From NCBI GenBank assembly GCA_011109175.1, contig RDEW01000064.1:1-64000 (forward strand): a stretch of 64,000 nt of DNA, in the 5' to 3' direction. Position 1 is the stretch's first letter. Every line of letters starts with the position of its first letter. Both the position numbers and the translations under genes were made by a program. Shown piece by piece: positions 1-64,000 of the stretch. Origin of the DNA: Dicyema japonicum. Taxonomy: Eukaryota > Dicyemida > Rhombozoa > Dicyemidae. The notes beneath the pieces are model-generated. The model saw only the letters and a program-made list of their open reading frames with translations. It did no database searches and was not told the DNA's origin.

Positions 1-389
1 CATTGGATACCTTACTCAGAAGACACCCAATGCCTCCCACATACAAAAGTATAACTATTCCATCCATCGGGATAAATATACATCTGCCGAATACAGTTTA
101 AAAAATAACTGATATAACATCCGAATGCACTTTTAAAAAGAATGTGTTCGGATTAAATAAGGTCGAATTCTTATAGACATATATATAATGAAGACTAACG
201 TCTAAATTAGATGATAGTTGAGATTGTCGTATTATTTTTCACTATTAAATCAGGTAATTTTTATATTTTGATTAATAGCTCCTGAGTATCGTGTAGTAGG
301 TACAATCAAAGTATAAGCAATTAAAGTTATAATTAGAATTTAAAAAAAGTCAAACGTACTACATCTTTGACTACGAAAGGTATATAATG

Positions 390-660
390 ATAATTTCCGG
401 TAGCTTCTACTATTCCATTAACCAAAGGTATGATGAATGCTCATTTTAGTAGCTTCTACTACTCCGTCGACAGCAGGTATGATGAATAGTCATTTTAGTA
501 GCTTCTACTACTCCGTCGACAGCAGGTATGATGAATGGTCATTTCCGCTAGCTTCTACTACTCCGTCGACAGCAGGTATGATGAATGGTCATTTTACTAG
601 CTTCTACTATTCCGTCGACAGCAGGTATGATGAATGGTCATTTTACTAGATTTAACTCAT
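390..660. repeat. 49-bp minisatellite, about five copies
   Basis: The unit starts AGCTTCTACTACTCCGTCGA and recurs at 402, 451, 500, 550 and 599 (spacing 49, 49, 50, 49), ending with TGATGAATGGTCATTTT. Copies at 451, 500, 550 and 599 contain GTCGAC. Degenerate units trail to about 860. The array also reads through as a repetitive 70-codon ORF, which I regard as incidental. Confidence 0.9.
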
Positions 661-1790
661 CCAACAACAGCAGGTATTACGACAAGTAATTTACTTAAGA
701 TACTGCAAATGAATCCGAGAAATGTGTAATGTTTCGTGATATCCATTAGTTGATACTATTCTGCCAAAAGCAGGTATAGTCATGCATGATTCCCAGTCCT
801 TACTACTACTCCAAAAACAACGGTTATAACACCTCTTATAACTTCTACAGCAGGTTAATTTCATGTTAATTTTTTATACAAAATATATTTTCAAAATACT
901 GGTTTAAGTATATTTATGTATAGAAATTCCAACAGAATGTTTATTTATGAATTATATGTAGTGAAAGGGAACAACGATTCCGATTCAAAAAACACAGGTT
1001 TACGATCCAAGAATTTGGAAAAAATTGGTGAAAACGAAAAAACTACCTTTTCTAGTAAATTTAATATCAAATAGATAAATTATTTTATTTAGTGATTCCA
1101 GCGATCATTGTCATTATTCCTGTGGTCTATATTCTGCATAGGAATATTTAAACGAAAAAGAATAATGCTTTATTCAACAAAGTGGTCATTTTCTAAGTTA
1201 ACAGATTTATAATAATTTCAGATTGGAACTTGAATATCCAATTCTAATTTCGTTGATGATTTCGGTTACTAATAACATTACTTCTCTCTGGCTGTTATTA
1301 AAAAGTTAGTGAACTTGCAATTCTCTCGTTTTCATCAAGAGAGGCTTTTCCAATTTTTCATCCGCCTATCAGCTATTGTTAGTAAAATTAAGTACTTTCT
1401 TATTGAACCAATCTCCGAATAAAAATGAGGCCGATTAGAACTGGAAACCTAAATTCTTAGAAATCAACCAAACCTAGAGAGATCAGTCCTAAAAGACTAT
1501 TCGGAAAGCATCAAGGACTATAAACATAAGAATACAAGGTAAACCAATTTGACTGGAATCCCGACGACCTAAATTAAGATTTGCGAAACCTACACATGGA
1601 AATGGAAATTAGACTCAAAATGAACAGAGCTTGTTCACTTTGAGCATAAAACAGGCTGATCACGCGTTTAATTCTACAATTATCATCCTAGTGCCTCGTC
1701 AGTCATCTTCTGCTTCAGATTCCTAACAGACAAAAGATTGCATGTGGTATATTGGTAATATTGCCACTTGGTGAGAATCTTTGGCTCCCT
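660..1790. other. A+T-rich DNA, no gene seen
   Basis: Apart from degenerate minisatellite units to about 860, I see no ORF, RNA gene or repeat I can support. Confidence 0.6.
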
Positions 1791-1794
1791 TAGG

Positions 1795-2136
1795 TTAGGT
1801 AGCATTTGTATTAAATAATTGAAAAATCCGTGATCTAATACTTCCATGATAAGATATTGTCTCTGGCTTCAGCATGTAGGAAGCTCTGTCAGCATCATCA
1901 AAACGTACTTCAAAAATCAATTCATACGTTAGGTCCAGTTCATTAGAGTGATAGAAAACTTTTGATTTTTGCGTGTATATGATTCTAGATGAGTTTGGTG
2001 GAATCGGCATCAACTCGTGTATTTTTAAGTTTTCCAACCACCGATTTGATGCTTTAAAAGTCTTAAAGCGTAATCTATGAGCAATGTTTAAATGTCGCAT
2101 GACATTATGGTTACATTGGTAAGTATGGTCAGTCAA
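1795..2136 (-). pseudogene. Possible CENPB/Tigger-type HTH fragment
   Basis: The 100-residue ORF contains LRFKTFKASNRWLENLKIHE, like the F-x-A-S-x-x-W-L-x-x-F-K core of the second CENPB helix-turn-helix domain in pogo/Tigger transposases. The remaining residues match nothing I know. It could also be a chance ORF. Confidence 0.35.
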
Positions 2137-2499
2137 GGCCGCTTTAAAAAATCACTGACTCTGTTAAACAGAATCGGGTTGCTCATCTCGAAAAAAATAA
2201 TAAAGAGAATTGAGCGTATTTCTTGAAAATCGTATGGGGAAATGCGTTCTCGATTGCGAGACCAGCCAGTGATTTTAACTGTTAATTTTCGTCTTTAATT
2301 CGGCTAACAAATTAAGAAAAAAGTATAAGGGTTAACGATTGTAAAGTTTACTTTAGTGTAACCGTAATGGCATATGTCATTAAACCAAAGGGTCAATAAT
2401 ACGAAGATTACCACCTTTATTAATAAGCGGGCCGCTAACTTGGACAGTTAGAAGTCCATAAAATCATAATTAGGTCAATTTGTGCAACACTCATAGAAA

Positions 2500-2770
2500 C
2501 AATATTTATAGTTATTCTCTTCCATCTTCCTTTGTCGAATGCTAGTGATCTCAATTCGTCCACGTCCCCCGTCTTTAGATTTTTTTCACACGATTTAGAT
2601 TTTTGTTTAATGCAGTCGGACGTGTCAAATTAAGTCGTCCGCGGAAGAGTTTGTCGCAGCTGTCAAAGTAACCTTTCATTGCTTTGTTAGCGGGTGCGCC
2701 CGGGTTCATTCTTAGTACATGCCCAAATAGCCTCCACCAGGCATCTATCACATCTTTGCTGATGTACGAA
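2500..2770 (-). pseudogene. RTE C-terminal fragment
   Basis: The minus strand reads DAWWRLFGHVLRMNPGAPAN, KAMKGYFDSCDKLFRGR and ALNKNLNRVKK, the conserved RTE tail seen at 26643-27528. Confidence 0.7.
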
Positions 2771-3000
2771 CTTTTTTTTTTTTGAAGAAATTAAATAGGT
2801 TTTATTATTAAATGAATAAAAATTAAATTAAGGCATCTGAATGGCCATGCTATTTCCCCTAACAATAGCCAACGAGATATGTTCTCGGAACCAACCAGTC
2901 TCTCGCGGATCCTTGGTCACAGCTTGAATCATGGAGCCGATCTTACGAACCAACTCATCGGCTTGGGGGCCAATGATTCCTGACGTTTCCACCGCGAATC

Positions 3001-4915
3001 AGGACTAACTTCCGGTTACGTCCGCATGGTGGAGGCTCCGCACGGATTCCAGGCCTGATTTTAAGTAAGATAACACTTAGAAAGAGGTACCTGAGGTTCA
3101 AAGCGAGAGCACATATGAGGAGAACCGGATCTTCTACCAGAAGAAGGTAAACTCCTTGAGAAGGGAAATCAGGATGGCGCTCATTGACTTCCAGAGCGAC
3201 AAATGTAGGAGGGCCTGCGAGAGGGTGAACCCGCATGGCCGGACTTCTGGAGTCAGCTGAAGCGCCTGTTGGGCAGAGGGGAAGAGTCATCTGCGCGTAC
3301 CCTGTGTCGTGCGGACGGTTCTAAAACCTCAGAGCCGGCTGAAATAGCGAGCATCTTTGCAGGTAGCTTTAGGGCAGTTACTGCAGTTTCGACCAGAGAA
3401 ATTCGTCGAGTTGACAGCTCGACGAAGTATAGAGGACGTCATCTCTACGGAGAGACGAAAACTGAGCCACTCTCGGGGGAGTCCGAAGATGGCATACATC
3501 ACTGAGGAGGAGGTCCGGGCCGCGATCATAAAATCGAAGAACAACGCACCGGGCCAGGACAAGATCGCCATGGCCCTTTTCAAGAAAGGACCTGGAAGTC
3601 TCTTGGCGACTTTGGTGAGGTTGTACAACGGTAGCTACAGGTTGGGTTACGTTCCTTCGCGTTTGAAGGAGGCGGAACTGGTTTTTGTACGGAAACCAGG
3701 AATACCTCCTAAATATCCGAGTAGGTATCGCCCTATAAGCTTGTTACCTGCCGTTGCTAAAATCTTAGAGAGAGTGATACATTAGAGGTTAACCCAGGAA
3801 TGCATAATAAAAGACACCCTCTCGGACCTTCAGATGGGATTCCGTGAGGGGCGTTCCTGTGGGGACTGCCCTTTGGAGGTTGAGCTCTCAGATTCGTGAA
3901 AGTGGTAAAAAGCATTGCACAACCGCGTTGTTCCTGGATGTGGAAAGGGCGTTCGACTCGGTCTGGCATGACGGCCTCCGTTGCGCCCTTGCAGAAGGAG
4001 GAATATCTCTGGAACTAAGGAGCTGGTTATCAAGCTTCTTAGAGGATCGGATGAACTACGTAAGGTATAAAGGTTGCCGATCTAGTTTGTTTAGATCTAA
4101 CCGGGGAGTTCCACAAGGGTCGGTTCTGAGCCCACCCTTTTTAACATATACATGTCTACACTCCCCCACCCGGCCAATGTGAGGACGGAGATGGCTGTCT
4201 ATGCGGACGACATAGTACTCTGGGATCACTCGTGGGAAACCAGATGTAGCGTGTCGGAGGATTCAAGTAGCTGTCAATGAAATCATACGCTGGTGTGGGA
4301 GCAGAGGACTTAGGCTGAGACCTGAGAAATGCAAGTTGTTAGTTTTTGGCCGCCCTAAGCGGTCTAATAATTTAATACCTAGAGTAACCATCTATGGGTA
4401 CCTATAGAGGTTACTGGGCGGACGAGCTACCTTGGAGTGACATTCAACTCCAAGTGTAGTTTCGAGGAGCACACCGCCCTCGTTAAGAGGCGGGCTGTGC
4501 AAAGACTAGGAGCGTTGAGGGCTTTTCAGCTGAGTCGCGATGCCTGGGCCAAAGTGTTCAACGCCATGGTGCTGCCTATGCTCACTTATGGTGCGCACTC
4601 CTTGTATTGGAGTGAGGAACGCGAAAAGTGCCTCACCAACTTGAGGAAGGTTCGGCGGCGGGCAATACGGTATTCTATAGGATTGTCTTATAGAGCGCCG
4701 CTGCCTGAAAGAGGATATCCGGATTTTAAGGACCCGGAGGAAGTTATTAAAAAGATCTTGAAACTAAATTAAAGAAGGAGGCACGGGGAAGCATCCCATC
4801 AGGGCGTTTTCCATCGTTTCGGGAAAGACCAGCAGGTTCTAACAGGCAATGGTGTCCAGCAGAGGCAAGGGAATTCTTTAATGTCATGTTAAGACAGGAG
4901 TGCCTGGGGAAACGA
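3001..4915 (+). mobile_element. Jockey-like non-LTR RT element, frameshifted
   Basis: RT blocks in order: 3357-3785 (EEEVRAAIIKSKNNAPGQD, YRPISLLPAVAKILERVI), a TAG at 3784, 3844-4182 (ALFLDVERAFDSVWHDGL motif A, GVPQGSVLSP motif B), the YADDIVLW box near 4198-4225 in another frame, and 4437-4772 (YLGVTFNSKCSFEEH, MLTYGAHSLYW). Frameshifts and stops divide it into at least four pieces. It lacks an endonuclease, so it is 5'-truncated. It lies inside the family A element 2830-11110. Confidence 0.8.
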
Positions 4916-4922
4916 CCCGCAC

Positions 4923-5273
4923 TCATTTTGCATGAAAAGGAAGACGAAACGAGGTAGCTATTCTCACAGCCTCATCATCCAACAGGTTTCCAATTTCGGC
5001 AGATGGATAAGCGTTCATCCAGGCCCCCGTCGAGTGATAACTGGCTGTTTTGAGGCAGGCAAGCCTTCTTACATCTTCCGTCTTTTCAAGGGACTCTTTC
5101 TTCTTTTCGAAGACACAAAACAAATAGGACTTTTGCTTATCACAATTGGCCGGAGCATTCAGGTACAAATTCATCCATTCATCCCAGGCTCCCGACGGCG
5201 TTAGCGGTACGTTTAGTCCGGAAGTAGAGTGAAGGACCGTATCCACTAAACGCCTTGACGAGCCGAACAAAGA
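4923..5273 (-). pseudogene. Family A RT segment after MULE insertion
   Basis: It continues from LGAYL on the other side of the MULE: SSRRLVDTVL, SGAWDEWMNLYLNAPANCDK, then RLACLKTASYHSTGAWMNAY and LLDDEAVRIATSFRL. The equivalent stretch in the copy at 32372-32722 reads RLACLVSAANHGSKAWLDAL and LLDDDCIRIGIAQRL. It ends where the jockey-like element begins. Confidence 0.75.
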
Positions 5274-5281
5274 TAAATAGG

Positions 5282-5480
5282 GGTTCTAGGTAAATTCATC
5301 GCCGGTAAATTCATCGCTGGTAATTCATCGCGAGGTAAATTCATCGCCGGTAAATTCATCGCCGGTTAATTCAGACGACCACGTGGGTTCTTGAAAGAAG
5401 TGGTCGAAATTTTGATTTTTTATATTATCATTAAAATGTAATTTTGGAGATTAATTTGACGATATGAGTCACGTGGCCAG
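5282..5480. repeat. MULE left terminal inverted repeat with 15-bp tandem units
   Basis: About six copies of a 15-bp unit (CGGTAAATTCATCGC and variants) occupy 5288-5372. A single copy is present at the right end. Inward lie CCACGTGGG (5388) and the A+T-rich block shared with the right arm. A second CACGTG is at 5469. Confidence 0.85.
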
Positions 5481-5806
5481 ATCCCCAAGATAGAAGAAAT
5501 TTGAAAACCTCAATTCTCCAAATAGTGTTAAATTTTAATCAACGATGTGCACCACACGTGTGTGTATTGGTTAAAGTGATAGAAAAATTATTGATTATCT
5601 TACTGATTATTGATTAATAACTAGGGCAATTTAAGTGCTAAAATGCTATTTTTATTATTTATACTTTTTTAAATATACGATTGAATTTGGAATAATTATT
5701 TTTTAATTTTGTTTAAAAAAACATACATTATAAATGCTATAAGTGCTATTTTTAATTTTAAATGCTAATTTTTGTTTAACTGCTAATTTAAATTGCAGTT
5801 AATAAT

Positions 5807-6460
5807 GTGTTTACGGATTCCGAAATTCGCGGAGCACTCCTTCGGCTGAATAACAACAGAGCAACTGGCTATGACAATATTTGTAAGGAGTTGTTAAAAT
5901 ACGCACCAACCCAGCTAGCAGAAAAGATAACTTTCATATTCAACAAGATATTCAGGACTCATTGTTCAATTGACATCGCGATGGGAGTTTTACTTCCTTT
6001 ACAAAAACCTGGCAAACCTGCAGGTCCAATTGAAAATTTCAAGGCGATCGTGCATTTGACCACTTTGCGAAAAACATTGTCGATTACAACATGTTTTTCG
6101 AAAAGATGTGGAGTATTTGGACTCGCAGAAAACTTATCTCCTTAAATCTTCGGATGCGCTTATATAGCGCGTTCATACAACCAGTCCTATTATATAACTC
6201 GGGAACATGGGGAACATCAAAAACGGACCGTGAATGATAGACACATTTCATAGAAATCAATTGATAAAAATTGCGGGAACTAAATGGCCACAGATTATCA
6301 AAAAAGACACTCTCTACAAATTATGTACATGCAAACCGATAAGCAGAGAAGTAATTACCTCACGCTGGCTACTTATCGGACATGTTCTGAGAATGGACGA
6401 AGTGATTCCTTGCAATCAAATGATGGAAGATTACTATTATACAAGGACTACATTTTGATA
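5807..6460 (+). pseudogene. RTE-type RT remnant inside the MULE
   Basis: The first part (5807-6110) is the RT entry region: EIRGALLRLNNNRATGYDNI, LLKYAPTQLAEKI, GVLLPLQKPGKPAGPIENF. It is joined directly to the C-terminal region (6130-6460): MRLYSAFIQPVLLYNSGTW, FHRNQLIKIAGTKWP, SRWLLIGHVLRMD. The palm with YADD is missing. Insertion before or capture by the MULE are both possible. Confidence 0.75.
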
Positions 6461-6744
6461 ATGACAAGGCAAATATCAAATATTATATAAATAAAAGAAT
6501 GGAGGAAAATGGATTTAAACTTATTATTGAAATGACTGAACCAAAAATTAGCTAACAAGATTATTTTTCTCTTTCACGCTGTCAGGCATCCTATGCATCT
6601 GTTGAAAGAGCAATTAAAATGCTAAAAAATATTTTAAAAAAAAGATAGGAACTTCCATCCAGACAATATCAGGCATTAACTTTTATTATATTACAATAAA
6701 TAAAATTGAAAAAATCCCATTTTTAAGTGATGAAAGGACATTTA

Positions 6745-7212
6745 AACAATAGAAGTCAGGTAGTTGCCGCCCTCACTGCGTGGCTGTTCCCTCTCAAAAT
6801 TGCGAGCGAAATTCGCTCAAATAGCCAGCGGCGTTCACGGAGATCTCCAGTGCATGAGGTGATCCGGTTTTCAAGACGTCCGAGAAACTCGAGTATAGAG
6901 GGGGAGTAGGATCCGGAAGTCTCCATAGCAAGGGGAACAAATTTGACATCATCGGGAAGGTCGACGTATTTAACAAGTTTGGCCTTCTCCGCCTTTACGG
7001 ATGCTGAACAGGCCCTTGTAGCACTCTCGTGAAGATTTTTCTGGGCGAACGTGTCTGTACATGTCACATCCCAAACCAGTGGTTTCCCGGCCTCAAATAG
7101 AAATATGGTCATCCCGTCCGGTCGTTTCCCGTCACTTCTGCATAACCCGACCGGTTCAAGAATGGCCGAGTATCCAGCGGCATCCATAGCTCGCCTGACA
7201 ATTTCATTCTTC
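6745..7212 (-). pseudogene. Family A C-terminal (RLE-like) fragment inside the MULE
   Basis: It reads MDAAGYSAILEPVGL, then KRPDGMTIF, an acidic block KPLVWDVTCTDTF, KYVDLPDDVKFVPLAMETSG and ERISLAILRGNS. The PD...D-x-T arrangement resembles the restriction-like endonuclease of R2-type retrotransposons. No stop occurs in 140 codons. It could be a 5'-truncated insertion or a fragment picked up by the MULE. Confidence 0.7.
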
Positions 7213-7471
7213 CAAATAAAATTTAAATGTTATATTTTATTATTTTAAGTTATAGATTTGACAAATTTAAATGCTAGATTTTATAATTTTAAGTGCTAAC
7301 TTTTTTAATTATAATTTTTGTGATTTTTTAGCGCTAAAAAAATTTTTTTAAGTGCTAGAAACAACTTGCCCTATTAATAACAAAGGTCAAACTTTAAGTG
7401 AATATTTATGATAATATAATTTTTAGAAAACAAGTTTATGACAATTATTAACAAAAACATTGTGTTAATTT

Positions 7472-8542
7472 CTAAAATGCTAAATTATAGGCAATGCTTT
7501 TTAAATAGTCAAGAATTTCGCGATTGTCAAAGTCATTTACAATGCGTTGAATTCTTAAAGCATTATCTCTGTATTTTTTCTTTTGTGTAGGACCTTCCCC
7601 ACCAGCAATATACTGTTCAATTTTAATTTCATTTCTTGCTTGTTCTTTCTTCAAAACGTCAATAAACTTCCAAATCGTAGGATGACACGCTCCAATTAAA
7701 GAATTAAAAGAATGATGCCATCCTTCGCAAGAGTTATTCGTTTTAGGCCCAGCAACTCTCGCTGCTTCAAAACAATTCCACAATTCATGGGCAAAACGTG
7801 GACAATGACGTACTTGACGGCGTCCTATCCAAATATCTTCTACATAATCCAGTACAGGTTGAGCTTCTTCTGGGAAACTGTTGTAATCGCACAAATGTTC
7901 AAAATAATGAACAACGTGTAATGTTGGGACAAATGTATATAATTGATTAAACAAATATGGGACTGTCTAAAAAGTACCATCCGCATACAAAAAGTTTGTA
8001 GTGGAAAGCAAATTTAGATTTTTTCTCGTTGTAAAAATTATTGTTCTGTTAACACTGTCTTCACTATCAAACAATAGAAAAAGTTCATTGGCATAAGAGT
8101 ATCTGTATTCTGAAGGTATTCTTAACTGGTCTATGTTAAGTGGATTAGGAGGGGCTTGATCTTTTGTATTTCTTGAATTTCTAATGTTTCTTTTAATTAA
8201 AGAAGCTATGGGTAGTCGGGCAGACACCTTCAGTGGCAAACCCACACACACTTCAGTCGTAATAATATGTGGATTATCTTGTGATGCAAGAGCTCTTCTT
8301 TTTATTTCTTGAGTAATTCTCTTTGATTCGACATATGCAGCATCACCAGCATGATTGTGTTCGTTGACTCTTTTAATAATGATGTCTCCCTTGGTGTGTA
8401 CTCTCGCTTTACATTTAATTTTGTAGTAGGATTCACATTTCCATAATGTGACTTCGCCATTAAATTTTTCAAAACAGTAAATGTATCCATCTTCAAAAAG
8501 TTTTCTCTTAATTCTATCACTCATTACAAATTGCAAAGCCAT
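7472..8542 (-). pseudogene. FLYWCH-type MULE transposase, DDE core deleted
   Basis: The N-terminal part (8542 to 7970) has a FLYWCH-like zinc-binding domain: Y-x-C-F-x-K, WKCESYYKIKCKARVHT and the EHNH pair. It ends at LYADGTF, the start of the MULE transposase core. An in-frame TAG (7967-7969) follows, then TVPYLFNQLYTFV, as expected next in the core. The sequence then jumps to the C-terminal MULE region (FPEEAQPVLDYVEDIWIG, NNSCEGWHHSFNSLIGACHP, FIDVLKKEQ). Roughly 100 residues holding the second and third catalytic acids are missing. The transposase is therefore dead by deletion and nonsense. It lies between the two TIRs at 5282 and 9185. Confidence 0.8.
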
Positions 8543-9029
8543 GCTGTCAAGATATAAGAAATTAGCGAAAAAATATCACTTTATAGTAATCAATTATGAT
8601 AATGACGATAAAGTACAAAAGAATTCAAGGGCATTATCACCACATTACAAATGAATTCAAGGACATTATCACCAGATTATAAGCTACTTTATCAGTTAAA
8701 AGAAATACAATTACATGCAACCATTACTCTTGTGTTTAAGATAGAGATGAATACTGTCCTCAGCACTAAAGAAAACTGGCAATTTTATGTTTCAATCGTC
8801 GTATATAGATGAATACTGACAGAGTTATTTATTTTATTATTTGTAAGCCACAGGCGTACAATCTTTGGTAAGCCTAGCAAAAACAGTCATTGGTAATTAA
8901 TCCAAGGAGGGAACGCTAAAGAGAACGTCTGCTTGTGACAACTAAATTGATCCCGCCAATAATACATGGCAGGCATACGTCAACTTCTGAAGAGAGGTGA
9001 AAAAATAGGTCCTCTCTCTTCAGTTTTCA

Positions 9030-9185
9030 TAGGTCCTACCGTCACGGATACGTGACTCCTATCGCCGAATAATCTCCAAAATCGCAATTTAACTATAATA
9101 TAAAAAATCAAAATTTCAACCTCTTCTATCTAGAAACCAGCCCACGTGGTTCTTTGATTTAACTGGGATGAATTTACCGGTTACC
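9030..9185. repeat. MULE right terminal inverted repeat
   Basis: The reverse complement of this arm aligns with 5282-5480: terminal GGT..GGTAAATTC, CCACGTGGG, the A+T-rich block, then ATTTTGGAGATTA and GAGTCACGT. It is followed by the target duplication TAAATAGG at 9186-9193. Confidence 0.85.
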
Positions 9186-9193
9186 TAAATAGG

Positions 9194-9515
9194 CGCCCAA
9201 AGCAACGTCCGAAGGAAGAGAAAGACCCAAACCACCGTAGGCTACAGGGAGTGAGGCCTGTAACCATCCGAAATCATCAAAACAAACATTAAGAATGGAC
9301 CCCATCGTCGACCGGATATCCATATCAATTAACGATAGAAGGTTTTTTTCGGCGTAGCATGGAGATCCCCGTAGAATAAAAAGGAGTTTTGTGAGAAGGA
9401 GACAATTCTTCAGCATAAAAAAGGCGACATGACGGTCCAAAAAACTCATCCTGTCGGCATACTGACGTAAATTAGTCCTCTTGCCTTCCAATAACTCCCT
9501 CACCCGGTTTACCAA
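9194..9515 (-). pseudogene. Family A RT thumb/connection segment
   Basis: This segment contains LRQYADRMSFLDRHVAFFML and LLFILRGSPCYAEKNLL, then AYGGLGLSLPSDVALGAYL, where the MULE insertion cuts in. The same order occurs in the copy at 32735-33346 (LLDGHTAFFLLKNSIGLPKL, RCSPCF). Confidence 0.75.
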
Positions 9516-9692
9516 AATCCCACACCCAAGGAAGTCGAGAGAATCAATGAGTCTCCCTAACCCCTGGGATGATATTGCAGAGTTTTCTATGAAAAAGGTA
9601 GAATGAATCGGAACTCAAATTCAGATTAATTGCTTCACACTTTTCATTGTTAAATTCCAGACCGATTTTTCCACACACACGTCTGATCGATG

Positions 9693-10748
9693 TCAGGGAT
9701 CAACTTTGGTAAGAATATCATCGGGACTTCCACCGAGAATACAATCGTCCAGATACCAGACGTTTAGTGGAGTGCAACGGTCCTGGGCAATATGGTCGAT
9801 AGACAAGGAAAATAGAAGAGGACCGAGTGGGTTCTCCTGTTGAACTCCGGATCCTGACGAAATAATTCCACTGCCAAAAACAAGAGGGGATGGATCCGAA
9901 TACGCGAGATATACAAAGGGATAAATCTGAGGAATCCTCCTCCTACAGGTATCAAGGACGGTGTCCCTTCTGACTGAATTGAAGGCATTCCGGAGCTCCA
10001 ATTTGAATAAAACTCTGTCCTCAACATTCAATTCAGCCGATTGTGACGCAAATTCTCTCACTGCGTGGATCCCAGCTTCACAGCCGCCATTGATTCCGAC
10101 ACCAAGCTGCGAAGGACAAAATTCGGCTGAAATTCGGGAGATAACAAAACGACAAGCCATTTTTGCGGATAAACGTTGAAATACGTTTCCAATTGCAATG
10201 GGGCGAATACCACCATCTTTCTTTCCGAGGCCCGTTAGATTCGCCGAAAAGAGGAGATTCCGACCAAAATCGGAAACGTTTCCGGAAAGCATGCGAGCTA
10301 CGAGATCCCGGGTTTGCTCCAAGAGTAGCGATCCAGGCCTGCCGATAGAATGGGACACCAGGTCTGATAGATGTTCAGGTTTGAGACCGTCAACTCCTCC
10401 ACTGCTACTTCTTCGGAAAGAACGAAGAGCGTTGTAAATGGCTGAAGTGGAAATATCATGCATAGATTGTTCTGGACGAACAGGTTTACAAAAGTCTTCT
10501 GGTTCTTGAGGATGTTTCTGTCCCAATATACAGAGTGTCTCCTGAGTGGCTTTCACCGGGTCAGAATCCGTACAAACAGTTCGAACTGCAGCAGTAATAT
10601 CGCCCTCCATTAATTTCCTCCTGACACGAGAGCGAAGCCTCTCAGGAGCCATACTAAACTGTTTGGAATTGGACTTTGGAAAGTAATCAACTGGGGAAAC
10701 AAATAAATCTTCAGCCAGGGACTCCCATGAATCCATAAAGGCACTCAC
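9693..10748 (-). pseudogene. Family A reverse transcriptase, palm intact
   Basis: 351 residues read without interruption. In order: finger region with SSSGGVDGLKPEHL, GGIRPIAIGNVFQRLSAKMA, SQLGVGINGGCEAGIHAVRE, motif A FKLELRNAFNSV, motif B SGVQQENPLGPLLF and the YLDD box in WYLDDCILGG. The usual G-x-x-QGxP of motif B reads QQENP, so the conserved G is replaced. Motif A has E-L-R where many RTs have D-x-x, so the first catalytic acid may be altered. It connects through a frame break to 9515-9194 and is part of the interrupted element 2830-11110. Confidence 0.75.
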
Positions 10749-11189
10749 GCGTTTCTTCAGGACATGGATAGAGAGGGTTTTCGAGAAGATGGGGCAGGCT
10801 TACGCTCTAACCCTATAGCCAGGACAGGGAAAAAGAAAAGAACCATCCAATCCTTTTTTGAGCCATTGGACACAGCTTTCTCAATGCAAGAAGAAAGGGC
10901 AGAAGCAATTGAGATCCGGGAAGCCTTGGGGATCCTGACAGGGATAATCTTCCTTTGTCGCGTGTTTGATAATAATACCAGAAAATCCACCGAGACATGG
11001 CTTCCAAAAGGTCTGATACAGATGATGATGACACAAAATGATCATGAGGTTCAATTTTAGTGAGTTCCAGACGGCAAGACCGGCACGACTACGATGGAAG
11101 TGATCGAGCAAAAAAAATGTACGAACGAAAACACTAGTTATAAATACCAGTGGTTGATATTCTACGTGGCCAATCCATTCCGATAAGCT

Positions 11190-11360
11190 TCTTAGTTGCC
11201 TTCTATGGACTGAATCCAGATCGGTTTCACAAACGAATTGTAAAACCTGCTTCTGATGTCAATTCCAAGTTTTTTGGCTTTTAGCCATCCTTTCCTCAGT
11301 TTAGCCATTGCTGCATTTGCCAGTGTTTTTTCCTTTATCCATCTTCCTTTATCANTAAGA
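11190..11360 (-). pseudogene. RTE RT thumb fragment
   Basis: KTLANAAMAKLRKGWLKAKK followed by FYNSFVKPIWIQS matches the RKTLAGVAMRKLKKGWLKGL region of 26643-27528. An undetermined base is at 11355. Confidence 0.65.
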
Positions 11361-11399
11361 AAAAAACATTTTAGCACTTAAATTGCCCAAGTCATCAAC

Positions 11400-12250
11400 A
11401 TTGATGACTAATTGTTAGGACGGAAATAATAGGACATATTTTTAGGACATTTTTTAGGACATTTTAAAAAAAAATAGTACATTAGCATGAAATATTTTTC
11501 AATATTGTTTACATTGAAATTTCTATCTTTAGACATCTGTTTTTTCAAAAGGGAGAAAGATTGCTCCTCTGCAATTGAAGTAGCGGGATATTTTAGAAGG
11601 TTGCAAAATGTAATTGGATTTATTAATTTGTTAGTCATTTTAACAACATCCATTAAATCATTATTCTCATACCTTTCAATAAAATAATTTTCAATGTCCC
11701 CTTTACCGAAATAGAACCGATCTTTTCCAAATCTTAATAACTTTCTTTGATTGAATGCCGTGAGTTTTGTAATTTTTCCAAATTAGATTTTAGCATTTAT
11801 ATTTCGCAATTTCGAAAAGTTCATGAAGCAAATTTTCATTCATTATTGATTGCTTCACAATTGCAACTATAATCCCATCGTTTTCAAAATTGTTTACTAT
11901 GTCTTTTATTGTAACGAGATTTCCGGAATAATAAAATGCCGCTTCTAAGAAACTCCCCCATCTTGTGATAATTACATCTGGAAGTAATTTAATTTCATCA
12001 AACATAGATCCGCGCTTTATTGATTTCGAAAGAGAAATTTTCATTTTTCAATTAATTCATTAACTGCGGGATATTTTGGAATTGTTTTCATTTTACAATT
12101 TTGTAGCAAATGAAAAAAATAAGTAATATGAAAATTTTTATTATTTTCATTATCTTGCCTGACTTCACCATATAAGGAGCCACATCGCTAATAAAGATGT
12201 CAAACTTGAAATTTTAAATAAGAATTTATCAAAAACATCTCTAATTGTTT
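11400..12250 (-). pseudogene. hAT transposase C-terminal region
   Basis: 12044-11790 reads KLLPDVIITRWGSFLEAAFY, the hAT 'TRW' block. 11653-11408 reads NPITFCNLLKYPATSIAEEQ, then SFSLLKKQMSKDRNFNVNNI and the dimerisation end EKYFMLMYYFF. The catalytic Glu region is E-E-Q-S-F-S. A frame break lies between the two. Confidence 0.75.
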
Positions 12251-12420
12251 GAATTATAACAGTTGTGGGGGAGCTATTAGGTAGATTGTCATAGATAGCA
12301 GGTAGACACGATAACAGAACGTCCAAGACGGCAAGAGAAGAAAGTGAGTAGCCAGATATATACCTGGGATTTCCGTTGGGATAATCTTCTTGACAGAGCG
12401 CATCTTCTAATTCAAATGTA
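12250..12420. repeat. Dispersed repeat shared with 19510-19640
   Basis: The block starting TTGTGGGGGAGCTATTAGGT and running to CAGAGCGCATCT matches 19512-19640 with small indels. It is not coding. The type is unknown. Confidence 0.75.
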
Positions 12421-12449
12421 CTGAATTTATTGATGACTTAATAACATCT

Positions 12450-13380
12450 AAAGTGTCTGGATTACAAATTGTGATCCCGATGCGTTCCAGTAAAATCCTC
12501 ATCCTTTCCCGGTGCTTTCACCTCGTGCCCACACAAGCTCGTACTGGGCGGCTGACTGTATTTGCAGGGCCATTTTCTCGCATGCCGGAGTTTACTTTCA
12601 TGAGGGCCTCCAGAGTAGTCGGTCCGGTTCTGTGTCTCCCACAAGTCCACCGCTCGGTAACTCTGAAAGCCTTCTTTTGTACGTCCTCGATTTCTTAGTT
12701 TTCGTCATTGATAATGAAGGTCCCCACGAAGCACACGCGTACGAGAAGCATGGTTCAATGTATTGTTTGTAGATATTCATCAAGACCGGGTTCTACCGCT
12801 CGGTAACTCTGAAAGCCTTCTTTTGTACGTCCTCGATTTCTTAGTTTTCGTCAATGATAATGAAGGTCCCCACGAAGCACACGCGTACGAGAAGCATGGT
12901 TCAATGTATTGTTTGTAGATATTCATCAAGACCGGGTGGGTACCTGTCTTCCTTATTCCAGATAAACATTTCAATTGATTTTCTTCTCGCACTTCAGAAC
13001 AATGTTTGCCACGTGTGGTGACAAACATAAGTGCGTATCCAGTGTCACGCCTAGGATCTCCTGACATTTGCTGACGGGGATTTCAACGCTGTTCAATTTT
13101 AAGATGACAGTCTTCTTCCCCAACCTTTTGTCCGAAGTAAACATAGACGTGACCGACTTCTGGAATTTACCGTGAGTCGGTTCTTCATTACCCAGGCGTT
13201 GAGTCGGTCCAGATTAATTTGTAATCTTTCTGTAGAATTTTGTAATTTAATCTTCCAGGTATAAATTGAATAAAGCGTGATAAAGGAGATCCTTAGGGGA
13301 CACCGTTTGGGAAAAGAAGCGAGACTGATTTCAGTCCTCCGAGGCATACACGTCCCCTCAGTCCACTTAAGAAATTTGTT
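12450..13380 (-). pseudogene. Jockey-like RT C-terminal part with internal duplication
   Basis: Pieces include LQINLDRLNAWVMKNRLTVN, HPVLMNIYKQYIEPCFSYAC and ASWGPSLSLTKTKKSRTYKR. The last of these occurs twice, because about 144 bp (12653-12787) is repeated at 12797-12935. The RT palm is missing or unreadable. Confidence 0.7.
12653..12935. repeat. Head-to-tail duplication, about 144 bp
   Basis: 12653-12787 and 12797-12935 are nearly identical (one base difference seen), within the jockey-like fragment. Confidence 0.9.
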
Positions 13381-13555
13381 ATCTAAAGTTTAAGCTTCTC
13401 CGGGATCTCCGACATGAAAATTTTCTTTGATAATATTTTTCTCGAAATAGAATCAAAGGCATTGTTAATATCAATGGAACATAAGACTGTTTTCAAATGC
13501 CTTGGTTTGTTTGAAAAATCATCTATAATGAAGTTGGTTTTGGTGAGGTAGTGAC

Positions 13556-15262
13556 GTGCCTCGTTTCTTGATTAGATCGCAATTGAGGAAAATGTCTAAA
13601 AGGCAATGGATACAAAGGGATGCATCTCGTCTAAAAGTCCTTACGTTCAATGCTAGAGGCTTATCTACGACCTGGTCGAGGAAGATTCTCTGTGATGACC
13701 TGGAGAGATACGACGTTTCTATTGGGTGTCTACAAGAGACGAAAGTTACTTGTAGCCTTGATGAAAACTTTGGCGAATATCGAATTATATGTCAGCCGAG
13801 CGACTCAAAACATTATAAACTTGGATTTGCCATCCACTCAAAGTTGACAAGTGCAGTCCACCGTATATGGAGTGTGAATGACAGGATCTGTGTTATACAA
13901 ATCCGGCTAAACGACTTACCTCCTTCGAAGAGCTTTCTGACAATTGTAAATGTTTATGCGCCACACTGCGGGAGAGTAGCGAAAGATCCGACAGAACTAC
14001 ACGACGTCTATTCAACACTGTTACGGACGTACAACGAATATGAGTCGTTATCACTAATACTCATTGCTGGTGATTTGAATGCTAAAGTCGGGATGAAGAA
14101 TAATCTGGATGATGTTTTCTTGGGAGAACATGGACGTGGAATAAGAAATTTACCCGGGACAATACTTGGTCACTTTTGTATGGCAAACAACCTTTTCCTA
14201 TGCAATACTGCATTTACGCATCCTGCCTGCCACAAAACTACGTGGATGGGGAAGCGAAGGAACTCAGAAGGAAAGCTGGTTCCAATATACAACCAAATCG
14301 ATTATGTCATATGCCGGGCTAAAGACAAACACCTTCTAGTAAACGCACGTTCATATCAAGGTTCGACGACTGTCAGCGACCACAAGATGGTTTTTGCGAC
14401 CTTCACCCTGAAAAAACATGCCATTAAATACAGGAATGCAAATAATCACGAATTTAAGAAAATCAGAGGCGACTACGCGACTGAAAGGCTGATTTCTCAA
14501 CCGGAGACTACTGAGAGATATCAACAATACATTCAGACTAATTTGCAGGACGTATTGGTGGATACCACGCTAGAAGACGCCTGGAAACGCACAAAGGACA
14601 CCATCAACGAAGCTGCTGAAGCATGTCTTGGCAAAAGGGAGAATAGTAAAATGCACCTGAAGGCTATTCATCCAGATGTTCCCGAGCTTGCGAAAAGTCT
14701 AAAAGAAATAAATATGAGAAAATCAAATGCCACTGACACTAATGCGATAAAAGCCCTTCAAGGCGAAAGACAACGTGTCAGAAGAAAAATAAAGGGTCTG
14801 AACAAGAAGCTTTTCATAGAAGAAATAGCCTCCTGTATAGAAGAAGTAAACAAAGTGAAAGACAACGCACAGGTGTACGTCGCTGCCCGTTTGCTGCGGC
14901 GAACGAACCGAAGTCGACTAACCATAAAAGACGAGAACGGTAAGCTGATACTGAACACCAAAGAACAAACTGAAGCCATCGCGGCCCACTTTGAGAAGCT
15001 TTTCAACATCAAAACCATAGAAATCCACCCATTTGATGGAAGGCCAAGACCCCTTAAGATACCAATCACGGCCGAGGAAATCAAAACGGCCTGCCGAAAA
15101 CTCAAGAATAACAGAAGCCCCGGACCAGATGCGATAAACCCAGAACTACTGAAATACGGCCCTGACTTCCTTTTTGAAAAAATCGCTACACTACTAAATG
15201 AAATGTTTTCAACTAACTCAACTCTACCTCTGGGTACGGGACTACTAATCCCCATACAAAAA
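13556..15262 (+). CDS. RTE-type retrotransposon ORF: APE endonuclease and RT start, cut by gap
   Basis: The frame is open for 569 codons up to the N block. An APE endonuclease occupies roughly residues 25-280, with LTFNARGLSTTW (Asn), CLQETKV (Glu), LIAGDLNAKVG (Asp/Asn), NQIDYVICRAKDKH and TVSDHKMVFA (Asp/His), so all catalytic positions are present. A basic linker follows, then the RT start EEIKTACRKLKNNRSPGPDA, NPELLKYGPDFLFEKIATLL and GTGLLIPIQK, where the gap begins. The family is that often annotated 'craniofacial development protein 2-like' (RTE/BovB). This is the least damaged retroelement ORF in the window. The first ATG lies upstream of the domain and may not be the true start. Confidence 0.85.
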
Positions 15263-15442
15263 NNNNNNNNNNNNNNNNNNNNNNNNNNNNNNNNNNNNNN
15301 NNNNNNNNNNNNNNNNNNNNNNNNNNNNNNNNNNNNNNNNNNNNNNNNNNNNNNNNNNNNNNNNNNNNNNNNNNNNNNNNNNNNNNNNNNNNNNNNNNNN
15401 NNNNNNNNNNNNNNNNNNNNNNNNNNNNNNNNNNNNNNNNNN
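15263..15442. other. Assembly gap (180 N)
   Basis: The gap removes the RT palm of the RTE element at 13556. What follows it is unrelated A+T-rich DNA. Confidence 1.
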
Positions 15443-15990
15443 ATAGTTTCAACCATTGACTAAAATTGCTAAAAAGTTGCAACTTTAAAATGAAAATATA
15501 TAACTAAAATGAATTATTTTTCACTACATTATTATTTATCTAACTTTTATTAAATTATATTTAATTTCAATTTATTGCAATTAGTTGCCCTAATAATCAC
15601 TTTATTATATTTAATTAAGTTTTCTTGCACGATTCACTTTATTTATTTTTGATTTACCTGAAAGCGCTTTGAGTATATAAATTATTAATATTTACCTCTA
15701 GGCGATTATTCGATAAAATATCAGTAATTTCAGCTGGTTTTTCATAAGGCATCTTAAAACGGTTAAGTCTTAATGACAGGTTCCATAATCCCTTACCATG
15801 CGAACCAAAAATTAATTATAAAAAATACTTATCTTCTACTTTAAAGTGTCATGTTTACTGTAAACATCAATTACAGTTAAAATTTATTTGTAGTCTTCAT
15901 TTGAAGTAATCAAATTTTTGACATCGATTCATATTACAAATGACAGATGATGGTAACCAGTCCAGCACATTACAACTATTATTTTAGCAG
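15443..15990. other. A+T-rich DNA, no gene seen
   Basis: Low-complexity sequence lies between the gap and the hAT fragment. Confidence 0.6.
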
Positions 15991-15999
15991 AAACAATTT

Positions 16000-16530
16000 T
16001 TAACACAAAAATTTAGTGAGATAATTTTTTTCATTCTTGACAAAGTTTTTGAAGTCTCGGTGTCATTGAGGAGAGTGCTACTCATAGCTCATTATGCACT
16101 AACAAACGAGTTCGATATTTAGATTTCATTGCATCTGGTGCAGAAAATCCAGTTTCGCATAAATGAGGTTACAAATGTTAACAAAACTTTCATTGCTTTT
16201 ATCGTCAAAATTTCATATTCCTTACATCGATTCAACCAAAAATGAATTAGCGGTTCTCTCAAATTTTTGTCTCAATAATGTATCACATAACAATTATATC
16301 AATTTTTTCTAATGTTGTCAATACAAATTCATTATCTTCATCAATAAATGGATTCTGCATCCATGAGAACGTTCGAGATCTTTAAAATAATGAACAAAAA
16401 ATAGATCTTCTATTATTGTATTTTCCGCGACATATCTGATACGGGCAATTAAATGTGCAGTTATGTCACTTCCCTCATCAACTTGTATAGCGAATTTATT
16501 ATTGCGTAGTCGAGAAACCAATCGATCACA
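16000..16530 (-). pseudogene. hAT (ZBED5/SCAND3-like) transposase fragment
   Basis: 16521-16318 reads LRNNKFAIQVDEGSDITAHL and IARIRYVAENTIIEDLFFVH, the first catalytic Asp region of this hAT subgroup. The rest is degraded. Confidence 0.7.
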
Positions 16531-16778
16531 AAGATCTTATATGTCTTTACTGGGGGTTTTGTCAGTAAGTCGAAAATTCATATGTTTTTTTAAATTGTTT
16601 AAAACTTATAAAAATATCGATTTTAATCAAAAATATTATATAAATCAAAAGTTATAAAGTCAAAAAAGTCAAAAATTTGGGTAATGTCAAAAAATCAAAA
16701 TTTAATTTTTTATGTCAATAAAATAAAAAATTTTTTATCAGCTCACGAATTTTCTAACAACACCTTTTGATTGAATCT

Positions 16779-17129
16779 NCCTTCACGTCTGGAAGATCTA
16801 TGGTCTGGGACGCAACTTGCATAGACACGTTCTCAAGCACGAACATTTTTAAATCTGTTCAGACACCTGGAGCAGCTGCTTCGACCGCGGAAAACCTAAA
16901 AATTAAGAAATATTCTTGCCTCGGGGATCGCTACCGATTTACTCCTGTTGCGACCGAATCATCGGGAGCCGTTGGTCCAATGACGGCTGAATTCTTGCAA
17001 GAACTCGGAGGATTGCTTGGCAGAAAGAAAAGGGATCAACGAGAAGGGTTATGGCTAAGACAAAAGATCGGAATAGCCATACTCCGAGGGAACTCGTTCG
17101 CAATCCACGCAGCAGGCTTCCTCAACTGA
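16779..17129 (+). pseudogene. Family A C-terminal fragment
   Basis: It reads SMVWDATCIDTFSS, KIKKYSCLGDRYRFTPVA, SSGAVGPMTAEFLQELGG and LRQKIGIAILRGNSFAIHA before the stop. An undetermined base at 16779 lies near its 5' end. The last 140 bp are duplicated head-to-tail immediately downstream (to 17302). Confidence 0.75.
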
Positions 17130-17302
17130 CATTTGTTTAATTGTTAAAAAAAATTAATCATGGCAGAAAGAAAAGGGATCAACGAGAAGGGTTATGGCTA
17201 AGACAAAAGATCGGAATAGCCATACTCCGAGGGAACTCGTTCGCAATCCACGCAGCAGGTTTCCTCAACTGACATTTGTTTAATTGTTAAAAAAAATTAA
17301 TC
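17019..17302. repeat. Head-to-tail duplication, about 142 bp
   Basis: The last codons and 3' flank of the family A fragment (17019-17160) are repeated at 17162-17302 with one change. Confidence 0.9.
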
Positions 17303-17639
17303 AATTGATTCACTAAAAAAAATTAAAAAAAAAAATTAATATAAAATAATAATATTCTTTGTGATGTCTGAAAAACGTTTGGAATAATTCCCGCATAAAT
17401 GACTATTGTGAGACTCCCCCAAACGAAACATATATTCTAAGATGTTTGGAGAGGTAAATGTAAACAGACTCCTTTCCCAAAATAGGGATTCTATTTTCGT
17501 TCCTTTCAAATCTTCTTGATTGTTGTGGTTACATTTTGTACTTCTTAATAAAGACATCAGGCAAGACACGTGTGATATCGTACAATTTTAGGTTATTCTT
17601 GATAACGTCAGGTTCTCATCATTTCATTAATTGAGAGGG

Positions 17640-17850
17640 AAATTATAGACTTATTAGACAAAAGTCTATGATTATCGGATTTGAACGTCGTGGGTTCGAA
17701 CCCGAACGATGAACTTTTCAGGAGGTCAATTTTCGTCATTAAGATCCCACGTAAGGTGACGATTTTTTCTGACACGGCACGGTTGCTCAATGTGATCTTC
17801 TTACCTTCTCTCTGACCAAGTCTACTAATGATGATTACCATTATGAAAAC
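17640..17850 (+). repeat. Possible tRNA-related repeat
   Basis: A good B-box (GGGTTCGAACCC, 17691-17702) sits in a context without a complete cloverleaf. The downstream 150 bp has no coding signal. Confidence 0.3.
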
Positions 17851-18289
17851 TCTTCTACCAAGAGTGAAGTGCGAGGGTGAAGAGACCTCCAGCAGCCTGT
17901 AATGGACTATTTGAGGATGGATTTGCCAATCAGATGTTCTCCCTTGGGTTCTTGCTTTTAGTTATAGTAACTATGATACTGTCCGGGTTGACAAATTTAT
18001 CACTTGAAAACATTAACAACAACTAAGTCTTGTTTAGAATGATAGGTCCCTTTTTACCTCAAAAAACAAAAAAATTTTTTTTAGTCAATAAGGCGATTAA
18101 ATTTGAAAATAGAAGAGGTCGAAGGATCGGTCCCTTTTTCCCTTTTTTAACTGAAATATTTGTTGAATACAATTTTGAAATAATATTTGCATGTTTTATA
18201 ATTTTTTTCAAATATTTTTTATTTCTTTTTTTTAAATATAAAATTGCACGCTTCCTTTTGATTCTGTTACGCCTTCTACATTACAGCTG

Positions 18290-18880
18290 ATGAATTAAAA
18301 AAATTATGAATAATCTCGTATATGAACAGCATCTTGATGGATTCAATGAAAATCAAAAGCGTACGTTACGCAGATGTCAGAATTTAAAACTTATAAATGG
18401 AAAATTAATTCTTGCACTTAATGGAAATCTCGTACTGTTGTCTGTTCCTTTCAAGAATCCAAAATTAATTCAATTTTAACCAAAGTACATTCTATCGGAC
18501 ATCCTGGAGTTTCCAAGATGTGCCATTTAATTTGGGGAAAATACATTGGTATCAATCAAAAAGTTATTCGCCATTTCATATCAACTTGTGATTCCTGTAC
18601 ATTTCAACAGTCTAAAGACTTGTTAAGATTTTCAAATGATTACCGTTTCACATAAATTCGAAAGATTCATGGCGGATTATATAGATCTTCGGAGATATTT
18701 TTCCTATAATAAAGAATATAAATGGATTCTCAATTTAATTGATTGTTACTCAAAATTTGCTGGTCATTTTTTTAATTAGTAAAACTTCACAAAATATAAG
18801 AAATTTTTTTGGACATGTTTTACACAGTTGGACCACCTGAAACCCTACACACGGATAATGGAAAAGAGTCCCGACAGAGA
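18290..18880 (+). pseudogene. Integrase (H2C2 zinc finger plus DDE) remnant
   Basis: An HHCC zinc-binding domain is readable at 18485-18605: KVHSIGHPGVSKMCHLIWGK, then INQKVIRHFISTCDSCTFQQ. The catalytic core starts at 18670 with MADYIDLRRYF (first Asp) and LNLIDCYSKFAGHF, and near 18830 codons for GPPETLHTDNGKE (second Asp). It is broken by stops and frameshifts. It is related to KRBA2/SCAND3-like integrases. Confidence 0.7.
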
Positions 18881-19500
18881 TAAATACTTGTAGGAGTGGC
18901 TGGAGAGATTTCCTGAGAGGAAGCATCCTGTAGAACCAGTAATGACTCTAAGGGACTCTCAACTGGACACTTCCTGGTAGCTAGCATCCCTACATTCTAG
19001 TGAGGTAGGTGTAACGAATCAAAGATATTCTAAGCATGCTGTCATGAATGTAAACTCATGATATGTGATCTTGATCTTCGGTCGATGACGAATGTTACAC
19101 TTCCTGCTCATTTGTCCTTGTTTGCTTTGAGTTGCTGCCTCACTTTGAGATCTTATGTAACCCCTCGACATCACCATTCAGGAAGGCCATATCTGAAACC
19201 CAGACTCTAGGAGGATAAACTGTATCAGAATTCGTATAATTAGGCTTCCTACAAATCTTCCCTCAGAAGCTGAAGAAAAGCCTTGTGTCAGGACAGCAAT
19301 AATTTCAGAGTTTTGTCCAACAGTTACCCACTTCATAGCTTCGGAACTTCGTTGGATAATGAGAGTCTCTGAATCGGCATTGGTTTGCGTCTTGGGCTCG
19401 ACGTCTGCGAACCTCGCATTACAATATCATCGACATAAATGAAATGTACCGGTATTCGAGTTTACCTGTATAATTGGTAGATGTAGGTTGATTAAGGTTG
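18880..19500. other. Non-coding or unreadable DNA
   Basis: The composition is more balanced than the flanks, but no frame longer than about 40 codons looks coding. It may be an old element. Confidence 0.5.
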
Positions 19501-19509
19501 TAAGGAGAA

Positions 19510-19640
19510 CTGAGTTGTGGGGGAGCTATTAGGTAGAATGTCATAGATAGACACGATAACAGAACGTCCAAGACGGCAAGAGAAAAAAGTGAGTAGCCAG
19601 ATCTATACCTGGAATTTCCGACGGATGATCTTGCTCAGAG
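19510..19640. repeat. Dispersed repeat shared with 12250-12420
   Basis: This is the second copy in the same orientation, with about 90% identity by eye. Confidence 0.75.
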
Positions 19641-20003
19641 CGCATCTATATGTCCTGACAAACGGTTTGGAGACATCAGTTAAGATTTGCGATCGTTAAA
19701 ATCTTCAATAATAATAAATAAAGTCTGGGAAGTTGGATTCTGTAGTGGAAAGAGCGGAACTCATATTGGGGTTCGGTGAACAGCAGGTCTTGTTAACTTA
19801 ATACCATCCCTACAAAAACAAAGGCAACAGATTAATTTATAACTCATAAAGAACACATTAACCAATCACAAATACACAGTAAAAGAGACCACTCTAGCAG
19901 TCATCCCCCCGTTATGAAGAAAGGACATAATTTTGTCGTAAGAAGGCATAGGAATGTCATCTTTTTACTAATCAACTTCGGATAACTACAGTCACTACAA
20001 CCC

Positions 20004-20811
20004 TCACTCATATTTATCCTCACAATCAGCAATCACCCGACCGTCCTTCATTAACGACACATCCAAGGTACGATCTACTACAACCACCCACTACCATTAA
20101 GAGTCCTTCGATGGTAAAAGTTCTTCACAGCCACAGCTTCCTCCATTGTAGAGAACACGAGCTCTGCAGTGTACTTCTCCATCTTAGCCTCACAGACAGC
20201 CCCAATGGCTGAGAATATGTGCTACAATAAAAATGAGGGTTACATATAGATTCTGGACTGTTATAATGTCAGGGAGATTCCTCACTATCACCTTTACTCC
20301 AAGGAGGGGACTTCTGTACTCACAGTCCTACTTTGAGTCACTCCAATACTTGTCTCTCAGACAGACTGTACTGTTGGGAGAAGTCCACGTGGCCATAGGA
20401 TTTGAGGAGTTGGTCGATGTGGCGGTTTATTTTCTGTTTGCTTTGCTCGAAGGAGGTCGTTGTTCCTCCGTTTTGGATGTTCCTGTGGGAGTTGACGGAT
20501 ACACATAAATTTTTAGGAGGAGACTCCATTGAAATAACGGTGACTGGACGATCCATCTGGATGTTGTCGATTGAGACTTTTTTTGGTGGTGGCTGAGCTG
20601 TGAACTTGGTCTTCTGTTTGTTTCTCACAACGAATGTATTTTTGGTAGTGGAAGTTAACGAAGGCACTGATTTCAGTTTGAATGTGATTTGGGATGATCC
20701 ATTATCTTTACGTTTCGTCACAGCGGGATTTGCTGTCGTTATTCTACTACGGGCGTCACCCTTGATGGGCTCAGTTGGTTTACTTCTTTCTATTAAACAA
20801 CGAGCATCCAT
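20004..20811 (-). CDS. POLDIP3/SKAR-like RRM protein, three ultra-short introns
   Basis: Exons 20811-20350, 20327-20244, 20221-20095 and 20074-20004 are separated by introns of 22, 22 and 20 nt, all GTA..TAG. They join into 247 codons plus a stop. The first 150 residues are low-complexity and basic, with two DAR motifs (MDARCLIERS and KGDARSRI) recalling the DAR repeats of POLDIP3/SKAR. The last 90 residues form one RRM: KVIVRNLPDIIT (RNP2 strand), YHIFSAIGAV, AELVFSTMEEAVAVKNFY and LNDRTLDVSLM. Without splicing the RRM is broken by stops, so the fold itself supports the introns. The family links mRNA export and the exon-junction complex to S6K signalling. An ALYREF-type export adaptor is the main alternative. 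The ATG chosen is the first in frame. Confidence 0.82.
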
Positions 20812-20939
20812 TTGTATCACCAACAACGATAACAAATTGATTTAAAATCGTTTATAATTAATTTAAAAATTATCTATTAATAATAATATAATGTTTGTTT
20901 TATATCAATTTATATTGAGCCTTTTGCTGTATTTTATGT

Positions 20940-21140
20940 ACCACAGATTTTTTTAATATCTCGTGACGCCATGTGGTGCTACGTGGATAGTTTGCCAAAA
21001 TTATTTTCTTTCCTTCCGATGGCGTCACTGGATCCACCATACTGAAGAGGCGCCCAATGCCTGGCCGGCAACAAGAGGATCCAACAATTTTCCCCGGTTA
21101 CCTGGTGACAAGTTCTGGAATGCTGGAACTAGTCATGATT
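20940..21140 (+). repeat. Dispersed repeat, also at 37870-38110 (minus)
   Basis: GATGGCGTCACTGGATCCAC, GGCGCCCA and GGCCGGCA occur in order here and, inverted, at 38110-38030. It is possibly a SINE or MITE. Confidence 0.55.
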
Positions 21141-21171
21141 GAGGAGTTGTTAGTTTGGTTACCCTTGGTCT

Positions 21172-21770
21172 TTGGAAATAATTTTAATTTTAACAGACCC
21201 ATCAGGACACCATCGTTGGAGACTTTTTGAACACGTCCTGAGGTTGGACCTGATACCCTCACCGATTATCGCAATGGAAGCTTACTACTCCTCCAATGTA
21301 AAACTCTTTCGTGGAAGACCGAGAAGAACCCTCCCATTCGTTTACAAAACGATCTGAAAGCCGTGAAGAAAACATTGGCATCTGGTGACGATCTGGACTC
21401 ACTGGGGGACCAAGAACAGAAGAGCCTAGAGCAAGCTTACTATTTCTCTAATATTTTTTGCTGTACATGCGGGGCTAAAAATATTATGGCACTCGTGAAA
21501 GTGCTAATAATAATAGACCCATCAGTTTGGTGATCAAAAAGCACGTTGGCGTCTATTCGGGCATATTCTGAGACTACATCTACAATTCCCCAAAAGCTGC
21601 GCAATGGAATCCTATTACACCATGAGCGGAAGAACAGCATTCCATACCGGCCACGAACATGTTATCGCCTAAAATCTACAGCGTGTAAAAAACAGCTAAA
21701 ATCTTGTATATTGCATGCAACTGATGATGGTGGAAAAACTTATGGAAAAAACAGTATTGCATGCAACTGA
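21172..21770 (+). pseudogene. Two RTE C-terminal fragments in tandem
   Basis: 21200-21360 reads HRWRLFEHVLRLD and FRGRPRRTLPF. 21535-21660 repeats the theme as ARWRLFGHILRL and AMESYYTMSGRTAFHTG in a shifted frame. Both are tail pieces of the same element type. Confidence 0.65.
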
Positions 21771-22563
21771 TAATAGTGGAAGAACCTATGGAAAAGACAC
21801 TTCCCTCTGTGGGTTATGTGGTAAATTAATTTGCATATTTTACATTTTTCTTATGATTATAATTCTTTGACCTAGAAATTGGAAGAACATGGAAAATCAT
21901 CTTTCTGAGACCCCATATGAGGTGGTGGATAACAAGAATCTGCGTTAATAATAAATCATATTCTATTGAATTTCACTACCAAAAAAAGTAGACGCATTTC
22001 TATTCAATAAACAGTCAGTTCGTGTTGATTACAATTTTTAATTACTAACCAGTTACGTTGGGGTTGCGATTTCTTTAGATATCTACTAAGCTTCATGGTG
22101 GATGAAAACCTTTGCCCTCCTTTTCGTGAGCATGGATGAAGTGACAAACTATTGAGCCATTGGAAACCCAAAGTTCTAAACAAAGTAAATGTCGACTGCA
22201 CATGCGGGCCGCAATCAGTCCACCCAAAAATTGAAAGAGCATGGACGATCACCTATTGATGTACTCCACTAATTTTGTATTATATGCTGTCGCCAAAAAA
22301 TCCAGTCTTTGATAACCGAAACCTTAAATCATCCACGTGCACGTTTTTAAAAACTTACTGTCGATTTTATGTCAGCGCTGTCCTATCCATTTGCCCGACG
22401 TCATTCAATCAATCCACGAGGAGACTCCCAGTGCCAGGGTAGCAAAATATTTTTAATTTAAAATCATGAGACGAATTATACAACCCCCAAAACCTCAATT
22501 AGAAAAGAATACAGAAAAGAGATAGTTTTTTAAAGATAGTCTTTAAAAATGAGATTTAGTGGG

Positions 22564-23070
22564 TTAGCCATTGTGAGAACTTCTTAGTGATGCGACGTAT
22601 GAGAATTTATGGGAGAACATTTTGATTGCTCGTCTCAAAATATCGTGTTTGGAATTCATGACGGCGGAGTAGTTATAATTACCAGTTTCAAGAGGAAACA
22701 AACCAAATCCAGGAAGTGTGAAAATATGCTTTATTTCTTCAATTTTTTTAAACCCAATCAATTCTGATCTGTTTAGGTTAATTAAAGTGGTAGGAAGTTT
22801 TTTTCTAATCTTGCCCATGTATCTGAGGATTTTCTCGTCGTCTGAGAAAAATACAAGATGGTTTTCAATAAAGGCAAATTTTCTCATAAACATAAAATAC
22901 TTTTGAGGTCTACGAAACCCACCTGGTTTCATAAAACTTCCTATATTATAGTATCCACTCACTAATAAGATGTCTTTGTTGTTGACATTTGTCTACATAT
23001 TATAAACTCTTTACATCAATCGCAAACAACAATATACAAATAACAATCAAAAAAAGCAAGAAAATGATTC
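22564..23070 (-). pseudogene. Truncated HtrL/YibB-family paralogue
   Basis: This copy is close to 41768-42635 from the hydrophobic anchor (IIFLLFLIVICILLFAID) through the same 22-nt intron position (23017-22996) to SHKFSYVA. It then loses similarity abruptly, just before the WVDVG catalytic-type block, and ends in unrelated codons and a stop. A stop also precedes the anchor and I see no clear ATG. The middle of the domain is about 90% identical to the longer copy, with mostly conservative changes. It is best read as a 3'-truncated duplicate. A mis-assembled functional gene is possible. Confidence 0.7.
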
Positions 23071-23099
23071 TTTTGCTTATACCTCTAATCCACATGTGA

Positions 23100-25865
23100 A
23101 TTTATTTGTATCAGCGCTGAATAACTTATATCTGTGATGAATAATTTATATCTGTGATATTTTAGTTTCTTGTGGTGACGTGCATTCTTGTTTCTACTGT
23201 TGACAAGGAAGCATTTTCATCGGACCTATCTACGAAAGATTTTGATAGAGAAACCAATTGTAACGTAGATCAAGTGGTCAATGGGCTGTGTGAGACTCAA
23301 GAAAAAAGACTACCTCCTAGTCTGGTGTCACAGCCAGATTGCCGTGCAAATCTCCTTTCTTTAAATGCTATTATCGACCAAGTGGATTATAAAGACAGAT
23401 TTGATGGACGTCTAAAGTTGTTCGAGCTGATCAAGCAAGATTCGGGAGAATACTTCGTGGTGGCTAGCCGTTAATCACTTAGACTTTTCATGAGAAGCTT
23501 GGTATGTCCAATCGATTGCTAAGGTGAAGAGTTTGGCCAAGTTAAAGTGGTCAAAATCTAAGCCCTCTATGAATATTGATCATGGCAATAATGCATACAG
23601 CACGGAAATCTCTAATTTTAGAGTTTGTTCAAATGAATTTTGTGTCCAAATTAATCGAGTAAAATCCATGCCCCGTGTATTACGGAAGCCTACCAAAAAG
23701 TCCTAATCCACTTTCTCAACAAATAAATTCTCTCGGGGATTAACTCTTCGATATGGCAATATATCAATTCCTACTCTCCTGCTAATTTGGATGATTTTAC
23801 AGATATCGTTTATGCTGGGCATTTGATGCTCTCTCCATCTACGAGAAATAAGAGCCATTGGGTTGAGCGCATGCAAGGAAGACTTCTGAAGTTGAACAAA
23901 CAGCTCAAGCAAATCTCGGTGCTTGTCGAACAGAAGGGAAATAAGAGGTTCGATGACGATACGAGAGATACACTGTGCCATTGTGGATATCGAAATTTGA
24001 AGAAGGGTGAATTAAAAGAATAGTTAGTTGCATTCAGGATGAAATAAATATCGTGGAGAAAAAACTCAGAGTACATAAATCCCGGAAAGAATTCAGGAAA
24101 CAAAATTGGTGCTTTGAACTCAATCGGAGGCTTTTTTATAGAAAGTTAAATGGAGAAACCAGGGATGCCATATTCTGTTTTAAAGAAAGTGAATGTCTAG
24201 CATTTTTGGAAAATATTTAGGAGAAGCAAGGAAAACACATATCCGATGAGTAGGAGAGTTACTGGAGTAGAAGACACACTTGTAGACTGCAAGAAAGAAG
24301 ATATCCTTGAAATAATTAATTCCTGCCTAATTGGAAAGCCGGGCGGGTACAACTTTTTAAAAAAATTCACGTTGTCACCACAAATCTTTGTACTTCTGTT
24401 GGATCCTCTCAGCAGGATTTTGAATGCAAAATACCCAAAGATGACCATAGATTGCTTTGATCGAGGATCTCTTGCGTACGCCACAAATAATCTACTGTTC
24501 ATGGAAGACTTGAAAATATTATCCCACAAAGAGGATGTTGTTTATGATGAATGAAGTTAATATGTTCTTCGAAGCTACTGGACTTGAACCAAATGCAGAA
24601 AAATCGGCTACTAATGTTTCTGGGTTGAGCTCCCAAGCCAAACTGCTGGATGGAATGGAGGGATGTCGATACCTTGGTGTGTTGGAGGACAAAAATAGCA
24701 TCGTCTTGAAAAACGAAGTTGTAAGACGATTTTTAATGGAGTTAAGAATAGAATTGACAACTTGGCAGTGACAAAATTAAATTCTGGGAATTTGTTCAAG
24801 GCCATGAATGAGCATGCTTTATCTCTCCACAACTATTACATCGGATTAGTTGATATCGAACCAACTGAATTTGAACTCATTGATAAGGATAAACGAAAAA
24901 TCCTTGTAAATCATAGGATTCACTTTAAATCCGGAAACAAAAAAAGATGTATTTACCAAAAGATCAGCTCAAAAAGGGTCTAGTCTCCATTACACACAAA
25001 ATTGAACGCATGCTGCTCCAATTCCTATGGGATGTTGAAAAGAAATCATGCTATTGTCTGAGGAAGGCAGGAATTCTAGGGGCCTCAAATCAAAGAAAAC
25101 TCATATGGCCACAATAATAGAATTCTCTACCGAAAAAATAAATTTCAAGAACCCGATATTCTCAAAATGGACACATTGAAATAACTACAGAATAATGTTA
25201 TTGGAACAAATACGTGCAAAACCATTGCATGGAATACTTTTCAACTGTCTTGATGATAACAATGTTGATATAACAGAATCTTCCCTTTGGCTTTTGCCTA
25301 GAAACAATTCACCCAAATCCGATGGAATGTTGTGTCTAACTCAAGATCGTAATTTATTCTTCGATAGCATTGGCTCTATTTGTGGTCACTGTAGCACTGC
25401 TAAAAAAGTGTTGACCATTTGTCTAAAAGTTATAGTAGAATGCTGAACAGTGACTATCCTCGCCGACACAACGAGGAAATGAGATGTATTCATCTGCACC
25501 TTGTCGATTATATGGGACAAAACACTCTAAGAAGCTCAAAACACACTCTGCAATCAATAGTCGCCAATGTTGAAATTCGTGTGGAGACCACAACTAATAC
25601 CGAGACAAATATTGAGCATAACAAGCCTAATATATTTGTTATCGATAAACTGAAGATTACACTTATTGAGATTGGCATCACTTCCCAGCAGGCACTAAAG
25701 CAAGTCGAAGTGGAAAAACTGCACAAATATGAACTGCTTGCAGGCGAATTGGGACTAATACATAATGCTAAGGTTACATTGTACCAATTGTGCTTACGTG
25801 GGATGGAATTGTATCAAGGTTTTATAAAGATCACCATGCTTCGCTTAATGTGGAGAGTCCTATAA
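23100..25865 (+). pseudogene. R2-like (RLE-type) retroelement, multiply broken
   Basis: Blocks in changing frames: FDGRLKLFELIKQDSGEYF (23395), VYAGHLMLSPSTRNKSHWVE (23810), GGYNFLKKFTLSPQIFVLLL (24350), NNLLFMEDLKILSHKEDVV (24490, the F-x-D-D box read as MEDL), FFEATGLEPNAEKSATNVSG (24570) and GCRYLGVLEDKNSIVLKNEV (24663). A C-terminal nuclease-like region follows at 25480-25800: HNKPNIFVIDKL, LIEIGITSQQALKQ, VEVEKLHKYELLAGELGL. Related cnidarian elements usually have KPDIFV there. Here it reads N, so the presumed catalytic Asp is lost. Confidence 0.7.
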
Positions 25866-26642
25866 GAGCGCACATCCAATCTTAAGTGATCAAGAAAACC
25901 TTGGAGAGCATGCGAGTAGAACACAAATATGGACTTACTCTTTAAGAAGGATTGGTGGACGTTACCCTTAGAAAAGGACTAACGAGCCAAATATGCCACC
26001 TTGGACAGAAACAAAATGGACAAACTGGGACAACAAAGATTTTAGATGTTATTCAGGATGAGTCTGTGTTATTGGTCGGGTCGGGCCATAAGAGAAGGGG
26101 TATGTGTTAGGAGGATAACATAGAAGGAGCCCCTACATTAGTTAATTTATCTCTGACGTTAATCTTATTATTATTTTTTTCTGTATGAATAATTTATCAG
26201 CGATGAATAATTTATTTACATCAGAGTTGAATATGACATACAGAAACTTTCTTGAATTTCGCCACTTTTAAATTTGCAATTCTGAAATTTGCCATTTTTA
26301 TCGTTATTTTCTATTTTCCAACGATATTTACCAATTCTACAATTTATCACAATTTTTGAAAATTATTTTAATTTTTTAATAAAAATGGTTTAATGCAAAA
26401 ACAAATAGCAACGCAACGTCAGTAATGTTGGCGGGGACCACTTTGGATCGATTGCTGTGTTTATTAATTAATCGTTACTTTAAAAAAATTTTTTAAATCC
26501 AATTAAAGTATAAAATGCCACGACCATCCTGGGGATCGATATATCATGAGCTTTCGACACCATTAGCCGACACAAGCTAATGGTTGTCTTTCATCAATTT
26601 GTGGACCAATCATTGCTACGGATAATCAGAGTACTTCTCTCA

Positions 26643-27528
26643 AGTACTGAACTGTCAGTCCGAATTGGGAGAACCATACAAAACTACAATCGGCACTCTT
26701 CAGGGAGACTCCTTCTCCTCCTTACTATTTGTTATATATCTCGAAGCTGCACTAAAGGATCTAAGAACTTGCTATGAAGGAAAAATAAACGAAGTCGTAT
26801 ACGCGGATGGTGTGGATTTTATATCCGAGGATACAGTAGCTCTCAAACATCTGCTGGAAAATGCACCGGACAAACTGGGGGAATGGTTTCTCATCGTTAA
26901 CCGAGCCAAAACGGAAATCACGGAAATCAAAAGAATGGAAAACATCCTTAATGAACGTTGGCGACATGTTAATAAGCTTGGATCCCTACTGGGGGACACA
27001 GAAGACATCATCAAAAGGAAAACACTTGCAGGAGTAGCAATGCGAAAACTCAAAAAGGGATGGCTGAAAGGACTAGATGTCAATCTGCGGACACGCATGT
27101 ACAATGCATTTGTGAAACCGATACTGACATACAATGCTGGTACTTGGGCCTGTACAGGTGCGGAATCAATGGCTCTCGATGGGTTCCACAGAAAACAGCT
27201 TAGAGTATTATTTGGCATGCAGTGGCCAGCCAGAATCTCGAATACCGGTATTTACAAAAAATGCAAGAGTAGGCCTCTAAGCCTGGAAATCACTGACGCC
27301 CGGTGGAGACTGTTTGGTCACGTACTACGCATGGATCTTGCTGCCCCGGCTAATGTGGCGATGGAGGACCATTTCATGTTCGAGGGCAAATGCTTCCGTG
27401 GCAGACCAAGGATGACCCTGCCTATCATGCTGCACAAAGACCTCCAAAGGATGAAGAAATGCCTAAAGACGGGAGACGATCTGGACAAGCTGAGATCGAC
27501 TGCGTGTAGGATAGAAGAGGCTAACTAA
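26643..27528 (+). pseudogene. RTE-type RT, C-terminal half
   Basis: 287 open codons start at TTIGTLQGDSFSSLLFVIYL (motif B). They continue with VVYADGVDFISED, in which the second catalytic Asp of YADD is Gly, then RKTLAGVAMRKLKKGWLKGL, FVKPILTYNAGTW, FHRKQLRVLFGMQWP, ARWRLFGHVLRMD and FRGRPRMTLPIML. The frame is intact but the active site is mutated and the 5' half is missing, so this is a dead 5'-truncated copy. Confidence 0.85.
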
Positions 27529-27959
27529 TAACATTGTTTCTTGTATTGCACATGCTTTGCTATAACTATTATGGCAAGGCGATAAGTGCTGTAATAATAA
27601 TAAAGTATAAAATATATTTTCGTGTTATTGGCACAAATCATAGTTGTGGTTGCGCTCAGTGCAAGTTCTGAATGGAAGAGAGCCGTTCGACTTTCCCTAC
27701 CTTTCTGCGATCTTCAGAAGGGTGGTTTACCAAAACTCATATGTGATTTCAAAAAAGTAACAATGGAATCAAATATTATAACAAATCTATCCAATCTTTT
27801 TCCTTTTAATAACCATCTAATTTCTGTAGAAGCAAAATAACATAATCTTCCCTTGTTCAATACAATATTCACGGGAAGACGATCGCATTTATTAATAAGT
27901 TATTTTTTATTCTTTTGTTATAGTTTTGGTTTAGAATTATAAAAGATTCAATATCTCTT

Positions 27960-28090
27960 CCTAGTGATTGAGGTTGCTTGCGTTATGCGTCTTCTAATAA
28001 GCGAGATGGCTTCATCGCTTCATTAGAAATATCCCCACCACATTGCAAACACAAGGGTTTATGTGGATCCTTTGGACTTTGAATAGCCAT
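27960..28090 (-). pseudogene. BED zinc finger fragment of a hAT element
   Basis: The minus strand reads PHKPLCLQCGGDISNEAMKP followed by SRLLED. The C-x2-C plus N-E-x-M-K-P pattern is the ZBED5/FAM200-type BED finger. Related fragments are at 47990-48080 and 59930-60040. Confidence 0.6.
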
Positions 28091-28129
28091 ATGATAAATG
28101 GTTTCCTTGACGAAAAGTAGAGGGTATTG

Positions 28130-28400
28130 GCTTCTCACCACAACTCCTGCCATATCTGGAGTCGACCGAAAATACCCATTGCATTAAACAGTTTTAATCC
28201 AAGGAGTCCGCACCAGTCTTTTATCTTTTCCATATACACATTGAGTCTCCTCTCCGAGATCATATTCGATCTCGACACATCAGATTGTAGCACGTCGTCT
28301 TCGTATATCAGAGATCTCGTACTTGGTGACCTCGGAGACGGGAAACCGGCCATTAGAACATTAAAACCGGACGGTAGCTAACTGGATCCTTCTTTGGTCT
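28130..28400 (-). pseudogene. RT fragment, probably jockey-like
   Basis: SPSTRSLIYEDDVLQSDVSR resembles an RT motif C (Y-x-D-D with E inserted) followed by the usual helix, then RRLNVYMEKIKDWCGLLGLK. Only about 70 residues are legible. Confidence 0.45.
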
Positions 28401-28529
28401 TCCTGTTTTCGCTACCATCCGTAGAATCGTCTTCTTCAACTCACGTGGAACTTGACCAATCTTAATACTTGCATTGAACATGTCCTTGAGAACTTTTTGG
28501 GGGCCTTCTTTGAACATCCTGACTTTGAT

Positions 28530-29260
28530 GAAATCACTGCCAGGAGTTTATTCTTGACAGCTCTTTTGCCATCTTCAAATCTTCTAGATAGATCTCTATA
28601 AATGCTGTTTTCTCAACACTGGTTCATAACAAGGAGTTTATTCTTGACAGCTCTTTTGCCATCTTCAAATCTTCTAGATAGATCTCTATAAATGCTGTTT
28701 TCTCAACACTGGTTCATAACAAGGAGGTCAATGATTTTGGGAGAAAAGTCTAGGCGGTCCTGTAGATCTATGCATCTCCTCAGTTTATTCTTATCGACAC
28801 AATCTTCTTGATGTGCCAGGGAAAATGGACAACATAGTTTCTTTAGTATATTTTTCTGGCAACATTATCCAGACAGTATAATATCAGATCCGTTAATCGT
28901 TTACTTGTTTTATCAATTTCCAGAGGAATCTTGGGCTCACTGTGGCCTAACATTAACTCCTTTGCAATGAACATCCTATAGTCATGCCAGTTTAGATTAT
29001 TCGCATTTTAACAGACAAAGACTCCAGGTTTATTAGATAGTTCTTTTTATATTCGATTATTTTTTTTAGACAGCTCCACCAAAAAGTCGCATGCTTGCAG
29101 ATCTACTATTGGGTCACCAACTTCTATGTGGGAGATGTGGGTGATTCTTAGATGTTCTTCATATCGAGACTTAGGGATCAGAGTGTTGGTTGATGAAGAG
29201 GATAAGTCGGTGCAAATATGAAAAACCTGTGGAGAAGAAGACAGCCTTGTAAGCATTAGT
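28530..29260 (-). pseudogene. R2-like retroelement fragment
   Basis: The minus strand matches 50280-50720 closely (LELMLGHSEPKIPLEIDKTS-like codons, then ILYCLDNVARKI). A second piece (29047-29256) reads ITHISHIEVGDPIVDLQACD. A segment of about 85 bp is duplicated head-to-tail at 28551-28727. Confidence 0.6.
28551..28727. repeat. Head-to-tail duplication, about 82 bp
   Basis: The segment beginning AGGAGTTTATTCTTGACAGC occurs twice in direct succession. Confidence 0.9.
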
Positions 29261-30040
29261 TGTTCATTTTAGGGGAAGGACGTTTGAGCCCAAGTGAGGG
29301 GTGGTCGTGGGTTAGTCTATGATGTAAGCTGACTTACGGTATTTGGTGGTATTTTGCCACGTGGGTTGGTCATCCTGTCTTCATTCTCTCCGTGAGCACG
29401 GAAAAGGTTTCAGGGCAGGATGCATTGGAAAACCAAAGTTCTGAACAATGGAAGTAGAGGATGCACTAGGCAGGAGGCATTGGAAAACCAAAGTTCTGGT
29501 AGATTTTTAGAATGCAAGCCAGCTACTTGGAATCTCCTTGGAAAGGTAAACCGCATGGCTCCTCTTAGGAATTGAAAAAGGCAAAGAGTAAGTAGGTAAC
29601 ACTGTGGGTTTTCTGTTCTTCTAATTCCCCTGTCCAACTAGGATGAAGTCCGATTCGAAGAACTATGCAAAATTCAGTGGAGACATTTCCAGTGCCAAAA
29701 TATCATTCAAGAGTGGAATTGCAGTCGACGGGTTAAAATATTGCGTCTATTCGTAGCGTTGTATGTTGTATGTTTAATCAATCACGTGCAAGCTTATATC
29801 AGATTTCTCGTTTTGCGAGGGAATGAAATTACTGTTTATTTATTTACTCCCGGTTTGGTTGGACGAGATTAGAACCAGGTCCTACTCACATCAGACACTT
29901 AGTTGGAAACTTCGGATTTCCGACGTCTCGACAGTGATCATGAGAAAGAGGAAGATAAGCCCTTTTATCCCCCACGCAGCTAAGTAGACATTTCTTGCAA
30001 AGTTACGCCACCACCTCGAACTTTTATCTAATTAACCACG
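29260..30040. other. No confident gene; repeat-like fragments
   Basis: 29400-29500 contains a short direct repeat (GCATTGGAAAACCAAAGTTC twice) that also resembles 22140-22180. The remainder is unassigned. The downstream end of the unrecognised gene at 31483 could reach here. Confidence 0.45.
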
Positions 30041-30452
30041 GAAAATTTTTTTTCAGCTTCAGAATCAGCCGTGTCACCGTATTCTGCATCCCATATCTTT
30101 CTTCCATCTGAGGAACCCCATATCTGCTCAAAACATAACCACGTGGACCTCATTTTTCGAGAGCGCAACAGTTCCGTAATCAAACGTCCTACAAACGTTC
30201 AATTGGACCAAGCGACTCTACCCGTTCTTATCTTCTCCGAACTCAAATAAAGGCTGATCCTTTACCTCCCAACTGAATCATCAACAAGTGATACGAAGTA
30301 CTTAGAAGGTCGACCGCTAGAACAGAAATAAATGTAAGAAGATCATTTTGAGAGACAATTGAAAAGGTCGAATCGACTCCGGCTTACGGATCAATACCTT
30401 CATCGGAAATAATGAAACAAGCCTCGACGAGAGACAGTCTGCATCTGGAATT

Positions 30453-31483
30453 CTACCCGACTAGGATTGAAAAATATCGAGCACACCTCGGACCCGTCGA
30501 TATATACGAATACCACACAAACGATGCTGTGTCTGCGAACACTCGGTTGGATAACACTTGGTCAGAAGCTTTCAAAATAGGGTTAACAGTGGCAATTTCT
30601 GGTAGAAGATTCACACATGTGAACCTCGTCCTTATCGAAAATGTACAAGAACACAGTCTGAACACCAGGAAAAAATGCGAAGACTGCTAGGGATACCGAG
30701 ATCACCTGAATTTTTTCATTCTGGTTATGACGGTGGTTTTTGGTTAATAAAAAGGAATAGAGGTAGATAGGGGTGGTGCCCACATCGTAGATAAAATTAA
30801 CAAACCCGCGTGGTCATATCTAAATATGTGTCTGATATTATTTAAAGTGAGACGATCTTCTGATTTCAACACACGTTTAATGATGTCCCAAAAAACCTAG
30901 CACGTGGTTTGAGTCTCTCACTAGAGATCACTTATATCACTATTATCTCAAATTGAATAGCTAACTCTGTGAGAAGCACCTGGTGTAATTTTCTGTGAGA
31001 GGATCTTCAATGTTCAAGGTCAACCTCTTGATCCCTTCCTCCTAGTCTGATAGATCTCCCATAGTTGGTAAAAAATGCTACGTGGGTGACTCAAGTTTCA
31101 CCTTTAGCACGAAATTTTAATTTAATGCAATTCAAGCGTAACAACGTACATTCAATCTCATTCAAGTAAAAGAGTCGGCTAACTTCAAAACAATTTGAAT
31201 CACTCTTCACGGGGACAAAATAATAAACGTTGTGCTAGGAACTGCCAGAATAATCACCTCTGACTTGTCGGAAACAGTAAAAACCACCATTTTAACAAAT
31301 TTCTGCGAATTCTTAATGATTTGTTCATCAAGGTAATAAAGCGGTAAAGTTCGCGCAAAGTCACCAACTCATGCTAGCATGTGATTTACACAAAAAACCG
31401 TCAAATCTATTTTTACTTCGTTTTTATTAATAAATTATTTGTTACAGTCCATACACGCGAGACGCCGTAAATGCGAGATTCAT
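30453..31483 (-). CDS. Unrecognised multi-exon gene with 20-30 nt introns
   Basis: From ATG at 31483 the exons 31483-31446, 31415-31390, 31367-31229, 31202-31102, 31077-31025 and 31004 onward join in frame across introns of 30, 22, 26, 24 and 20 nt. The peptide contains YGLKNRFDGFLFGDFARTL, YYLDEQIIKNSQKFVKMVVF, SDKSEVIILAVPSTTD and FYLNEIECTLLRLNCIKL. Farther on, open blocks FWDIIKRVLKSEDRLTLNNI (about 30890-30830), VFAFFPGVQTVFLYIF (about 30690-30640) and SNRVFADTASFVWYSYI (about 30560-30500) continue the gene, but I could not fix every join or the 3' end. Each unspliced frame is closed within about 150 bp. I recognise no family. It is not similar to the transposons in the window. Confidence 0.55.
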
Positions 31484-31601
31484 CACAAAATACAAAAAAA
31501 AATTTCTTAGTAAAACTTTAATTGAAAAAAATTATTAATAATATTAAAATTACATATAGTACATATTTTATTTAAAATATTAATTATAAAACATTTATCT
31601 A

Positions 31602-31860
31602 GTGAACCTAACACGTGATACCTTGGAAAAAATTAGAATTTACTGTGCTACTGGTAAGATAGATATGAGACTGGAGAGAACGGGCAAAAATCAAATGATG
31701 TGCCGAACAATTCATTTTCAAAGACCCTACATTATAAAAAATGGTATAGAACTTAGAATCAGCACTTGCAAGAGTTACGCGATAAATTTTCCATTTCGCA
31801 TGTCACAGGACGTCCACGAGCTCCTTGGATACAAGGACAAGTAGAGCGGTTTTTGTTTTT
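31602..31860 (+). pseudogene. Integrase fragment
   Basis: The codons GRPRAPWIQGQVERF (31810-31855, second frame) match the end of the integrase core at 43965-44010. The overlapping 80-codon ORF is in another frame and is probably spurious. Confidence 0.5.
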
Positions 31861-31929
31861 TATCTCAATAGATTTAACCAATTTTTTTTTTTTTTTTAAA
31901 TCAAAAATTTATTAACAATAAAATATTAT

Positions 31930-32622
31930 TTATTTACTATGGGGGAGAGCGGCTGCTGACATCACGGAGTAAGCATTTCCGCGAATAACTGCGATACCAA
32001 TTCTTTGCCTCAGCCAGACCGCTTCCCGCACGTCTTTCTTGCGGTGGGCCAATTTTCCCTTGATTGCTTTTAGGAAAGAGGCTGTAATACTTCCAGCCGC
32101 ACCAGACGTCTCGATTGCTATCGGTACAAAACGGTAGCGGTCTCCAATTTTGCCATACTTTTTAATCTTGATTTTTTCGGGCAGATCTGCTGCCGATCCA
32201 GCAGACTGCGCCGAGCTCAGCATCATCGAGTTCGAGAAAGAATCCACAACAGTGCAGTCCCATACGAGCGATTTTCCTTCAGTGAACGGAAAGATAGTTA
32301 ACCCATCCGGTCTTTTCCCATCTCCGCGGTCCAATCCCACAGGTTCCAATACTGCCAGGAAGCCTGCCGCTTCAAGAGCTCGCAAGACAATGTTGTTCAT
32401 AGCAGCATGGCGGGGTGCTCTGCCCGCACTCCTTTTGCACGAGAGCGGGTGCAGCCCTTTGGCATCGACGATCCCTCCGTTCGACGCAAACATCAGCTCC
32501 CAGGCGTTGTGCGATTCCAATCCGAATACAGTCATCGTCCAATAGGGTCCCCAGGGAGCAAGACGGGAGTGCATCCAGCCACGCTTTGCTCCCATGGTTG
32601 GCGGCGGACACGAGGCATGCAA
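31930..32622 (-). pseudogene. Family A C-terminal RLE-like module
   Basis: The open frame covers LHPLSCKRSAGRAPRHAAM (C/H cluster), LEAAGFLAVLEPVGLDRGD, KRPDGLTIF, LVWDCTVVDSF and a C-terminal LRQRIGIAVIRGN motif. The same module recurs alone at six or more places in the window, as expected for 5'-truncated copies. Confidence 0.72.
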
Positions 32623-32734
32623 GACGATGCTGGTTGGCCTCAGACTTTAGCACGTCGAAGATATTCTTGGAGTAAATATCATCCCAGTCACGTTGCCTCG
32701 AAGGATCGTTCGGCATATCCAAACCAGTTTCACA

Positions 32735-33346
32735 CTATTCGCAACGAGCTTCGTCGAAGACTTTTCCCCAAGAGAGTCCGGTTGTAATACGTAGGATTTC
32801 TTGGACCAAAAGGCTTCCACTTGAGAGCGATGACACATATGCTGGATAGGCGATCTCCAGCGCCGACCTGAAACCCGTTCTTCCGAGGCGTGTAGGAAGC
32901 TTGCATTGGTTCCAACTCGGCGCATCAAACTGGATGTTTAGAAGTAATTCAGCTGATTTTCTCAATGTTCTATCCAGTGACAGGAGGATGTCACGATGTT
33001 TGAAGCAGGGAGAACATCGGAGAGCATATAGGAGTTTGGGCAAGCCGATGCTATTCTTCAAAAGGAAGAACGCTGTATGACCATCGAGTAAGGAAAGTTT
33101 CTCCGTGACTCTGGAGAGTTCATCCTCTTTTGTTTGTAGATGGCTCCGCAGTTCCTTTTCGTCAAGTGGGCGCCCAAGAAAGTATGTCCGCTCCCTGGGT
33201 ACGACAGTAATTCCAGGTAATACCGAGTTGAAAGACTCGACCACGTTGATGAAATCACTCTCCGAGTATGTGATATTTATTAGCTCCGATTTCTTTATGT
33301 TTATCTCAAGTCCGAGGTTTCGTAGTGCTGGAACACCTCGCAGCAT
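32735..33346 (-). pseudogene. Family A RT thumb segment
   Basis: 203 residues, starting after the palm deletion: INIKKSELINITYSESD, FLGRPLDEKELRSHL, LLDGHTAFFLLKNSIGL, LLYALRCSPCFKHRDILL, TRLGRTGFRSALEIAYPAY. It corresponds to 9194-9515 in the other copy. Confidence 0.72.
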
Positions 33347-33370
33347 GCACTGCCGCCTCGCATCCGTTCC

Positions 33371-34579
33371 TTACACCAACCCCCAGTTGGAGGGGGGAAA
33401 ATTCTTCAGATATTCGGGAGAGACAATGCTGCATGCAATTTTCGCTGTCAATCTTCTGAAATAGTTGCCGACTGCGATGGTGCGGACCCCACCTTCAGGT
33501 TTTTTGAAGGCCAATAAATGTGCAATGAAAAGGAGCTCCCTTGCATGGGGAGGAATATCTCCGTTCAAAATACGCATAACCAGTTTTGTAATTGATTTGA
33601 CAAGGTTGCATCCAGCTTCTGCAGTAGCCTCCGCCGTAAGATCTTTGATGTGACCCGGCCGCAAGCCATCGATGCCACCACTGCTACTCGCCGCAAAGAA
33701 CGAAATGCCGCGTCGCACTTCGCCTTCGGTGACGGTCATCCTTGACAAATTTTTCGGAAGCACGAATGGGCGGTAATCTTCCGGAGCACATGGATGTTTA
33801 TGTCTGAGTAGTTCTAGCACCTCAGGTGTCGCAGCCATGAAAGTTTCGTCGCTGGCGACGACGCGCAACGCCGCTCGGACGTCGCCTTCGAATAGTTTGC
33901 GGTTCACTCTCTCTTTAAGTTTTTCCGGGCCATTCAAATAAACCGGAGGATTGGAATCAGAATGTCTTGATTTCTTGACTTCCGTCTTGGTGAGAGAATG
34001 CACATAAAAAACCTGGATGTTCTTCTTCATTTTTGAGGAAAGGGAGTTTCCAAGTGTCGTGCTTTCCTCTGTATTCCGTTGATCTCCCTTTGAGTCGATA
34101 AATGGAATTCCAAGGGCCATCGGAGCAAAACTGAGGAGTATTAGCGAGGCCTCTAGGTCGTCGGACGTGAGAGCATCGTCAATTGCAGAGGCCAGGCATG
34201 TAGCCGCGGGGATCCGGACGGGTCTTGGGATCCTGATTGGGATCTTCCTGGCTTTCCTTAGATCCGACAAGAAGAGCAAGAGGTTGTCCATATTATTGAA
34301 GTCTAGAGGCTCGTTTGGTTCAACGTGCTCGTTTGGAATGATCCTCGGGGTTTTCCAACCAGTTCCCATGCAGACACTGCAGTTCCAAAGGCAGAGCGAG
34401 CACGCAGCCCGCTGAGACATCTTTATGCATCCAAGGTGGAAAAAGTCACGGCAAGACGAGCAGAAAAGTCCATATTTGCGTGCATTGGCAAAACCGCATG
34501 TAGAGCATGTAGTGTCCAGTCTCTCAGGTGTAATGTGTCCATTGTATGAACGACGCTCCATGATGATACAATTATTCAC
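33371..34579 (-). pseudogene. Family A ORF: PHD-type finger plus RT fingers
   Basis: The 402-residue open frame carries cysteine/histidine pairs spaced as in PHD fingers over the first 75 residues, a basic linker, then the RT finger subdomain. It ends in a stop immediately before the palm deletion. PHD fingers bind histone tails, so chromatin targeting of the element is a reasonable guess, not a demonstrated fact. Confidence 0.7.
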
Positions 34580-35122
34580 AACAAGACAAACAATTTGTAT
34601 TCAATTAATTAAAAGATGGGTTTTTTCCACGAGTTCATTCAAGGGATATTGGAAGTTATATTGACTTCATAAAAGATATTGTACGGGATTATAGTAAATC
34701 AAAACTTCATACAACAAGACAGCGGCCTTTTGAGATTATTACAACGTCAAACTAACAAAGCAATCAATCGATCAATTATTATTGGATTTAAATTAGGAGT
34801 AGGTTAAAGGTGAACACAAGAGGAGAGGCCATAATTAAAATTGGCAAGTAGTCCGACTCGCTGTAAAAAAGAGTCTCTCCTTTAGCTTTATATATTTTAT
34901 TATATAAAAAATTAAAATAACTACTTCCGATTTATGTGTTCGTACTCTCAACATAGAATCAATTGTAATAGCTTTTTCCTTTATAAAAGTGTCGTGGTTC
35001 TATAACACAAATTTTTATTATCACGTAAAAGTTAAATCAAAATTATTCAATGACTTAACATATCTTTAATTAAGTGTGGCTGCTCTAGAGTTAATATAAT
35101 GGAATTATAAATTTCAAAAAGT

Positions 35123-35193
35123 TTAGCGTCCGGGAATAGAACCCTGGTATCCGAAATGAAAATCCGAAATCTTAACCACTAGACCAACGCGGA
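35123..35193 (-). tRNA. tRNA-Glu(UUC)-like gene, slightly degenerate
   Basis: On the minus strand the D-arm/A-box TGGTCTAGTGGTTA is intact. The anticodon stem TCGGA/TTCGG encloses the loop TTTTCAT (anticodon TTC), and the B-box reads GGTTCTATTCC, with T where a purine is usual. The acceptor stem pairs at 5 of 7 positions and the T stem has one mismatch. It may be a pseudogene or a tRNA-derived repeat head. Confidence 0.6.
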
Positions 35194-35263
35194 GTGTTTC
35201 TGTTGACGTCAACTATTGATGGCTTGTTAGTTAAGTATTTCCTATTTTACATAATTTTTTCAT

Positions 35264-35510
35264 TTATATTTTCCTCGGACATTGTATTTTGAGAGGTGAC
35301 GCCGATGAAACCTGTATGTTTTCAAGCTCCTGTTTACTTTCCTTCAGGTTCACGTATAACAGAATGGATCGGATAAACGTTTTATAAAATTTAGTCCTAG
35401 TCCGAGTGAGATGTGCCTTCTTCGTACAAATATTCCAAATTTTCTTAAAGATAGTGCCCAGTAACTTCCTTCTGCTGATATCCCCGGGGTATCCCAAAGT
35501 GAGCAACGGG
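35264..35510 (-). pseudogene. RT C-terminal fragment
   Basis: SRRKLLGTIFKKIWNICTKK and TRTKFYKTFIRSILLY resemble the thumb region of LINE RTs. The type is not clear. Confidence 0.4.
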
Positions 35511-35762
35511 AATTAAAAGTTAAATTATTATTTCTCAAACGTTCTTAATAATATAATCGTCAATATATCAGAATATGTTAGGGTACATAATATCTCTTTA
35601 CGGATATTTTTTTCAGTCAAGGTTCGCCGCGTGAGCAACGGGAATTAAAAGTTAAATTATTATTTCTCAAACGTTCTTAATAATATAATCGTCAATATAT
35701 CAGAATATGTTAGGGTACATAATATCTCTTTACGGATATTTTTTTCAGTCAAGGTTCGCCGC
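35499..35762. repeat. Head-to-tail duplication, about 132 bp
   Basis: The segment beginning GTGAGCAACGGGAATTAAAA is repeated exactly at 35631. Confidence 0.9.
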
Positions 35763-35857
35763 TCTCAGAATTGAAATCGCATTTCGTTTACGATTCGTAA
35801 AGAAATAGATTTATAAGCCTGTTCCTTTATCTCTTATTCTTTTTCCTCTTTACGACA

Positions 35858-36092
35858 GCGATCCAATGTGTTTCAGTAAGGTTAGTGATCTCCTTCTAAT
35901 GACTCCTCATGTTTCGAAGACGACTGGTCCAAAAATGAAATGTCCATCAGTAGATTATTATTCCTTTTTCACATCGATCCAATGCGTTTCAGTAAGGTTA
36001 GTGATCTCCTTCTAATGACTCCTGATGTTTCGAAGACGACTGGTCCAAAAATGAAATGTCCATCAGTAGATTAGTATTCCTTTTTCATTCAT
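35858..36092. repeat. Head-to-tail duplication, about 116 bp, diverged
   Basis: Two copies beginning CGATCCAATG differ at several positions (for example CTCATG against CTGATG). This makes a pure assembly artefact less likely here. Confidence 0.85.
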
Positions 36093-36339
36093 ACAGTTTG
36101 AGACAGATGATCCTCCAAGTCCTTTCAATTTCGGGTCTGACAGAATTAGAACTTGTATACTTCATTCATAACAGGTTTTCTTAATATCAGAACATCAGAT
36201 TTCGGTTCTCCCAACTCCGTCACCTCTCCCTGACTCACAAGAAGGAAGGCTAATAAATTGACGCATGTGTTCGTAAATATCATAGAGTATTATTATTCCT
36301 GATATCCACGTATGTGAAGGAAACAATCAATTGAGGGTC

Positions 36340-36490
36340 ATACATTAGCCTGCATGACTATTCCCTCTCTGGATGGCTAGTGAGACTCGCTCAAACGCCA
36401 ACAGCGTTCACGTAAATATCTTATTCGTGTAGAAGTCCGATTCTCTGACGACCCAGGAATTTCAGCGTCGAATATGGCCTGCTGTATTTG
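36340..36490 (-). pseudogene. Short family A C-terminal fragment
   Basis: On the minus strand, YSTLKFLGR, RIGLLHE and a RGNSHA-like end match the last 50 residues of the module at 6745-7212, with stops. Confidence 0.55.
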
Positions 36491-36589
36491 CATGTTGAGT
36501 TAACGGAAATTAGGTTTTTATGATCGATTTTGTTTTTCTCAGATAAATTAGTTATTTTTATTTTTACAAAAACACTAAGTTCTAATTAT

Positions 36590-36890
36590 TGATCCTCCCA
36601 GACATAATTGACGCGGTCGGTTCAAATGGTAGTAATAGATATGAACTGGAATAGTCATTGAGTTTCATGGTTCGATTCTTACAACACTACCGACCTGGTC
36701 GTAGGATTCATTTTTGCCTATTGACTCCTTCAGAGTCATCACTTCATCCACATCTCTCAGGAGACGTCCATTTTCCAAAAAGGATTTTTCATCCTTACCC
36801 TACAAGAAAGGTTGCTACAATGGGGGATGTGGATAGACCTGGTGCCTTGAAAGGAAGCACTCATACCGTGGAAACTAGATTTACCTAATA
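36590..36890 (+). repeat. Possible tRNA-derived SINE
   Basis: A-box-like CGGTTCAAATGGTAG (about 36617) and B-box-like GGTTCGATTC (36668) are about 50 bp apart, followed by roughly 200 bp of non-coding tail. I saw no second full copy in the window. Confidence 0.35.
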
Positions 36891-37013
36891 AGCAATTTGT
36901 AGACTATCTTTTTTTTATTTTCAATTATTTATGATATGAATCCAGACTGTTGTTACCAAAAACGACATGTGTTGTATTTTTTATATATATTTGTGGTAAA
37001 GACAAGGAGACTA

Positions 37014-37533
37014 ATGTTCAGTCTTGTCCTTCTCTCAGTTTTATCGGTCTCGACTATTCTCTCAGAGAAATGTTGTGTTTGAGGTGAATTTAGACTGTTT
37101 TAACGAAAAGTGCTACGCTTTCATAAAACAGTGCCAAAGCTATAAAAACGCTAAAAAATTTTGTAGGAAAATGGGGGGAGATTTGGCCAACGTCGACAGC
37201 AAGGAGACTCAAAAGTACATTTTTGGTGAGCTGAGTGATTTTTATTGTGTAGAGACATTTTTGAAGAAGTATAAGAAGTCATTTTACATTGGGGTTAACG
37301 ATATCGCTGAGGAAGGGAAATTCGTTGATTCTTTGGGAGACGATCTAGTATATCGATAGATAACATAGAAATACTCCAATTGGATAAAAAGAGAGCCAAA
37401 CAATTATGGGAATGAGGACTGTACCGTCATTACTAATCATTGTGGACGCTGGAATGATATACGTTGCGGCAGAAAACGACCCTTTCTCTGTGAAATTAAT
37501 GATATTCTTCTTGGAGGTACAATTTGGCATTAA
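37014..37533 (+). CDS. Secreted C-type lectin-like protein, two ultra-short introns
   Basis: Exons 37014-37071, 37094-37347 and 37369-37533 (introns of 22 and 21 nt) encode 158 residues. The first 18 or so (MFSLVLLSVLSVSTILSE) are a typical signal peptide. One C-type lectin domain follows: CFNEKCYAF, the GGDLANVDS segment, FYIGVNDIAEEGKF, then after the second intron SNWIKREPNN, EDCTVI, the CGRWNDIRCG core and the closing PFLCEIN. The EPN-like motif (REPNNYGNED) and WND are the usual calcium and mannose-type ligand positions, so sugar binding is plausible. No membrane anchor follows the domain, so the protein is probably secreted. Introns fall after the signal peptide and within the long-loop region. 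Confidence 0.88.
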
Positions 37534-37869
37534 ATAGAATCAAACCACCGTAGTTGTTAAAATAGAGTCGGCAATTACTAATTCTCTAATATATTGATTT
37601 CTGTCGTCTCTAACATTTCTCATATTATATTACAAGTCCCAACATTTATTCCTTAGTTTTCAATGTAGCGTAGTAGTTGCATGGAAAGATAAGTTAGGGC
37701 AGTTCATGAGGGAATTGAAGACAAGGAGTCGTGTCTTGGTGGCTTGGACTCTCCGTTAGTATCCCATCCCAACCGCTACTATATCTCCGTCATTGAAATA
37801 CACGCAGGCATATTCTTTTTCTTTTAAAAAGATTATGTTCCCTTTGACGGCCAATTCGTTTTTTTTATT

Positions 37870-38151
37870 ATTTATTTATTATTAACCCCGGATACACCGA
37901 GAAAGAAGTTTAAGTAAACAACTAATTGAGTGTATCCAGTTTCCACTTCTACGGAGTCCATCCGGAATCAACATAAAGAGTAAAAGACGTCCATAGTTGC
38001 AGTTGTGGAAACCCCTCCAGTGGAGTAGGGGAGAGCAGATGATCCTTTTTCGTGCCGGCCTGGTACTGGGCGCCACCCAGACTGGTGGATCACATGACGC
38101 CACTCTAATAAGAAGAGAGAGGAGGAACATACGAACAAACAGAAACTTCAA
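37870..38151 (-). repeat. Dispersed repeat copy containing a signal-peptide-like ORF
   Basis: It matches 20940-21140 in the inner part. Its end (AACTAATTGAGTGTATCC) resembles 42870-42890 and 59675-59695. An 89-codon ORF (MKFLFVRMFLLSLLIRVASC) lies across it, but since the sequence is repetitive I do not call a gene. Confidence 0.5.
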
Positions 38152-38169
38152 CCAATTAGCATAGCTCGA

Positions 38170-39300
38170 TATGAGAAAATTTATTATTTTATTAAACTTT
38201 GAAATTTGATTTTAAAATTAAATATAAATAAATTTAATTCGAACATTTCGTTAGGTTAAGAGATATCAAACATAAATAGTTAACATTATTTTAATTGGTT
38301 GGTTATCCTCATAACAATGAATGTATATCCACGTGTTTGTTTGTGAAACAGTTCGCGAAACTGAATATTGTATCCTTCAAAAATATCAATCAAATCGTTT
38401 CCAAATAACTTTTTCTTTAAATTCTGATTTATTTCAGTGATAACAGAGCTTGAAAATAAGTAATATATCGTGAACCAATAAACGAGTTCCAAATTAACTT
38501 TAATTCACAAAATTAACAATCTTTGGCCGGGAAAGTTACAAATAAGCTTGTGCGGTAAAGTGTCAAGGTACCTAGATTTCAGAGTTGCTAGGATGTTGTT
38601 TCCATAAAATAAAGTCACACAACGAATTGAGAACAACGCTGATGAATCGTCACACAACGAATTGAGAACAACGTTTTATAAAACAAATTAGTGAATACCA
38701 CGCATTCAATAAATCCTTTACGGAAAAGGGTATCCAGGTCGAGGAAAATCCCTTCCAGAAAGTGGTTAGTTTTGTGGAAGATACAGAAATCGAATCCATT
38801 TGATTGTGGGAGGGATTTTGGCTTTTCCAGTGTCAGTGTGATTAACCAATCAATCGATATCCCCACAGGATCGACGACCAATAAAACGGAGTATGCTTTA
38901 TTTGGCTAACAGATGGGATTCAATCATCCGAAACCAAGATGAAACAGAAAGACCACTATAAATCATATGTGAAGATAAATTTGAATCGACACTTTCTGAT
39001 CGCTTGGAGATTTGAAGGAGGCGGAGAATGAATTGACGTTTGCCCAGTTGGGAACATTGCACGCATCTTTATGATGAGGGGTCTGCATCGGTATCTTTAT
39101 CCGTTTGGGGTAAGAATATTCCAGACATACTGTTGATTATGGGAGGAATTATCGACTTGGAGAACTAAATGTTAATTATATCCGAGACAAAGGTAGATAA
39201 GATATTGAGGCTAGGAGGAAGAAAGCCTTTAAGCGATGCTGTGCCATGAAAAATTATCTTGTTGAAAAGAGCATGGGATCCACTATAAAGTTTGCTCTCA
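38170..39300. other. No recognised gene; possible decayed coding sequence
   Basis: A 34-bp direct repeat lies at 38614-38680 (CACACAACGAATTGAGAACA). Plus-strand peptides such as KKAFKRCCAMKNYLVEKSMG (about 39215-39275) look coding-like, but I match no family. Confidence 0.4.
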
Positions 39301-39305
39301 TTATA

Positions 39306-39487
39306 AAATCTGACTCGAAGTTGAATGAGGACCAGAATCTATTAATACCACTGGGAGTGACTGTGAAGAAAATAGCGGTCTTCCGTCTGAAGGGCTAATC
39401 TGACTCGAAGTTGAATGAGGACCAGAATCTATTAATACCACTGGGAGTGACTGTGAAGAAAATAGCGGTCTTCCGTCTGAAGGGCTA
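39306..39487. repeat. Head-to-tail duplication, about 91 bp
   Basis: The segment beginning AATCTGACTCGAAGTTGAAT is repeated exactly at 39397. Confidence 0.9.
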
Positions 39488-40404
39488 TGACCTGCCTTCA
39501 TACACCAAATCTATTTAGTAATGACTGGTTTACGAGAGATCCCAGAGAGAAGTCCAGACTTATCAAGGATCCATGATATTTCATCTACCCCTCACGTTTA
39601 ACCTCACCAAATCTGTATTAATAAAAATTCATTTATTCAAAGGGAGATAATAAATTAAGTAAAAGACCACTTATTGTTCGGGTCACCGCATTCCACCATC
39701 TCTAAGCTTCTGGTTTCGGCATTCACAGCCACGCATCCTTTACTTTTTGGTTGCACGAGAAAGTCTGATTTCTGAAATGAAAGACAACGAGGATGAATAT
39801 TTGGTAGTTATTACAATCCTTGCGTTCCTCCACAAAGAAACCCCCAAAATATGTAAGACATAAATCATTTCGTCTGAGTTTGTTTTCCTTCAAGTAAGTC
39901 CAACTCTGATTTAATTCAGCAATAAACCTTGGCATCCCCCGTTTCGTAGCACGTCCAATCCAAAAAGGAAATAATCACATTGGATTCGTTAGCTGGTGGT
40001 CGATACTTAACTCAGTGTCGACTCTTCTTATCTATAAGATTTATTGGGGTGATATTAAACTGTCCCGACCTCCTAACCCTCTTTGGGTTAAACTGGGATG
40101 GATGTACGTTATCCAGGTATCACTTAAAAGACTTGCAATTCAGCCTTTTCCTGAGGCCGATCCTATCGGGGATATTTCCGTAATCCAAGGTCAACTGAAT
40201 GAGTGAATTGACCTATCGGTCGGCATGGAAAAAAAATCAGAAAATTCCCTGGATCGACACTGACCCACTTCTGCCAATCATTTAGTCTTCTTTAAGCAAC
40301 AATTGCTGTCAGTATTTCACTTGTCATAAAACTACGAGGACTGGAAGAAGAATTTGTTCCACGGGAAAAATAATCAATAACTTCAATTAAATTGACTACA
40401 TTAT

Positions 40405-41010
40405 TTGCCGCTTAAAAAAACGTTGTTTGCCAGAATTGAATACTTATTGCTTGGATCTGAACTACTAATCCAAATCCAGACCCGAAACAAGCCAGCTGGC
40501 CCAATGGAAAACCTAATAGTGGATTCAGGACTTGTTCACAAAGTCATAGTGGATTCAGAACAGGGAGATCAACGGCGGATTTATTATGGAGCCACAAGTA
40601 ACGCTGCGCTGTAAATCAATGATAACTCGCATAGACTATCCTTGGTTTAGACTTATCGAGGGCCTTTGACACGGTGCGTCGAGATCTACTACTGAAGACA
40701 GTGGAAGAATTTCTGGACTCTGAATCTTTGAAAATGATAGAGTTCTCATATCCAACCAAAGTTAAGAAATCGAATTGACAAAAACTACGTCAAGAGAATT
40801 CCTATATAATGTGGGTACTCCTCAAGGGGACTCCCTCTCACCTTTGCTATCTGTCATATACTAGGAAACGGCGATAAGTGATCTTCCAAGATTTTATGAG
40901 AGTAACATAGAAGCATCCACTTATGCTGACGACGTTGACTTTACATCGAAAGATAGATCAGACCTATTGGAAATAGCTCCAAATGAATTCAAAAAATTGT
41001 ACTTAACATG
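40405..41010 (+). pseudogene. RTE RT remnant
   Basis: Degenerate blocks in order: LLIQIQTRNKPAGPMENL (40453), LGLDLSRAFDTVRRDLLL (about 40642), VGTPQGDSLSPLLSVIY (about 40810) and STYADDVDFTSKD (about 40918). Stops occur between all of them. Confidence 0.7.
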
Positions 41011-41039
41011 AATGTTCACAAAACGAACAAAATATTTTT

Positions 41040-41540
41040 TTAGTCCGAGATCTGGGGCATAGCATTTTTTCAAGACAGGAACCTGTTATTTGCAAATTCG
41101 ATACATCATATGCCTGCTGCAACAGGATGCTGAACAGTCACAACATCTAAAGGCACAAGAAAATGTTAGGCTATTACATTTACACTTTAGCAGAATGTAC
41201 GGCATCAAAATTCAAAGAAACTGAAGATTCTAGTATAAATAATATAACTCAAACTACTGTAAGGTGCTCTATTCAAAGTCATACATGTTGTTTTAACGTG
41301 GGACGATGCCATTTCGAAGTATTATAAATATTACGTGTATTCTATCCGACGTCCTCAAAAAACGTTGAATAGTATGCTTGGTTGAGCATAAATACGAAGA
41401 ATCCACTATCGAGAACTTCGTTGCAGCAACCAATCATTAATGGAACAAAAAACTCAGTTGAGAACAGTGGAAAAAAGGAAACGGAGAATTATCAGGTATC
41501 AACTCCTCCAAGAAGAAAAAGGTCCAGGTGGAAGAAGCGA
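41040..41540 (+). pseudogene. R2-like C-terminal fragment
   Basis: The blocks 'NRNLLFANSIHH', 'QNVRHQNSKKLK' and codons matching VEKLRKYELLA-type sequence parallel 47150-47940. All frames contain stops. Confidence 0.5.
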
Positions 41541-41767
41541 GTAATAATGATAATTTAATTGGGTCGATTTTATATTAAAAAAATCTGCGAGCGATACCTT
41601 TTTTTTATTATTTGCGATAACTAAATTCGGGAGTAACTGGGTATTCCCGATGCTATAAACCAATTAATTTATCCCAAAGCTGATTATAAATAGCAAACTG
41701 ATAAATAATCAGTAAAACACCAAATAAACCCATTTTAGAACTAAAACTAAGTGTAACAATGATCAGA

Positions 41768-42635
41768 TTATTTCACGTTTGTTAGAAGCCTGTAAATTGA
41801 ATAATAACCGCATTGATAGATGCTCAATCTTATTGTATTATTCACAAGTCCGAGTCCTTCGAGTGTGTACATTGAGTAAAGTACTTGTTCGTCAGTCGCC
41901 ATCAGCTTAAGGGACAACAATTTTAGAAAGAACCTTTCGTAATTATCACAAAATTTGTACATTAGGTCAACATGACCTATAAATATAGCTCCAGATACCC
42001 AAACTCTTGCTTTTTTTATGACATTTTCGATAGGATATTCTCTATAATTGAATACTTGACTCATAGTGACACGTGTATCGTAAATGTATTTTGTTTTTTT
42101 CAGTTTATACATTTTTTTAGTTTTTGCGTCACGGAAAAGACCGACATCAACCCAGGCGACGTATGAGAATTTATGGGAGAACATTTTGATTGCTCGTCTC
42201 AAAATATCGTGTTTGGAATTCATGACGGCGGAGTACTTATAATTAGTAGTTACTTTTGGATGTAAGCCAAATCCAGGAAGTGTGAAAATATGCTTTATTT
42301 CTTCAATTTTTTTAAACCCAATCAATTCTGACCTGTTTAGGTTAATTAAAGAGGTAGGAAGGTTTTTTCTAATCTTGCCCATGTATCTTAGGATTTTCTT
42401 GTCGTCTGAGAAAAATACAAGATGGTTTTCAATATAGGCAAAATTTCTCATCCACATAAAATACACATTAGGTCTACGAAGCCCATGTAGTCTCATAAAA
42501 CCTCCTATATTATAGTATCCACTGACTAATAAGATGTCTTTGTTGTGAACTCTGTCATTTGTCTAAATATTATAAACTCTTTACATAAATTTTCCACAAC
42601 AATATACAAATAACGATCAATAAACTCAAAAACAT
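41768..42635 (-). CDS. HtrL/YibB-family (glycosyltransferase-like) type II membrane protein, one 22-nt intron
   Basis: Exon 1 (42635-42585) encodes MFLSLLIVICILLWKIY, a short signal anchor. After a 22-nt intron (42584-42563), exon 2 (42562-41768) runs open for 264 codons. Features of the HtrL/YibB family are SGYYNIGGF at the first strand, YFMWMRNFAYIENHLVFFSD, MNSKHDILRRAIKMF, the YVAWVDVGLFR block (the family's W-[IV]-D-x-G-x-x-R), SGAIFIGH and DEQVLYSMY. The family has a GT-A-like fold and occurs in bacterial polysaccharide loci and in animals such as nematodes. Substrate and activity cannot be told from sequence. A Golgi-type membrane location is inferred from the anchor. A diverged partial copy lies at 22564-23070. 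Neighbours are transposon remains only. Confidence 0.8.
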
Positions 42636-42939
42636 TATTTGTTTTCTCAGACGTCCAATAAACATGATAATTTATTCTATCAGCGATGAATGTGACATAT
42701 TTATAAAAATAACTGTTACCGTCCGTACGTGGAACTCCGCCATACGTGAAACTCCACAAGAACTAATCAAAATATAAATTAGTTCTCTAAGTAATTCAGA
42801 ATTTTCTAAGTTGAATTTTTTTATTTATTTAACCCAAGAACACCAATAGTTAATTTAATTGTATTAAACTAATTAGGTGCTCCCGGCCGCCTCCATCAGG
42901 TCTCTGGTGTAGTTTTTAGTTAAAATTGTTAATATTTAA

Positions 42940-43280
42940 AAACATAAAATAGCAAAAAAATCAGTCAATAAGAATAGAGTGTCATTTTAATGATATTTTA
43001 TTATTCTTAATTAACAAAAAACGTTATTAATATTTAAAAATAAAAAAAAATTATTTATTTCTGCACGTGGTTTTTAGCTTCAAGTTGAACATGTATGAGT
43101 TGCGTAAGATACATAAAATAGCAAAAAAATCAGTCAATAAGAATAGAGTGTCATTTTAATGATATTTTATTATTCTTAATTAACAAAAAACGTTATTAAT
43201 ATTTAAAAATAAAAAAAAATTATTTATTTCTGCACGTGGTTTTTAGCTTCAAGTTGAACATGTATGAGTTGCGTAAGATA
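42940..43280. repeat. Head-to-tail duplication, about 170 bp
   Basis: The segment beginning ACATAAAATAGCAAAAAAAT occurs at 42941 and 43111. Each copy includes GCACGTGG and the start region of the integrase element. Confidence 0.9.
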
Positions 43281-44514
43281 ATCGAATATCTAGAAAATGG
43301 ATATCTTGATGTGTCGCTTTCAAGAAAGAGTAAACAGCGAATTTGGAGACAAGTTCCATTGCTAGGACGATATAGTCTATTATAGAGTAATTCGATTATA
43401 ATAGGATTAGGGCAACAATTTATTTTGGCGATTTTTTGTGAGGAAGAAGCAAAACTGAAACAACAATTGATAATAGTATTTTTGCCTGTTAATTATTAGA
43501 GTGAACACAAGTTTGCACATATGAGGAGAGATCGTTTATTTAGTTTTCTAAGAAAAAAAAATCTACAATTTAACTCGTGTAGAAGTGGCAGATGCAGTAA
43601 AAATGTGTCTACTGTCAGACAGAAAGACTTACTGAGACTAGGCCTCCAATTACTGCTACCATTGCGGAATATCCGCGTGATAGGTATATTGCTGATTTGA
43701 TGGATCTGAGAAGATACTCCAGTTTGATATTCTTGGGTAATATTTCTTCAGTTTACATTTAGATTTATGTAATGGTTTATTCTTTTTCGAAGTTTGCTAT
43801 GGTAGATATAGCTAAATCTAAAACAGCTGAAGAAATATCTCAGATTTTTCAGAATTTTTTTATACCCATGGACCACCTATCATACTTTAAACAGAGAATG
43901 GTTTGGTGTTCAGAAACTCTTTTCTCAGAGAAATTTGTAACAGGCTAAATGCTAAACATATTTTTGGACGACCAAGAGCACCGTGGGTTAAAGGCCAGGT
44001 AGAGAGGTGTCATTTATATGATAATGTATAGGTTAAATCAATCTCTTAAAAATGGTTATCATTTCTTCTACTGATAGAACTCTGGTAAAATATATCCAGT
44101 CTGGGAGATATTGTATTCAGCTACAATACTACCAATCACGAGACCACCGAACATGTTCCTTTCAATATTTTTAGTGGAGTGGATTATTCGCCAGAAATAT
44201 CTTATGAACGCTTAAATATATCACTACAGTCTTTGTCACGGGATTCTGCACGAAGGCATACTTTGGTAGCTGCAGAAAAAATGCGAACGAACAGAAGATG
44301 AAAAAATAATGAAGAATCGTTGAATGTAGGAGACAGAGTTATTTTACGAATGGACTGTGACTACAATCAAACAACGAAAAAAGGTCAATTATATGAGCAC
44401 TTGGACACTACAGTTTATCTAGTAGTGGATATACAAGGAACTATGGTCCACATAAATGGTGGCAACTCGGAAATAATGATAGTCTACCAAAGCCGAGTTA
44501 GAAGATTATTTTAA
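43257..44514 (+). pseudogene. KRBA2-like integrase element remnant
   Basis: It starts with MYELRKIIEYLENGYLDVSL. The core is at 43790-44010 in shifting frames: YSFSKFAMVDIAKSKTAEEI, IFQNFF, codons for LQTENGLVFRN, then FGRPRAPWVKGQVER. The C-terminal part (44312-44514) reads LNVGDRVILRMDCDYNQTTK and SEIMIVYQSRVRRLF. It is inactive because of many frameshifts. A tandem duplication of about 170 bp (42940-43280) overlaps its 5' end. Confidence 0.7.
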
Positions 44515-44519
44515 ATGAC

Positions 44520-46320
44520 TTTCCATTCCTCATATTACTAAACCCCCAAGGGTAACAAAGGCACGATTCGAAGTATCAATAAGTCATGTTCAAAACCTCA
44601 TTACAAACTCAAGAAACTCACAAGCCACGGGACCCGATCGGATCAGCATATTCCACCTAAAGCACCTCGGTCCAAACGGGCTCTTGGCACTTAAAGATAT
44701 CTACGAATTCTCCATCAACAGGTGTTTCATCCCGATGTTATGGAAGAAGTCTAACATTATCCCAATACTCAAGAACAACAAAGCTTCCTCCTTGCCCTCT
44801 TCGTTCAGGCCAATTTCCTTAACATCTGTTGTCTCAAAAATCCTCGAAAGGATCATTCTTGACTAAATCACTCCCTACCTCGACCTCTCCGACTCACAAC
44901 ATGGTTTCCGTCCTTTACACTCGACCACCACGCACTTACTGACACTAACCCAATACATCCCCAACGGTATCAACAACTGCAAACCCCCGGAACGAACTGT
45001 CTTGGCCTCTATTGACCTAACTAAAGCTTTCGACAGAATCTCCCGTGTGGTCATCTGCAACAAGATCTATTCTACAAATATTCCCTCTGTATGGAAGTCA
45101 TGGCTCACAAATTTCCTCTCGGGAAGACTGGGTCATACGCGTCTATATTCAAATCTATCAAGGTATCGACTCCTACCAAACGGTGTTCCGCAGGGATCAG
45201 TCCTTTCACCCTAACTTTTTAACCTTTACGTCAAAGACATCCCAACAACCCAAAATACGTTACTATTGACATATGCCGATGATCTAGTAATCGCATCCAG
45301 GAGTGGCGATGTTCGACTGGCCACCGAAAAAGTGCAGTATCACCTGAACTTGCTATCCGACTGGATGAACTTAAACTGGATGAGTGTATCCTCCTCGAAG
45401 TCATCAGCTACCCTGTTCACAACCGATCGAAGACAATTCAACTTAAACCCCACACTCTCGTTGGGAGACGAACCACTCCCCTTTATTAAATACCCGAAGA
45501 TCCTTGGAGTTGTCTTCGATCCTTCACTCTGTTTCAACAGACAAGTGGAGGAAGTAATGACAAAAGCCAAGCGGAAACTTAACATATTACGGGCAGTAGC
45601 TGGCCACTCAAACGGTCAGCAAAAAGAAAACTTAACTCTTCTCTACAAACAATTCATCAGGACTACACTCAACTACGCCTCACCAAGTTGGGCCCCCTCA
45701 ATCTCCTTGTCCCTTTCTCAAGAACTGCAGAAAGTGCAAAACTCGGCGCTGAGAATAATAACTGGCAGCTTAAAGTCAACCCCCACCGACCATTTACATT
45801 GGGAGTCGAAAATCCTCCCGCTATATGACCACCTGGAAATGCGTAATTTACAATTCCTACGGCAGTCGTTCGACCCGAATCACCCAGTTCACGCTCTGCT
45901 AAGTAACAATAACCGCAGATACATACGCAGGACCCTCTTTGACCTACAAAGAGCCTTGTCGAAGATCACCCCCCCTCAAGAAGACTCAACTTGGACCCGC
46001 CGAATCCATGATTTCATCTCGACACGGGCCATTAGGACACTTCAATATAACAAAGTCTTGGAGCGCTTCCCCCCCTGATATCAGTCCAACGGAACAATCG
46101 CTCCCGAGGAAGATCAGAATCGTACTGGCTCGCCTACGATGTGGACACCACCCTTTCCTGGCTGGCAGAGTAGTTCGGGACCTTTTTCCCTGCCCTGGAC
46201 CACCGGATGCAAAAGTCGAGGATCTCTGGGAGCGGCCTGTCCGGACTGCACACTCTCTGATGGTCGCCGGCTTCCCACTTGCTGGCGAAGCCGGGGTTAA
46301 TAATTTAATTTAATTTAATC
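44520..46320 (+). mobile_element. Jockey-like non-LTR RT, nearly whole, two nonsense codons
   Basis: One reading frame carries SQATGPDRISIFHLKHLG, FRPISLTSVVSKILERIILD, then TAA (44864-44866), LDLSDSQHGFRPLHSTTTHL, motif A LASIDLTKAFDRISR, motif B PNGVPQGSVLSP, then TAA (45212-45214), motif C LTYADDLVIASR and the thumb YPKILGVVFDPSLCFNRQVE to LERFPP* at 46078. A zinc-knuckle-like tail (RLRCGHHPFLAGR) is in another frame at 46100-46180. The 3' end is a short AATTT tandem (46300-46320), a common tail for such elements. The upstream endonuclease is missing. Confidence 0.85.
45266..46078 (+). pseudogene. Jockey-like RT palm and thumb ORF
   Basis: 270 uninterrupted codons begin at the YADD box and continue through LSDWMNLNWMSVSSSKSSA, TLNYASPSWAPSISLSLSQE and LQKVQNSALRIITGSLKSTP. 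This is the best preserved part of the 44520-46320 element. Confidence 0.8.
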
Positions 46321-46384
46321 GTTAAAATTAGAATTAGACATGGTTAAAAGATAGGTTTCATGATATTTTTAGGTTTAAGGATAA

Positions 46385-46675
46385 AAATTACGGTTTAAAG
46401 TTAGGATTTATATTTAGGGATATAGATTAGAGTTAGGGTTAGGGTTAATGATTAGTGTTTGGGTTAGGATTAGGGTTATGGTTTAAGTTAGGGTTTATGA
46501 TTAGGGCTAGGTTTTAAGTTAGGGTTAATGATTAGGGCTAGGGTTTAAGTTAGGGTTTATGATTAGGGTTAGGGTTTAAGTTAGGGTTTATGATTAGGGA
46601 TTGGTTTAGGATTAGGGTTAGTAGTAGGATTAAGGTTAGTGTTCTAGATTAGGGTTTAGGTTTTATGTTTAAGTA
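46385..46675. repeat. Degenerate TTAGGG-like interstitial repeat
   Basis: Many TTAGGG, TTAGGGTT and AGGATTAGGG words occur, with a higher-order unit of about 30 bp (TTAGGGTTTATGATTAGGG and similar) repeated several times. It begins about 65 bp downstream of the jockey-like element's 3' tail. Animal telomeres are typically TTAGGG. Confidence 0.8.
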
Positions 46676-47089
46676 GGAGTTTCAATAGTATTGAACTTAT
46701 TTTAGTTAGTAGGGAAGTAGCTAAGAAAGTAAATTTTTAATATTAAAAGTTTATTTTTGCTAAGTTTTTTTTTAAATGTTTAATAAATAAATAATAACAT
46801 TTCCTACATTAATTGTATTCAATTGTTTCTGGTTGTTCTATTTTTTGATTTTGAATGAATAATTAATTCCATATATCCAATGGATTTGAAAAAATTTGTA
46901 TATTTAACTAAATGCAAAAAAAATCGATTGAGTTCCACCTACGGAAGGTGACAATAACTCAAAGGAATTTTATTTTGTTTAAAGGAAATGAAAAAATCAA
47001 GAAAAAACTGATACACGTGATTGTTGAACATCCTCTTGGCTATTTCGTCGAGGTTTTCAGGTGTTAGAAGCTGTAATTATAATTGTTGT

Positions 47090-47940
47090 ACTTACTTTGC
47101 GTTCACAGTATGGTGAGTTGAAACAACACTCTGAGATCCTAAGCTTTGTATTTTCTTCTTCAGGACAGAACTTGTTTTTTGCATATAAATATTCAATATG
47201 TAACCATTGTAAGAAGTCGAAAAAGTCGGTGGATCATATATCTACACGTTGCAATAAGATCCTTGACAGCGACACATAGATGACATGATGAAGTGGTTGG
47301 ATACATACATTTGCACCTATGCAGAATGTACGGCATCAAGAAGTCAAAGAAACTGAAGACAAATTCTATAAATTCAATAGTCAATTCTCAGAGAGTTGAA
47401 GTCGGGATGAACCCTTCAAAAAGACAGATACTCAGGTCAGGTTCAATGAACCTGTTATTTTTGTCCACGATAAAGTGAAGAATGAATTACTTCTCAAGCG
47501 TTATTGTAGTCAATTCTCAGAGAGTTGAAGTCGGGATGAACCCTTCAAAAAGACAGATACTCAGGTCAGGTTCAATGAACCTGTTATTTTTGTCCACGAT
47601 AAAGTGAAGAATGAATTACTTCTCAAGCGTTATTGAGAACCAGTGAAGTAGAAAAGTTTCATAGGACGATTTATTGACTGCAGAGCTTAAGCTACTTATG
47701 GTGCTCCAGTGAAAGTTGTTTCAACTGGGACGGTGTGGTTTCGAAGGCCTGTAGATCTCATTTGGGAACCATCGGATGGATGCGCCAACCAGAACATACA
47801 TCCTATCCGTTGTCCACAAACAGACGTTGGATAGCATATTGGTGGATTATAAGTATGAGGTCCACACGATCGAGGAAAATCTGGCTACAGCAACCAATCA
47901 CATGGTGGAGTTGGCAGCCCAGTACAATGAACTGAGTGAG
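47090..47940 (+). pseudogene. R2-like zinc knuckle and nuclease-like tail
   Basis: 47160-47280 reads YSICNHCKKSKKSVDHISTR followed by CNKILDSD, the CCHC knuckle that precedes the RLE domain in R2-type elements. 47300-47480 contains QNVRHQEVKETED-like codons and FVHDKVKNELLL, followed by a head-to-tail duplication. It ends at 47860-47940 with YEVHTIEENLATATNHMVEL-like codons. Confidence 0.6.
47379..47635. repeat. Head-to-tail duplication, about 128 bp
   Basis: The segment beginning GTCAATTCTCAGAGAGTTGA is repeated exactly from 47507. Confidence 0.9.
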
Positions 47941-47989
47941 TGAGGTGGAAACTGATTGGATCCGGTCAACGATTCGCTAGCAATGTAGA

Positions 47990-48080
47990 TGAGGTTCTAA
48001 TAAACCAAATGGCTCCGTCGCTTCATGTGAGAAACCCACCAGATTGCAAACACACAGGTTTAAGTGGATCCTTTGGACTT
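47990..48080 (-). pseudogene. BED zinc finger fragment
   Basis: It is similar to 27960-28090 (SKGST..KPVCLQSGGFLT-like codons). One of the zinc cysteines is changed to Ser. Confidence 0.5.
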
Positions 48081-50720
48081 ACCGACATCACTAACAAATC
48101 TTCATTTAGCTTCTCGTCGAGCCTCTTGCGTAGGGCAATCTTGATCTCTACTCTCCTCGATTTTTCAAGAAGCAATATAAAAAGCTGTTTCTATGCAATG
48201 TAATACGATCCTTCCATTCCATGAGAAGTGATGGAATGTAAGTTTTCTTCTTTGTTTGAAGTCAATACTAGTTTTCTCAATGGCTGATCTGAGATACTTC
48301 AGGGATCTTACAGTATATTCCGCATAGGGAGCTTGCTGATTTCCTTTTCCATTTTGGAGAATAAGTCTTCCGACCTTGGGCAGTTATTCCCTTTTAGAAG
48401 CCAATGAGAGGAATGCTCTATATTCACATAATCCTCCAACAAATTCTTATAAATAACGGAATGAAGACTCTTCAATCTTATTTGATTCANNNNNNNNNNN
48501 NNNNNNNNNNNNNNNNNNNNNNNNNNNNNNNNNNNNNNNNNNNNNNNNNNNNNNNNNNNNNNNNNNNNNNNNNNNNNNNNNNNNNNNNNNNNNNNNNNNN
48601 NNNNNNNNNNNNNNNNNNNNNNNNNNNNNNNNNNNNNNNNNNNNNNNNNNNNNNNNNNNNNNNNNNNNNNNNNNNNNNNNNNNNNNNNNNNNNNNNNNNN
48701 NNNNNNNNNNNNNNNNNNNNNNNNNNNNNNNNNNNNNNNNNNNNNNNNNNNNNNNNNNNNNNNNNNNNNNNNNNNNNNNNNNNNNNNNNNNNNNNNNNNN
48801 NNNNNNNNNNNNNNNNNNNNNNNNNNNNNNNNNNNNNNNNNNNNNNNNNNNNNNNNNNNNNNNNNNNNNNNNNNNNNNNNNNNNNNNNNNNNNNNNNNNN
48901 NNNNNNNNNNNNNNNNNNNNNNNNNNNNNNNNNNNNNNNNNNNNNNNNNNNNNNNNNNNNNNNNNNNNNNNNNNNNNNNNNNNNNNNNNNNNNNNNNNNN
49001 NNNNNNNNNNNNNNNNNNNNNNNNNNNNNNNNNNNNNNNNNNNNNNNNNNNNNNNNNNNNNNNNNNNNNNNNNNNNNNNCCTCTTGCGCAGGGCAATCTT
49101 GATCTCTACTCTCCTCGATTTTTCAAGAAGCAATATAAAAAACTGTTTCTATGCAATGTAATACGATCCTTCCATTCCATGAGAAGTGATGGAATGTAAG
49201 TTTTCTTCTTTGTTTAAAGTCAATACTAGTTTTCTCAATGGCTGATCTGAGATACTTCAGGGATCTTACAGTATATTCCGCATAGGGAGCTTGCTGATTT
49301 CCTTTTCCATTTTGGAGAATAAGTCTTCCGACCTTGGGCAGTTATTCCCTTTTAGAAGCCAATGAAAGGAATGCTCTATATTCACATAATCCTCCAACAA
49401 ATTCTTATAAATAACGGAATGAAGACTCTTCAATCTTATTTGATTCACTGAACATTCTTTTTGCATTCTCGATATCAATTTTATATCCAACTCAAAAGTG
49501 TACAGAATACTTTGACTTAAAAAATCTTCGATTAATGCCAAATGTGTTTTCTCAGAAATTTTGGCTTGAAGAATTGAGGCACTTCTACTGCAAACAAGAC
49601 TTCTGAGTTTAAAATCATGAAAAAATCCATATAACATCTTCCCACTTAGAAGGGAGATAGAGCGTAGCCCCCTCCCAAGGTAATACCTCGTTAAATAAAG
49701 CCTCTGCTTGCATGCAGGTTTGAGATGGGCTCGATGTTTAATCAACATGGTGCGGATAGATGAGTCAATCATTGACAAAGCATGATTGTAAATAGCTTTC
49801 AACAAATTCACTGCATTTAATTTGGTATTCATGAGTTTCTAAATTCTCTAGTTACTTGCAAAGAAATTATTTTTAACATTTCTGGCTTTTGAATTTGTCC
49901 GGAAGTACCTTCCAATACACCGAGGTATTTATATCCATCATTCCCTCTAACAACTTGGCTTCATTTGATAACGAGACATTTGTAGCAACTTTTCTAGATT
50001 CCTTTCCAACCCCACAGCACTGAAGTACAAATTATCATCTTCCATCATCTTGACAATAACATCTTCACTAGTCGCGATAAGTTTTAAATCGTCAATAAAT
50101 AAAAGATGATGAGTTGAGAATGACGAGACAGACTGATCATGATTTAAAACGGAGACTTTTGGATACCTATATGTCAATAAACGGCATGTGGGTCAAGCAC
50201 TAAAACAAATAACATGGGGGATAGACTATCCTCTGCAAAATTGCCCTTTCAATCTGAATATCACGAATATTTTCATTATTCAACATTGATTTATTATTGA
50301 CAGCTCTTTTGCCATCTCAAATCTTCTAGATAGATCATTGCTGTTTTCTCAACACTGGTTCATAACAAGGAGGTCACTGATTTTGTGAAAAAAGTCTAAG
50401 CGGTCCTGTGGATCTACGTATCTCCTCAGTTTAGTCTTTAGATTACTTCTTATCAATAAAATCTTCTTGATGTTCCAGGGAAAATGGACAACATCGTTTC
50501 TTTAGTATATTTTTCTGGCAACATTATCCTGACAGTATAATATCAGATCCGTTAATCGTTTACTTGTTTTATCAATTTCCAGAGGAATCTTAGGCTCACT
50601 GTGGCCTAACATTAACTCCTTTGCAATGAACATCCTATAGCATTGGTTATCAACTTTAAAGTGCTCGCGGAACCCTTTTGGGCTAATTTTTTTTGCGAAA
50701 CCCTTATAATTCAATTATCA
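48080..50720 (-). pseudogene. R2-like retroelement with assembly gap
   Basis: 50714-50502 reads KELMLGHSEPKIPLEIDKTS and ILYCQDNVARKI. 50177-49947 carries HHLLFIDDLKLIATSEDVIV (the F-x-D-D polymerase box) and YFSAVGLERN. 49832-49266 reads TKLNAVNLLKAIYNHALSMI, TMLIKHRAHLKPACKQRLYL and YYLGRGLRSISLL. The block 48120-48489 is nearly identical to 49080-49445 and flanks the N run. Confidence 0.7.
48490..49079. other. Assembly gap (590 N) flanked by a direct repeat
   Basis: About 370 bp to the left (48120-48489) is almost identical to 49080-49445. The gap may therefore be an unresolved duplication or a false scaffold join. Confidence 0.95.
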
Positions 50721-50799
50721 CAATCACAATAACCAAAAACAATTTTTAATGTAGCTGTATCCTCACATCAGCCGAAGCATTCAGTTTATTTCAATATTT

Positions 50800-51160
50800 T
50801 GTTTTAATAGATATATTGAAAAACCAGACTCGCATAAGTAAGTCGTTGGAGAAGGTAATACCCTTTGGAAGGTAATACCCTTTTCTGAGATATCAGGATA
50901 TTTTGAAATGTATGCTCTCCAAAAATTAAAAAGGGATTAACTTTGATTGGATTTCATCAAATTTATCTGGAAAATATTTCGCAATGTTATCATCCAAAAT
51001 TACCAAATGATCTTTGATTTCCTGAAGTACTGTATCGTCAATGCGCAATTCGATTCATTAAAGCGGCATGTAATGTTATTTTTATTTACGGATTACCGCC
51101 AAAATTCGATTCTCCGTTTAAGGTCATTACTTAATCGTTCAAAATAAAAACATATTGATA
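50800..51160 (-). pseudogene. hAT transposase C-terminal fragment
   Basis: Minus-strand codons read LVILDDNIAKYFPDKFDEIQ and then, after a break, LPSPTTYLCESGFS-like sequence, the conserved hAT end. Confidence 0.45.
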
Positions 51161-51559
51161 TTTTCCTTCTGGATAATTTTTTTGAACTTGACTTTATAAA
51201 ATTTTCGGCAATTATAATGCCTCTCCACAACGTGCTACAAGATAACTCACCTGTTTTTAATTAAAAATAATTCTACACTTCATAAGATGCTCTGGTCGAT
51301 TTTAAGGTGTCGTCTTTCGCAAAATTGGACATTTCCAACTTGCACCTTGTGGATGCATTTAATTTATTTTGAAAAAAAAGGAAATATCTTTATCCTTTAT
51401 ATTAGGATGCTTTTGGCGGGAGCAATAGATGTGTTAGTGATTTTACAATTTAATTAAATTAATAATTAATTAATTTAAAAATTCACATAGTCCAACACCG
51501 AGCTGTCACCGAGCCATCGGGATGTGAGAACTTGGTTGAGCTGGTGACGTGGCTCTAAT

Positions 51560-51700
51560 AAAGTATTAACATGTCTGAAAAGTACGAACCTTTTCTTTTG
51601 GAGAAATTCTCGCTGCTCTCATTCAACGTCCGAAGCCTAACCTATTCTTGGAAAAGGACCTCCCTCTGTCAAGACCTACATAATTACGATGTTTATGTAG
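51560..51700 (+). pseudogene. RTE APE N-terminal fragment
   Basis: LLSFNVRSLTYSWKRTSLCQ followed by DLHNYDVYVV matches the first 35 residues of the APE domain at 13640-13740. It is cut off by a jockey-like fragment on the other strand. Confidence 0.65.
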
Positions 51701-51895
51701 TAGTTTCAATGCTGGGAAAGAGGTTCTGATGCCACCAAAAATAGATTTGATCAAACCAAGCTTTTTTGAGCAGGTTCCGGAGATATATTCGACATGAGGG
51801 GAGAAGGTCATGTGCGTGTCAAAGGCGACTCCTAAAATTTTCAATATCTTCGTAAAAGGTATTTTAGTTTGGTTGATAAATAAATTAACGGTCAT
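51623..51895 (-). pseudogene. Jockey-like RT fragment
   Basis: KILKILGVAFDTHMTFSPHV and CSKKLGLIKSIFGG correspond to the YPKILGVVFDPSLCFNRQVE region of 44520-46310. The last codons run into the neighbouring fragment. Confidence 0.6.
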
Positions 51896-51949
51896 TTTTC
51901 CAAGACGTTTGTCTGAGGTAAAAGGGATGTGGAGGACTTCTCAGGTGAT

Positions 51950-52290
51950 ATATCAAGTCTGTTGGATGACTATGGAATATAAGGATTTTGGTTAGAAATA
52001 AGATTTAGTTAATTTATTCAATTTAATTTATTTATTCAATTTTATTACGTATTTTGAATAATATATTAATTCTATTTTTAAATATTAAAAATTGGTTTAC
52101 AAAACCACTTACAAGACAACAAAATATAATAGGTAGGCTTTGAAAGAATTAAATGATGATTATAAAATCTTGAGTTATTTCAGGTTCTTTATCATAAATA
52201 TGTCAAATGGTTTGTTCTCAATGATGAATTATGGATAAGTTACATAATTATTTAGTTCATCAAAGAGGCAGTGGAAAATGAGAATACTCC
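51950..52290. repeat. Dispersed repeat shared with 57670-58060
   Basis: Both contain GACTATGGAATAT, AATAGGTAGGC, ATTATAAAATCTTGAGTTAT and TTTATTTAGTT(C/T)ATC in the same order and direction. The next 150 bp are also distantly similar (CTCTGGA-AAAATAT). Confidence 0.7.
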
Positions 52291-52562
52291 ATTGCACGAT
52301 TGAAACTTCAATCGATTTTTCACACCTATTCCTCTGGAGAAAAATATAAACGAAAAATTGTTTCATGAAATCTGAAATTAATGTCATGAATTAGCAAACG
52401 TTCGTCCACAATCCCAAGACTGACCCCATTGCACGATTGAAACTTCAATCGATTTTTCACACCTATTCCTCTGGAGAAAAATATAAACGAAAAATTGTTT
52501 CATGAAATCTGAAATTAATGTCATGAATTAGCAAACGTTCGTCCACAATCCCAAGACTGACC
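52289..52562. repeat. Head-to-tail duplication, about 137 bp
   Basis: The segment beginning CCATTGCACGATTGAAACTT is repeated exactly from 52426. Confidence 0.9.
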
Positions 52563-52757
52563 GACCGCATTTTCTACGTCCTATTTAATAGCTGCTGGCC
52601 TCCTACAAATTAGTGAGGCTTTTTCTTTATGGAAATTGCACAAAGTGCATAAAAAAATGGACTCCCGAAGATGAATTACCAACAAATCGGACCTTTTCTC
52701 GAGGAGCCAATATCTGACTAACTCTGTTTTCTTAAACATATCCAGCCTGCTAAAGTC

Positions 52758-52976
52758 CAAGAAAATACCACTTAGGAATCCGAAAGCCGTTCGCATCCAT
52801 GCCGCTTAATGTCTATCTTCACTTTTCGACGATGCACTCATATCGAACTTTGAAGGTTCTTGGATACAAGAAAATACCACTTAGGAATCCGAAAGCCGTT
52901 CGCATCCATGCCGCTTAATGTCTATCTTCACTTTTCGACGATGCACTCATATCGAACTTTGAAGGTTCTTGGATAT
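52758..52976. repeat. Head-to-tail duplication, about 109 bp
   Basis: The segment beginning CAAGAAAATACCACTTAGGA is repeated exactly from 52867. Confidence 0.9.
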
Positions 52977-52979
52977 GAA

Positions 52980-53990
52980 TACTGATCCTTGCTCATCTCG
53001 CTTTTGGCCTCTCAATCAATGAATCTACAAATAAATGACCACGGCCAAACTAAAGCCATACGTTCTGGAGGTACACATGAGTTAAACATTCATCAAGAAT
53101 GAAGAAGAATATTCAGACTATTTAAGAACACAACCTCTCCAACATTCAGGCACCGCAAATATGTAAACCCTCAGTCAAACCATCGCCCAATCCTTACAAA
53201 CTCAAAGAGAGGGTGAATCAAAAAATTCTTGAAGGAGATATCCGAGAAGCTATAAGAGTGGTTGCTTCGGACGATACAGTCTTTTCCCATTCCTCAAAAA
53301 ACCAAACCCTCCGATCGACTTTGATGCCTACTACTCTTGAAACTAATCTGAAGATATAAATTAGCAAGAGTGATGTGCGTTTGTGGATTGCATCGTTTGC
53401 TGGCAGTAGCAGCGGAGACTGGATGGACTGCGTTCAGATAATATCAGGGATCTGACGTCTGGTCCTACAGGTGAGGCTGAACATAATCTAGTCGAGTAGA
53501 TCACTAATCTTACTTACCGTATAATTAATGGGGATATTCCATCACATGCATGGGACTTTCTCTTCTCTGCTCATCTACTTGCATCCAATAAGAGTGATTG
53601 AGGCATCCGTCCCATTGCAGTTGGGAACTATTTCCGAAGATTGGCTGAGAAAATTGCTTACAGATTTGTCTCTCCAAGGATTCAGTGAATAATTATCCCA
53701 ATCAAACTTTATGTAGGCGTACGTAACGGATGCGAAGCCTCAGGTGTTTCTTCCCACAAGAAAACCAAAAATAATCCGTGTCTGTGATTAAAGCTCGGTA
53801 TCACTATTGTCTTCAATAAGTTTAAGAGATATCGTATCATTGAAGTATGCAGAAAGCGATCACCTGAGCTCATTCTCATTGTCATTCTTTCATACGGATC
53901 AAATTCCTCTCTGGTTTTTGGGGATGAGATCATCAAGTTACAGTTCGCACACCTCGTCGAACCGCATTGAATAATGTTATTCTGCGAACC
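52980..53990 (+). pseudogene. Family A RT, heavily mutated
   Basis: Translatable blocks in changing frames: EGDIREAIRVVASDDTV (about 53240), FAGSSSG (about 53400), IINGDIPSHAWDFLFSAHLL (53524), GIRPIAVGNYFRRLAEKIAY (53603), VGVRNGCEASG (53715) and RSPELILIVILSYGSNSSL near 53860. Stops and indels split every frame. The order is that of the family A RT fingers to palm. Confidence 0.7.
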
Positions 53991-54236
53991 CTCGATGCAT
54001 CTTCTACGGACGGTAATTTGGCAATCTCAATCAAACCATTTGGAAGTTGCTTGATAATCAGAAAAAATGAATCCATTGTTGGGGGAATTCACTTTTGGTG
54101 GCGACTAACCATTACTATCTCTCATTTGATGGTAATAAAAATCCAATGAAAATACATTTCATTTGACGGCCAAATTATTAAAATCCAAAATTTTCTTTTC
54201 AATTTGAATGGCGAAGGAAATTTATTCCGACTGAAA

Positions 54237-54404
54237 ATGCTACTAGTAATATCATCCTTGTTTTTTATCCTACCCATTTCAAGTCAAAATGGGAAATACT
54301 TAAAGGACTACACAAGCGAATCACACATGATGTTGTTAAAAAAGATGAGAAAAACATTCCAGTACCTAACTTGTATGGTTTTGATTTTGTACCGAAAATG
54401 CTGA
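54237..54404 (+). CDS. Possible small secreted peptide
   Basis: 55 codons start with a good signal-peptide shape (MLLVISSLFFILPISSQ) and continue as a charged tail (KYLKDYTSESHMMLLKKMRK). No family is recognised. A GT just after KTFQ could start another short intron, so the true C-terminus is unsure. Composition is close to the surrounding A+T-rich DNA. Confidence 0.3.
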   Translation: MLLVISSLFFILPISSQNGKYLKDYTSESHMMLLKKMRKTFQYLTCMVLILYRKC

Positions 54405-55249
54405 GTAAGTAATAATTAGTTAATGATTTTATTATGTTTGGTGATTTTGAATAAACAAGTTTACTCCAATATCACGACATCACTTTTCAAGTCAGGAAGA
54501 GGTATAGAGAAAGACAAAGTTATATCATCGAGAAGAATAAATTATATTATGACGCAAACACATATATATTTATAATCAAACCCTCGTGATTAAAACTCCT
54601 TAACCATTTTTATGTTTTCTGTCTCAATTTTTAAAAATCCTATTGCAAACGACTGAACTTACATATTTTAGTAAAATGAACAAACATTATTTCTAAATGA
54701 AGGATATTATGATAAAATCGAGTATGTGTCAGTTTAATAATGTCCCCGTTTGGGTGTTATTGTTGTAGGAGTTGATTTTTGGTTTCTGAGACCGAGGTCC
54801 CCCAGCAGGAAGAGTTATTTAGCAGGACCGGCTTTACGAAAGCATTATAAAGGCGCAAACGAAGCGCGATCGTTATCGGTCTGTTAGCCAACTAATCAGT
54901 TTTCATCTTGTTAAGTGGGACCGTCGATAGTACTTTTTTCCGGGTAATGTCCTCACTGTCTCCGAGGAGAGAGTCGAGCTTTCTGGAACGTCTCCATCCC
55001 TCTTCCAATCTTGATCCCATGTGTACGATTTCCACAAAATCAGTTTTAGTTGTAAATTCGGCTTGTTCCGTAGCGTCAAAAATCACATTCCCTTCGTTAT
55101 CCTGAATTTTTAGTATGCCCTTTTGGTTCCTCCTCTTAAGCAGGCGCATTGCCAAAAACATCTGCCCACAATCATTTAGATTTTCCACTTCCTTTAGCCT
55201 GCCATCCAAAACGTTTGCTACATGTTCAATGTTTAATTTTCTGATTTTT

Positions 55250-55462
55250 CTCTGTATTATAGTACGTTCCGACTGTAAAAAGCATTTCCTTTCTGTGTTC
55301 GTCATGTTTTCTAGCGATAGTCGAAGATTCTTCTGTGTTGCAGCAAGTGCGGGAACCTCGTTCTGTATTATAGTACGTTCCGACTGTAAAAAGCATTTCC
55401 TTTCTGTGTTCGTCATGTTTTCTAGCGATAGTCGAAGATTCTTCTGTGTTGCAGCAAGTGCG
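55250..55462. repeat. Head-to-tail duplication, about 111 bp
   Basis: The segment beginning CTGTATTATAGTACGTTCCG occurs twice inside the RTE ORF and keeps its frame, so the encoded linker is duplicated. Confidence 0.9.
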
Positions 55463-55814
55463 AGAACATCGGGGTGGCCCTGCTCGGAACCTCGTGCGTT
55501 GTGCTGCCGCCTCCCAATATGTTCGTCTGCAGCCATGTGAATTCTTTCCATTGTAAGCGTCCAAGTGACTCCCGGTGGAAAGCCTGCTTCTATTGCTTGT
55601 AGATTATGTTCCATGGATGCTTGAGAGATATTTCGATGACATAATCTCTCGACCTGGTATCGTCTCCGTATGACCTAAGATGGCTTTGTTCCTGAAGTGC
55701 GTGCAAAGAGACTTGTAATATCAAACAGGGCCACTACGATCTTGTGATCGCTTTCTACGACGGCACCTCCGTATGACCTCGAGTCCCGTAGTGTTCTATC
55801 TTTCTGTCGGCAAA

Positions 55815-55980
55815 GAATGTAATCAATCTAATTGTAAATCATCACATGGCCCCCAGATTCATTTCTTCAGAATGTAATCAATCTGATTGTAAATCATCAC
55901 ATGGCCCACAGATTCATTTCTTCAGAATGTAATCAATCTAATTGTAAATCATCACATGGCCCCCAGATTCATTTCTTCAG
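55815..55980. repeat. 55-bp unit, three copies
   Basis: CAGAATGTAATCAATCTRATT and the following 35 bases occur three times in a row at the break in the RTE element. The copies differ by one or two bases. Confidence 0.9.
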
Positions 55981-56639
55981 CAGCTCGTCCAGGTAGTCTT
56001 ATGTCGTGCGGCATGCGTAGACGCAGTGTTACACAGGAATAGACCAAATGCCCGGCAGAAATTTATCAGCACAGCCCCCGGCAGGTTCCTGATACCTCTT
56101 CCGTGTCTTCCGATAATCGACTCATGTTCCCGACGTACTCCTGCTGTAGCATTCCAGTCTCCGGCAATGAAAACTAGAAAAGACGATTCCAGCTCGGCAT
56201 ATGTCCTCGACAGCTGCACGTAGAAAGCGTCAAGTTCGTCCGAATCTTTGGCGACCCGTCCACTGTGGATTGCTTAAACATTTATAATTGAGATAAGGGC
56301 CCTCGACGTGCTTTTGACCCCAACTCGTATTTGCAGTATGCTGACTCTGTCGTTAACACTGCAACACCGACTTATCCCACGAACAAGTTTCTTGTGCACG
56401 ACAAATCCCTGTCCATAGTGTCTTAATGACGATGGTAGTAAAATGAGTCTATAGTCTCCATGTAGCTCGTCCATTCCAGCCAGTACTTTTGTCTCTTGTA
56501 GGCATCCCACGTCTGCACCATATCTCCCCAGATCCGAACAATGCAGGTTTCTTTTCCACTCCTTGCTGATCCCTCTTACATTGAAAGATGTTATCTTAAG
56601 CTCCTCCAAGCGGTTTAAGTGCGTTTCAGAGATTTGTGC

Positions 56640-57660
56640 AATAGAGATGTCGTCACCACCTCAACCAAAAATGATTTCATTCATAATACATGCTAAATAT
56701 AAACTTATACTATAAAAATAACTGATAATCTGTTGGAAGGTTATATTGGAAAACTTTTTCTAATTTATGCACAATTGTCAGCTCAATGGCGTGTGTAGGG
56801 TGAAATATGAATTAATACGTTTATAAACTAAATTCCGTAAATTGATGTAATAATTCTGATGCACAATTCAGTTATCTTCACAGCAATATTTTATTACACG
56901 ACCATGATCAAGGAATGTAGCAATCAAGGAATTGTTGAGTCCCTATTGTAATATTTAAAATCATTTATTATCACAGATATTGGTTTGACTGTCAACTTGG
57001 CAATACTCCTGAACTTAGCTACGATTCAGAGATAAATATACTTTATGTACGAAACATTACTGTATTTAGCGGAAATGTTTTATCATTTGATAAAGTGAAT
57101 GTTGGAAATTTGTATAATAATGTAAATCATTTATAGTATTTGCCAAAGTGATCGTAGTATTACAACTATTAATTCGAATACTTTTCCTAGTACAATTTCA
57201 GCAATGTATTATATATTTTAAATTGATAGAGATTTAGAAACTTGTCACGGATTGACACTTATACATATAGATTTTGCTGAAACACTGACAAATCTTAGAA
57301 CTATGTAATTTATACTATTATTTTATAGTCATTTTCCTACTGATACAATTATACAATCTTTAGGGTAGCTGTTTCTGATTATGTTGAATTAAGAGGGTAT
57401 TTTCAATATTAAATTAGTATTCTTGCATTATGCATTGATCCATTTAATAAAACACGAGCGTTTAGAATTATATTTAATTTAGATATAAATCTGATGTTAA
57501 ACATATATTTATAAATAATAATAAAATGTATTTGTTTGATATTAATATAATTAGAGCATACAACAAATCAACATATCGAATATGTAATTATAAATATTAT
57601 TTCAGTCTGTAGTGCCATAGGAAACCCAAACAACGTGCTTGGCATGTGTGGAAAGCGTAA
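56640..57660. other. Very A+T-rich DNA, no gene seen
   Basis: No ORF above 60 codons and no repeat relation to the rest of the window was noticed. Confidence 0.55.
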
Positions 57661-57669
57661 TAAATTAAT

Positions 57670-58200
57670 GCTAACATGACTATGGAATATTAGGATTTTG
57701 GTTAGAAATAAAAATTAGTTAATTTATTCAACAATGACAACAAAGGATAATAGGTAGGCATATGGAGGTTTAAATAATGATTATAAAATCTTGAGTTATT
57801 TCAGGTGCATCATCATTAATATTTCAAAATCGTTTGATCTTAATGATGAATTATTGACAAGTGACCCAATTATTTAGTTTATCGAAGAGGCGGTGAAAAA
57901 GTGGAAATTTATGTCTAAAGGACATAAAAACTCGAATAAAAGCTAATTCGTTCTGTAATGTTTTGTTATCTGCCATACCCGACAGGAAAATGTATAAGCC
58001 AATTAAGTGGTCCAATTATTTAGATACTGTACTGTCATAACGTTTTCCTCCTATTGGACATTTTGAGAAGGTTCATTTGCATGATAGAAACCTCATTCAA
58101 TATTCCAGACCGATGTCTCTGGATAAAAATATTAAAGTTGAGGCATAAAATGTTGTTCCGTGGGTCCTCAAGAATAGCAAACTGAATTTTGAGCGAAAGG
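57670..58200. repeat. Dispersed repeat shared with 51950-52400
   Basis: This is the second member of the repeat described at 51950. It is A+T-rich, with no ORF above 40 codons that I trust. Confidence 0.65.
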
Positions 58201-58209
58201 ATGAAGTTT

Positions 58210-58960
58210 CATCCAATCTCGGTCGAAATCATAAATTTTAGAGAATGGATTTTGAGGTAACAGTTAAAGTGACCAGGAAAAATTTTTCATCTTTAACGCT
58301 CCTCGATTCCGTGACGACCGAGGACCTGCCTCCAGGCTTTCTTGGAGACCTCTAAACGATTGTGAGACGCCTAAGAGTGGGATAGGATCCCGATAAACTA
58401 CTAGATTGTCTTGGATTAGTTAACATGACTGCTGTTACTTCTTAACTAAAGTGTGAGTTCTGTCTAGCTGAGGTTTAACTAATAGAAACAATACTATTTT
58501 TTGGGTTAACTAATAGAAACATTACTAATCTATTTTCTTGGATGCCCACTCGACAATGCAGAATTATGGAAACACTTTCAGTCCAAAGATATTTTCTTTC
58601 TACGAAAAGTCTTGCTATTCTGTACTCCCACAAATCTTTTTTCCTCATGAAGAGAAGCTTATGTTTGCCGAAATTGGATACTTCTGCGGAAATCCCAGTC
58701 CATCGGCCATCGAGATTTGCTACCGAGCCTGGATCAGACGTTAAAGCAAACAGTCGAGTCACTACTTTGCTACTGAGCCTGGATCAATCTTTTTTAATGT
58801 AATAAAATGGCATTGTTGAGAATTCATTTTACGCAGTCTTGGTTGTCAGTTATTTAAGTATTTTTAATGGATGAGAAGATAAATATAAATATTATTTGCT
58901 GGGTCATTTTTTGAAATTTAGTATTATTTTGAATAAAATATTTTTTTTAAAAAGAAACAA
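58210..58960. other. No confident gene
   Basis: Overlapping ORFs of 68-95 codons occur on both strands (58475-58802). None has a recognisable motif, and a short direct repeat (ACTAATAGAAAC) lies at their edge. Confidence 0.45.
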
Positions 58961-58963
58961 ATT

Positions 58964-59340
58964 TCAGTTGAGGAAGCCGGCTGCTTTGATTGCGAACGAG
59001 TTCTCTTTGAGTATGGCCATTCCAATTTTTTGTCTCAACCATAACCCTTCTCGTTGATCCCTTATCTTTCTGGCAAGCATTCCTCTGAGTACTCGCAAGA
59101 ACTCAGCCGTTATTGGACCAACGGCTCTCGATGATGAGTACATCGGTAGCGGTCCCTGAGGCAAGAATATTTTTTGATTTTTAGGCTCTCCGCAGTCGAA
59201 GCAGCTGCTCCAGGTGTCTGAACCGATTTGGAAATATTAGTGGTTGAGAACGTGTCTACACAAGTTACGTCCCAAACCAAAGATCTTCCAGACGTAAAGG
59301 GGAAAAGCTCATCCCGTCAGGTCTCTTTCCATCAGTTTAA
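58964..59340 (-). pseudogene. Family A C-terminal fragment
   Basis: The tail reads AVGPITAEFLRVLRGMLARK, LRQKIGMAILKENSFAIKA, and upstream (59220-59300) LVWDVTCVDTFS-like codons precede a frame break. It closely resembles 16779-17129 but lies on the other strand. Confidence 0.7.
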
Positions 59341-59929
59341 AAAAATAATAATTTTAAAAATTATTTTATTAAAAAATATTTTTTGATAAATGTAAAAAAA
59401 TGATATTTTTTTACTTAAAAAAACTTTTGAGTAATTTTCACTTAGTGAGCAGCTTCATTCGATCGCATCCTCGAACGAAGCCTTCGTCCGATTGGAGAAA
59501 ATGAATTCTTCACCTCTTTCATTATTAAAACAAAAAAATGTCAACTAAGTGAACCCCCATTAATCCGAATTTTTTGATGAGTCAGCAAAATTTTACTAAA
59601 TTTCCGTACAAACAGCCTTTACTTTTATTATTTAACTCCAAGACCACCAAGAAAGATAGGCTACTAACTAATTAAGTGATCCCAGCCTCCAACAACATCC
59701 GAACTCTCTTAGTCTTCTGATGACCCAACCGCATTCCGAAAGCGCCTTCTTTTTTTTCAGCATCGAAATCCTATCAGGACCGCTAGTCTGTTTTAGAGCA
59801 TTTTAGTCAACCGTAGTGGCACATGTGAATAAAATATTCTGAATAGTTTGCGGATTTGTAGGTTTTTATTAGTGATGTTATTTTTATTATTTTGTTTTAG
59901 TTTTTTTTAAATTTAATATATTTTTGGTA

Positions 59930-60040
59930 GTGATTGAGGATGCTTGCATTGCGCGTGTAATAATAAATGGGATTGAATAATCGCTTCCTTAGAAAAGTCA
60001 ACACCACAATGGAAACACAGATGTTTAGTGGACCATTTCA
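59930..60040 (-). pseudogene. BED zinc finger fragment
   Basis: Minus-strand codons KHLCFHCGVDFSKEAI match the BED finger fragments at 27960 and 47990. Confidence 0.5.
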
Positions 60041-60309
60041 TAATTTAAAAAAATCACTAAATAAAAAATCTCCCTGAAGGGGAATCGCCCCCTATGAGAA
60101 ACACTGTCCTAGTAGATGATAATTGGACACAATATATTCTTTGTTACTGATCCCTCTTAGAAATACCCTTAACAACGATGTATGCGTAAATTCTACATTT
60201 AATAAGCTCAAGGCAAAAAATTCAATTATAGACTTTATTAAACTTCCCTTACAGGTGGAAAATAAACTAAATTAAAATCATAACCCAACTATCTACCAAG
60301 CCATGTTTA

Positions 60310-63300
60310 TTAATCGAAAATAACATCAGGAAACCAATGCTCAATAACATCATGCGACAAATACTTTGTCCCTTTGATCACCTACCATACAATCATCACT
60401 TACTTTCCCTAAACACATCTTCATCATTGTGGAAGTATCAATCTCACACAGTATAGACGACGTCATCTACGTCACAACACAAACTACCAGTAAAAACAAC
60501 TTCATCAGATTCTCAATCTCATCTCCCTTAGATTCTTCCTCCGACAAAAGAGCGGGAAAAAACGTGCGAATAAACAATGAAATCGTATCAAAATTATTCG
60601 AAAATCCCCGGTATTCCTCATAATATCTAACACCAACGTGACAACACGGACGGGTCAAACAAACAGCAATGAGGACCACCAGAGAGTGAATCATGTTATG
60701 TTTGCTCATCCCTCCCCACTCTACCAATCACCCAACTCATACTGTTGCACGTGTCATTCAGAAACAACACCAACTCCTCGTCAGAGAAAGGCAACAGACT
60801 CGTCACAATCTAAGTCACCACCATAACTACAGAATCCCTACAACAGTCCTCTGCTAACTCTGCCAGTCCAGGACGCGTGGTTGAATACACCCTATTCACC
60901 ACCGACATTAAAATCTCCCGGTAGTGCAACAGCAGACTCGACAGTACCAGTCGGTTAAAGATGGCGTCCATTTCTAAGGTAACTCAGGGACCAACCTTTC
61001 CGACGGTTCTCTAAAATAAATCCACTCCTTACTCTGAAAATTCTTAATAGACTCAATCAGCAGTACGTGGTCTCCCACAGAATTACAGATGTGTACAACC
61101 TCTGACTGCAATTGAACGGCAACTTTCTGACATTATTTCCTACTCTACCATTATCTCATTGAATTGATCCAGCACGTGGGCAAAAACCTTTTCCATCAAG
61201 TATTCCATGCCACGTAACCCCATCAGCAAACACAATGCCTCCATCTCTACCATTACCACACTCCAACCTTGTCGTGATGTGTATTCCTCCAAGTCGAACA
61301 CGTGAGCACCCTCATTTGCACACAACCCCACGAAACAGTCACAGGAGAACGAGTATATCATTTCCCTCCGAGCCAACGCCTTCAGCAGAAAGTCAACGTA
61401 CCTAAGTAACCCCCACGTTACTACCACGCCGTCATTCTCTGCTGTAGAGGCGGTAGGTCCCCAATCTCAGTACAGTTCACCCACAGCTCATTATTAAGTG
61501 AGTCCATACCACGTGTCCAGCCAACTAGGAATAAAAGAACCCCTTACAGACAGCATCAACTTGCACAACCACATCAATGAGGACGGATTTCCTCAAGTTC
61601 ACTTGTGAGGGAAGACAAGTGATCATTGCAGCATTGCTTTGATACGAACTTTCATCTATCAGTCTTAAGAGGAGGGGACTGAGGGCGCTCTCAAACTGCT
61701 TTCCGTGATGTTCCGTCGCGAATCTACGGAAAGTCCTTGACAGGGCGGTGATAGATGTCATAAGGTTGGACCTACTGTGACCATAATAACCCACGTGGTT
61801 CAAAGTACTCTTTATTGTTGGATAAAGATATCTCAGACTTGCTTTTCGACTGCTTCCCGTATATGTGACCCATCATTCTCTGTCCCAACACGGCGGGATC
61901 CAAAGCCTTTATCAACCCACGTGTCACCTGTTCTGTAAACTTCAGCCTATTGTAGTAGACGTTCTCGATATACTGAACCAAGGAGAAAACCACGTTCTCC
62001 AGAAATTTATCACAGAGACTTTCTGCTAGGGTTATCAATGGAAATTGCTTGTGTTACCACCAGCTACCTCCTCAGGACAAAGCACGTGGAAGCAGGTTCC
62101 CACTCCCTCTGTAAGTCGAAGGTAGCCACCAATGTAGTTGATTCTGCTTATTCTGGAGAGACACAGAAAGAACTGGTGCTCTATCAGGTTGGGGGTGTGG
62201 CTAAATCACGGAAAAGGCTTACAAATATGTGGAGAGGTCACAGACACGTGCCAGAAATTCGGGGTATGCGTTAACAGCCATGTTTATGGAAGAGGGTCTG
62301 ACAGGAGAGCAGGTACAGGGATCCCCTTTAAGGAGCAATTCCCCTGAGCCATAGACAAAACATACTCGCAGTCATCTACATGTCCCTCACGGAATGCCGT
62401 CTCCAATCGTACGCAGATGTCCAGTCCACATGGAGTTGACAAAGTCAGACTTGTCGTCCAACTCTCCCTCAAATTTAATCTTTTTCCCGCCACTGAGCAT
62501 ATTAAGCCCCAAAATGAGTCTTATTTCGTCCGTTGCATACAGCAGGATCTTAGTCACGGAAGGTAACTACAACACATGTAACCAGTACCTCACGGTAGAT
62601 ATTGTTGGACAGCTGGGCATTGACCTCCTCCATCATACCCAGAAGGAGTGTCCTTCTCTCCCTTATCATAGTCAAACTGGAGATCAGTCACAACAATACT
62701 AGTTGGTGGGGAAATTCAAGGATTTGAACTCGGTGGAGAGCTTGGGAGGCAGTTGTCTAAATATAAAAGGTTACCAACAATTTGATGGCAGTAAAACATC
62801 GAACACAAAGATCTTGGGAAAACCTGACCTTGTCCCTGATGAGACAGACCAGAGGGAATGCTCTAACTGTGTTGATGAGGATCGAAGACAGAGATTCCTC
62901 CGTTAGTTCCGTGGCTATTCCGATGAGGGACACTTGGGATTAAAAAATTTGTTACGGATAATCAGTCTAGAGAGGCTAAAGGGGGTCAAACCGTTGAGCT
63001 CCGTCTAAATCTGAGACCACTTGATCACCCAAGTGATGGATTCGAAGTGAGAAGTGTCAATTTTAAGGAAATTCATCTTCATGTTCTTTTCGGTTGAAAT
63101 CACACAATTTCGGATCGCCTGACCAAAGAAGAAGACCTCCTTCCGGATTTTGCAGTAGGGGGCGTCGACCTCGTTCAGTAACCGGATCAACGCGCTAAAC
63201 TGGGAGTCCCTGAAGCTTAGAGGAACAAATACTGAATCTTTTCCCCATGAATACACAAATGACAGTAGTAGTAGAGGACGACCACGTGCTTAAGGTTAGG

Positions 63301-63780
63301 AATGTCGGAGATGATGAGAATACAGCTCACCAGGTCGGCCACCAGCTGCAAAATGGATACAGTCGGGTAGTAGTTGGTGTTCTATAGTGAGAAGAAGCAC
63401 TACAATGTCCAGTCGTGGAAGAGTATCGGCTAACAGTCTGGCGAACTCTCGGATGTGGTCAAGGAGGCCCATAAAGTTCTGTAGAGTATAGTACATGGGA
63501 CCGATGTCCTTCATAATATCCATCCTGAGAAGGCAAAGATTGGAAACAAAATTCTTTAGTGAGTGAAATTTAAACCGACTTAATGTCTAAGGAATCGTGC
63601 TTCTTGGAGATATACTTGATAGCAGACTCCACGTTTTTATCCGCTATCCATCCGGATGTGTCACACAGCATCTGCATGCAGGAGTAATGGTACCTTTTTG
63701 TAGTTGTAAAACCTTACAAGGAGGCCACTACATCTTAAGCATAATTTGGAGGTATATTCGGATAATACATAGCAATCCAT
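60310..63780 (-). CDS. NCKAP1: NCKAP1/HEM (NAP1), WAVE regulatory complex subunit, about 23 ultra-short introns
   Basis: NAP1 is the scaffold subunit that pairs with CYFIP in the WAVE complex driving Arp2/3 actin assembly at the membrane. Exons, 5' to 3': 63780-63694, 63671-63576, 63553-63404, 63381-63233, 63209-63029, 63004-62956, 62932-62779, 62756-62700, 62676-62589, 62566 to about 62223 (inner joins unresolved), 62200-62068, 62047-61791, 61771-61548, 61524-61425, 61401-61268, 61246-61149, 61126-61033, 61010-60996, 60973-60831, 60809-60743, 60720-60488, 60466-60404, 60381-60310. Phases agree across every joined intron. The product matches NAP1 collinearly: N-terminal ADKNVESAIKYISKK, RERRTLLL, YATDEIRLIL, LCDKFLENV, EEYTSRQEMEAL, then FSNNFDTISLFIRTFFPALL and a C-terminal HDVIEHWFPDV. 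I estimate about 980 residues, against about 1,120 in vertebrates. The start is the first ATG after an in-frame stop. Joins within 62223-62500 need cDNA. Confidence 0.9.
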
Positions 63781-64000
63781 TTGAATTTTATTATTTTATT
63801 TAAAGTTTTAAATTTCTGTAATTTTTAATCAATTTTTAATTAATTACTTTTTAACAGGTGTGGGAGATAAAAGTAATAATCCGTCTCTCAAAAACCTCTC
63901 CAAGTTATTATCTACACTAGAATCAAAAATTCCCTAATCAAAGATCACTTCATGATGCTCGGTCTATGAAAATAGTAAAACAATTGTCAACGGCCTTTGA

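Follow-up and report, generated by a model that had tools for sequence, protein, structure and literature searches.

An NCKAP1 gene on the minus strand

In the window, i.e. the whole stretch of 64,000 nt that was analysed, an NCKAP1 gene (NAP1/HEM, an actin regulator and subunit of the WAVE complex) occupies positions 60310..63780 of the minus strand, from an ATG at 63780 to a stop codon that ends at 60310; the borders given in the original prediction are thereby confirmed. The translated frames show collinear blocks of the NAP1 family that are split by frame breaks and lie in differing frames, again as had been described. For the spliced alignment we used a custom spliced aligner and, as reference, a 1134-aa vertebrate NCKAP1 (P0022), which was covered collinearly from residue 6 to 1117 in one run and, once scores for splice sites and codons had been learned, from 26 to 1118 in another. 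The spliced product, a model of 979 aa that bridges a lesion in the middle of the gene (see below), belongs to the Pfam family Nckap1 (PF09735), which it matches with 219 bits (E 1.5e-64; curated cut-off 27) and with its best stretch at positions 523–1107 of 1119. A rougher splice of 862 aa reached 151 bits, there with its best stretch at 12–207, and the match to the NCKAP1 chain of PDB entry 3p8c_B went from E 1.3e-13 with a first rough splice to 9.1e-26 with a better one that was still rougher than the 979-aa model. Aligning the spliced product to NCKAP1 sequences had been proposed as a check of the gene, and the outcome speaks for it.

Compared with the vertebrate reference the identity is about 27% (244/915 aligned residues), and the alignment stops approximately 16 residues short of the end of the reference. 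A protein search with the gene product gave no match at E 0.001 among 8000 candidates. As the NCKAP1 family is distributed more widely than the animals, the gene by itself does not decide between an animal and another eukaryote as the source of this DNA.

Number and size of the introns

Of the 22 GT..AG segments that the aligner placed in the gene, 20 measure 19–24 nt, and the two others are longer (48 and 59 nt). Nine of the 20 short segments have a length of 22 nt (intron 1, 63672..63693; intron 2, 63554..63575; intron 3, 63382..63403; intron 7, 62757..62778; intron 9, 62549..62570; intron 10, 62201..62222; intron 16, 61127..61148; intron 20, 60721..60742; intron 22, 60382..60403; these and all following introns of the gene on the minus strand) and five a length of 23 nt (intron 4, 63210..63232; intron 6, 62933..62955; intron 8, 62677..62699; intron 13, 61525..61547; intron 14, 61402..61424). 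Three are 21 nt long (intron 15, 61247..61267; intron 19, 60810..60830; intron 21, 60467..60487), and the remaining ones measure 24 nt (intron 5, 63005..63028), 20 nt (intron 11, 62048..62067) and 19 nt (intron 12, 61772..61790).

The 59-nt break (61032-60974) can be read as two introns of 22 nt (intron 17, 61011..61032; intron 18, 60974..60995) with a 15-nt exon between them. This brings the total to 22 introns, of which 11 are 22 nt long, five 23 nt, three 21 nt and one each 24, 20 and 19 nt. We made this choice because both halves have good ends and also carry the motif described below; by the same measures a single intron or a division into 25 + 22 nt was less preferred. A scan trained on the split retained it (lengths only) and is hence not independent. 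When the split was left out of the training, a scan that used a flat prior for length and no homology returned the 59 nt as one segment; this second scan also set four further junctions wrongly and took 61267-61247 (intron 15) for coding sequence. As the two scans differ on the split, we take 20 as the firm and 22 as the likely number of introns. The original prediction of at least 22 introns of 19–24 nt therefore stands for the 20 that the aligner placed, and reaches 22 only with the split; with the split, its further statement that half of the introns are exactly 22 nt long is also correct. Judged by lengths and phases, retention of 18 of the 22 introns would shift the frame and that of three more (introns 5, 19 and 21) would create an in-frame stop, while intron 15 would keep the frame and is free of stops; it is the least secure among the aligner's placements.

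To control for the choice of ends, all 256 dinucleotide pairs were compared at equal penalty and with lengths of 17–27 nt. GT..AG ranked first of the 256 with a score of 221 (best other pair 163; mean of the remaining 255 pairs 99, sd 17), and it was again first in a codon-only parse that uses no reference (69.8 versus 49.7). When GT..AG segments were divided into ten length bins, the bin of 18–25 nt scored 189 and the nine others 87–101, with a score of 87 for no introns at all. Among the 29 exact lengths tested (12 to 40 nt), only 19, 21, 22 and 23 nt rose above 87, with the highest score at 22 nt (149). The corresponding nulls were 54 for the reversed reference and 46 for the opposite strand. 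Thus, as in U2-type introns, the segments have GT..AG ends, and their excision restores both the frame and the homology to the family. Both this restoration, which had been claimed from the letters, and sizes far below those of ordinary animal introns are borne out by the aligner and by the controls for end pairs and lengths.

A lesion and a duplicate copy

The 48-nt segment (62412-62365) is not an intron of the gene, but the aligner's bridge across a lesion at about 62290..62446 of the minus strand. No candidate intron of 18–27 nt around 62445-62290 joins the frames. The genome holds at least two places that match NCKAP1 (counts from profile searches are lower bounds), and the other one, at C153:184541-184801, lies on the same contig about 120 kb away. 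In the 10 kb around it the introns are kept, and identity to the window is 92–95% in four blocks, three of which fall within the gene and the fourth beyond it. The stretch of the lesion is a single open frame in this duplicate, which rules out a 48-nt, 26 + 31-nt, 69-nt or GC-AG intron at 62412-62365. Compared with the duplicate, the copy in the window is without about 112 nt and differs by one further frame-shifting base, absent nearby. As assembled, the window copy is therefore not intact: its spliced frame is broken between start and stop at about 62445-62290, and in this respect the gene is not the complete one that the original prediction had announced.

The lesion may be real, in which case the window copy would be a young pseudogene that merely inherited its introns. 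For such a reading speak the about 112 nt and the single base that are absent relative to an open frame in the duplicate. However, the rest of the window gene is open over its spliced length, and it is the duplicate that is degraded: it has stops (read by eye) and single-base indels that break the frame of its exons, parts of both ends are missing, and a stretch of about 270 nt is present twice; among the matches listed, moreover, NCKAP1 occurs at these two places only. The divergence of the two copies is too even to be informative (identity of 94.1, 95.8 and 93.5% at the three codon positions and 92.9% in introns). The window also contains nine two-copy tandem blocks of 90–169 nt with 99–100% identity, which look like artefacts of gap filling or assembly. 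In view of these blocks we rate an error of assembly no less probable than a genuine lesion, and we consider a pseudogene unlikely.

The same introns elsewhere in the genome

A second gene with tiny introns was found in the window by a scan trained on NCKAP1. It encodes an RRM protein, lies at 20007..20811 of the minus strand (20007 being approximate) and has introns at 20349-20328 (22 nt), 20243-20222 (22 nt) and 20094-20075 (20 nt). Its match to RRM_1 (24.4 bits, E 2.6e-5, cut-off 20.7) arises from the spliced sequence only; none of the three unspliced exon pieces gave an RRM match.

For the genome as a whole (64,672,829 bases in 191 contigs), we derived intron lengths without an intron model, from the distance between adjacent exons matched in profile searches. 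This yielded 38 junctions, 15 from kinases (all 142 matches), 20 from CCT chaperonins (40 matches) and three from a U2AF-like gene (4/5 matches). The implied lengths were 22 nt (13 junctions), 23 nt (13), 25 nt (four) and 26 nt (three), with one each of 11, 13, 20, 38 and 68 nt; with 33/38 within 22–26 nt, the distribution across the genome is narrow and lies below 30 nt. Gene finding with a flat prior (15–120 nt) was run on 20 kinase loci. Models were obtained for 11 of them and not for the other nine; they contain 46 predicted introns, 25 of which measure 18–30 nt, with 23 and 24 nt as the commonest lengths (six each). Many of the longer predictions look like bridging errors. A first scan of the kinases that used the codon usage of NCKAP1 had found no gene above threshold, and the scan was rerun with the codon usage of the kinase open frames. 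In one CCT gene six introns of 22–23 nt and one of 71 nt were predicted. The kinase and CCT introns are predictions, and some of them are probably wrong, e.g. the 71-nt one. In 18 further stretches (0.9–10 kb, from contigs 1–18), segments of this kind were found in 2/18. Since the trait is genome-wide and has also been published for dicyemids (see below), it is no peculiarity of the NCKAP1 gene.

A positioned branch-point-like motif

Seven forms of a motif were tried on the NCKAP1 introns (TNAY, YTNAY, TRAY, TGAY, TRAC, TNAC and YTRAY), with the A allowed 5–10 nt from the 3' end. As TNAY was picked on this set after seven tries, we fixed the form and tested it on introns outside the set. Of the NCKAP1 introns, 18/22 carry TNAY with its A 6–8 nt from the 3' end (3.1 in shuffles), or 16/20 when the split pair is set aside. 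The A lies at 6 nt in introns 9, 10, 14, 19 and 21, at 7 nt in introns 2, 3, 11, 12, 15, 16, 17 and 18, and at 8 nt in introns 6, 7, 8, 13 and 20; introns 1, 4, 5 and 22 have no TNAY with an A at 6–8 nt. The motif is present in 16/25 predicted kinase introns (4.6 in shuffles) and in 5/6 predicted CCT introns (1.4 in shuffles; reached by 13 of 5000), i.e. in 21/31 for the two sets combined (6.1 in shuffles). When NCKAP1 is pooled with them, it is found in 39/53 introns (9.2 in shuffles, sd 2.7), a number that 0 of 5000 shuffles reach. Decoy GT..AG segments carry TNAY at this position in 15% of 1167 cases in the kinase loci and in 9/77 cases in the NCKAP1 exons. Outside the 53 counted introns, 1/3 introns of the RRM gene and 0/2 introns of the U2AF-like gene have it. 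Intron prediction scored only the splice positions +3 to +5, -3 and -4, so that the columns -6 to -8 were not under selection by the method. Measured from the intron start, the A lies at 11–20 nt, most commonly at 15 nt (15/39).

Such a motif bears on the idea that the gene has no introns and that indels from sequencing or assembly produced the short segments. The assembly does contain duplications that resemble artefacts. Against indels stand the narrow range of 19–24 nt, the first rank of GT..AG among 256 end pairs, the motif at a set position inside the segments, and the same sizes found on many contigs in genes for kinases, CCT and a U2AF-like protein; we give this idea practically no credence and treat the segments as introns.

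In dicyemids, the passages available of an earlier survey report no branch-point signature as measured by hexamers (PMC2483917), in contrast to the positioned TNAY of the present genome. That survey scored the most frequent hexamer, allowing at most three degenerate positions; for Dicyema this was ctwayk, in 12.2% of 41 introns, a form compatible with the TNAY found here. As that measure is stricter in its letters and apparently free of position, our result qualifies the earlier test and does not repeat it. In the open-licence literature searched, as judged from listings and passages, we found no report of a dicyemid branch-point motif.

Splicing machinery

Sequences like the small nuclear RNAs of the spliceosome are present in the genome. 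For U2 there are 25 places in the genome, 22 of them over the cut-off; eight loci were fetched, and GUAGUA is in place in all four that were read. U1-like sequences occur at 11 places, none of them over the Rfam cut-off (best 69.0 of 69.5), and both U1 loci read have ACUUACCUG near the start. U6 was found at 10 places (nine over the cut-off) and U12 at one, which is over the cut-off. Among the proteins, SF1-HH gave one match (E 6.2e-21), and the exons of a U2AF-like gene matched with E down to 7.5e-22, below the NCBIfam cut-off (82.6 of 310.3, in a split gene); the same search matched 2/14 control genomes. As for U2-type introns, this genome thus combines the U2 recognition sequence with introns that carry a branch-point-like motif close to their 3' end, the A of TNAY being the putative branch point. 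Given the U1-, U2-, U6- and U12-like RNAs, SF1 and the U2AF-like gene, removal of the tiny introns by the normal major spliceosome is the simplest explanation.

Comparison with dicyemids and other lineages with short introns

Ultra-short introns of dicyemids have been in print since 2007. In D. acuticephalum they were reported to be 26.2 ± 1.9 nt long (n = 16; PMC2222250) and, for 41 introns, to have a median of 25 nt, a mean of 24.93 nt and an sd of 2.51 (PMC2483917). A Dicyema sp. has a median of 27 nt, with about two thirds of the introns below 30 nt, while the median is 57 in the orthonectid Intoshia linei (PMC6543705). For D. japonicum, 67.5 Mb in 377 scaffolds, 36.7% GC, 6.2 introns per gene and a mean intron length of 38.2 nt were published (PMC6736024). 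With these dicyemids, as far as described in the passages cited, the present genome has in common an animal source, very short introns of tightly limited length in numerous genes, and a similar size (64.7 versus 67.5 Mb). Its mode of 22–23 nt falls slightly short of what has been published for dicyemids (mean 26.2; median 25 and mean 24.93; median 27; mean 38.2). Tiny introns already count as a hallmark of dicyemids in the literature. Since this genome most probably comes from a Dicyema, the trait is not new, and our central observation is a fresh example of a known one.

Comparably short introns also exist in lineages unrelated to dicyemids: 20–35 nt in Paramecium and 18–21 nt in the Bigelowiella natans nucleomorph (PMC2222250), 21–29 nt in Nyctotherus (PMC2633312), and 16–17 nt in Mikrocytos and 15 nt in Stentor (PMC12862383, PMC10245619). 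According to the passages cited, they likewise fall in a narrow range within 15–35 nt, and neither Nyctotherus (PMC2633312) nor Paramecium and B. natans (PMC2483917) yielded a branch point. With such lengths outside the animals, the DNA might be thought to come from another eukaryote with short introns, a ciliate or a rhizarian. Against this, exons of two loci (L039 and L042), when read by eye, resemble tyrosine kinases that include an SH2-like part, a LINE in the window has its best match in Octopus sinensis, and the genome is close in size to that published for Dicyema, so that we hold a non-animal source to be very improbable. This LINE (13547-15260) gave seven protein matches, three of which, including the best, are from Octopus sinensis, with 37–51% identity. 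Dicyemids, which are minute animal parasites, live in cephalopods. The size of the genome, the size of its introns and the Octopus-like LINE fit a dicyemid, which is the probable source.

Interpretation

Taken together, we conclude with high confidence that a dicyemid, most likely a Dicyema, carries this NCKAP1 gene in its nuclear genome, whose uniformly shrunken U2-type introns of about 22–23 nt mostly have a positioned TNAY and are presumably removed by the major spliceosome; this copy is lesioned as assembled. Every intron retains GT, mostly as GTA or GTT, together with AG. The majority also have a TNAY whose A is placed 6–8 nt from the 3' end, with 11–20 nt (mostly 15) ahead of it; 3' of the A there is little space for a polypyrimidine tract. 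From these features we infer that the segments are indeed spliced out by the major spliceosome, probably by intron definition, and that the A of TNAY is used as the branch point. A fixed geometry of micro-introns in an animal spliceosome, with introns of about 22–23 nt, a putative branch point TNAY 6–8 nt from the 3' end and approximately 15 nt from the 5' end, and with SF1, U2AF, U1 and U2 kept, seems a probable generalization.

Such genes have practical consequences. Gene finders and read mappers with a larger minimum intron would miss or mangle them, and a gene of 3.5 kb with about 20 tiny introns is a clear example of this risk; the preset lower limit on intron length in gene finders is also a conceivable cause of the published mean of 38.2 nt for D. 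japonicum. If the geometry proposed here is true, the introns of dicyemids, reported to be without a branch-point signature, have a clear and positioned one, and loss of the motif would not be obligatory in lineages with short introns. An animal that removes 22-nt introns in the presence of U1, U2, SF1 and U2AF would be a natural test of the minimum intron of the major spliceosome, and the positioned motif makes this question directly testable.

Duplicated and repetitive sequence

A degraded duplicate of NCKAP1, with its introns retained, lies outside the window in the same genome (C153:180001-190000), about 120 kb from the window gene and on one contig with it; a stretch of roughly 270 nt occurs twice inside this duplicate. 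Within the window, tandem blocks of two copies each (90-169 nt, identity 99-100%) are found at positions 12649-12937, 17018-17303, 28542-28726, 35499-35762, 39307-39487, 42942-43280, 47378-47635, 52289-52562 and 52758-52975, and are probably assembly artefacts. A degenerate array of TTAGGG-like repeats is located contig-internally at 46387-46682.

Other open reading frames

Three broken ORFs of LINE-type retrotransposons were detected in the window: one (13547-15460) matches Octopus sinensis proteins bearing the name craniofacial development protein 2-like, and those at 9696-10799 and 45215-46075 give weak RVT_1 matches below the cut-off. The FLYWCH zinc-finger open frame on the minus strand (7970-8575; E 4.4e-15) is perhaps a transposon remnant, as judged by eye. 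Also on the minus strand, an intronless open frame of 264 aa (41771-42562) matches HtrL_YibB (PF09612; E 9.9e-9).

A possible minor spliceosome

Elsewhere in the same assembly, a U12 snRNA match was found at C68:163471-163599, scoring 85.4 bits, above the cut-off. Judging from this sequence match, the reduced genome may retain the minor spliceosome.
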